Virus record (IMG/VR): IMGVR_UViG_3300036466_000516
Span: 1-25,848 of that record
Length of the DNA: 25,848 nucleotides
Reading direction: 5' to 3' (one strand)
DNA from: a virus
Numbering within the stretch: the first letter of the stretch is position 1; the number at the start of each line of letters is the position of its first letter. Positions 1-25,848 of this stretch are shown piece by piece. A program made the position numbers and the translations under genes. The notes beneath the pieces are model-generated. The model worked only from the letters and a program-made list of their open reading frames with translations. It ran no database searches and had not been told where the DNA came from.

Positions 1-380
1 CATCGCTGCGTGAGGCGGCCAACGATAATCTTGGTGTTGACGCCACCTTGAAACTGATTATCCGCGACCTTGATATTGGCGATCTGAATATTGTGCCGCG
101 CTGGCAGGCCGTGGATTACAGCCAGCCAATCGCTGTGATCGATGACGCGCTAAAGGCAACGCACACCGCGTGCGTCGTCAATTATGCGGGGTCTGTCGGG
201 GAGCTTGATGGCAAGCCCGGTCACCTCGTATGTTGGGAGGCGAGCGGGCGCGCGCAAGCGGGCTGGTTTGATGATAATGGCCGGGGCTTTCGAAGGTTTC
301 AGGTGGTCAATGTCGCGCCGCCGGTGCCGGTGCCGGTCGCGGTCGCCTGTGGTCATGACCAGCGCGGTAGAGCGGGTTAA
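1..380 (+). CDS. 5'-truncated early phage protein, unknown function
   Basis: An open frame runs from the left edge (first whole codon at position 3) to a TAA at 378-380. The true start is outside the window. A TTG at 48 could start translation, but the reading continues sensibly upstream of it, so I treat the gene as partial. The visible ~125 residues are acidic to neutral and contain no motif I recognise. The C-terminus has a short Pro-Val run (PPVPVPVAVA) and an Arg/Gly-rich tail. The end overlaps the next gene by 26 bases, as in a compact early phage operon. The overlap leaves some doubt about where coding really ends. Function unknown. Confidence 0.5.
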   Translation, partial: SLREAANDNLGVDATLKLIIRDLDIGDLNIVPRWQAVDYSQPIAVIDDALKATHTACVVNYAGSVGELDGKPGHLVCWEASGRAQAGWFDDNGRGFRRFQVVNVAPPVPVPVAVACGHDQRGRAG

Positions 381-821
381 ATTCTTTCTTGACCGGGTTG
401 CCGAAAGCGCGCGGCCGAACCGGTATGCTGTGGTTAACCAGGACGAAGGCGGCTGGGAAATGGTCCGACTGGATGATTTGCGGGAACTGGTTGCGGATGC
501 TGCGAAAGCACCCAGCCCGGCCATCAATGACATTATCACCGAGCGCCAGCGGCAGATCGCTGTCGAGGGGTTTGACAGTGCCTGTGACGATGCCAATGCC
601 CGGCACGAACTGGCCGCGCGGCGGCGTGTTATGCCGCCAAGGCGGCTTTTCCGTCCGTCGGTGAGTGGGATTTTCTCGATGCCTTCATGCGCGCCTGGCC
701 GTGGGATGATCGCTGGTGGAAGCCGGATGGTCCACGCCGCAACCTTGTTAAGGCCGGGGCCTTGATCGTTGCTGAAATCGAGCGGCTGGACAGGCTGGAA
801 GCACAAGAGGCAAAGCCATGA
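355..821 (+). pseudogene. Small conserved phage protein, broken by a one-base frameshift
   Basis: The ATG at 355 opens a frame that reads a phage-like N-terminus (FFLDRVAESARPNRY, then ITERQRQIAVEGFDSACDDA). At about 613-618 it loses sense, becomes Arg/Pro-rich and stops at 765. The family pattern continues in another frame from about 621 to the TGA at 819: ACYAAKAAF, then WPWDDRWWKP, then RRNLVKAGALIVAEIERLDR. Adding one C in the run at 614-615 restores ELARAAACYAAKA and joins both halves into a protein of about 155 residues. I know this ERQRQ...WPWD..WWKP...AEIERLDR pattern from many phages, with no established function. The break is either a real inactivating deletion, a sequencing error in GC-rich DNA, or, less likely, recoding. 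Confidence 0.75.
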
Positions 822-895
822 AAAACCAACCCGATAAATACAATGCCGTGCCATCCGATGCCCCTGACATTGCGGCATGGGTGCTGGCGGCGTGA
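818..895 (+). CDS. Micro-ORF, 25 residues
   Basis: The ATG at 818 overlaps the stop of the preceding frame (ATGA), with a GAGG at 807-810 seven bases upstream. It encodes MKNQPDKYNAVPSDAPDIAAWVLAA and stops at 893-895, overlapping the next ATG as TGATG. The coupled start and stop and the reasonable ribosome-binding site support translation. A 25-codon ORF can arise by chance and I recognise no family. It may be a short early phage peptide or only a coupling element. Confidence 0.35.
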   Translation: MKNQPDKYNAVPSDAPDIAAWVLAA

Positions 896-987
896 TGCTG
901 GACCTGTTTGGTATTGGGTTGCTGGTTATCGTTGCTGGCGTGGCCGGGGTTGTTCTCGGTCACGCCGTGGCGGCGGTTTGGGGGTGA
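895..987 (+). CDS. Micro-ORF, 30-residue single-span membrane peptide
   Basis: The ATG at 895 shares bases with the upstream TGA (TGATG) and the frame stops at 985-987. The product begins MLDLFGIG and is almost wholly hydrophobic (LLVIVAGVAGVVLGHAVAAV), fitting one transmembrane helix of about 20 residues. Small membrane peptides are common in early phage operons, but I cannot assign a function. There is no strong SD, so expression would depend on coupling. Confidence 0.35.
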   Translation: MLDLFGIGLLVIVAGVAGVVLGHAVAAVWG

Positions 988-1018
988 TATGCCCCGTTTT
1001 CACAAAGGAGTCGTTATT

Positions 1019-1816
1019 ATGGAACGTGCTTTGAATGCAACGAATGACAATCTGTCTGGCAAGGGCGGCTTGTTCGAGATTGAAACCCGCGATTTGCCGG
1101 GCGGGGCGGTTCAAACGGTTAATGCTCGTGAACTGCATGGTTATTTACAGGTTGGTCGAGATTTTTCCAACTGGATCAAGGATCGCATCGACCGGTACGG
1201 GTTTGTCGAAGGCGAAGACTTCATCAAGGTGGAGAATTTGAGCTCGCCAAATTTGGCGAGCGCAAAATCGCGGGCGCAAATGATGGTTGATTACCATTTA
1301 AGCCTCGATATGGCGAAAGAGGTTTGCATGGTGGATAACAGCGAAAAGGGCCGTGCGGCGCGCCGTTATTTCATCGCCTGTGAACGCCGCCTGAATGAAA
1401 GCCCGGCGCGGTATCTGGCGGATATGGAGCGCCAGATGATGCGCCTGATCGAGGCACGAGTAGAACAGGCTGTTTCGCTGCGGCTGTCGTCGAATGCGCG
1501 GGTGGCGGCGCTGGAATATGTTTCGGTGCGCGAATTGCTGGTTGAACATAATGCCGTGCAAAAGGGGCGCAGCGGGCTTAATCGCAAAATCGGGGCGCGG
1601 ATGCGGGCGTGGGCGCTGCAAACCCGCCCGCCGGTTTCGGTGCGGCGCTGCCCGCATTCCGGTGTGTGGCTGTTCCCGCGTGACTTTGCCGATGATTTCA
1701 TGCGCCGCCACGGGCGCGACCTGGTGCGCGACCATAACGACCGCCAGACCGGGCAGGGGCGGTTGGGACTGGTGGCGAGCGGCAAGGTGGTGCCGTGGGG
1801 CGGCAAAAGCGCCTGA
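1019..1816 (+). CDS. AntA/AntB-type phage antirepressor
   Basis: A 265-residue protein. AntA/AntB antirepressors bind or titrate a prophage repressor and favour lytic growth. The N-terminal half carries the AntA/AntB signature: VNARELHGYLQVGRDFSNWI at about 36-55, then the RYGFVEGEDF stretch, then YHLSLDMAKEVCMVDNSEKG and ARRYFIACER at about 95-130. The C-terminal ~130 residues are basic and Arg-rich and probably form the variable DNA- or partner-binding part. I chose the ATG at 1019 because AAAGGAG (1004-1010) lies eight bases upstream. An in-frame ATG at 989 would add ten residues and has only a G-run. A second antirepressor-type gene (BRO-N) lies at 2923. Confidence 0.85.
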   Translation: MERALNATNDNLSGKGGLFEIETRDLPGGAVQTVNARELHGYLQVGRDFSNWIKDRIDRYGFVEGEDFIKVENLSSPNLASAKSRAQMMVDYHLSLDMAKEVCMVDNSEKGRAARRYFIACERRLNESPARYLADMERQMMRLIEARVEQAVSLRLSSNARVAALEYVSVRELLVEHNAVQKGRSGLNRKIGARMRAWALQTRPPVSVRRCPHSGVWLFPRDFADDFMRRHGRDLVRDHNDRQTGQGRLGLVASGKVVPWGGKSA

Positions 1817-1910
1817 CGGCGGCAACGGGTAGCGGATAACGGGGTTTTGGCGGGTCTTATGGTTATGAAATGTTTGTGTTTTTACCCAAGCCGCCAGATT
1901 GGCGGTGCGG

Positions 1911-1951
1911 GCTATCCCCCGGAACCCCGTTTCGAGGGTGTGGGGGATGGC
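1911..1951. terminator. Long stem-loop between the antirepressor and convergent antitoxin gene
   Basis: GCTATCCCCC (1911-1920) can pair with GGGGGATGGC (1942-1951) over ten base pairs with one G-U, with a smaller ACCC/GGGT helix inside. It abuts the stop codon of the minus-strand antitoxin. Neither side has a clear T-run, so a classical intrinsic terminator is unlikely. A smaller hairpin (CCGCC 1891-1895 with GGCGG 1901-1905) lies beside it. A role in insulating the two convergent transcripts is inferred. The rest of 1817-1951 shows no gene. Confidence 0.35.
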
Positions 1952-2236
1952 TTATGCGTCAACCCCCAGCCGCACCCCCAATGCGGTCATTACTTTCATG
2001 ATGGTGGCCAGTTCGGGGTTGCCTTCGGGGCGAAGGGATTTGTACAGGCTAGCCCGCGATACGCCGGCCGCCCGGGCAATGTCGGTCATGCCGCGTGCCC
2101 GGGCGACAACGCCAAGGGCGTGGGCGACAAGGGCGGGGTCGCCTTCGGCAAACACGGCATCAAGATAGGCGGCAACGTCTTCCTCGGTCTCCAGATGCGC
2201 TGCGGCATCCCACGGCATGGTTTCGGTTTTCATCAT
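1952..2236 (-). CDS. HI1420-type (HigA-like) antitoxin, helix-turn-helix
   Basis: A 94-residue antitoxin of the 'putative addiction module antidote' family (HI1420 type), expected to neutralise the adjacent toxin and repress their shared promoter. The core is an HTH: about residues 33-75 read LVAHALGVVARARGMTDIAR, AAGVSRASLYKSL, then EGNPELATIMKVMTALGVRL, with GVSRASLYKSL as recognition helix. It begins at the ATG at 2236, six bases after the toxin stop. A second ATG at 2233 is an alternative start. The acidic N-terminus (ETEEDVAAYLDAVF) probably wraps the toxin. Toxin-first order is typical of this family. The usual length is about 95-100 residues, so it looks intact. Confidence 0.88.
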   Translation of the reverse strand: MMKTETMPWDAAAHLETEEDVAAYLDAVFAEGDPALVAHALGVVARARGMTDIARAAGVSRASLYKSLRPEGNPELATIMKVMTALGVRLGVDA

Positions 2237-2242
2237 TTCGTC

Positions 2243-2533
2243 TCACAGGTTTTCGGCCAAGGCAATCGCGGCCGCAATATCGCGTTGCTGGCTGGATTTG
2301 TCGCCCCCGGCCAGCAACACCACCAGCGTGTCACCCCGCGGGATAAAGTAAATCCGGTATCCCGGCCCGTAATCAATTCTTGCTTCGGAAACACCGCTGC
2401 CAACCGGTTTGCAATCGCCAAATCCGCCGATTTTCATCCGGTCGATGCGGGCGGCAATGCGCGCACGGGCGCGACGGTCTTTCAGCCTGGTAAGCCATTT
2501 GTCAAAACGGGGTGTCTGGCGGATGTCAATCAT
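2243..2533 (-). CDS. HI1419-type RelE/ParE-superfamily toxin
   Basis: A 96-residue basic toxin matching the HI1419 upstream partner family of the RelE/ParE fold, whose members are mostly ribosome-dependent mRNA interferases. Landmarks are IRQTPRFDKWLTRLKDRRAR at the N-terminus, then DCKPVGSGVSEARIDYGPGYR and IYFIPRGDTLVVLLAGGDKS in the beta-strand core, then the C-terminal DIAAAIALAENL helix. The start at 2533 gives the normal family N-terminus (MIDIRQTP). The frame stays open far upstream, but the promoter lies only six bases before this ATG, so the longer version is not expressed from it. Full length, no lesion. It is transcribed with the antitoxin, away from the C4/BRO locus. Confidence 0.9.
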   Translation of the reverse strand: MIDIRQTPRFDKWLTRLKDRRARARIAARIDRMKIGGFGDCKPVGSGVSEARIDYGPGYRIYFIPRGDTLVVLLAGGDKSSQQRDIAAAIALAENL

Positions 2534-2539
2534 GGCGAA

Positions 2540-2568
2540 TATGTATCCTTTGAGATACAGACTGTCAA
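2540..2568 (-). promoter_or_regulatory. Toxin-antitoxin promoter with embedded palindromic operator
   Basis: On the minus strand, TTGACA (complement of 2563-2568) and TACATA (complement of 2540-2545) are separated by exactly 17 bases. Only six bases separate the -10 from the toxin ATG at 2533, so transcription should start at or next to that A, giving a leaderless mRNA. A perfect inverted repeat, TGTATC-N6-GATACA at 2542-2559, fills most of the spacer and overlaps the -10. It is the obvious site for autorepression by the HTH antitoxin. Confidence 0.75.
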
Positions 2569-2632
2569 TATTTTTAACCTTTTCCGGTTGCGGCGCGCAT
2601 TGCCCGGTTATCGGGAAAAGCGATTTTGTGAA

Positions 2633-2661
2633 TTGACCGGGCGGGGCGTCGGGCGTATGGT
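2633..2661 (+). promoter_or_regulatory. Promoter for the C4 RNA / BRO antirepressor transcript
   Basis: TTGACC (2633-2638) and TATGGT (2656-2661) are separated by 17 bases, a good sigma70-type arrangement. Transcription would start near 2668. It points away from the toxin-antitoxin promoter and would read through the leader hairpins, the C4 element and the BRO gene. The expected start leaves about 255 bases of untranslated leader. Confidence 0.55.
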
Positions 2662-2715
2662 TTGGCCTATCAACGGGAAAAATCCGTTGTGGGGGCGTCA
2701 GAACCCTCGTTTCAC

Positions 2716-2769
2716 GACGGCCAGCCGTCACGTCAGTTACGGCTATTTTTGCGCCCGGATTCCGGGTGC
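2716..2769 (+). promoter_or_regulatory. Leader hairpins that look mutually exclusive, upstream of the C4 RNA
   Basis: GACGG (2716-2720) can pair with CCGTC (2725-2729) over a four-base loop. Alternatively AGCCGT (2723-2728) pairs with ACGGCT (2739-2744), directly followed by ATTTTT (2745-2750). The two helices share bases, as in an attenuator. The second has the form of a weak intrinsic terminator. A third, stable hairpin follows at 2751-2769 (GCGCCCGG, ATT loop, CCGGGTGC). They lie between the promoter and the C4 core, so premature termination or processing there is plausible. Confidence 0.4.
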
Positions 2770-2780
2770 AGCTTCTCGCT

Positions 2781-2862
2781 TAGGGCGGGAGGGCGGTGAA
2801 TATAATACCCTTCGGGGGAATAAACCCGCCTGCCTCGTGACAGGTTCTGAACCTCCCGCCAC
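2781..2862 (+). ncRNA. C4-type antisense RNA (P1/P7 c4-like) upstream of the BRO antirepressor
   Basis: The core is closed by a perfect 9-bp inverted repeat, GGCGGGAGG (2784-2792) with CCTCCCGCC (2852-2860). Inside are a CCC-TTCG-GGG hairpin (2808-2817) preceded by AATATAATA, an AATAAACCCGCCTG stretch, and a hairpin CCTG (2829-2832 region)/CAGG (2841-2844) followed by TTCTGAACC. This order and wording match what I recall of the C4 antisense RNA motif, which in phages P1 and P7 blocks synthesis of the Ant antirepressor by pairing upstream of it. The position, about 60 bases before an antirepressor gene, is the expected one. The exact ends are not determined, because C4 is usually processed from a longer transcript. 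A covariance-model search was not possible here. Confidence 0.72.
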
Positions 2863-2903
2863 CAGTGCGGTCGTCAGAAGCCCATCGGTGGTGTTGTGTA
2901 ACG

Positions 2904-2916
2904 CTATCACGAGGGC
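2904..2916 (+). promoter_or_regulatory. C4 target / ribosome-binding region of the BRO antirepressor gene
   Basis: TCACGAGG (2907-2914) is exactly complementary to CCTCGTGA (2833-2840) in the apical loop of the C4 element. It includes the GAGGG (2911-2915) that serves as SD for the ATG at 2923. Pairing would hide the SD, as in the b'/b interaction of P1 c4. Confidence 0.65.
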
Positions 2917-2922
2917 ATCGCT

Positions 2923-3663
2923 ATGACCGCGAGTTCATTGCCGGATTGCGTCCGGTTTCACGATACAGAATTATCAATTATTGACCGTGATGGTCGGCCT
3001 TGGGTGACGAGCGCCGATTTGGCGCGGGCGCTTGGCTATGCCAATGCTAACAAGGTAACGGTTCTTTATAATCGCCTAAAAGACGAGTTTTCCGACGATA
3101 TGACCCTCTTACTCAAATTGAGTACGAGGGGGCAGGTCGCGCCAACCAACCACCGGGTATTCTCTCCGCGCGGGTGTAGAACAATAGCGTTTTTTGCCCG
3201 CACCGCCCGCGCCAAGGCATTTCGCCGCTGGGTGCTCGATGTGCTGGAAGGGCTGGAAAAGCCCGCGCCAGCCCCGCACCCCGATGCGGTAAGCAGCTTT
3301 CATTTTTCCAATGATCAGATTGCGGCCTTGCGGGCCGATATAGTGCGTGATGTGACACGGGATTTGGCGGCAAGGATGCCGTCGCCGGGGGTGGATATGC
3401 CGCGCCTGAATGCGGGCCATGCCCTGTTTGCCATCGCAGGCAAGCGGGTGATTGTTGATACCCGTGATGGCAATCCGGCGCGGGGCGACCGGGCGGTTGT
3501 GGTGCGCTGCGAGGGCGGGGGCCGTGGCCCCGAACTGGTCACGATCCTTGGCGATCCGCCGGTGCCGACATGGTTTGACCGCTGCAAGATTTATGATTCA
3601 GGCGTGCGTTATCACATTCCGGTCGGGGTGGTGATTGGCCGTGTTATTTGGGAGGGTGTGTGA
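2923..3663 (+). CDS. BRO-N domain antirepressor
   Basis: A 246-residue protein. The N-terminal BRO-N domain (about 8-110) reads VRFHDTELSIIDRDGRPWVT, SADLARALGYANANKVTVLY, then FSPRGCRTIAFFARTARAKAFRRWVLDVLEG. BRO-N proteins in phages act as DNA-binding antirepressors or regulators. The middle (about 115-160) looks like a linker. The C-terminal ~85 residues are unusual: beta-rich, with NPARGDRAVVVRCEGG and VGVVIGRVIWEGV, faintly like the C-terminal fold of S24/LexA-type repressors, though I see no clear Ser-Lys dyad. The start is the ATG at 2923 with GAGGG seven bases upstream, in the site targeted by the C4 RNA. Its stop overlaps the next start (TGATG), so it also leads the replication operon. 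Confidence 0.85.
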   Translation: MTASSLPDCVRFHDTELSIIDRDGRPWVTSADLARALGYANANKVTVLYNRLKDEFSDDMTLLLKLSTRGQVAPTNHRVFSPRGCRTIAFFARTARAKAFRRWVLDVLEGLEKPAPAPHPDAVSSFHFSNDQIAALRADIVRDVTRDLAARMPSPGVDMPRLNAGHALFAIAGKRVIVDTRDGNPARGDRAVVVRCEGGGRGPELVTILGDPPVPTWFDRCKIYDSGVRYHIPVGVVIGRVIWEGV

Positions 3664-3917
3664 TGACCGAGGAGCAGATTGCGGTTTTGACGGTGCTGGA
3701 TGCCGTTGAGAGCGAATTTATTGAGCATTCGTGCATCAAGGCCGAACGCATTGGTATGGAAAAAGGCCGGTTTTTGGCAGTTTGTCGCAAGTTGCGCGAT
3801 ATGGGCTATGCGGAATTACTACCGCTGTTTGACCTTGGGGATGGTGCGGTATGCGGCAGCGCCTATGCCCGCACCAGAAAGGGCGAAACATTGGTGTTTT
3901 TGGCGGGTGCCGCATGA
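3663..3917 (+). CDS. Small unknown protein at the head of the replication operon
   Basis: An 84-residue protein starting at the ATG at 3663, overlapping the upstream TGA, with GGGAGGG at 3650-3656. It is largely helical with a possible winged-helix feel: MTEEQIAVLTVLDAVESEFI, then ERIGMEKGRFLAVCRKLRDMGYAELLP, then ARTRKGETLVFLAG. This resembles a small MarR-like or primase-accessory wing domain, but I cannot name a family. It ends in ATGA, coupling it to the primase gene, so a role in replication control is possible. Inferred from position only. Confidence 0.7.
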   Translation: MTEEQIAVLTVLDAVESEFIEHSCIKAERIGMEKGRFLAVCRKLRDMGYAELLPLFDLGDGAVCGSAYARTRKGETLVFLAGAA

Positions 3918-5080
3918 CGGACATTAAACGTTCATTGGCTGATATGGCGGATGCTATCAAGGGGCAATACCGGCCCAGCGAGGTTGTGGGGCAGTTTGTG
4001 AAGCTGCGCCGGGCCGGGGTGGAAATGGAAGGGCTTTGCCCGTTTCACGGCGAGAAATCGCCCAGTTTCAAGGTGAATGATCGCAAGGGGGTTATTCATT
4101 GTTTTGGCTGTGGCTGGCATGGTGACGTGATTGCGTTTTATGCCGAAATACGCGGGATAGGTGCCAGCGAGGCGATACGCGCCCTGGCGTCGGATGCGGG
4201 CATTGATGACCCGGTGGCCCGCGAGCGGCTGGCGCAAAAGGCGCGGCGTGATGCCGCCCGGCGTGAGGCCGACCTTGCGGCGCAAAAGCAAACCGAGGCG
4301 GGCCGGTTAATGGCGATTTGGCAAAGCCGGTTGCCGGTTTTGGGGTCGCCTGTGGCGGATTACCTGGCGTCGCGCAAGGTGTTGCCCGATGTGGTGCCGC
4401 CGACATTGGGCTATTTGCCAGACCACCCGTATTGGAACCGGCCCGACAAGGGGCGCAGGGCGGTTTTATGCGGGCGGTTCCCCGTCATGGTGGCGATTAT
4501 GTTAATGCCCGACCGGCGCTTTGCCGGGTTGCATATGACCTATATCGCGCCCGACGGCAGCGGCAAGGCGCAACCGGTTTGCCCGGTGACGGGCGAGGTT
4601 TTGGGGGCGAAAAAGGTGCGGTCGGCCTTGCCGGACCTTTCGGGGGCCGGGATATGGTTAACGCCGATCCGGGCGCATATGGCGGTTTCAGAGGGGATTG
4701 AAAACGGTTTGACATGGATGCTGCGCCGTCCGGATTGGGGCATTGCAGCGGCCTATAGCCTTGATAATCTGGCCGGGGCCGGGCTGGGTGAGGGGCGCAA
4801 ACGCAGCGATGACCCGAAAAAACGCTTGCCCAGCAAGGCCCCGCGCATGGCCCGGCCCGGTTTTCGTCCGCCTTATGGGGATGATGAATATTCGCGCTGG
4901 AAAACCGTGCAGCATGTGCAGCGGGTGACGGTACTGGCCGATAATGACAGCAAGGACCCGATTGCGGCTGCGTGCCTGTTTGAACGGGCGCGGCGAAAAT
5001 TTCAGAATATTGGCTATGAAAGCCGGGTGTTAATGCCCCCGGCGGGAATGGATTTTAACGATATGGTCCGGGGGAAGTGA
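3914..5080 (+). CDS. DNA primase with CHC2 zinc finger and TOPRIM domain
   Basis: A 388-residue primase-like protein expected to make RNA primers for phage DNA replication. The CHC2 zinc-binding domain has C42, H45, C63 and C66 (CPFH and CFGC), with the usual LCPFHGEKSPSF and GCGWHGDVIAFY context. A charged Ala/Arg-rich linker (about 97-135) leads to a TOPRIM-like domain with AVSEGIENGLTW near 256-267 and VTVLADNDSKD near 338-348, the acidic metal-binding motifs. The ATG at 3914 overlaps the previous stop, and the stop overlaps the helicase start. It is shorter than cellular DnaG and lacks an obvious DnaB-binding domain, as in phage and plasmid primases of the Toprim_3 type. Confidence 0.9.
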   Translation: MTDIKRSLADMADAIKGQYRPSEVVGQFVKLRRAGVEMEGLCPFHGEKSPSFKVNDRKGVIHCFGCGWHGDVIAFYAEIRGIGASEAIRALASDAGIDDPVARERLAQKARRDAARREADLAAQKQTEAGRLMAIWQSRLPVLGSPVADYLASRKVLPDVVPPTLGYLPDHPYWNRPDKGRRAVLCGRFPVMVAIMLMPDRRFAGLHMTYIAPDGSGKAQPVCPVTGEVLGAKKVRSALPDLSGAGIWLTPIRAHMAVSEGIENGLTWMLRRPDWGIAAAYSLDNLAGAGLGEGRKRSDDPKKRLPSKAPRMARPGFRPPYGDDEYSRWKTVQHVQRVTVLADNDSKDPIAAACLFERARRKFQNIGYESRVLMPPAGMDFNDMVRGK

Positions 5081-6846
5081 TGGCAGTGGAATATCAGCAA
5101 GCGGCCAACGAGAATGTTGATTTTGACCGGATCGACGAAGATAACCCGTTTCAGGATGCGGCAGACGGGGCCACGGCCCTGCCAGATGCCGGACCGTGCC
5201 CGGTGCAGTGCCTGGGGCATAATGATGGCCGGTTTTATTTTGTAACGCCCAGCGGCCAGTTGCGCGACCTTGCGGCCAAAAGCCTTGGCAACCGGCAGGA
5301 AATTACCGCGCTTTTTGAAACCAAACTTGGCTGGGCCGGGGCGGCTTTTCCCAAATATGACAAGGAAGAACGTTATGTTGGGCCAAATTACCCGATGGTG
5401 GGACAATGGTTTATGGGGGAATGTGCGATAAAGGGCATATTCTCGCCCGACAAGGTGCGCGGGCTTGGCGTTTGGAAGGATATTCGCGGCGGGCTGATTG
5501 TGCATTGTGGCGACCGGCTGGTTTTATCGTCTGGCCATAAGGTGGAAAAGGCGGGGCGCAAGCTGGATGACGGGTGGGTTTACCCGGCACAGCCGCCTTT
5601 GCCCGCGATGATGCGCCCGGCCCTGAATGACCCGGCGCGGATTGGCGATATGCGGATGGTGTATGACCATTTGAAATCGTGGAATTTTCTGTCGCCTGCT
5701 GGGGCGCATATCTGCCTTGGGATTATGGGCTTGATTTGTATTTGCGGGGCCTTGCAGCGGCGGCCTACGCTTTGGCTGATCGGCGATGCCGGGGTTGGCA
5801 AAACCGAGTTGTTAACGTTGTTAACAGAGCCGGTGGGCGGGCTGGACAACACGTTGCGGTCGTCTGATGCCAGTGCGGCCTTTGTGCGCGCCGCATTGCA
5901 GGGGGCGGCAAGGCCGGTGTTTCTGGATGAAATGGAACCGGGGCCACGGGCCGCTGCGGCGATGGAACTGGCCCGGCTGGGATTTTCAAATGATCAGGCC
6001 GGGGTAGGGCGCGCCAGTGCTGATCAGAAAGCGATATTGCAGCGGATTACCGCGCAGTTTGTGTTTGGCAGTATTTTGCACCCTGAACCAAAACCACAGG
6101 ACCAGTCGCGCATTCATTTTATGGAACTGGGGCCGCTTAGTGCCGATGCGGCAGCGGTTGAAACCTTTAACACCCGCGCCCGCATGATTAAGGAAATCGG
6201 CCCGAAAATTTGGGCGCGGATGATTTTGGGGTATCCGCGTTTTTTGGAAAATCTGTTGGTTTATCAGGGTGTTTTGGGGGCTTCGGCCTATTCGCGCCGG
6301 TTAACCGACAAGTTTGCGCCGGTGTTGGCGGCGGCGGAAACGTTGTTGGATGACGTTGTGATCAATGCCGGTACGGCAGCGGACCAGATTAGCGTTTGGG
6401 GCCTTGAAGAACCCGAACAGAACGATACCGAGGCCGACGAATGCCTTAACCATCTTATGTCCTGTCAGGTGGATACCTGGCGCGGCGGGGACCGGTTAAC
6501 GGTGGGGCAGTTGCTTACCAAGGTATTGGACCTTGGTGCGCGGGGTGACGGGGATTCGGCACGGCTGAATGAGGAAACCTTGCCGGGGTATGGCCTTAAA
6601 CTTGGCCCTGCCAACCGGGGCACACAGCGCGGGTTTGAATATTTGATGGTGGCCAACAAGCACCAGTCCTTAACCCGGCTGTTTCGTGAAACGCGCTGGC
6701 AAGGCGGGGTTCATCGGCAGGCATTGGCGCGTTTGGAGGGGGCTGTTGCCGCCGGGCCATTGCGGTTAGGCGGGGCGCTTACCCGGTGCATTAAAATCCC
6801 GCTTGCCATTATTGCCAAACCCGATAACAATGGTGATGTCCTATGA
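5080..6846 (+). CDS. Phage replication helicase-like P-loop ATPase
   Basis: A 588-residue ATPase immediately downstream of the primase and coupled to it (TGATG). A GTG at 5077 is a possible earlier start. Walker A is GDAGVGKTE at about 234-242 and Walker B is PVFLDEME at about 279-286. An Asn/Gln-rich segment (FVFGSILHPEPKPQDQSRI) follows, perhaps sensor 1. The N-terminal ~200 residues, with WFMGECAIKGIF and GLIVHCGDRLVL, look like an unidentified substrate- or DNA-binding domain. The architecture suits the D5/SF3-like or VirE-like helicases that phages pair with CHC2 primases. The exact superfamily is uncertain. It probably loads at the GTTAC-box origin just downstream. Confidence 0.8.
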   Translation: MAVEYQQAANENVDFDRIDEDNPFQDAADGATALPDAGPCPVQCLGHNDGRFYFVTPSGQLRDLAAKSLGNRQEITALFETKLGWAGAAFPKYDKEERYVGPNYPMVGQWFMGECAIKGIFSPDKVRGLGVWKDIRGGLIVHCGDRLVLSSGHKVEKAGRKLDDGWVYPAQPPLPAMMRPALNDPARIGDMRMVYDHLKSWNFLSPAGAHICLGIMGLICICGALQRRPTLWLIGDAGVGKTELLTLLTEPVGGLDNTLRSSDASAAFVRAALQGAARPVFLDEMEPGPRAAAAMELARLGFSNDQAGVGRASADQKAILQRITAQFVFGSILHPEPKPQDQSRIHFMELGPLSADAAAVETFNTRARMIKEIGPKIWARMILGYPRFLENLLVYQGVLGASAYSRRLTDKFAPVLAAAETLLDDVVINAGTAADQISVWGLEEPEQNDTEADECLNHLMSCQVDTWRGGDRLTVGQLLTKVLDLGARGDGDSARLNEETLPGYGLKLGPANRGTQRGFEYLMVANKHQSLTRLFRETRWQGGVHRQALARLEGAVAAGPLRLGGALTRCIKIPLAIIAKPDNNGDVL

Positions 6847-7187
6847 CCTATACCACCCCCGCACCCCGTGATTTAAAGGGTGCTTCGCAGATTTTGAAGC
6901 GGGTTCCGGTGTGGGTTTTGCGGCAGATGTTACAGCCCGGAATGGCGTTTGTAACACCCGCGTTACGGATAACCCCTTATAAAATAACCATTGTTACAAT
7001 GTTACGCCTGTTACAGGAAAACATCCCCCCATGTGTGCGCGTGCGCGCATATGTATATAAACTATGTAACAACTGTAACATTGTAACTTTATATATAAAT
7101 CAATCAGTTAAACGTTACGCAGGTGTTACACTTGCAAAATGGGGTGTAACAGCTGGTTTTGGTCAGTCCGTACGTGGAGGGTTTTGA
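6843..7187 (+). CDS. Unknown 114-residue ORF that contains the candidate origin
   Basis: The ATG at 6843 overlaps the helicase stop (ATGA) and the TGA at 7185-7187 ends one base before the next start, so it fits the operon tightly. The first ~40 residues (TTPAPRDLKGASQILKRVPV, then WVLRQMLQPG) look like normal coding sequence. From about residue 35 the composition becomes Thr/Val/Cys-rich because the DNA is the GTTAC repeat array. I recognise no domain. Either a short protein whose gene hosts the origin (as lambda ori lies in gene O), or a frame kept open by chance across a non-coding origin. Confidence 0.42.
   Translation: MTYTTPAPRDLKGASQILKRVPVWVLRQMLQPGMAFVTPALRITPYKITIVTMLRLLQENIPPCVRVRAYVYKLCNNCNIVTLYINQSVKRYAGVTLAKWGVTAGFGQSVRGGF
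6929..7150. repeat. Candidate phage replication origin: symmetric array of twelve GTTAC boxes
   Basis: GTTAC occurs at 6929, 6962, 6993, 7001, 7010, 7114 and 7125, and its complement GTAAC at 6951, 7066, 7075, 7083 and 7146. Pairs 6951/7125, 6962/7114, 6993/7083, 7001/7075 and 7010/7066 share exactly the same midpoint, 7040. The outermost pair (6929/7146) is off by half a base. Inner triplets have spacings of 8 and 9 bases, mirrored on the other side. AT-rich gaps of 26 bases (6967-6992 and 7088-7113) separate inner and outer boxes. The array sits directly after primase and helicase genes, as expected for an iteron-type origin. An operator cluster is the alternative. Confidence 0.72.
7030..7059. 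other. 30-nt alternating purine-pyrimidine tract at the centre of the array
   Basis: Bases 7030-7059 alternate pyrimidine and purine without a break. The first part is GC-rich (TGTGCGCGTGCGCGC) and the second AT-rich (ATATGTATATA). Such tracts can adopt Z-DNA under negative supercoiling and melt easily at the AT end. It covers the symmetry centre of the GTTAC array, so a role in origin opening or spacing is plausible. Inference only. Confidence 0.6.
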
Positions 7188-7188
7188 C

Positions 7189-7773
7189 ATGGGCAAACGT
7201 GGCGTGATGGATGTGTGGGCGGCGTTGCAATGGGTGGTACAGGACCAAAAAGCGGACATGGCCTATAACGATGGCAACCTGTTGGGCTATGGCGAACAGC
7301 CGGGGAGTATTACGCGGCGGGTGATGAACATGGCGCAATATGGTGCTGTTATTGGCGGTTCTGATGGATCGATGCCTGATCTTGACCCGGATGCAGAAAT
7401 TATCTGGATTGGTGTTGAGTGCCTGTTTGAGGCGTGGCGTACCGGGGCGCTTGTCGGTGAGGTTGGTCTTAACGTGCCGGTGCAGATGCAACGCTGCCTT
7501 AAGAAATGGCGGCGCAATCCTGTGGCTGAAATGGTTCTGTCGGCGCGGTCGGGCGTGATGCCGGACTGGATGCCGGGTGGTTGGCAGAACGATTCGGGTC
7601 TGACACGACGGGAAGTAGAGGAATGCAGGCTGAATTACATCATGGTCTGGGATATGTTGGCGGCGTTGTGCATGAGGTTGCAGGGCTCTCACAGGCTGGG
7701 CATTGTTGTCGAAATGCCCGGTATTCCGCGCCTTCCATGGCATGGCCGGAAAAAAGTTCAACAAGCCAGTTGA
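7189..7773 (+). CDS. Unknown protein in the late-regulator position
   Basis: A 194-residue protein. The ATG at 7189 has GGAGG (7176-7180) eight bases upstream, one of the better ribosome-binding sites in the early operon. It is Trp- and Met-rich (MDVWAALQWVVQDQKADMAY, AEIIWIGVECLFEAWRTGAL, LNYIMVWDMLAALCMRLQG) and ends in a basic tail (RLPWHGRKKVQQAS). I do not recognise a domain. It is the last gene before a promoter and stacked terminators that lead into the late genes, the place held by Q-type antiterminators or other late activators in lambdoid phages. That role is inferred from position only. Confidence 0.75.
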   Translation: MGKRGVMDVWAALQWVVQDQKADMAYNDGNLLGYGEQPGSITRRVMNMAQYGAVIGGSDGSMPDLDPDAEIIWIGVECLFEAWRTGALVGEVGLNVPVQMQRCLKKWRRNPVAEMVLSARSGVMPDWMPGGWQNDSGLTRREVEECRLNYIMVWDMLAALCMRLQGSHRLGIVVEMPGIPRLPWHGRKKVQQAS

Positions 7774-7798
7774 CAAAATTCGGGCTTTCGGCGTAAAC
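7770..7798 (+). promoter_or_regulatory. Candidate late promoter
   Basis: A perfect TTGACA (7770-7775) overlaps the stop of the preceding gene. With a 17-18 base spacer the -10 would be GTAAAC or TAAACG near 7793-7799, which is weak. Transcription would start near 7805, just ahead of the terminator at 7822. A strong -35 with a poor -10 could suit an activated promoter. Confidence 0.4.
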
Positions 7799-7821
7799 GG
7801 AAAGAGTATTCCTAATATCTG

Positions 7822-7855
7822 CGCCCGCTGGAGAAATCCGGCGGGCGTTTTCTTT
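7822..7855 (+). terminator. Strong intrinsic terminator after the replication operon
   Basis: CGCCCGCTGGA (7822-7832) pairs with TCCGGCGGGCG (7837-7847) over 11 base pairs with one G-U, closed by a GAAA tetraloop and followed by TTTTCTTTT. A textbook rho-independent terminator, only about 20 bases beyond the expected start from the candidate late promoter. Confidence 0.88.
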
Positions 7856-7875
7856 TGCCTCCTCGTTGAGCCTGC

Positions 7876-7909
7876 AAGGCCCGGCCATTGTGCCGGGCCT
7901 TGGCTTTTT
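7876..7909 (+). terminator. Second hairpin terminator in tandem
   Basis: AAGGCCCGGC (7876-7885) and GCCGGGCCTT (7892-7901) form a perfect 10-bp stem over a six-base loop, followed after GGC by five T. It lies 20 bases after the first terminator. The three-base gap before the T-run weakens it slightly. Confidence 0.65.
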
Positions 7910-7931
7910 CGGGGTGACGGGATGTGTCGTT

Positions 7932-8300
7932 ATGCCAGCGTTGCCACGGAAGCCTTGCGCTCTTGCCCGATGCGGGCGGTTAACCGAGCCGGGGCAACGA
8001 TACTGTGCCGCGCACAAGACGGAGCAACGTGCAAGGCAGGATAAGGCTCGGGGTACTGCGGCAAGTCGTGGTTATGGCTACAAATGGCAACAAGCCAGCA
8101 AGGGGTTTCTTAAGCGGCATCCGGTGTGTTGTCGGTGTGAGACTTCGGGGTATGTGGTTGGGGCAACGGTCGTGGATCACATCAAGCCGCACCGAGGTGA
8201 CAAGGGTCTGTTTTGGGATCGGTCCAACTGGCAACCGCTGTGCAAGCCCTGCCATGACCGCAAGACGGCGGTCGAGGATGGTGGTTTCGGTGGATTTTAG
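7932..8300 (+). CDS. HNH homing-type endonuclease (packaging-associated)
   Basis: A 122-residue HNH nuclease. An N-terminal zinc knuckle (CALARC, then RYCAAH) leads to a basic helix (RGYGYKWQQASKGFLKRHP). The HNH core has CCRC, VVDHIKPHRGD with the catalytic His, RSNWQPLCKPCHDRKT with the Asn and last His, and CxxC pairs for a structural zinc. Such genes beside terminases assist TerL in cutting DNA at cos during packaging (shown for HK97-like phages). Here it lies just before TerS/TerL, supporting a cos mechanism. The frame extends upstream to 7866, but that would cover the second terminator, so the ATG at 7932 is preferred. Confidence 0.88.
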   Translation: MPALPRKPCALARCGRLTEPGQRYCAAHKTEQRARQDKARGTAASRGYGYKWQQASKGFLKRHPVCCRCETSGYVVGATVVDHIKPHRGDKGLFWDRSNWQPLCKPCHDRKTAVEDGGFGGF

Positions 8301-8503
8301 CCATAAAATGGCAGTTTTCCTAGGGCTTCAGGCCTAAGGGGTGGGGGTATCCTCAATCTCTATCGATTTACCACCCAAGACCGTCTTGGTGGTCACGGAT
8401 TTGTGGGGCGGAAATTGAATAGGAAAAACCCACTTGGAAAACCCTTTGGAAAGTCAGTTGGTCAAGCCGATTGATGTAAGTTGAGGGACCTGTGGGCGCG
8501 AGC
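8301..8503. other. Non-coding stretch before the terminase genes; possible cos/terminase region
   Basis: No gene is apparent. ACCACC(C)AAGAC and GTCTTGGTGGT (8370-8393) form a near-perfect palindrome around one C, with a single extra C. Phages with an HNH-TerS-TerL block often have cos just upstream of terS, so this segment is the best place in the window for it. I see no cos sequence I can recognise. Confidence 0.35.
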
Positions 8504-8535
8504 GGGCCGGGGATTATTCCCCGGCCCTTTGTTTT
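8504..8535 (+). terminator. Intrinsic terminator immediately upstream of the small terminase gene
   Basis: GGGCCGGGG (8504-8512), loop ATTATT and CCCCGGCCC (8519-8527) form a perfect 9-bp GC stem followed by TTTGTTTT. Late transcription starting upstream must pass it to reach terS. Confidence 0.85.
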
Positions 8536-8559
8536 GGCCGCTTTGTTTGGGTGGTGGGT

Positions 8560-9045
8560 ATGGCACGCGGACGTAAACCTGATGTGAGCAACGTTATTCC
8601 GTTGACCGTCGACGGTCGCGACGTTGGCCCCGCTGCGCGGATGGAAGATGCCCGGGCATCGGCGGCGGAATTAAAACCTGACGGCATGGGCGAAGGTGCT
8701 GCAAAGGTCTGGGACCAGGTGGCCCCTGTGCTGGCTGAAAAAAACCGGCTCGACGCATTGTTTGTGTGGGCCGTTGCCGAATTGTGCGAGTGCCTGGCAC
8801 GGATGGAAGCGCACCGGGCCAAGTTCACGATGGATGACGAAACCTATGCGGTTGAAGGGCGAAATGGCGCGCAGCTTAAGACCCGGCCCGAGGTTGCGCA
8901 GTTTAATGAAACGCGGCGCACGGCATTGCGGTTGTTTGCTGAATTTGGCATGACGCCAAGCGCGTCTCGTTCGCTTGCGGCGGCTGTTGGTCAGGGTGAT
9001 TTGTTCGATGACTTTGACGATTTCAGGGAAAGCCGGGGGACGTAA
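8560..9045 (+). CDS. Terminase small subunit, P27 family
   Basis: A 161-residue TerS that recognises phage DNA and presents it to TerL. It begins MARGRKPDVSN, the basic start usual in the P27 family. It continues with GMGEGAAKVWDQVAPVLAEK, then LFVWAVAELCECLARMEAHR, then RTALRLFAEFGMTPSASRS near the C-terminus, ending in an acidic tail (DLFDDFDDFRES). The ATG at 8560 follows a GGTGGTGGG stretch. An in-frame GTG at 8551 is less likely. The end overlaps the TerL start by 38 bases, in line with coupled expression. Length matches the family. Confidence 0.88.
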   Translation: MARGRKPDVSNVIPLTVDGRDVGPAARMEDARASAAELKPDGMGEGAAKVWDQVAPVLAEKNRLDALFVWAVAELCECLARMEAHRAKFTMDDETYAVEGRNGAQLKTRPEVAQFNETRRTALRLFAEFGMTPSASRSLAAAVGQGDLFDDFDDFRESRGT

Positions 9046-10810
9046 ACGACGCCGCAATATCAAGCGGGCCGAACTGGTGCGCCGGTTCAAGGGCAACCCG
9101 GCGGTGCTTTATCATGTCAGCACATGGTATGCTCTATCCGTTATCGAGGGCAAAATACCCGCCTGCAAGCTGCGCATTGCAGCCTGCCAGCGCCAGATCA
9201 ATGATCTGATTGATGGGCCAAAGCGCGGGCTGATGTTTTCGATGCCCCGCGCCGACCATGTGATGGCATTTTTCCCGCTGTTTTTGCGCCATTCCAAGGG
9301 GGAATGGGGCAACCACCGGTTCGAGTTGTCGGATTGGCAAAAGTTTTGCCTGTCGGTTCTGTTTGGCTGGCTGGTGGCGGAAACCGGGCTGCGCCGGTTT
9401 ATTTATGCCTATTTCGAGGTGCCGCGCAAAAACGGAAAATCAACATTCCTGTCGGGTGTTGGCCTGTACATGTTTGTGATGGATCAGGAGCCGGGTGCCG
9501 AGGTTTACACCGCCGCAACCAAGTCGGAACAGGCGAAAATCATCTTTTCTGAAGCGCAGAATATGGTGCGCAAAAGCCCGAAACTGCGCAAACACATCAT
9601 GTCGATGTCGCGGCATTTGGAACATCCGCGTTCGGCGTCGATTTTCAAATATATTTCGGCAGATGCCAAAACGCAGGACGGGTTAAACAGCCATTGCAAC
9701 CTGGTTGACGAGGTTCATGCGCACAAGGATCGCAGCCTGATCGAAGTGCTGGAAACCGGCATGGGGGCGCGGCGTCAACCTTTGCACATCGAAATCACCA
9801 CAGCGGGAACTGACCCCTATTCGGTGTGTCGGGAACATCATGATTATTCAGTCAAGGTGATGACCGGTGTTTTTGATGACGACACGTGGTTTGGATTTAT
9901 CTGTTCGGTCGATAAGGGCGATGATCCGTTTGCTGAATTAAGCTGGCGCAAGGCCAACCCGAACTGGGGTGTGTCGGTGCGCGCCGATAACTTTGAAAAG
10001 ATCGTGGCCAAGGCGCGAAATAATCCGGCATCGCTGGCATCGTTCAAGCGGTTGCGCCTGAATGTTTGGGGGCAAACGTCGGAAATCTGGCTGGATATTT
10101 CCCAGTGGGATAAATGCCAGATCGTATTTGACCGCGAAAGCCTGCGCGGCAAGCGGTGCTATATCGGCATGGATATGTCGTCGGTTAGCGATATTACGGC
10201 GGTTGTGTTGGTGTTTCCGCCCGAATTTGAGGGTGAGAAAACACGGATATTGCCGTTTTTCTGGGTGCCCGAGGCGACGATTGAAAAGCGGGTGGAAGAT
10301 CGCGCCGTTCCCTATGACCAATGGGAAGAAATGGGGCTTATTCGCCGTACCGAGGGCGGTGCAACGGATTATGATGCGATTGAAACCTTTATTCTGGGCG
10401 ACGATGACGCAGGGATTGAAGGGCTGCGGGATGAATTTGAGATTGTCGAAATCGCCTATGACCGGATGTTTGCCGGGCAGATTATTCAGCACCTTGAAAC
10501 ACAGGGTTTGACCTGTGTTTCGATGGGGCAAGGCATGTATGGCATGGCGGCCCCCTGCCGGGAACTGGAACAGTTGGTGATTAATGGGAAAATTGCCCAT
10601 GACGGCAACCCGGTGATGACCTGGATGATTTCAAATACTGCGGTCAAAACCGACGATCACGACAACAAAAAACCGATCAAGCCCGATAGCCGCAAGGATA
10701 TGCGCAAAATCGACGGTGTGGTTGCCATGTTGATGGCGCTGGGCCGGATTATTTCAGCCGAGTCCGATGAAGAAGTATCGGCGGAATCAATATTTGGTGG
10801 TGTTATATGA
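9008..10810 (+). CDS. Terminase large subunit (HK97-like packaging ATPase/nuclease)
   Basis: A 600-residue motor that pumps DNA into the prohead and cuts it. The ATPase domain has a Walker A-like motif, VPRKNGKST at about 138-146, AAATKSEQAKIIFSEAQ-type sequence after it, and Walker B NLVDEVHAH at about 231-239 with the catalytic Glu. The nuclease domain has YIGMDMSSVSD with its first metal-binding Asp near 389, VEIAYDRM near 481-488, and a final KIDGVVAMLMALGRI near 568. I chose the ATG at 9008; an upstream in-frame start would add basic residues not needed by the family. The stop overlaps the portal start (ATGA). It looks complete. Confidence 0.93.
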   Translation: MTLTISGKAGGRKRRRNIKRAELVRRFKGNPAVLYHVSTWYALSVIEGKIPACKLRIAACQRQINDLIDGPKRGLMFSMPRADHVMAFFPLFLRHSKGEWGNHRFELSDWQKFCLSVLFGWLVAETGLRRFIYAYFEVPRKNGKSTFLSGVGLYMFVMDQEPGAEVYTAATKSEQAKIIFSEAQNMVRKSPKLRKHIMSMSRHLEHPRSASIFKYISADAKTQDGLNSHCNLVDEVHAHKDRSLIEVLETGMGARRQPLHIEITTAGTDPYSVCREHHDYSVKVMTGVFDDDTWFGFICSVDKGDDPFAELSWRKANPNWGVSVRADNFEKIVAKARNNPASLASFKRLRLNVWGQTSEIWLDISQWDKCQIVFDRESLRGKRCYIGMDMSSVSDITAVVLVFPPEFEGEKTRILPFFWVPEATIEKRVEDRAVPYDQWEEMGLIRRTEGGATDYDAIETFILGDDDAGIEGLRDEFEIVEIAYDRMFAGQIIQHLETQGLTCVSMGQGMYGMAAPCRELEQLVINGKIAHDGNPVMTWMISNTAVKTDDHDNKKPIKPDSRKDMRKIDGVVAMLMALGRIISAESDEEVSAESIFGGVI

Positions 10811-12066
10811 AACTGCAAAAATTGACCGGCTGGATGAAACGCAGTTCTGCCAGTGATCGCGAAATTAACGCGCTGCGCTGGCAGAACTGGCCGACAATCA
10901 GCCTGGGCGGCCTCGCTGGTGATGGCCCGCCAATCAGCCATCACACGGTATATTCGTGCATTAACGTGATTGCCGAGGGCTGCGCGATGCTGCCGTTTTT
11001 GCTGTATCGGCGGCAAAATGACAGCCGGGTTATCGCGCTTGACCACCCGCTGCATGATATTTTGCAATTCAGCCCGAACCCGCACATGACGGCATTTCAG
11101 TATTTTCAATTGCTGATGTTTGAAAAGCTGAATTACGGCGATCACTTCGCCCTGAAAGTGTTTGATGATCGTGGGCGATTAAGGGAGTTGTACCCGATTG
11201 AATACAGCCGGGTGCTGCCATATTGGTACATGGAAAAGGAAACCGGGCTTCGCCGCCGTGCCTATCGCGTAAGCGGGTTTTCGGGGCTGCAATCGGTCTT
11301 TCTGGAAGATGAAATTTTTCATGTGCAATTCAAGCCGGTTTTGAGCGGAGATAATCACGGGCTGCGCGGGGCATCGGTTTGGCAGCAATACCAGCAAGGC
11401 ACCATCGATAGCGCCCTGACAGCGGAAAAGTTCGTTGCAGACGGGTTTCAGAACGGTGTGAATATGTCCGGCCATATCAGTGTGGACGCGCCGTTAAAGG
11501 CCGAGGAATCGGACAAGCTGCGTGAACAGATCAAAAAAAGTTATGGAGGACGCAACGGGGCAATTGGCGTTTTTGGCTATGGTGCGAAATTTTACGCGCA
11601 CAGCCAAACCAGCAAGGACGGGCAAATTCTGGAAACCCGGCAGTTTGACCGGTCAGTGATCGCCGGGATTTTGCGGGTTTCTGCTCATTTGATCAATGAT
11701 CTGTCGAAGGCCACGTTCTCGAATGTCGAACATCTTGACCTGGCCCATTTCAAACACTGCCTTTTGCCGCACCTGATCGATTTACGGCAAACCGCCCGCA
11801 AGGATTTGCTGGCAGAAAGCGAGCGTAGCGCGTTTGAGTTTGATCACGACGAGACGGTTTTGTTGCGTGGCGATCAGAAAAGTTTCGCCGAGGTGCTGGA
11901 AAAGGCCGTGCAAAACGCCCGTATGACGCCGAACGAGGCGCGCAAGGCCACCGGGTTGCCACCAAAGGAGGGCGGGGACCAATTGTTTATCAATAGTGCC
12001 AGCATCCCGCTGGACGTGGCAGCAAAGCAGACTGCGCCAAATCAGAAAGGGCCTGCAAGTGAATGA
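10807..12066 (+). CDS. HK97-family portal protein
   Basis: A 419-residue portal, the dodecameric ring at the head vertex through which DNA passes. Family features are HHTVYSCINVIAEGCAMLPF near the N-terminus, HPLHDILQFSPNPHMT, the FQYFQLLMFEKLNYGDHFAL helix, and a C-terminal RMTPNEARKATGLPPKEGGD, which is highly characteristic of the HK97 portal family. The start is the ATG overlapping the TerL stop. The C-terminus overlaps the protease start. Length is typical (400-430). Confidence 0.93.
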   Translation: MKLQKLTGWMKRSSASDREINALRWQNWPTISLGGLAGDGPPISHHTVYSCINVIAEGCAMLPFLLYRRQNDSRVIALDHPLHDILQFSPNPHMTAFQYFQLLMFEKLNYGDHFALKVFDDRGRLRELYPIEYSRVLPYWYMEKETGLRRRAYRVSGFSGLQSVFLEDEIFHVQFKPVLSGDNHGLRGASVWQQYQQGTIDSALTAEKFVADGFQNGVNMSGHISVDAPLKAEESDKLREQIKKSYGGRNGAIGVFGYGAKFYAHSQTSKDGQILETRQFDRSVIAGILRVSAHLINDLSKATFSNVEHLDLAHFKHCLLPHLIDLRQTARKDLLAESERSAFEFDHDETVLLRGDQKSFAEVLEKAVQNARMTPNEARKATGLPPKEGGDQLFINSASIPLDVAAKQTAPNQKGPASE

Positions 12067-12664
12067 ACCTGATTTGAAGGATGGGCCGACGCCCACCGAT
12101 TTTGAATTGCGCTTTACGCTGGCCTCTGAATTGCGGGCGGAAAGCGATGCTGCGCGCAAGGTAACGGGCTATGCCGCGCTGTTTGGTGTCAAAACGAAAA
12201 TACGTATGTGGGGCGGTTACAGCTTTGAGGAATGGCTTAATCGCGGCGCTTTTTCGTCCAGTCTGAAATCAGGCAGGGATGTTCGCTACTTGGCCGAGCA
12301 TCGTTACGATTTGCTGCTGTCGCGTGTTTCTGCCGGGACGTTGACCCTTTTGGAAGATGACAAGGGCCTTCGGTTTGATGCGGATTTGCCCGACACAACT
12401 GCGGGTCGAGATACTTATGAGCAAATCCGTAACGGCAATTACAGCGGCATGAGTTTCGGTTTCAAGACGGTTAAAAACCGCGCTGAATATGATGACCGTG
12501 GCCGTCTTGTCCGCATTCAGCACGATGAAGTTGACCTGGGCGAAATCTCGGTCACATCGATGCCAGCCTATCCTAAAACCAGCGTTGCAATCCGCTCGCT
12601 GGCAACCCGGCCCGCGCCGGATTTGCGGGCATTACGCCTGCGCGTTCTAAAACTGAAAGGTTAA
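12059..12664 (+). CDS. HK97-family prohead protease (peptidase U35/S78)
   Basis: A 201-residue serine protease that trims the capsid delta domain during head maturation. The catalytic His is H81 in the EHRYDLLLSR motif and the Ser is S132 in SGMSFGF. VTGYAALFG near the N-terminus and VTSMPAYPKTSVAIR near the C-terminus are family hallmarks. No clear ATG exists near the start. GTG at 12059 is preferred because AAAGG lies about eight bases upstream and the gene then overlaps the portal end by eight bases. It is followed five bases later by the capsid gene, the usual order. Confidence 0.9.
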   Translation: MNEPDLKDGPTPTDFELRFTLASELRAESDAARKVTGYAALFGVKTKIRMWGGYSFEEWLNRGAFSSSLKSGRDVRYLAEHRYDLLLSRVSAGTLTLLEDDKGLRFDADLPDTTAGRDTYEQIRNGNYSGMSFGFKTVKNRAEYDDRGRLVRIQHDEVDLGEISVTSMPAYPKTSVAIRSLATRPAPDLRALRLRVLKLKG

Positions 12665-12669
12665 CTCCC

Positions 12670-14022
12670 ATGACACTTAAGGAAATGCAGGCCCGGCGCG
12701 CCAAAATGGTCGCCGATATGGATAAACTCGTCTCTGGTGATGCCCTGACCGACGAACAGCGGTCGCAATTTGATGATCTGGAAAAGCAGATCGGCACCCT
12801 TGATTCTGATATCAAGCGCATGGAAACCATTGAAGCCCGGCGTTCGGAAGCGGCGGCACAGGTTCCTGCCGGTGGCAATTCCAATGACGACCCGGCAGCG
12901 GGTGGCACCCGGTCGCAAGACCCATTTGGCGGGCGTCCTGGTTTGGTTCCGGCGCAGCCTGCGCAACAGCGCAATGTGGCTGACGAATTTGGTATGTTCG
13001 TGCGCAGCTATGCGGCCGCGCAAGTCGAAATGAAGGAAGGGCGTTCGGCACAACCGTCGTTGATGGCAAAAAAACTGTATGGCGACGGACATCCTGTTGT
13101 CGGCAATCTGGAGCGCGCACAAACGCTTTCGGAAAATGGCGGCGGCGGTTTTACTGTTACTCCGACTTATATGCCTGAAATTATCAAACTGTTTGGCCCG
13201 CGTACCATTGTGCGACAGCGGTCGACAGTGGTGCCAGGTAATGCAACATACCTGAAAGGCAAAACCGGGGCTTCGGTCGGCTATGTTGGTGAAAACCAGC
13301 AAGGCGAGACCACTGGTGTCACCTGGGGTACGATGACGATGGCAGAAAAAGACATTGCTGCTATTTTGCCGATTTCCAAAAAGCTTTTGCGCCTTACCAG
13401 TTATGGTGTCGAAACCTATTGCCGGGATGAAATGGTGCGGGCGGCAGCGGAATTTGAAGATCGCAAGTTCCTGTATGGGGCGGGTGTTGGCATGGAAGTC
13501 AAGGGCTACGCCTATGCTATTCCGTCGGCGAACCAGGTGGATGTTGCGAATGAAACGGCGCCGACCAATGCGCAGGTTCGCACCGAACTGCGCAAGGCGT
13601 TGAAGGCGCTGGCGACCGCAGATGTGCCAATGAACGGGACCAACCCGGCATGGTTTATGTCGCCTTTGACCATGATGTATCTGCAAGACCTTTATCAGGG
13701 TGATGTGAAGGCATTTCCTGCGCTGGAAGGCCCCAGCCCGACCTTGATGGGTTATCCGGTTGATACCAGCACGCAAATCACCGGACCGGCTGGTGCTGGC
13801 GGGGATATTTTCTTTGGCTGTCATTCCTATGCGATGGTCGCAGACAGCGTGGCAATGCAGCTTTCGACCAGCGATCAGGCGTCCTATGTTGATAGTGGCG
13901 GTAACACGGTCAATATGTGGGCGCAAGACATGCTGGGCATCAAGCTGATGATGTCACATGATTTTGCGCTGCGTTATGATCAGGCGTTTTACCGTCTTAA
14001 GTCTGTTAAATGGGGTCAGTAA
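12670..14022 (+). CDS. HK97-family major capsid protein
   Basis: A 450-residue major head protein. Residues 1-60 form a charged coiled coil (MTLKEMQARRAKMVADMDKL, then SQFDDLEKQIGTLDSDIKRM), the delta/scaffold domain removed by the protease. A Gly/Pro/Gln-rich linker runs from about 65 to 105. The HK97 fold follows, with GGGFTVTPTYMPEIIKLFGP, RTIVRQRSTVVPG, the MTMAEKDIAAILPISKKLLR E-loop region, and a C-terminal SHDFALRYDQAFYRLKSVKW. A terminator-like hairpin follows directly, consistent with very high expression. Length is slightly above the 380-430 norm because of the long linker. Confidence 0.94.
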   Translation: MTLKEMQARRAKMVADMDKLVSGDALTDEQRSQFDDLEKQIGTLDSDIKRMETIEARRSEAAAQVPAGGNSNDDPAAGGTRSQDPFGGRPGLVPAQPAQQRNVADEFGMFVRSYAAAQVEMKEGRSAQPSLMAKKLYGDGHPVVGNLERAQTLSENGGGGFTVTPTYMPEIIKLFGPRTIVRQRSTVVPGNATYLKGKTGASVGYVGENQQGETTGVTWGTMTMAEKDIAAILPISKKLLRLTSYGVETYCRDEMVRAAAEFEDRKFLYGAGVGMEVKGYAYAIPSANQVDVANETAPTNAQVRTELRKALKALATADVPMNGTNPAWFMSPLTMMYLQDLYQGDVKAFPALEGPSPTLMGYPVDTSTQITGPAGAGGDIFFGCHSYAMVADSVAMQLSTSDQASYVDSGGNTVNMWAQDMLGIKLMMSHDFALRYDQAFYRLKSVKWGQ

Positions 14023-14050
14023 TTCGCTGCCGGATTGACTGAAAATTTAC

Positions 14051-14080
14051 AGGGCGGCCTTTGGGCTGCCTTTTTCTTTT
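14051..14080 (+). terminator. Terminator-like hairpin after the major capsid gene
   Basis: AGGGCGGCC (14051-14059), loop TTTG and GGCTGCCTT pair over nine positions including G-U pairs, followed by a T-rich run to 14080. It lies inside the late operon, so it probably tunes stoichiometry or is passed by antiterminated polymerase. Confidence 0.7.
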
Positions 14081-14098
14081 TGGAATGGAGTGATCGCA

Positions 14099-14560
14099 AT
14101 GAATACAGCCCTTGGCCGCAATAATGCGGTCTATATGGCGGCTTTGTTTGCCGCTACCGAGTACGCTTTGACTGCGGGTGCCGGGACCGACAACAGCGAG
14201 CAGACTTGCGCCACGGTTAACCGCCTTACGGCGTTCGATGCGGTGCGCCATCAAAGCGCGGCGGCGATTATCGCCGCGACGGCAACGCTGGCTGCAACCA
14301 AAACCCTGACGATTACCGGTATTTGGGAGCATTCGCGCGACAACGTTACCTGGGCTGAAATCGGCACAGATACGGCTTTGCTGACCCTGACCGGTGCAAC
14401 GGGTGGTTCTACCGAAACGGGGGCGGCTGTGCTTGGTATTAATCTGGCCGAGGCTGACCAGTATGTGCGCTTTAAGCAGCTTTCCGATCTTTCGGCGACC
14501 GGCACCGATACCGCCAAAGTTCAGGTTCAATACGTTTTCACCAGCGCGTCGGAAATCTGA
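14099..14560 (+). CDS. Unknown structural protein, possible capsid cement/decoration protein
   Basis: A 153-residue Ala/Thr-rich protein starting at the ATG at 14099 with GGAG (14087-14090) eight bases upstream. It has no signal or membrane segment. The sequence reads as a beta-sandwich (TATLAATKTLTITGIWEHS, DNVTWAEIGTDTALLTLTGA, GINLAEADQYVRFKQLSDL), resembling trimeric head-decoration or cement proteins. It lies between two terminator-like hairpins directly after the capsid gene, the place where such proteins are often encoded and highly expressed. I cannot assign a family, so the role is inferred from position and composition. Confidence 0.75.
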   Translation: MNTALGRNNAVYMAALFAATEYALTAGAGTDNSEQTCATVNRLTAFDAVRHQSAAAIIAATATLAATKTLTITGIWEHSRDNVTWAEIGTDTALLTLTGATGGSTETGAAVLGINLAEADQYVRFKQLSDLSATGTDTAKVQVQYVFTSASEI

Positions 14561-14579
14561 TTGCCGTTTGATGATGATC

Positions 14580-14612
14580 GGGTGGCCTGCCTTTTGGGAG
14601 GCCATCCTTTTT
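14580..14612 (+). terminator. Terminator-like hairpin after the decoration-candidate gene
   Basis: GGGTGGCCT (14580-14588) pairs with AGGCCATCC (14599-14607) over nine positions with one G-U, loop of ten, then five T. It resembles the hairpin at 14051 in form and position. Confidence 0.75.
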
Positions 14613-14626
14613 AATGCGGGGTTTGC

Positions 14627-15214
14627 ATGGATGTAAAACTTGTTTCACCACCGGCGGAAAAGGTGGTTTCGCTGGCGGCAGCCAAGCAGCAACTGCGCAT
14701 TGATCCGTCGTTTAATCTTGATGACGCCTATATCGAAACCCTGGTCGATGCCGCGACCGCCTATCTTGATGGGCGGGGCGGGATTTTGGGTCGCGCTATT
14801 GTGTCCCAGACATGGGCCGGGGTGATTGATTATGAATGGCCTTGCGAAATTTCGGTTCCGTTGCCGCCTTTGCAATCGGTTAGCGAAATTCGCTATATCG
14901 CGCCAGATGGTGTGGAAAAGGTGTTGGATGCCGATCAGTACCGGGTGATTACCACCGGAGAACCGGGGCTTGTGGTGCCTGCCTGGGGGGTAAGCTGGCC
15001 CGATGTGCGCAGGCAGCGCGGGGCCATTACAGTGACGTTTGTTGCGGGATATGGTGCCGCCGCCGATGCGCCTGCCAATATCGGCCAAATGGTGCTGTTT
15101 TTGGTGTCGCACTGGTATATGCAGCGCGTGCCGGTCACGGTGGGCAGTGCGGCAAATAAAATACCGCAGACCTTTGATGCCCTGTTTAACAACGCCCGGA
15201 TATGGGGGTTTTGA
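14627..15214 (+). CDS. Head-tail connector protein, gp6-like
   Basis: A 195-residue adaptor that forms a ring under the portal. The family pattern is clear: VSLAAAKQQLRIDPSFNLDD, then AYIETLVDAATAYLDGRGG, then WPCEISVPLPPLQSVSEIRY, then VTFVAGYGAAADAPANIGQM, and the C-terminal LVSHWYMQR. It is the length of the longer, phiE125 gp8-type members. The ATG at 14627 follows GCGGGG. The stop overlaps the next ATG (TGATG), and the following gene is the head-closure protein, the normal order. Confidence 0.88.
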   Translation: MDVKLVSPPAEKVVSLAAAKQQLRIDPSFNLDDAYIETLVDAATAYLDGRGGILGRAIVSQTWAGVIDYEWPCEISVPLPPLQSVSEIRYIAPDGVEKVLDADQYRVITTGEPGLVVPAWGVSWPDVRRQRGAITVTFVAGYGAAADAPANIGQMVLFLVSHWYMQRVPVTVGSAANKIPQTFDALFNNARIWGF

Positions 15215-15543
15215 TGATGTTGCAGCCTGGTGATTTGAACGAACAAATTGTGTTTCAGACGGTATCAAATGTGCCTGATGCTATCGGCGGGCAAGTGCAA
15301 AGCTGGGCCGCTGTAGGGGCACCGTGCTGGGCGCGTATTACGCCGCTTTCGGCACGCGATCAGGTGGTTGCGATGCAAACCGGCAATAGCACGCATTTTC
15401 GGGTAGACCTATACCGTCGTAGCGATATTACGGCGGATATGCGTATTTTGCGCGATGATGGGGTAATTTTGGAGATTACCGGTGTTCTGGTGGAACGCAA
15501 CACGGCCTTTATGACCGTGTTGTGCAAGGTCCAAGCGCGGTAA
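15214..15543 (+). CDS. Phage head closure protein (SPP1 gp16-like)
   Basis: A 109-residue protein that plugs and extends the connector to the tail. The signature is LQPGDLNEQIVFQTVSNVPD near the start, WARITPLSARDQVVAMQTGN in the middle (the usual 'A.i.pl...e...a.....t..'), then STHFRVDLYRRSDITADMRI and VLVERNTAFMTVLCKVQ at the end. Two in-frame ATGs exist at 15214 and 15217; the first overlaps the upstream stop. Its TAA at 15541-15543 abuts the stop codon of the convergent lipoprotein gene, with no spacer. Confidence 0.85.
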   Translation: MMLQPGDLNEQIVFQTVSNVPDAIGGQVQSWAAVGAPCWARITPLSARDQVVAMQTGNSTHFRVDLYRRSDITADMRILRDDGVILEITGVLVERNTAFMTVLCKVQAR

Positions 15544-15834
15544 TCAGGTGCATTTGCCGTAAAAAATCTGCGTTTTGGCGTCACCCAAAATTGTCTTGGC
15601 CCGAACGACTTCTTTTTTGTCGGTAATTTGATAGCCATTGAGGCAATACCGATTTTCTCTTAAGGCTGTTTCCAGCCATTTGACGCGATCTGTATCGTCG
15701 TAAGGTCCATAAATGTCGGCTTTGTACCGAAAAGTGCCATCAGCATAAGGCTCAAATTCCGTGGCCCTTAATCTGTCTTCTGTCGAGCAGGCTGCCAAAA
15801 TGCTTACCAGCCCAATGGTGATGATAAGGCGCAT
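15544..15834 (-). CDS. Small lipoprotein, prophage cargo gene
   Basis: A 96-residue protein on the strand opposite to the late operon. It begins MRLIITIGLVSILAACS, a type II signal peptide with lipobox LAAC, so the mature protein starts at Cys16 as a lipid-anchored envelope protein. The rest is hydrophilic with two more Cys (RYCLNG and the C-terminal YGKCT) that may form a disulfide. GGGGG lies about seven bases before the ATG at 15834. No family recognised. Its orientation, own upstream region and AT-richer base use mark it as a moron expressed from the prophage. Superinfection exclusion or envelope change is a common role for such genes, unproven here. Confidence 0.78.
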   Translation of the reverse strand: MRLIITIGLVSILAACSTEDRLRATEFEPYADGTFRYKADIYGPYDDTDRVKWLETALRENRYCLNGYQITDKKEVVRAKTILGDAKTQIFYGKCT

Positions 15835-15987
15835 GAAAAAACCCCCGGTTTTGCAATAATGTGATGAAGTTAATTTCATTTTTGACCGGGAGTCAAAATT
15901 TATTGGTTTTTGTGACGGCTTGCTTTCGAGATATATGAGTTGTTTCTTGTGTTAATGATATGAATTGATCCAGAGTTACCTTTTTTA
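15835..15987. promoter_or_regulatory. AT-rich divergent intergenic region with a palindrome
   Basis: It separates the two divergent cargo genes. A perfect inverted repeat, TTTTGAC-N5-GTCAAAA at 15880-15898, lies here. Read on the minus strand its right arm supplies a TTGACT -35-like hexamer with a poor -10 17 bases on. On the plus strand TTGTGA near 15910 with TATATG/TATGAG after 16-18 bases is possible. The repeat may be an operator. Promoter assignments are weak. Confidence 0.4.
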
Positions 15988-16452
15988 ATGATGGGTAATA
16001 GTATGGGCAAGGTAATGTCTTGGGGTATAGCGGTCATTATAATGATTTCTGTTGCCGTATTGGCGTGGGAAAGTGCCGGATTTTCGGTAGCAGATTCAAA
16101 GAGGCTTTATAAGAGTGTCTGCGTTGACATTCTTAAAACGCGTCTTATCAGGCCTTCGGGGCTGGAAATTTCAAAGATAAGTTCATTTGATGTGTCTGGT
16201 AAGGGGAGTGTCTTCATTTCCTATTCGGCACCCAACCGTGGCGGGGGATTCGGGGCGGGAGCCATGTCTTGTGCGTTTTCGAGGCAGGGGCATCGGTCTT
16301 TTCTCCTGACTGGTGCCAAGCTTAATGGTTCAGAGATATGGCCTTCGGAGGCTATCATTATCTGGAATGACATGTCGGACCGCTTGGAAATTGGCGGGGG
16401 TATTATTTTAGGTTTTTTGGAACGATTTAAATTACTTTTCTGGTCTGTGTGA
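15988..16452 (+). CDS. Small membrane-anchored protein, prophage cargo gene
   Basis: A 154-residue protein with one N-terminal transmembrane or uncleaved signal segment (SWGIAVIIMISVAVLAW at about 11-27), followed by a soluble domain of ~120 residues presumably outside the inner membrane. That domain has Cys near 45 (YKSVCVDILK) and 93 (GAMSCAFSRQ), a Gly-rich loop (SAPNRGGGFGAGAM), and a hydrophobic C-terminus (GGGIILGFLERFKLLFWSV). No family recognised. The start may be the ATG at 15988 or at 16003, where a GGG-containing SD is better spaced. Base composition is AT-richer than the flanking virion genes. It pairs divergently with the lipoprotein gene. Confidence 0.72.
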   Translation: MMGNSMGKVMSWGIAVIIMISVAVLAWESAGFSVADSKRLYKSVCVDILKTRLIRPSGLEISKISSFDVSGKGSVFISYSAPNRGGGFGAGAMSCAFSRQGHRSFLLTGAKLNGSEIWPSEAIIIWNDMSDRLEIGGGIILGFLERFKLLFWSV

Positions 16453-16474
16453 TCGTTGATGATTTTTGTGTCGT

Positions 16475-16508
16475 CGCGCGGTACCGGTTTTTAGCCGGGG
16501 CGCGTTTT
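16475..16508 (+). terminator. Possible terminator after the cargo gene
   Basis: CGCGC (16475-16479) and GCGCG at 16500-16504 bracket an inner CCGG/CCGG helix (16484-16487 with 16495-16498), followed by TTTT. The internal loop makes it imperfect. It would end the plus-strand cargo transcript before the tail genes. Confidence 0.45.
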
Positions 16509-16524
16509 GTGTGTGGGGGGATGC

Positions 16525-16905
16525 ATGGTTGCCAGTATTGCCGTGCAAACGGCCCTTTATGATGCCTTGACTGCGGCTTTGACCTGTCCTGTTTACGATG
16601 CGGTGCCGGTGGATGCCGCAATGCCCTATGTGGTGTTTGCCAGCCATCAGGTGTTGGATGCAGATTATGTTACCGGGTCGCATGAGCGGATTTTGTTCTA
16701 TCTGTCGGTTTATTCCGATTATGCGGGGTCGATAGAAGTGCAGGGCATTTTGGGGGTGATCAAGGCCACCCTGCATCAAAAGCGCCTGGCGCTGGCCGAT
16801 GGCGTGATGGAGGGCATGGCGGTGACGCGCAGCACGGCCAGCCCCGATATTGTCGATGATACCTTTATGGGCAGTTGCACCGTGGATGTGCGCGTCCAGC
16901 CCTGA
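16525..16905 (+). CDS. Tail completion protein, DUF3168 family
   Basis: A 126-residue protein of the DUF3168 / tail-terminator type that caps the tail at the head-proximal end. Family pattern: VASIAVQTALYDALTAALTC at the start, VYDAVPVDAAMPYVVFASHQ, then ERILFYLSVYSDYAGSIEVQ, and the C-terminal FMGSCTVDVRVQP. The ATG at 16525 is chosen because a G-run lies just upstream. An earlier ATG at 16521 is out of frame. The gene directly precedes the tail tube gene, its usual place, and directly follows the cargo insertion. Confidence 0.85.
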   Translation: MVASIAVQTALYDALTAALTCPVYDAVPVDAAMPYVVFASHQVLDADYVTGSHERILFYLSVYSDYAGSIEVQGILGVIKATLHQKRLALADGVMEGMAVTRSTASPDIVDDTFMGSCTVDVRVQP

Positions 16906-16929
16906 TTTCGTTTGATAGCGCATTGTGTG

Positions 16930-16954
16930 CCGCTCCGGTGAGGGCGGTTTTTTT
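16930..16954 (+). terminator. Small hairpin with T7 run before the tail tube gene
   Basis: CCGCTC (16930-16935) pairs with GGGCGG (16942-16947) including one G-U, followed by seven T. It lies between the DUF3168 gene and the strongly translated tube gene. Confidence 0.6.
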
Positions 16955-16977
16955 ATGTCTGGCAAGGAGTATGCAAA

Positions 16978-17436
16978 ATGACTGTCAGAACGTCTGCGGG
17001 TTGCAAGTTATCGGTTTCTAACGCGGTTTCTGATTCGGTGACGAAAATTGAATTTGAGGCCGAAACCTTTGTTAAAGTCGGCGAAATTGAAAATATTGGT
17101 GAATTTGGGTCGGAATTTTCAGCGATTAATTTTTCCAATCTGGAAGACCGGTTGCAGCGCAAGTTCAAGGGTGTTGAGGACCCGGGGACATTATCGTTGA
17201 ATCTTGGTCTTGACCCGGCAGATACCGGCCAAATCCAGTTGCAAACGGCCCTGGCTGTTGATGACGATTATGCCATCAAGGTTGAGTTGAATGACGGCGA
17301 CACCACCCCGACAACCTATTATTTCCGCGCACAGGTCATGTCTTTCAAACGGGTGATTGGTGGAAATAGCGATGTTTTAAAGGCGACCTGTTCGCTGGGT
17401 ATTAACACTCGCCCGCTGGTGGTTGCTGCCACCTGA
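16978..17436 (+). CDS. Major tail tube protein
   Basis: A 152-residue protein, the repeated subunit of the siphovirus tail tube. It starts at the ATG at 16978 behind AAGGAG (16964-16969), one of the strongest SD sites in the window, fitting a high-copy protein. It is beta-rich: VGEIENIGEFGSEFSAINFS, RKFKGVEDPGTLSLNLGLD, then YAIKVELNDGDTTPTTYYFR and AQVMSFKRVIGGNSDVLKAT. This is the pattern of the lambda gpV/HK97-like tube proteins in alphaproteobacterial phages. It precedes the assembly chaperone and tape measure genes. Confidence 0.87.
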   Translation: MTVRTSAGCKLSVSNAVSDSVTKIEFEAETFVKVGEIENIGEFGSEFSAINFSNLEDRLQRKFKGVEDPGTLSLNLGLDPADTGQIQLQTALAVDDDYAIKVELNDGDTTPTTYYFRAQVMSFKRVIGGNSDVLKATCSLGINTRPLVVAAT

Positions 17437-17479
17437 TACCGGTTTTGACGGCATTTTGGCAGATATGACAGGATCAAAG

Positions 17480-17857
17480 ATGAAAAAGACAAGTGCAAGT
17501 GTGGTCGCGCAGGACATGAAAGTTGTTCTGGCCGGGACGGCTTATTTTCTGGTGCCGAATTTAAACGCTTTGCGCGGTATTAATGCCGCCCTTGGCGGTT
17601 TGGCCCCGGCCTTTACCAAGGTGCGGGACTTGAATTTTGACGCGATGGCAACCGTCCTGATCTCGGCAAGCGGGATGAAACCCAGTGCGGCTGAATTTGA
17701 TGCCATTGTCTGCGATATCTGGCAGGCAGAAAATAAATCGGAGATTGGTGCTGCATTGTCAGATTACCTGGTGGTGATGTTAAACGGGGGACGTGTTAAA
17801 CCCGATACCGACGATACCGGAGGCGACGCTGGTCGGGACAAGCCGGGAAAGCAGTAG
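17480..17857 (+). CDS. Tail assembly chaperone, zero-frame product (gpG-like)
   Basis: A 125-residue helical protein between the tail tube and tape measure genes, the location of lambda gpG. It is thought to coat the tape measure protein during tail assembly. The ATG at 17480 has AGGA seven bases upstream; an ATG at 17465 lacks an SD. Its core (NALRGINAALGGLAPAFTKV, FDAMATVLISASGMKP, IGAALSDYLVVMLNGG) is followed by an acidic linker (DTDDTGGDAGRDKPGKQ). The frame ends at TAG 17855-17857, two codons after a GGGAAAG slippery site in the correct phase. Confidence 0.85.
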   Translation: MKKTSASVVAQDMKVVLAGTAYFLVPNLNALRGINAALGGLAPAFTKVRDLNFDAMATVLISASGMKPSAAEFDAIVCDIWQAENKSEIGAALSDYLVVMLNGGRVKPDTDDTGGDAGRDKPGKQ

Positions 17858-18093
17858 AACTTTGTGCCTGGTGGGACATGGTTTATCGCTATGCCACCGG
17901 GTGGCTGGGCTGGGATGATCATACGGCCATGACCACACCCGTTGCCCGCATATTGCTGGCGATGGACGGCAAGGCTGAATTTTTGCGCGTGACCAGCGGG
18001 GCCTCGCTGGACCCCGAACCGGCATCGCCCGATGATGTGGCGAATAAATTGCGGGCGGCAATGGCCGTTGCCGGGCCAAAACGCAAGGGATAA
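17480..18093 (+). CDS. Tail assembly chaperone, -1 frameshift fusion (gpGT-like)
   Basis: Ribosomes reading G GGA AAG at 17845-17851 can slip back one base to GGG AAA and continue GCA GTA GAA into the -1 frame, which is open to 18093. The fusion is about 204 residues, adding about 80: AVELCAWWDMVYRYATGWLG, then WDDHTAMTTPVARILLAMDG, then a basic end (KRKG). This is the lambda G/GT arrangement, in which the rare fusion recruits tube subunits to the tape measure. The identical heptamer is used in lambda. The extension frame has an internal ATG (17878), but no ribosome-binding site of note. Confidence 0.8.
17845..17851 (+). promoter_or_regulatory. Programmed -1 ribosomal frameshift slippery heptamer
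   Basis: GGGAAAG in the phase X XXY YYZ relative to the upstream gene, 4 bases before the zero-frame TAG. Nothing in the spacing contradicts slippage. I did not find a strong downstream pseudoknot by eye. Confidence 0.8.
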
Positions 18094-18096
18094 GCC

Positions 18097-18543
18097 ATGA
18101 CAGTAACAGGCGGCAGAGAACTGGCAGCGCGCTTATCCGCGCTGCCAGACAAAATGCAGGATCATATTGCCGATGCGGTTGCCAGGGCGGCCATGGCGAT
18201 GCTGGACGAAATGCGGCGGTTGACCCCGCGTGACGGGGCCAATCCCGGTCCACACGCCGCAGATGGCCTGACGGTGATTTATTCGCAAGACGGTCTGAAA
18301 GCTTTTATCGGCCTTCCGACAGGTCGGCTGGCATCAGATTATTTCTGGTTCAGGTTTCTCGACGGTGGAACCAAGGGCGGGACCGTCCAGTATCGCAAGG
18401 CGGGAAAGCTGGGAAAACGGTATGTGATGGCGGTTCCGCGCAGGCCCGCACTGCATATTCGGGATCGTGCGGTTGATGGGACTATTGATGATGTGAAACA
18501 AATAATCAGCACAGCGGTGCGTGAGGCGTTGGACGGGGCATAA
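18097..18543 (+). CDS. HK97 gp10-like tail-completion/neck protein
   Basis: A 148-residue protein of the HK97-gp10-like family. Evidence is GGRELAARLSALPDKMQDHI with the AVARAAMAMLDEMRRLTPRD helix, YFWFRFLDGGTKGGT in the middle (the 'yArflEfGT' motif), and a conserved RRPALHIRDRAVDGTIDDVK toward the C-terminus. Such proteins join tail to head and normally lie between the head-closure and DUF3168 genes. Here it is three genes later, between the assembly chaperone and the tape measure. The start is the ATG at 18097, three bases after the upstream stop. Confidence 0.72.
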   Translation: MTVTGGRELAARLSALPDKMQDHIADAVARAAMAMLDEMRRLTPRDGANPGPHAADGLTVIYSQDGLKAFIGLPTGRLASDYFWFRFLDGGTKGGTVQYRKAGKLGKRYVMAVPRRPALHIRDRAVDGTIDDVKQIISTAVREALDGA

Positions 18544-18544
18544 A

Positions 18545-20914
18545 ATGGCAGTTGAGCAGCACGGCATCGCGGTTACGATTGAGGCACAGCTTGATAAATT
18601 TCGCAAAGAATTGCGCGATTCAGGTGGGCTGGTCGAAGTTGTTACCACCGGTATGGACAAAGCGACAAAACGCGCCGCAGCATCGTTTAACCGGATGCAG
18701 GCGCGGATCGACCCGGCATCGCGGGCTTTTCGTCAATATGAACAAAGGGTGTCGCAAGTCAGGCTTGCTGTTGAAGCTGGTGCCGCAAGCCAGCGCGAGG
18801 CGGAATCCGTCCTGGAAGGCTTAACGGAAGAATACGAGCGGGTAAAAGACACCCTTGGTAATTTAAGCGAAGCATCTGCCGCCAATGATAATGAGGTGAC
18901 TCATAGCACCGCGAACTACCGTCGGTTCGGTGCTGTTGCTCAACAGGCCGGTTATCAGGTAGGCGATTTTGCGGTGCAGATTGCCAGCGGGCAAAACGCA
19001 CTGGTGGCGTTTACCCAGCAAGGGGCGCAGTTGCTGGGGTTTTTTGGCCCGTGGGGTGCAGTTCTTGGCGCGGTTGTGGCTGTTGCAGGGGCCTTTGCCG
19101 TTGCCTTGTGGGATACAGACGATGCAGCCGACGAAGCCGCTACGTCGCTTGAACGGTACAAGGAATCGGTTAAGGATGCCGAGGCATTTATAAAAAGGCT
19201 GAATGATGAAACCAAAACCCAGGCACAATTATTGCGCGATCAACAAGCGGAGCTTTTAAAAACAGCCCAGGCGCGGGTGAAGGCGGCAATCGCCGCACTT
19301 GAGGAGCGTAAGGCTCGTGTCGAGGCGATGAATAAAAAATCGAATGATCTTGGTTTTGGCATCGAGAATGAAGAGATTGATCGAGGCAGTTATCAGCGGC
19401 TCATTGATCAGATATCAGAGTATAAGCAACAGTTGGCTGACCTTAACAAAGACACTGACGATGCCATTGAAAAGCTGAAAGAATTCCGCAAGGCGCAAGC
19501 CGACCTTGATGTTGCCTCAATCGACCGGCTAGCCGAGGCCTGGAAGCGCTCCGCCGAGGCTGTGCGCCAAGCCGAGATGATTAACGAGATTGAGAACCGG
19601 GTTTTAAAAGAGGGCGAAGAACGGCGCGCCGAAATTACCAAGGCGATTGAGGGGGAATATGCTGCCCGCAAACGTCTGGATGCTGTCAAATCGGCCAAAG
19701 AGCAAGCAGATGCGGTTCGTGATCTTATTGCTGAAATGCAGTTTGAATACGATCAACTTGGCCGTTCGGGGCGTGAGCAGAATATTTATAACGCGATCAA
19801 GCGGGCGGGGGTTGACCTTTACAGCAAGGAAGCCGCTGCTATTCGCGATGCCGCCGGGGCGTTGTATGATTACCGGGCGCGGATTGAAGATTTAAGCAAG
19901 GCGGCAGAGAAAGAATTTTCGCTATATGCCAAAGGGGCATCGGTAACGGAGCAAAACCGCACCGCCGTTGAACGTTATAATGACGAAGTGGCACAACTGC
20001 GCGAAATGGTGGCCTTAGGTGCGATCAGCCAGGAAACATTCAACCGGGCTGTAGCATCGTCGCAATCGGTGCTGGCAAGGGCGCAGGATGACATCTGGGG
20101 TGTTACAGACGCTATGCGCGCCCAGATGGAGGGGGCCAAACATTGGTCAAAAGGGGCAGAGAAAGCGTTTGAAGATTATTCCAGGGGGGCCAATGATGCC
20201 GCGGCCAATTCGCAACGGCTGGCATCCTCGGGGTTTTCATCGCTGGAAGATGCACTGGTATCGATCAATGGTAAGGCCAAGAGCACCAAGGAAGCCTTTA
20301 CCGATATGGTTGATGGTATTTTGGCCGATTTTCAGCGGTTGATTGTGCGCCAGTCCATTACCGGGCCTTTGGCAAAAATTGCCAGCGGGGCATTAACGTC
20401 ATTGATCGGTGGTGCCTTTGGTGGCGGAGGCGGTGTTGATTATTCATCGCCAGATTATGACTGGTCGCAGGTTGGTGGTGGTACCGGTGATATGACGTCA
20501 CCTGATTATAACTGGGACCGATTTGCCGATGGCGGGATCATGACCGATAGCGGCCCGGTGCCATTACGCCGCTATTCGTCGGGCGGAATTGCCACCGGGC
20601 GGCAATTTGCCGAATTTGGTGAAGGATCTGTTCCCGAGGCGTATGTACCTGTACCATCGGGGAAAATCCCCGTTGATTTGAAGCTGCCCAAGGCGGCTGC
20701 ATCATCGGCGGCAGGCACGGGCGGGGGCAGCGTTTATAACATAGATGCCCGTGGAGCGGATCAGTCTGCGATTGCCCGGCTGGAAAGCACCATTGTTGCC
20801 CTGGGCGGGGTTGTAAAACGCATGGATAGCGGGTTTGACAAGCGTGCCGTTGGTGCTGTGAGCGGCGCTGTGCAGCGAGGTGGGGCGGCAGCGCGCACAA
20901 TCAGGGGGCGATGA
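18545..20914 (+). CDS. Tape measure protein
   Basis: A 789-residue protein that sets tail length and lies in the tail lumen. N-terminal and central regions are long charged coiled coils (VTIEAQLDKFRKELRDSGG at the start, TAQARVKAAIAALEERKARV and YSKEAAAIRDAAGALYDYRA further on). The motif AGYQVGDFAVQIASGQNALV followed by a hydrophobic segment (GPWGAVLGAVVAVAGAFAVA at about 168-187) is characteristic of these proteins and may enter the host membrane during DNA injection. The C-terminus is Gly/Ala-rich with GGGVDYSSPDYDWSQ-type repeats of SPDY. The ATG at 18545 follows the gp10-like stop by one base. At three bases per 1.5 angstrom of helix the tail would be roughly 115-120 nm, a rule-of-thumb estimate. 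Confidence 0.93.
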   Translation: MAVEQHGIAVTIEAQLDKFRKELRDSGGLVEVVTTGMDKATKRAAASFNRMQARIDPASRAFRQYEQRVSQVRLAVEAGAASQREAESVLEGLTEEYERVKDTLGNLSEASAANDNEVTHSTANYRRFGAVAQQAGYQVGDFAVQIASGQNALVAFTQQGAQLLGFFGPWGAVLGAVVAVAGAFAVALWDTDDAADEAATSLERYKESVKDAEAFIKRLNDETKTQAQLLRDQQAELLKTAQARVKAAIAALEERKARVEAMNKKSNDLGFGIENEEIDRGSYQRLIDQISEYKQQLADLNKDTDDAIEKLKEFRKAQADLDVASIDRLAEAWKRSAEAVRQAEMINEIENRVLKEGEERRAEITKAIEGEYAARKRLDAVKSAKEQADAVRDLIAEMQFEYDQLGRSGREQNIYNAIKRAGVDLYSKEAAAIRDAAGALYDYRARIEDLSKAAEKEFSLYAKGASVTEQNRTAVERYNDEVAQLREMVALGAISQETFNRAVASSQSVLARAQDDIWGVTDAMRAQMEGAKHWSKGAEKAFEDYSRGANDAAANSQRLASSGFSSLEDALVSINGKAKSTKEAFTDMVDGILADFQRLIVRQSITGPLAKIASGALTSLIGGAFGGGGGVDYSSPDYDWSQVGGGTGDMTSPDYNWDRFADGGIMTDSGPVPLRRYSSGGIATGRQFAEFGEGSVPEAYVPVPSGKIPVDLKLPKAAASSAAGTGGGSVYNIDARGADQSAIARLESTIVALGGVVKRMDSGFDKRAVGAVSGAVQRGGAAARTIRGR

Positions 20915-20917
20915 TAA

Positions 20918-21550
20918 ATGGATGAACCATTGGTTTTGCCGGTGTCGCCTTTGTCGGTGACGATGAAACAGGTTATATCGGGCGGGCTGGCGGTATCGCC
21001 TTTTACCTATCAGTCACAGGCGCAGATTAATCAGGGGGAACGGTGGGATGCATCCCTTACCTTTCCCCCTGCCAATCGGGCGCGGGCAGCGGCGTTGCAG
21101 GGGTTTTTAATCAAGCTGCGCGGGGTGAAAAACCCGTTTTTGATGGGCGACCCAGCGGCAAAATTGCCGCAATACAATACCAGCGATGTGACGGTGCAGC
21201 TTGCCGGTGCGCATGCTGTGCGGTCGCGGGTGTTGCAAACGCTGGGATGGGAAACTACCGACCCGTCGGGCTTCGCCTTGCGGGTGGGGGATTATATTCA
21301 GCTTGGTAGTGGCATCACGTCGCGGTTGCATTTTGTCACCGATAATGTGGCGATTGATGATGCGGAAACCGGCGAGGCCGAAATTAATGTTTGGCCATCC
21401 CTGCGCAATGATTATGTCAGCGGGTCCATTGTTATTTATCGCGGTGCGGTTGGCGTGTGGCGGATGAAACCCGGCAATGTCGGTAGCTGGAGCGAAAGCC
21501 CGGGCGTTTGGGATGATATGCAATTTGAGGCTATGGAGTATCTGTCTTGA
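20918..21550 (+). CDS. Distal tail protein (hub-proximal)
   Basis: A 210-residue beta-rich protein encoded directly after the tape measure, the usual place of distal-tail (Dit-like) proteins. Phage tail family features are SPFTYQSQAQINQGERWDAS, LTFPPANRARAAALQGFLIK, LRGVKNPFLMGDP, then QLGSGITSRLHFVTDNVAID and INVWPSLRNDYVSGSIVIYR. The WDASLTFPP...FL..LRG....FLMGDP series matches a family that I associate with siphovirus tail tips, but no biochemical role is settled. The ATG at 20918 comes three bases after the tape measure stop, and it ends overlapping the hub gene. Confidence 0.78.
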   Translation: MDEPLVLPVSPLSVTMKQVISGGLAVSPFTYQSQAQINQGERWDASLTFPPANRARAAALQGFLIKLRGVKNPFLMGDPAAKLPQYNTSDVTVQLAGAHAVRSRVLQTLGWETTDPSGFALRVGDYIQLGSGITSRLHFVTDNVAIDDAETGEAEINVWPSLRNDYVSGSIVIYRGAVGVWRMKPGNVGSWSESPGVWDDMQFEAMEYLS

Positions 21551-23361
21551 CCCGTGACATTAATTCTGATCTGGCCGGGCAGTTTACCGGGGGGAGCCTG
21601 AGCCCGGTGGTGCTGGCCCGGGTCGAAACGGCGGCGGGTGATGTGCGGATGTGGTCTGGTATTGGCACGCTGGATTATGGCGGCGAGGTCTGGCTGGGGG
21701 GTGGCGATTTTTTGGGGGTGTCGGACATTACCGAAACCGCCGACGTGCAAGCCAACGGCGTCACCATCTCGCTGGCCGGGGTGGCATCCGAGATGATTGA
21801 TCTGGCTTTGCGCCAGGTGCGGCAAGGCAAGATCGCCGAAATTTATATCGGTGCGCTGGGCGATGTTGCCACCTATGGCACCGCGATCATCGATGGTTAT
21901 AGCCTGCATCCCGACCTTGTTTTTAGTCGGGCGAGTGACGCCACCGTTGTCGGTGCTGACGGAGTGCTTGATACCGTCGGTATCGATGTACCGCGCTTTG
22001 CCCATGACCCAGCGACACTTAACCTGATGGGATATTTGGGGGAGGGGCCACGGGAAAATATTGCGATCAATAGTAATACAGCCCTTGGTGGTACCGGATA
22101 TGCTGCAGGAGGAAACACCGCTCCGAACCAGAGCACTGGCCTTTCATATCCGCTGGACACCGCTGCTTATCTTCTTAAGGCTGATAGCGGAGTAACCTAT
22201 CGTTATCAACAGAGCTTTATCCCTGTTGTAGGTAAAACATACACATTTAGTGTGTATGTCGCATATGAAGACGGGCGGGATGTAAGCACCGAATTTGGCG
22301 CGCCAGCTATTGAGGCATCGCCATTAAATCCGTTTACTGTCATTATTTGGGGTGATGTTAGAACGTGGGATAATATCAGAAAAGAGCCCCAGCCCGACGG
22401 GAGTCTGCGTATCTGGCAGACCAGAACAATAGTTTCTGCCGTTAACAGAGGTTGGGGTGTCCTGATCAGGGATACACATAAAGCGGTTGCTTCAAAGCTT
22501 TATGTATCTGGGTTTCAGATAGAGCCTGATGCTTCTTTCCCGAGCTCATACATGCCAACAGTGTCGTCGGTCTTTACCCGCACCGCCGACAAGTTGCAAA
22601 TTCTTTTAGCCAATGTGTCCGGTTATCCCGGCGCTGGGAAGGCGTTTACATTTGTCTATGAAGGGTGGACCGCACCGGGGATTGATGCAACGCAATATCT
22701 GATGGCTATCGACGATGGGACCACTGCAAGCCTTGTCGCTATCGCTCGTGCTGTTGGATCAGGGGAAATTTACCTAACGGTGATTGCGGGTGGTGAACAA
22801 CAGGCTTTCATCGTTGGCCCTGCCGTCGTCGGGCAAAAGCACATCCGTGTTGTCGCCAAAATCGAGGCTGGTAATATTGCCATGACCGTTTGGGTTGATG
22901 GTGAAAATGCCGGGACATTTTACGGGCCCGATGGCGATGGGGGCATCCCCACCGGGTTGACCACCCTGACCGTGCTGGATCGCAGCGATGGGACGCGACC
23001 GGGATATGGCACCTGCCTGGGGCTTTGGGTTTATCCGTGGGCGGCAAAAAAATCGGATATGCGCAAGCTGGCGACGGGGGAAATCGGCTTTGCCGATTAC
23101 CGCAAGATTGCCGGGGGGCAGATGGTGGGTGACGCGGTGCGGGTGTTTGCCGGTAAAACCGACGTGCCGGTGGTTGAGGATGATGGGGCAAGCTGCACCA
23201 TTGGCATCACCGGTGAAAGTGCGCTGGTTGATTTGGAGCGCGCCAGGACGCGTCGGTATACCGATCAGGATCAGCAAGCAGAGTACCCCGGCGATTCCGG
23301 GTTTGAATTTGTCACGCGCTTGCAGGAAATGGAAATTTCGTGGGGGCAGGGATTGGAGTAG
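21547..23361 (+). CDS. Tail hub protein (DUF2163-like) with an inserted lectin-like region
   Basis: A 604-residue protein. Residues 1-117 (GTLDYGGEVWLGGGDFLGVS, ADVQANGVTISLAGVASEMI, LALRQVRQGKIAEIYIGAL) and about 523-604 (GDAVRVFAGKTDVPVVEDDG, VDLERARTRRYTDQDQQAEY, GFEFVTRLQEMEISWG) are the two halves of a DUF2163-like hub that is normally continuous. Between them lies ~405 residues of foreign type. First come SRASDATVVGADGVLDTVGI and PRFAHDPATLNLMGYLGEGP, common in phage fibre and spike proteins. Next is a beta-sandwich closed by SYMPTVSSVFTRTADKL, then a concanavalin/LamG-like stretch (AGNIAMTVWVDGENAG). The insert probably binds a host surface glycan. Bases 22060-22560 are AT-richer, a sign of later acquisition. 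Confidence 0.8.
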   Translation: MTRDINSDLAGQFTGGSLSPVVLARVETAAGDVRMWSGIGTLDYGGEVWLGGGDFLGVSDITETADVQANGVTISLAGVASEMIDLALRQVRQGKIAEIYIGALGDVATYGTAIIDGYSLHPDLVFSRASDATVVGADGVLDTVGIDVPRFAHDPATLNLMGYLGEGPRENIAINSNTALGGTGYAAGGNTAPNQSTGLSYPLDTAAYLLKADSGVTYRYQQSFIPVVGKTYTFSVYVAYEDGRDVSTEFGAPAIEASPLNPFTVIIWGDVRTWDNIRKEPQPDGSLRIWQTRTIVSAVNRGWGVLIRDTHKAVASKLYVSGFQIEPDASFPSSYMPTVSSVFTRTADKLQILLANVSGYPGAGKAFTFVYEGWTAPGIDATQYLMAIDDGTTASLVAIARAVGSGEIYLTVIAGGEQQAFIVGPAVVGQKHIRVVAKIEAGNIAMTVWVDGENAGTFYGPDGDGGIPTGLTTLTVLDRSDGTRPGYGTCLGLWVYPWAAKKSDMRKLATGEIGFADYRKIAGGQMVGDAVRVFAGKTDVPVVEDDGASCTIGITGESALVDLERARTRRYTDQDQQAEYPGDSGFEFVTRLQEMEISWGQGLE

Positions 23362-23364
23362 GGA

Positions 23365-23799
23365 ATGCCGGGTAAGGTTGTGCGGCGATTGCCGCATTGG
23401 GAAATGTTGCTAGAGGGTTGGCATAAGGTCGCGGGAACGCGGCCTTTTTTGTGGGGAAAATCTGACTGTTGCCTTACTGCCTGTGATGCCGTGCTGGCAA
23501 TAACCGGGATTGACCCTGCTGGCGAATTGCGGGGGCGGTGCCATGACCGGCGCAGCGCCATCCGCGTGATGCGAGATTATGCCGGGGGCGGGGTGGAAAA
23601 AACCGTCGCCACGGCTTTTGCCGCCTGCGGGTTTGGCGATGTGCCGCCCCTGTTTGCGCGCCGGGGTGATTGCGGGTTGATCAGTACGGATGACGGGCCA
23701 GCGTTGGCCGTGTGCATGGGTAAGAATTGGGCGGCACAAGGCAAGGACGGCCTTGTTTATGTGCCCTTGCAAGATGGGCTGCGTGCCTGGAGGGTTTGA
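23365..23799 (+). CDS. DUF6950 / NlpC-P60-like tail protein
   Basis: A 144-residue protein of the DUF6950 family, found next to tail hub and fibre genes, probably with a papain-like/NlpC-P60 fold that could cleave peptidoglycan during entry. The likely catalytic Cys is in WGKSDCCLTACDAV (C35 or C36). ITGIDPAGELRGR, then RRGDCGLISTDDGPALAVCMG and the end VPLQDGLRAWRV follow the family. No clear catalytic His could be fixed by eye, so enzymatic activity is uncertain. It starts at the ATG at 23365, three bases after the hub stop, and is followed four bases later by the J-like gene. Confidence 0.8.
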   Translation: MPGKVVRRLPHWEMLLEGWHKVAGTRPFLWGKSDCCLTACDAVLAITGIDPAGELRGRCHDRRSAIRVMRDYAGGGVEKTVATAFAACGFGDVPPLFARRGDCGLISTDDGPALAVCMGKNWAAQGKDGLVYVPLQDGLRAWRV

Positions 23800-23802
23800 A
23801 AC

Positions 23803-25848
23803 ATGCCACAGGTAGCAGTAGCCGTTGCTGCGGCATATGCGGCGTCGGCGGTCTCTACGGCGCTGGTCGCGGCTGGGATTAATGCAGTTGTTGCGGGTAT
23901 TATTGGTGCCGTCGTCGGTGCTGTAATTTCCTATGCCGGGGCGATGATCTTTGCCAAGAAACCCAAGGCGAGCGCGGGGGATTTATCCAGCCTTGGCAGT
24001 TCGACGCGGATGGTGCGACAGCCGATTACATCGCGCAGGATTATCTATGGTGAAACGATTGTGTCGGGGCCAATTACCTATTTGGCGGTAACCGATAACA
24101 AACGGTATTTGCATATTCTAATCACGCTGGCGGGCCATCCGGTTGACGAAATAGGTGATATTTATTTTGGCGATACGGTGGTTTTGTCCGGTGGCGGGGC
24201 TGGCGATGCACAAGGAAAATATCAGGGATATGCTACGTTCTGGAAGGGAGACGGAACGGATGCCGGTGATGCCGCTTTGCTTGCGGCGATGCGGTCTTAT
24301 CATTCCGAATGGACAGCGGCACACCGGCAAGCAGGATGTGCCAAGCTGTATGCGCGGTTGCGTTGGGATGCCAAGAAATATGCAGGCGGGATTCCCCAGA
24401 TCAAATGCATCGTCAAGGGCAAGAATGATATTTTGGACCCACGCACGGGCGAGCGGGGCTATAGCAATAATTGGGGTTTGTGCGTTGCCGACTATACCAC
24501 GATCCCGCTTGGTATTGATGCCGCCTGGGACGATGTTGATACCGACGATCTGATCGCGTCGGCCAATATTTCGGATGAGGAAATCAGCCTTGCTGATGGT
24601 GGCACGGAAAAACGCTATGTCGTTAATGGCGTGATCGATACCGACAACCCGGTTGGTGATAACCTTAAGGAATTGATTAATCCCGGTGCGGGGCTGGTGG
24701 TCAATGCCGGGGGCAAGTGGAAAATTCTCGCCGGGGCCTATCGCACGCCAACCATTGCCATTGATGAAAGCTGGTTAACCGGGGCGATTTCGGTGCAGGC
24801 CCGGCAATCAAAGCGCGACACGTTTAACGTGGTGCGCGGGGTTTATGCCAGTGCCGGAACTTTGTGGCAGCCGACCGATTTGCCTGTGTTAAAATCGCAA
24901 ACCTTTATTGACGAGGATGGTGGGCAGGAAATTGCCGTAGATCGGGAATTTCTGTTTACCGATAGCGTTGCTAGCGGGCAGCGATTGCAGAAAATTGCCC
25001 TGTTGAAAAACCGCCAGCAAGTGCAGGTGGACCTGAAATGCAACCTGTTTGCCTTTCAGGTGACGGTGGGCGATGTGGTTAAATTTAACCGGGCGTCATG
25101 GGGGTGGGTTGATAAACCGTTTGAAGTGATCCGCTGGAATTTGGCGGTGCGTGATGATGGGGATGTGCCCTATTTCGGCGTTGACCTGACCTTGCGCGAA
25201 ACCAGCCCGCAAACCTATGACTGGGATGTTGATGAGGAAGTGATTGTTGCGGCCAATGCGGCCAGCACCTTGCCCGGTATGGGCGATGTGGAGCCGCCCA
25301 ACGGGCTTGATGTCAGCGAGGTTTTATATTCCACCCGTGACGGATCAGGGGTGAAGGCCAAGGCGGTGTTAACTGCCGGGGCGTCACCCGATGCGATGGT
25401 AACATCTTACCAGTTTTCCTATCGGGAATTGGGGGTGTTGGAATGGACGGATTTACCAATCAGCATTTCGCCGGTGGTGGAGGTGTTTGACTTTGCACCT
25501 GGTGTTTATGACTTTCGCGTTTATGCCGTCAACCGGGTGGGGGCGGAGAGCAATGCGGCCCTAATTCGCAAGGAGATTTACGGGCTGGCGCAAGCGCCAT
25601 CGGCCCCGACGGGGTTAACGATTTCAACCACCGGGGGCTATGCCCTGTTGCGTTGGGATCGATCAACTGACCTTGACGTGTTGCAGGGGGGTAAATGCCG
25701 ATTTCGGTGGAGCCCTGCCGTTACCGACCCTGTAATTTCGCAAAGTAGCAGTATTGGTGATGCCCTTTCGGGTAGCGATACGATGGCAGTTTTGCCGCTT
25801 AAGCCCGGTTGCTATTTGCTGCAATTCATTGATAGCAGCGGCACGGTT
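23803..25848 (+). CDS. J-like tail tip / host-specificity protein, 3' end outside the window
   Basis: An open frame from the ATG at 23803 to the right edge, 682 codons without a stop. Residues about 1-45 are strongly hydrophobic (PQVAVAVAAAYAASAVSTAL, GIIGAVVGAVISYAGAMIFA), then KKPKASAGDLSSLGSSTRMV. The 'phage tail 3'-type body follows, with TSRRIIYGETIVSGPITYL, DNKRYLHILITLAGHPVDEI, and a middle GLCVADYTTIPLGIDAAWDD. From about 500 on there are fibronectin-III-like segments (EPPNGLDVSEVLYSTRDGSG, SPVVEVFDFAPGVYDFRVYA, QAPSAPTGLTISTTGG). This is the order of lambda gpJ-type tail tips, which contact the host receptor. The hydrophobic head resembles other alphaproteobacterial J proteins. Confidence 0.9.
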   Translation, partial: MPQVAVAVAAAYAASAVSTALVAAGINAVVAGIIGAVVGAVISYAGAMIFAKKPKASAGDLSSLGSSTRMVRQPITSRRIIYGETIVSGPITYLAVTDNKRYLHILITLAGHPVDEIGDIYFGDTVVLSGGGAGDAQGKYQGYATFWKGDGTDAGDAALLAAMRSYHSEWTAAHRQAGCAKLYARLRWDAKKYAGGIPQIKCIVKGKNDILDPRTGERGYSNNWGLCVADYTTIPLGIDAAWDDVDTDDLIASANISDEEISLADGGTEKRYVVNGVIDTDNPVGDNLKELINPGAGLVVNAGGKWKILAGAYRTPTIAIDESWLTGAISVQARQSKRDTFNVVRGVYASAGTLWQPTDLPVLKSQTFIDEDGGQEIAVDREFLFTDSVASGQRLQKIALLKNRQQVQVDLKCNLFAFQVTVGDVVKFNRASWGWVDKPFEVIRWNLAVRDDGDVPYFGVDLTLRETSPQTYDWDVDEEVIVAANAASTLPGMGDVEPPNGLDVSEVLYSTRDGSGVKAKAVLTAGASPDAMVTSYQFSYRELGVLEWTDLPISISPVVEVFDFAPGVYDFRVYAVNRVGAESNAALIRKEIYGLAQAPSAPTGLTISTTGGYALLRWDRSTDLDVLQGGKCRFRWSPAVTDPVISQSSSIGDALSGSDTMAVLPLKPGCYLLQFIDSSGTV

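Follow-up and report, generated by a model that had tools for sequence, protein, structure and literature searches.

SV40 T-antigen and papillomavirus E1 form double hexamers. In both, short boxes within the origin are recognized by the virus's own hexameric helicase, a parallel drawn in PMC7581432. According to the same account, SaPI Rep uses its C-terminal domain to bind the origin lying directly downstream of its gene, apparently as two hexamers (PMC7581432). For the SCCmec protein Cch2, the binding site is a 23-bp stretch just past the end of its gene that contains three 5-nt AAGTG iterons, and the C-terminal domain alone also binds (PMC7581432). In Streptococcus phage Sfi21, a 302-bp element works as an origin and, in many copies, serves as a decoy that protects hosts from phages (PMC6356513).

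We analyzed a 25,848-nt IMG/VR virus record (IMGVR_UViG_3300036466_000516, positions 1 to 25,848), referred to here in its entirety as the window. Positions 6929-7150 contain twelve GTWAC boxes (GTTAC or GTAAC) within 222 nt, mirror-symmetric about 7040, and the first box lies 82 nt past the stop of a helicase gene (6846). The left half begins with an outermost GTTAC box at 6929-6933 (plus strand), 64 nt outside the inner triad, followed by a box of opposite orientation at 6951-6955 (minus, 42 nt outside) and one at 6962-6966 (plus, 31 nt outside). The left inner triad (6993-7014, plus) has GTTAC at 6993, 7001 and 7010, that is, at offsets 0/8/17. After a central spacer of 51 nt with 53% A+T (7015-7065), which we propose as the unwinding region, the right inner triad (7066-7087, minus) has GTAAC at 7066, 7075 and 7083. 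The outer right boxes are at 7114-7118 (plus), 7125-7129 (plus) and 7146-7150 (minus), lying 31, 42 and 63 nt outside the triad, respectively. The inner arms form a 23-nt inverted repeat with 87% identity and the outer arms a 24-nt inverted repeat with 83%.

A first-pass annotation of this DNA had listed these twelve boxes, and every position was right, with GTTAC or GTAAC at each. Its account of the symmetry was also borne out: the first- and last-base sums of the mirrored pairs are 14080 in five pairs (midpoint 7040) and 14079 in the outermost (7039.5), half a base off. The same is true of its two 26-nt AT-rich flanking gaps (A+T 69% and 85%) and of its view that the array is far from chance, since only 0.19 GTWAC is expected per 222 nt from the other 22 occurrences in the window, giving a Poisson probability of at least 12 boxes of ~4e-18 for one fixed 222-nt window. 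The outer blocks 6951-6966 and 7114-7129 differ by the two mismatches it had described, over 16 positions rather than the 17 it gave. It had further pointed to pair 6962/7114 as breaking the inversion; the break exists, and comparison with two related loci (L003 and L022) assigns it to the box at 6962, because 31 nt outside the inner triad both carry a box oriented opposite to it, so that the window departs from its family there. An open reading frame spanning the array (6843-7187) was rejected as a gene, as it is not conserved and the same region of L003 reaches a stop within ~11 codons.

Two replication genes precede the array on the plus strand. The upstream one (3914-5080) encodes a DnaG-type primase with a CHC2 zinc ribbon and a Toprim domain (Pfam Zn_ribbon_DnaG 5.6e-26, Toprim_3 1.5e-10; PHROG 510, DNA primase), and the first in-frame ATG of its open reading frame is at 3851. 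The second (5077-6846) encodes a 589-aa AAA+ helicase resembling Cch and SaPI Rep, which we propose as the initiator on the basis of an AlphaFold2 model (pLDDT 79) and its fold matches in the PDB. The best match was SCCmec Cch (5dgk, Z 16.2 over 426 residues), followed by the SaPI5 primase-helicase (7ola, Z 14.3) and SaPIbov1 Rep (8tch, Z 11.7); other high-scoring entries were MCM and poxvirus D5/E5 helicases. No Pfam family fitted the helicase, which matched PHROG 21086 (unknown function), and neither Pfam nor PHROG gave a D5/P4 family match. Pfam DUF927, found in SaPIbov1 Rep and Cch, matched neither this helicase nor its homologues; the relation rests on fold and not on a family model. The C-terminal part (about residues 440-589; 6394-6843, plus) is the candidate box-reading domain. 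No other part is as poorly conserved among Thalassospira homologues (51-60%, versus 80-86% in the ATPase core), and its fold matches were weak: Z 4.1 to residues 449-557 of SaPIbov1 Rep, 4.3 to an oriT-binding relaxosome accessory protein, and about 4 to winged-helix DNA binders. Foldseek with this domain returned no significant match. Upstream of the replication genes, the window also carries two antirepressor-type genes with AntA and Bro-N domains (971-1816 and 2923-3663). Cumulative GC skew climbed across the whole window without a turning point at which an origin could be placed.

The helicase then led to close relatives of the locus. Thalassospira mesophila carries a near-identical prophage (L095) with 99% helicase identity, and four viral contigs encode the helicase, one at 99% identity (L002) and three at ~70% (L003-L005). 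All four contigs keep all twelve boxes at distances that are the same to within 1 nt. The first-pass annotation had named conservation of the box positions and of their symmetry about the centre in homologous prophages beforehand as a test of its origin proposal, and both were kept. In L003-L005, the middle base is swapped in 11 of the 12 boxes, so that the inner left boxes read GTAAC and the inner right boxes GTTAC, and likewise outward; the only unswapped box corresponds to the window's 6962, the box that breaks the mirror rule in the window. When L003 is read as GTAAC, each side has three inner boxes facing one way, two outer boxes reversed and an outermost box like the inner ones, and except at 6962 the window shows the same plan with GTTAC, indicating that the orientation plan is kept while the spelling changes as a set. 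Another such prophage, L022, has T-type inner triads and a centre nearly identical to that of L004.

Two explanations of the swap were discarded. Inversion of the segment fails because an inverted symmetric structure gives back the same letters. A flipped bound protein does not suffice as the sole cause, since the letter changes without any change in the spacing (8 outside and 9 inside), in the flanking T or in how the outer boxes are oriented relative to the rest. About 50 helicase positions separate the T and A groups and none could be singled out as responsible for the switch; nor could C-terminal residues be linked to it, as the window and L022, both with T boxes, differ from each other as much as from L003.

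We searched for the inner layout elsewhere with a pattern of three GTWAC boxes at 0/8/17, a centre of 36-66 nt and the mirrored triad. In IMG/VR, 51 stretches matched with GTTAC as the first box and 14 with GTAAC, three of them common to both. About 20 further IMG/VR arrays have G, C or mixed middle bases, mostly GTGAC...GTCAC, and no CCC|GGG class was seen among those with G or C in the first box. Equal-information controls gave no matches, either with GAWTC at the same spacing or with GTTAC and the spacing order swapped. Overall, the inner layout was found in about 80 viral contigs, and tblastx of the sequences around the 86 arrays compared left 17 contexts without links between them. GTTAC repeats that are direct or simple tandem repeats (L089, L091, L093 and L094) were left out, and one candidate (L071, GTG|TTG) that does not fit the mirror rule may be a chance match. 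Among genome contigs, two Sporolactobacillus species carry the T-type pattern next to a P4-type primase gene, and one Bacteroidaceae MAG has it as well; the remaining four matches there are direct repeats. The Bacteroidaceae array (L088:2119-2218) is intergenic with no phage genes in view and may be what is left of an element.

Outer boxes recur near 31, 42-43, 51 and 61-66 nt beyond the inner triads. Their helical phasing gave R 0.62 at 10.5 bp (n = 77), a value to be read with periods of 11 and 11.5 fitting equally and with boxes within a family not being independent. Many helicase-linked families have 6+6 boxes, and other counts are 3+3 in actinophage-like contigs, 3+5 in Sporolactobacillus and 5+5 or 5+6 in freshwater phages, in which the array is separated from the helicase gene by kilobases and closely precedes the terminase genes. 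Three actinophage-like genomes carry two GTGAC-type arrays each, 15-28 kb apart (L074/L076 at contig positions 10747/38396, L075/L077 at 34633/17212 and L081/L082 at 19198/3728). In L068-L070 and L073, two neighboring arrays lie within ~220 nt and have one box in common.

The layout was also sought without assuming any box, using the helicase alone as query against 317 and 385 alphaproteobacterial genomes, which yielded 18 usable loci with 27-49% identity. In the first genome set, a GTNAC array was found only in the near-identical Thalassospira prophage. A scan for inverted triads of any box detected arrays above the best shuffle in 8 of the 18 loci, mostly with other boxes: GTTCC (L109), GTACCC (L111), GGTTTG (L113), AAACC (L114 and L115), GGTTAC (L126), CCTAAC (L127) and GGGACA (L128). 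The independent cases are fewer than eight, since L113-L115 share their box and may be related. One more locus (L129) looks array-like by eye and did not exceed its shuffles. In the remaining 10 of 18, no array of this type was found within 1.5 kb, with some flanks being cut. The same general scan gave no above-shuffle array near the helicase genes of Bordetella PY223, Microcystis Mwe-JY13, Pseudomonas ZRG1 and Acinetobacter Acjo_20. Arrays with other boxes at helicase homologues indicate that the layout persists while the box spelling changes, as a joint change of initiator and origin predicts. Near the helicase gene in L119 (1348-1455) and L121 (3097-3198), we also observed GTCACGTCAC ... 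GTGACGTGAC repeats in 5-nt steps, inverted about a centre of 80-90 nt and possibly representing another box spacing.

Alternating purine-pyrimidine tracts are prone to adopt Z-form or to unwind. The centre of the window's array contains such a run of 30 nt, CATGTGTGCGCGTGCGCGCATATGTATATA (7030-7059), which the first-pass annotation had missed; the runner-up in the window is 11 nt long. The longest alternating run of the locus likewise falls in the centre in L003, L022, L025, L086, L007, L057, L049 and L027, and also in L030, L037, L111, L114, L115, L126, L127 and L129. This was not the case in the centres of L045, L063, L015, L019, L090, L128 and the GTGAC class. The alternating tract may play a part in opening the origin.

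Judged from its sequence, the region 6929-7150 is very probably the replication start of a Thalassospira prophage. The first-pass annotation's proposal of an initiator-binding origin beside primase and helicase genes is supported, with box positions and symmetry kept in homologous prophages. In the mechanism we propose, the upstream gene would supply a self-loading AAA+ helicase akin to Cch and SaPI Rep, whose C-terminal domain would read the 5-nt boxes, and the two inverted inner triads would seat two facing helicase assemblies across the centre. Binding for the remainder of each ring would come from the outer boxes, most of which stand off from the triad by about a whole number of helical turns, with six boxes per half for six subunits per ring; the count suggests that each half takes one hexamer of the helicase. 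The centre, whose many pyrimidine-purine steps unstack easily, would then open, the helicases would load onto the strands and depart in both directions, and the upstream primase would begin synthesis. Box spelling apparently varies to match each phage's own helicase and would change as a set together with its reading domain. We put the probability of this explanation as a whole, from the origin and the helicase-read boxes to the opening centre and the joint change of spelling and reading domain, at about 0.8. Weighing against it are the helicase homologues without such an array, the distance between array and helicase gene in freshwater phages, the varying box counts, the absence of C-terminal residues that could be linked to the T/A switch, the weak C-terminal fold match and the centres that have no alternating tract.

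The positions of some arrays raise the question of whether the boxes instead bind the terminase small subunit around a cut or pac site in the centre. The freshwater-phage array lies a few hundred nt before the terminase genes, and in the window the terminase follows within ~1.5 kb of the array. Against such a packaging site, unrelated arrays adjoin replication genes, with a P4-type primase at L090/L092, an SSB-like gene near L027 and a PrimPol-like protein beside L019 (the latter two assigned by eye), and the Sfi21 element of the same plan works as an origin (PMC6356513). We consider packaging improbable. That the boxes are operators bound by a repressor or a transcription activator of the phage appears slightly more doubtful still. 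Palindrome-like boxes and repeated sites do resemble operators, and the actinophage-like contigs have two arrays per genome, but the window has no divergent promoter, since the neighboring genes point the same way, the 8/9-nt spacing is below that usual for HTH dimers, and searching with the helicase alone brought up the same layout built from other boxes.

Selection on arm pairing itself, as a cruciform or RNA hairpin, is a minor rival and the least probable of these alternatives. Of 69 mirrored pairs of middle bases, 59 are complementary, complementary spacer positions number 60/69 for 3-nt spacers and 57/92 for 4-nt spacers, and some mixed arms still pair (GGT|ACC in L084). Pairing, however, needs no common letter within an arm, yet 111 of 138 same-arm comparisons agree, and the outer boxes follow orientation rules that pairing does not need.

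Phage origins are seldom recognizable from sequence. A fixed geometry of inverted 0/8/17 triads, outer boxes and an alternating centre would locate origins across phages with unrelated genes and would also name the likely initiator. The window and L022, compared with L003-L005, provide natural related pairs whose boxes are one letter apart, which suits the study of joint changes in initiator and origin specificity. More tentatively, and with odds we place well short of even, many unrelated phages may share a geometric origin code, in which 6+6 boxes of fixed position and orientation would seat two hexamers on a Z-prone alternating opener. The spelling, whether T, A or G as middle base or another box altogether, would be an exchangeable key that changes in every box along with the reading domain and gives each phage private replication specificity.

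Finally, we compared the locus with known origins. The first-pass annotation had known of no described origin with such a layout, a view that Sfi21, SaPI Rep and SCCmec Cch2 do not support. Annotated phage origins were reached through a P4-type primase match. In the annotated 302-bp origin of Sfi21 (L102), GTTAC boxes are found at 6580 and 6588, and their GTAAC counterparts at 6664 and 6672. Like the window, it shows inverted GTTAC doublets 8 nt apart, an AT-rich centre and outer boxes, directly after a primase gene. It differs in having doublets with degenerate third boxes, a spacing of 9 outside and 8 inside as opposed to the window's 8 outside and 9 inside, and a primase-helicase of another family (P4 type). 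Inverted GTTAC doublets also directly follow the primase-helicase gene in Bacillus phi105 and Bdellovibrio phi1422, the latter with four extra boxes per side at equal distances, and Acinetobacter Acjo_20 has 14 GTWAC in ~420 nt directly ahead of its primase-helicase gene, where inverted clusters can be made out by eye. Lactobacillus phages A2 and phiadh have an annotated rep_origin after the primase gene with repeats inverted around an AT-rich stretch, as in the window, but the repeats are different and longer. In Arthrobacter phage Reedo (L103:3804-3910), inverted ATGACG boxes lie just before an exonuclease gene, and relatives have GTGAC there. The window does not correspond to an iteron origin of the lambda O type, in which the initiator gene itself contains a small number of direct repeats of ~18-20 bp; its 5-nt boxes form inverted sets outside the helicase gene.

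Among the helicase-initiators, SaPIbov1 and SaPI5 share with the window a helicase-initiator gene followed by a short-iteron origin, a C-terminal reading domain (a candidate in the window) and two proposed hexamers, a likeness drawn from published descriptions of those origins. Unlike SaPI, the window comes from a phage genome in which the DnaG-type primase has a gene of its own upstream, and its helicase has no DUF927 match. Each inner triad resembles the Cch2 site, with three 5-nt boxes in 22 bp; that site is described as a single set of AAGTG iterons, whereas the window has two inverted triads plus six outer boxes, all with a box sequence other than AAGTG. In SV40 T-antigen and E1, the reading domain is N-terminal and the box layout different, and no kinship is claimed. 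A literature search on GTTAC phage origins returned nothing relevant, and we did not find the fixed 0/8/17 geometry in unrelated phages, the 6+6 plan, the concerted change of box spelling or the alternating purine-pyrimidine centre described in the accessible literature. This kind of origin is thus already known from SaPI-Rep/Cch and Sfi21; the window presents an unusually regular version of it, in which the concerted box change and the alternating centre are the freshest points.

Follow-up and report, generated by a model that had tools for sequence, protein, structure and literature searches.

The DNA analysed here (the window), 25,848 bases of an IMG/VR-type virus record, carries on the + strand a gene (7189..7773) for a 194-residue protein that, judging from sequence comparison and predicted structures, is likely to be a Q-like late-gene antiterminator, with the stretch between its stop codon and about 7910 as the cognate gate. 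The putative antiterminator, delimited from its open reading frame and homologs, is a divergent relative of phrog_9306 and most probably belongs to a Q-like late antiterminator family that is new in sequence. Many relatives keep a layout like that of coliphage 21, so the family is probably an unrecognised family of late-gene switch. Gene, TTGAC and terminator are linked across the homologs, the same cassette stands before a different packaging module in some loci, and the model of one relative resembles phage-21 Q (Q21).

Genome context

The phage host is probably a marine bacterium. Of named relatives, the closest is a Thalassospira sp. MCCC 1A01428 contig, which is 92.5% identical in DNA sequence to window positions 8504-13508 and encodes a protein 96% identical to the product of the 194-residue gene. 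Gene order in the window runs from replication genes through a 114-residue ORF (6843-7187), just before the 194-residue gene, to an HNH endonuclease, the small (TerS) and large (TerL) terminase subunits and the portal. The upstream replication genes encode a primase (3851-5080) and a protein matching phrog_21086 and a primase PHROG (5077-6846). The first gene past the gate is the HNH endonuclease (7932..8300, +, PF01844), whose start was set at ATG 7932 from the alignment of relatives, the longest-ORF start being TTG 7866. TerS (8560..9045, +, PF05119) and TerL (8975..10810, +, coordinates of the longest ORF) follow. Comparison of relatives also revealed a conserved non-coding block between the HNH gene and terS (about 8333..8450, +), with 77-79% nucleotide identity over approximately 8370-8449 in loci L009, L011, L020 and L034. 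This block is probably the cos region, a name that we presume from HNH-terminase phages.

Elsewhere in the window, two different anti-repressor (Ant-type) genes were recognised through PHROGs (956-1816 and 2923-3663, both +), and a toxin gene (phrog_3445) adjoins a transcriptional repressor gene (phrog_4268) on the minus strand (1952-2731); we take this pair to be HigBA-like. An Rfam match to RF02221 (sRNA-Xcc1) at 2784-2868 (+), scoring 65.5 bits vs a cut-off of 53, adjoins the toxin-antitoxin-like pair, and L034 shares 83% identity with the window over 2651-2928.

The 194-residue protein and its relatives

The gene starts at ATG 7189, where the alignments of its homologs begin as well. Searched alone, the window protein had no match in Pfam, PHROG (E ≤ 1) or NCBIfam, in agreement with its description as unrecognised in the first-pass annotation of this DNA. 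Within alignment A7 (24 members, window included), 22 members matched phrog_9306, which is annotated only as of unknown function. The same alignment compared with Pfam gave a best E of 0.06, no PDB sequence matched the family profile at E ≤ 10, and tblastn of GenBank phages returned no match, or best E values of 9 and 0.1.

IMG/VR yielded close relatives of the protein, as did the bacterial family to which the Thalassospira genome belongs (5 of 29 genomes). Distant relatives, reached via phrog_9306 and an alignment of phrog_9306 members, occur in the same order (28 of 317 genomes) and in a class sample (8 of 385); phrog_9306 itself was detected in 9/385 class-sample genomes vs 0/14 control genomes. 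No paper was found under the name phrog_9306 among the matches listed for the open-licence literature, and publications on Q-like or late-gene antitermination, including those on alphaproteobacteria and on newer Q families, did not name the family, again among the open-licence matches listed.

Promoter-like site at the stop codon

The hexamer TTGACA (7770..7775, +), read as the -35 of a predicted late promoter, lies right at the end of the 194-residue gene, as had been noted on first reading, and holds the stop codon within it: the gene ends in AGT TGA, with TGA at 7771-7773. The promoter proposed there held up in part, in that the -35 TTGAC is kept in homologs while a recognisable -10 is missing from the window. 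The candidates for a -10 read from the sequence, GTAAAC (spacing 17) and TAAACG (spacing 18), both within 7793..7799 (+), are weak, and the window gate has neither a second TTGACA box nor a good -10. A consensus promoter scan of 5000-11000 reported no site at 7770 and missed the candidate -10; its total of 4 promoter-like sites compares with 4.2 ± 2.1 in shuffles. On its two strands together, the window has 11 copies of TTGACA.

When redundancy was removed at 80%, 62 homologs were left, and 23 of them have a relaxed two-box pattern, most commonly as TTGACn-N13-TTGACA, with TTGAC as the first box in 20/23 and a gap of 13 in 20/23. Taken as a -35 that is separated by a 17-base spacer from a CANNNT-type -10 preceded by TTGA, the pattern would be an ordinary sigma70-type promoter. 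Of these 23 homologs, 14 end the -10 in T (p=6e-5) and 20 have a purine at the predicted +1 (p=2e-4), both columns having been noticed prior to testing; since the boxes were chosen by the pattern itself, only these two columns count as extra support. The spacer shows some preference for A. Other members of the clade to which the window belongs (L012, L031-L034 and L020) have TATTGA in the place of the -10, unlike the window. The -10 of the window clade thus departs from the two-box form, and the promoter of the window is predicted from its relatives.

Terminators and predicted leader RNA

Terminator 1 (7821..7855, +), a tR'-like element, consists of a hairpin at 7821-7848 (-25.0 kcal/mol; 12 pairs, 9 of them G-C) with a 4-base GAAA loop, followed by a T-rich tail. 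It is the very strong GAAA-loop terminator of the first-pass annotation and recurs, at -22 to -26 kcal/mol, in every one of the 14 window-clade loci examined, which are partly dependent, as L012/L014 and L009-L011 are close copies. Across the clade it begins 31-50 bases into the post-stop region. Terminator 2 (7875..7910, +; hairpin 7875-7902 and T tail) reaches -20 kcal/mol or better in 9 of the 14 loci and -11.7 to -15.5 kcal/mol in the other five. This second hairpin, the HNH gene and terS were all found in the order and at the positions first reported. Terminator 3 (8504..8535, +; hairpin 8504-8527), ahead of terS, is lineage-specific, having a counterpart among 11 loci only in the window and L004.

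All three hairpins of the proposed stack therefore exist, and "three" overstated the gate: terminator 3 was rejected as a component, its sole counterpart besides the window being that of L004. This pattern of conservation indicates a gate proper made of the promoter, terminator 1 and, usually, terminator 2. Terminator-like sites in 5000-11000 number 7, vs 8.3 ± 3.1 in shuffles. With promoter and terminator counts both at chance level, the counts alone are no evidence, and the comparison with relatives is.

From the -35 spacing and hairpin 1, a terminated leader RNA of about 50 nt is predicted (7805..7855, +), with its start site deduced from the spacing; it would correspond to the leader of phage 21. 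That such a very short terminated transcript is expected would also suit a reading in which the transcript (about 7805-7853) acts as a regulatory RNA in its own right and has no relation to the adjoining gene. Rfam gave matches at the gate, all of them under their cut-offs; the one to RF01772 (Pseudomonas rnk leader; 7792-7910, +) spans both terminators with 37.1 bits vs a cut-off of 55. The two-box homologs (23) also keep little of the leader relative to the promoter boxes, which argues against a regulatory RNA, and we consider this reading highly improbable.

Conservation of the gate across homologs

The antitermination reading ties the gene to the promoter and terminator at its end, and this linkage was counted across homologs. 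A TTGAC was counted when it started between -25 and +80 of the stop codon, and a terminator when a hairpin of -12 kcal/mol or lower with a T-rich tail lay within 150 bases; the two were scored as in order when the hairpin started 20-85 bases past a TTGAC. The counts excluded homolog ORFs whose E exceeded 1e-10, near-duplicate sequences (about 90%; 80% for the two-box set) and L072, which lies near a contig end. Controls were other non-overlapping ORFs of at least 100 residues from the same loci, on either strand and taken longest first, some of which may not be genes.

TTGAC was found near the stop in 27/30 and 14/23 non-redundant homologs of the first and second set, respectively, vs 30/223 control gene ends, and started exactly one base ahead of the stop codon in 15/30 and 7/23 (11/223 in controls). 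A terminator lay within reach in 23/30 and 13/23 homologs vs 32/223 control ends. Both elements in order were present in 21 of the 30 and 11 of the 23 homologs vs 4/223 controls (Fisher, 6e-20 and 4e-10, respectively), the sequences of the second set having been viewed ahead of threshold setting. With a less refined hairpin finder, used before, the counts were 23/53 homologs vs 2/219 controls. In a third set of nine viral homologs, fetched later and scored with the same thresholds, seven had the TTGAC, six the terminator and four both in order (7e-5). These nine were hand-picked from 20 loci, leaving out loci already seen, copies (L113, L123-L125 and L128) and L111 at a contig end, and one of them, L118, closely resembles the second-set homolog L083.

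By these thresholds the gate is missing in 12 of the 23 second-set homologs, which include L087 and L093, with a stop inside the match, and several with no downstream terminator; some of them may be decayed prophages. The scoring script kept only the strongest hairpin per locus, so the window (L001), whose second hairpin is the stronger, was not scored as having both in order.

The same counts bear on whether the terminators just close the early operon, with the late promoter further down, the protein doing other things and the TTGAC incidental. The hairpins are not above chance by count, and terminators are common at boundaries between early and late modules, as early-operon closure would have it. 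TTGAC and terminator together are far commoner after the homologs than at other gene ends of the same loci, however, and they persist where the downstream module differs. The consensus scan, which has no + strand promoter-like site in 7770-11000, also speaks against a late promoter further down; this is a weak point, as the same scan misses the promoter proposed here. Taken with the evidence on both sides, early-operon closure is distinctly unlikely.

One cassette before different late modules

HNH, TerS and TerL genes like those of the window follow the gene in 12 of 17 window-clade loci, copies included, and the remaining five are L031/L019, L033/L018 and L032. L031, L032 and L033 retain the gene, the TTGAC and terminator 1, and their downstream DNA has no match to the HNH, TerS or TerL of the window. 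They continue instead into a small helix-turn-helix-like ORF and then a longer one of about 670 codons, which in L033 encodes a large terminase of the GpA type (Pfam PF05876 and PF20454). L033 is 96% identical to the window over 3920-7248 and thereafter aligns only over 7519-7913, at 69%.

The comparison with L033 and L018 falls sharply at window position 7248, early in the 194-residue gene, from about 96% identity to no alignment. This drop is read as a recombination junction between early and late modules. As the exchange point is inside the start of the gene, most of the regulator, the promoter and the terminators differ together with the late module. Such joint change is expected of a regulator and its target, and plain physical linkage would give the same.

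A different conserved non-coding block was observed downstream of the homolog in L033, L039, L068-L071, L073 and L074, with a variant in L038. It carries GGGTCCTTCC and repeated GGTTGAC- or GGTTAAA-like units, and is probably another type of cos. The helix-turn-helix-like ORFs found downstream in L033, L069 and L071 are perhaps small terminases.

Comparison with phage-21 Q

In the phage 21 record the Q stop codon ends at 1132, the -35 TTGACA is at 1139-1144, the Q-binding element at 1147-1162, the -10 at 1162-1167, the start site at 1174 and the terminator at 1176-1223. As in the window, the Q gene of phage 21 (phrog_943) lies directly upstream of its promoter. TTGACA begins at the seventh base past the stop in phage 21, and the -35 of the window lies at the stop; the terminator ends 49 bases past the start site in phage 21 and about 50 past the predicted start in the window. 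The gate geometry of the two is nearly the same.

Q proteins are described, in passages of PMC9371919 and PMC6606751, as needing a binding element and a pause element. Phage-21 Q has a tandem binding repeat, whereas no tandem repeat like that Q-binding site is conserved across the window clade. Tandem octamers of the phage-21 kind in the window spacer (5/8 matches in the phage-21 register, 6 at best) were rejected, not being conserved in the clade. A -10-like pause sequence in the leaders, with at least 4 matches, was found in 3 of 23, vs 4.6 in shuffles, and hence with no excess; phage 21's own leader scored just 3/6 in the same test.

Structural models were made for the window protein (pLDDT 74) and for its relative in L071 (pLDDT 86). 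With the window model, Foldseek against the PDB gave nothing significant and VIA-align did not return Q21, which excludes nothing, since VIA-align takes only the candidates of Foldseek. Foldseek of the L071 model against the PDB also gave nothing significant, and Q21 was not listed at E ≤ 10. In VIA-align of the L071 model with 127 chains, the five best rows are all phage-21 Q (Z 5.6-6.6, rmsd 6.6-7.7): 6p1a_C (Z 6.6, rmsd 7.2, 113 aligned), 6p1b_A (6.5), 6p18_P (6.1), 6p19_Q (5.9) and 6jnx_P (5.6). They represent 5 of the 7 named Q21 entries; the sixth row is an unrelated protein with Z 2.8. The best alignment pairs model residues 1-167 with Q21 14-153. A Z under 8 indicates possibly a common arrangement, so with the large rmsd the match to Q21 would by itself be a hint. 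Since Q21 alone is prominent, and the family was chosen for its Q-like gate, we give the structural match more weight than a hint. Ahead of its last long helix the L071 model shows a beta-strand segment that members of the window clade do not have. Against BFVD, Foldseek of the L071 model found nothing at E ≤ 0.001 (best E 0.054); the second rank (probability 0.84, E 0.068) is nameless, and the third (probability 0.35) is called a transcriptional activator.

Sequence comparison did not reach Q21. Among the 24 A7 members, PF06530 and the Q-type PHROGs 943, 79, 753 and 14465 had no match at E ≤ 1. E. coli QuuD, which belongs to PF06530, is related in sequence to Q21 (E 7.6e-7). When ten aligned Q21/QuuD sequences served as the hhalign target, probabilities were 0.1-0.5% (E 0.11-0.67), and BLASTP against Q21/QuuD gave an E of 0.98. 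A shuffled-alignment test against Q21/QuuD was not significant, with 9 of 120 pairs at Z ≥ 2, the top values (Z 3.3 and 4.1) coming from L012 paired with two proteins of the Q21 type. As the profile test failed, the 194-residue protein is not filed under PF06530. An RREVxE stretch common to window residues 140-145 and Q21 127-132 was set aside as not significant. The known Q families, according to a passage of PMC9371919, are likewise without significant mutual sequence similarity.

The poor -10 of the window is of the kind seen at activator-dependent promoters, and the protein could on that account be a transcription activator that recruits polymerase to the weak -10, with the hairpins as ordinary attenuation overcome by strong initiation. 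GafY of a gene transfer agent, as presented in part of PMC11150451, is a precedent for such an activator. An activator should be needless, however, in the 23 of 62 homologs that have a good -35/-10 pair, terminator 1 is kept at a similar short distance in the clade, and the best structural rows of the L071 model are those of an antiterminator. Activation is thus unlikely, and we infer antitermination in its place.

Discussion

Conservation of the gate, the varied downstream modules and the Q21 rows of the L071 model all back the suggestion, made in the first-pass annotation, that the protein may be a new type of antiterminator. The Q-like layout proposed there is likewise borne out: gene, TTGAC and promoter-proximal terminator are linked in many divergent homologs, and the gate of phage 21 has a matching spacing.

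In the antitermination mechanism, for which we infer promoter activity, loading, read-through and use of the weak -10 of the window, host RNA polymerase would initiate at the promoter whose -35 overlaps the stop codon of the gene. With the protein absent, polymerase would make about 50 nt and halt at terminator 1, with terminator 2 halting whatever leaks past. As it builds up from the early operon, the protein would load on polymerase at the promoter, like phage-21 Q, and the modified polymerase would pass both terminators into the HNH gene, terS, terL and the remaining late genes.

Comparable systems are known. AlpA of Pseudomonas aeruginosa (alpB promoter, terminator tB) loads at a promoter and lets polymerase through a nearby intrinsic terminator, according to a passage of PMC9371919; as is proposed here, one protein loads at the promoter and passes the terminator nearby. 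AlpA serves a host cell-death operon, whereas the window gate would serve a phage late operon, and the absence of PDB matches to the window family's profile applies in this context too. GafZ of the Caulobacter gene transfer agent is described in part of PMC11150451 as an antiterminator at the promoter of a phage-like cluster, with a binding element between the -35 and the -10. It provides an alphaproteobacterial precedent and is likened to the window protein by description. GafZ works with GafY and IHF, and its terminator lies past the first gene, not near +50.

On balance we think it probable that phrog_9306 and the window branch make up a family of Q-like antiterminators that is widespread in alphaproteobacterial phages and has so far lacked a name, with a fold and gate of the phage-21 type and no detectable sequence similarity to it, the -35 often lying over the stop codon of the regulator and the cassette moving between unrelated late modules. 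With the -35 often built over its stop, the regulator and its target would move as one cassette between such modules.

If this is true, a PHROG family of unknown function would acquire a function, and late-gene control would become predictable from sequence in many alphaproteobacterial prophages, through a promoter and terminator at the stop codon of the gene. The tight cassette of gene and gate before differing packaging modules would offer a direct test of regulator-target co-evolution. A wider spread of late control like that of phage 21 was anticipated in the AlpA study (PMC9371919), and the phage-21 mode would then reach past enterobacterial phages to phages in which the sequence similarity is gone.
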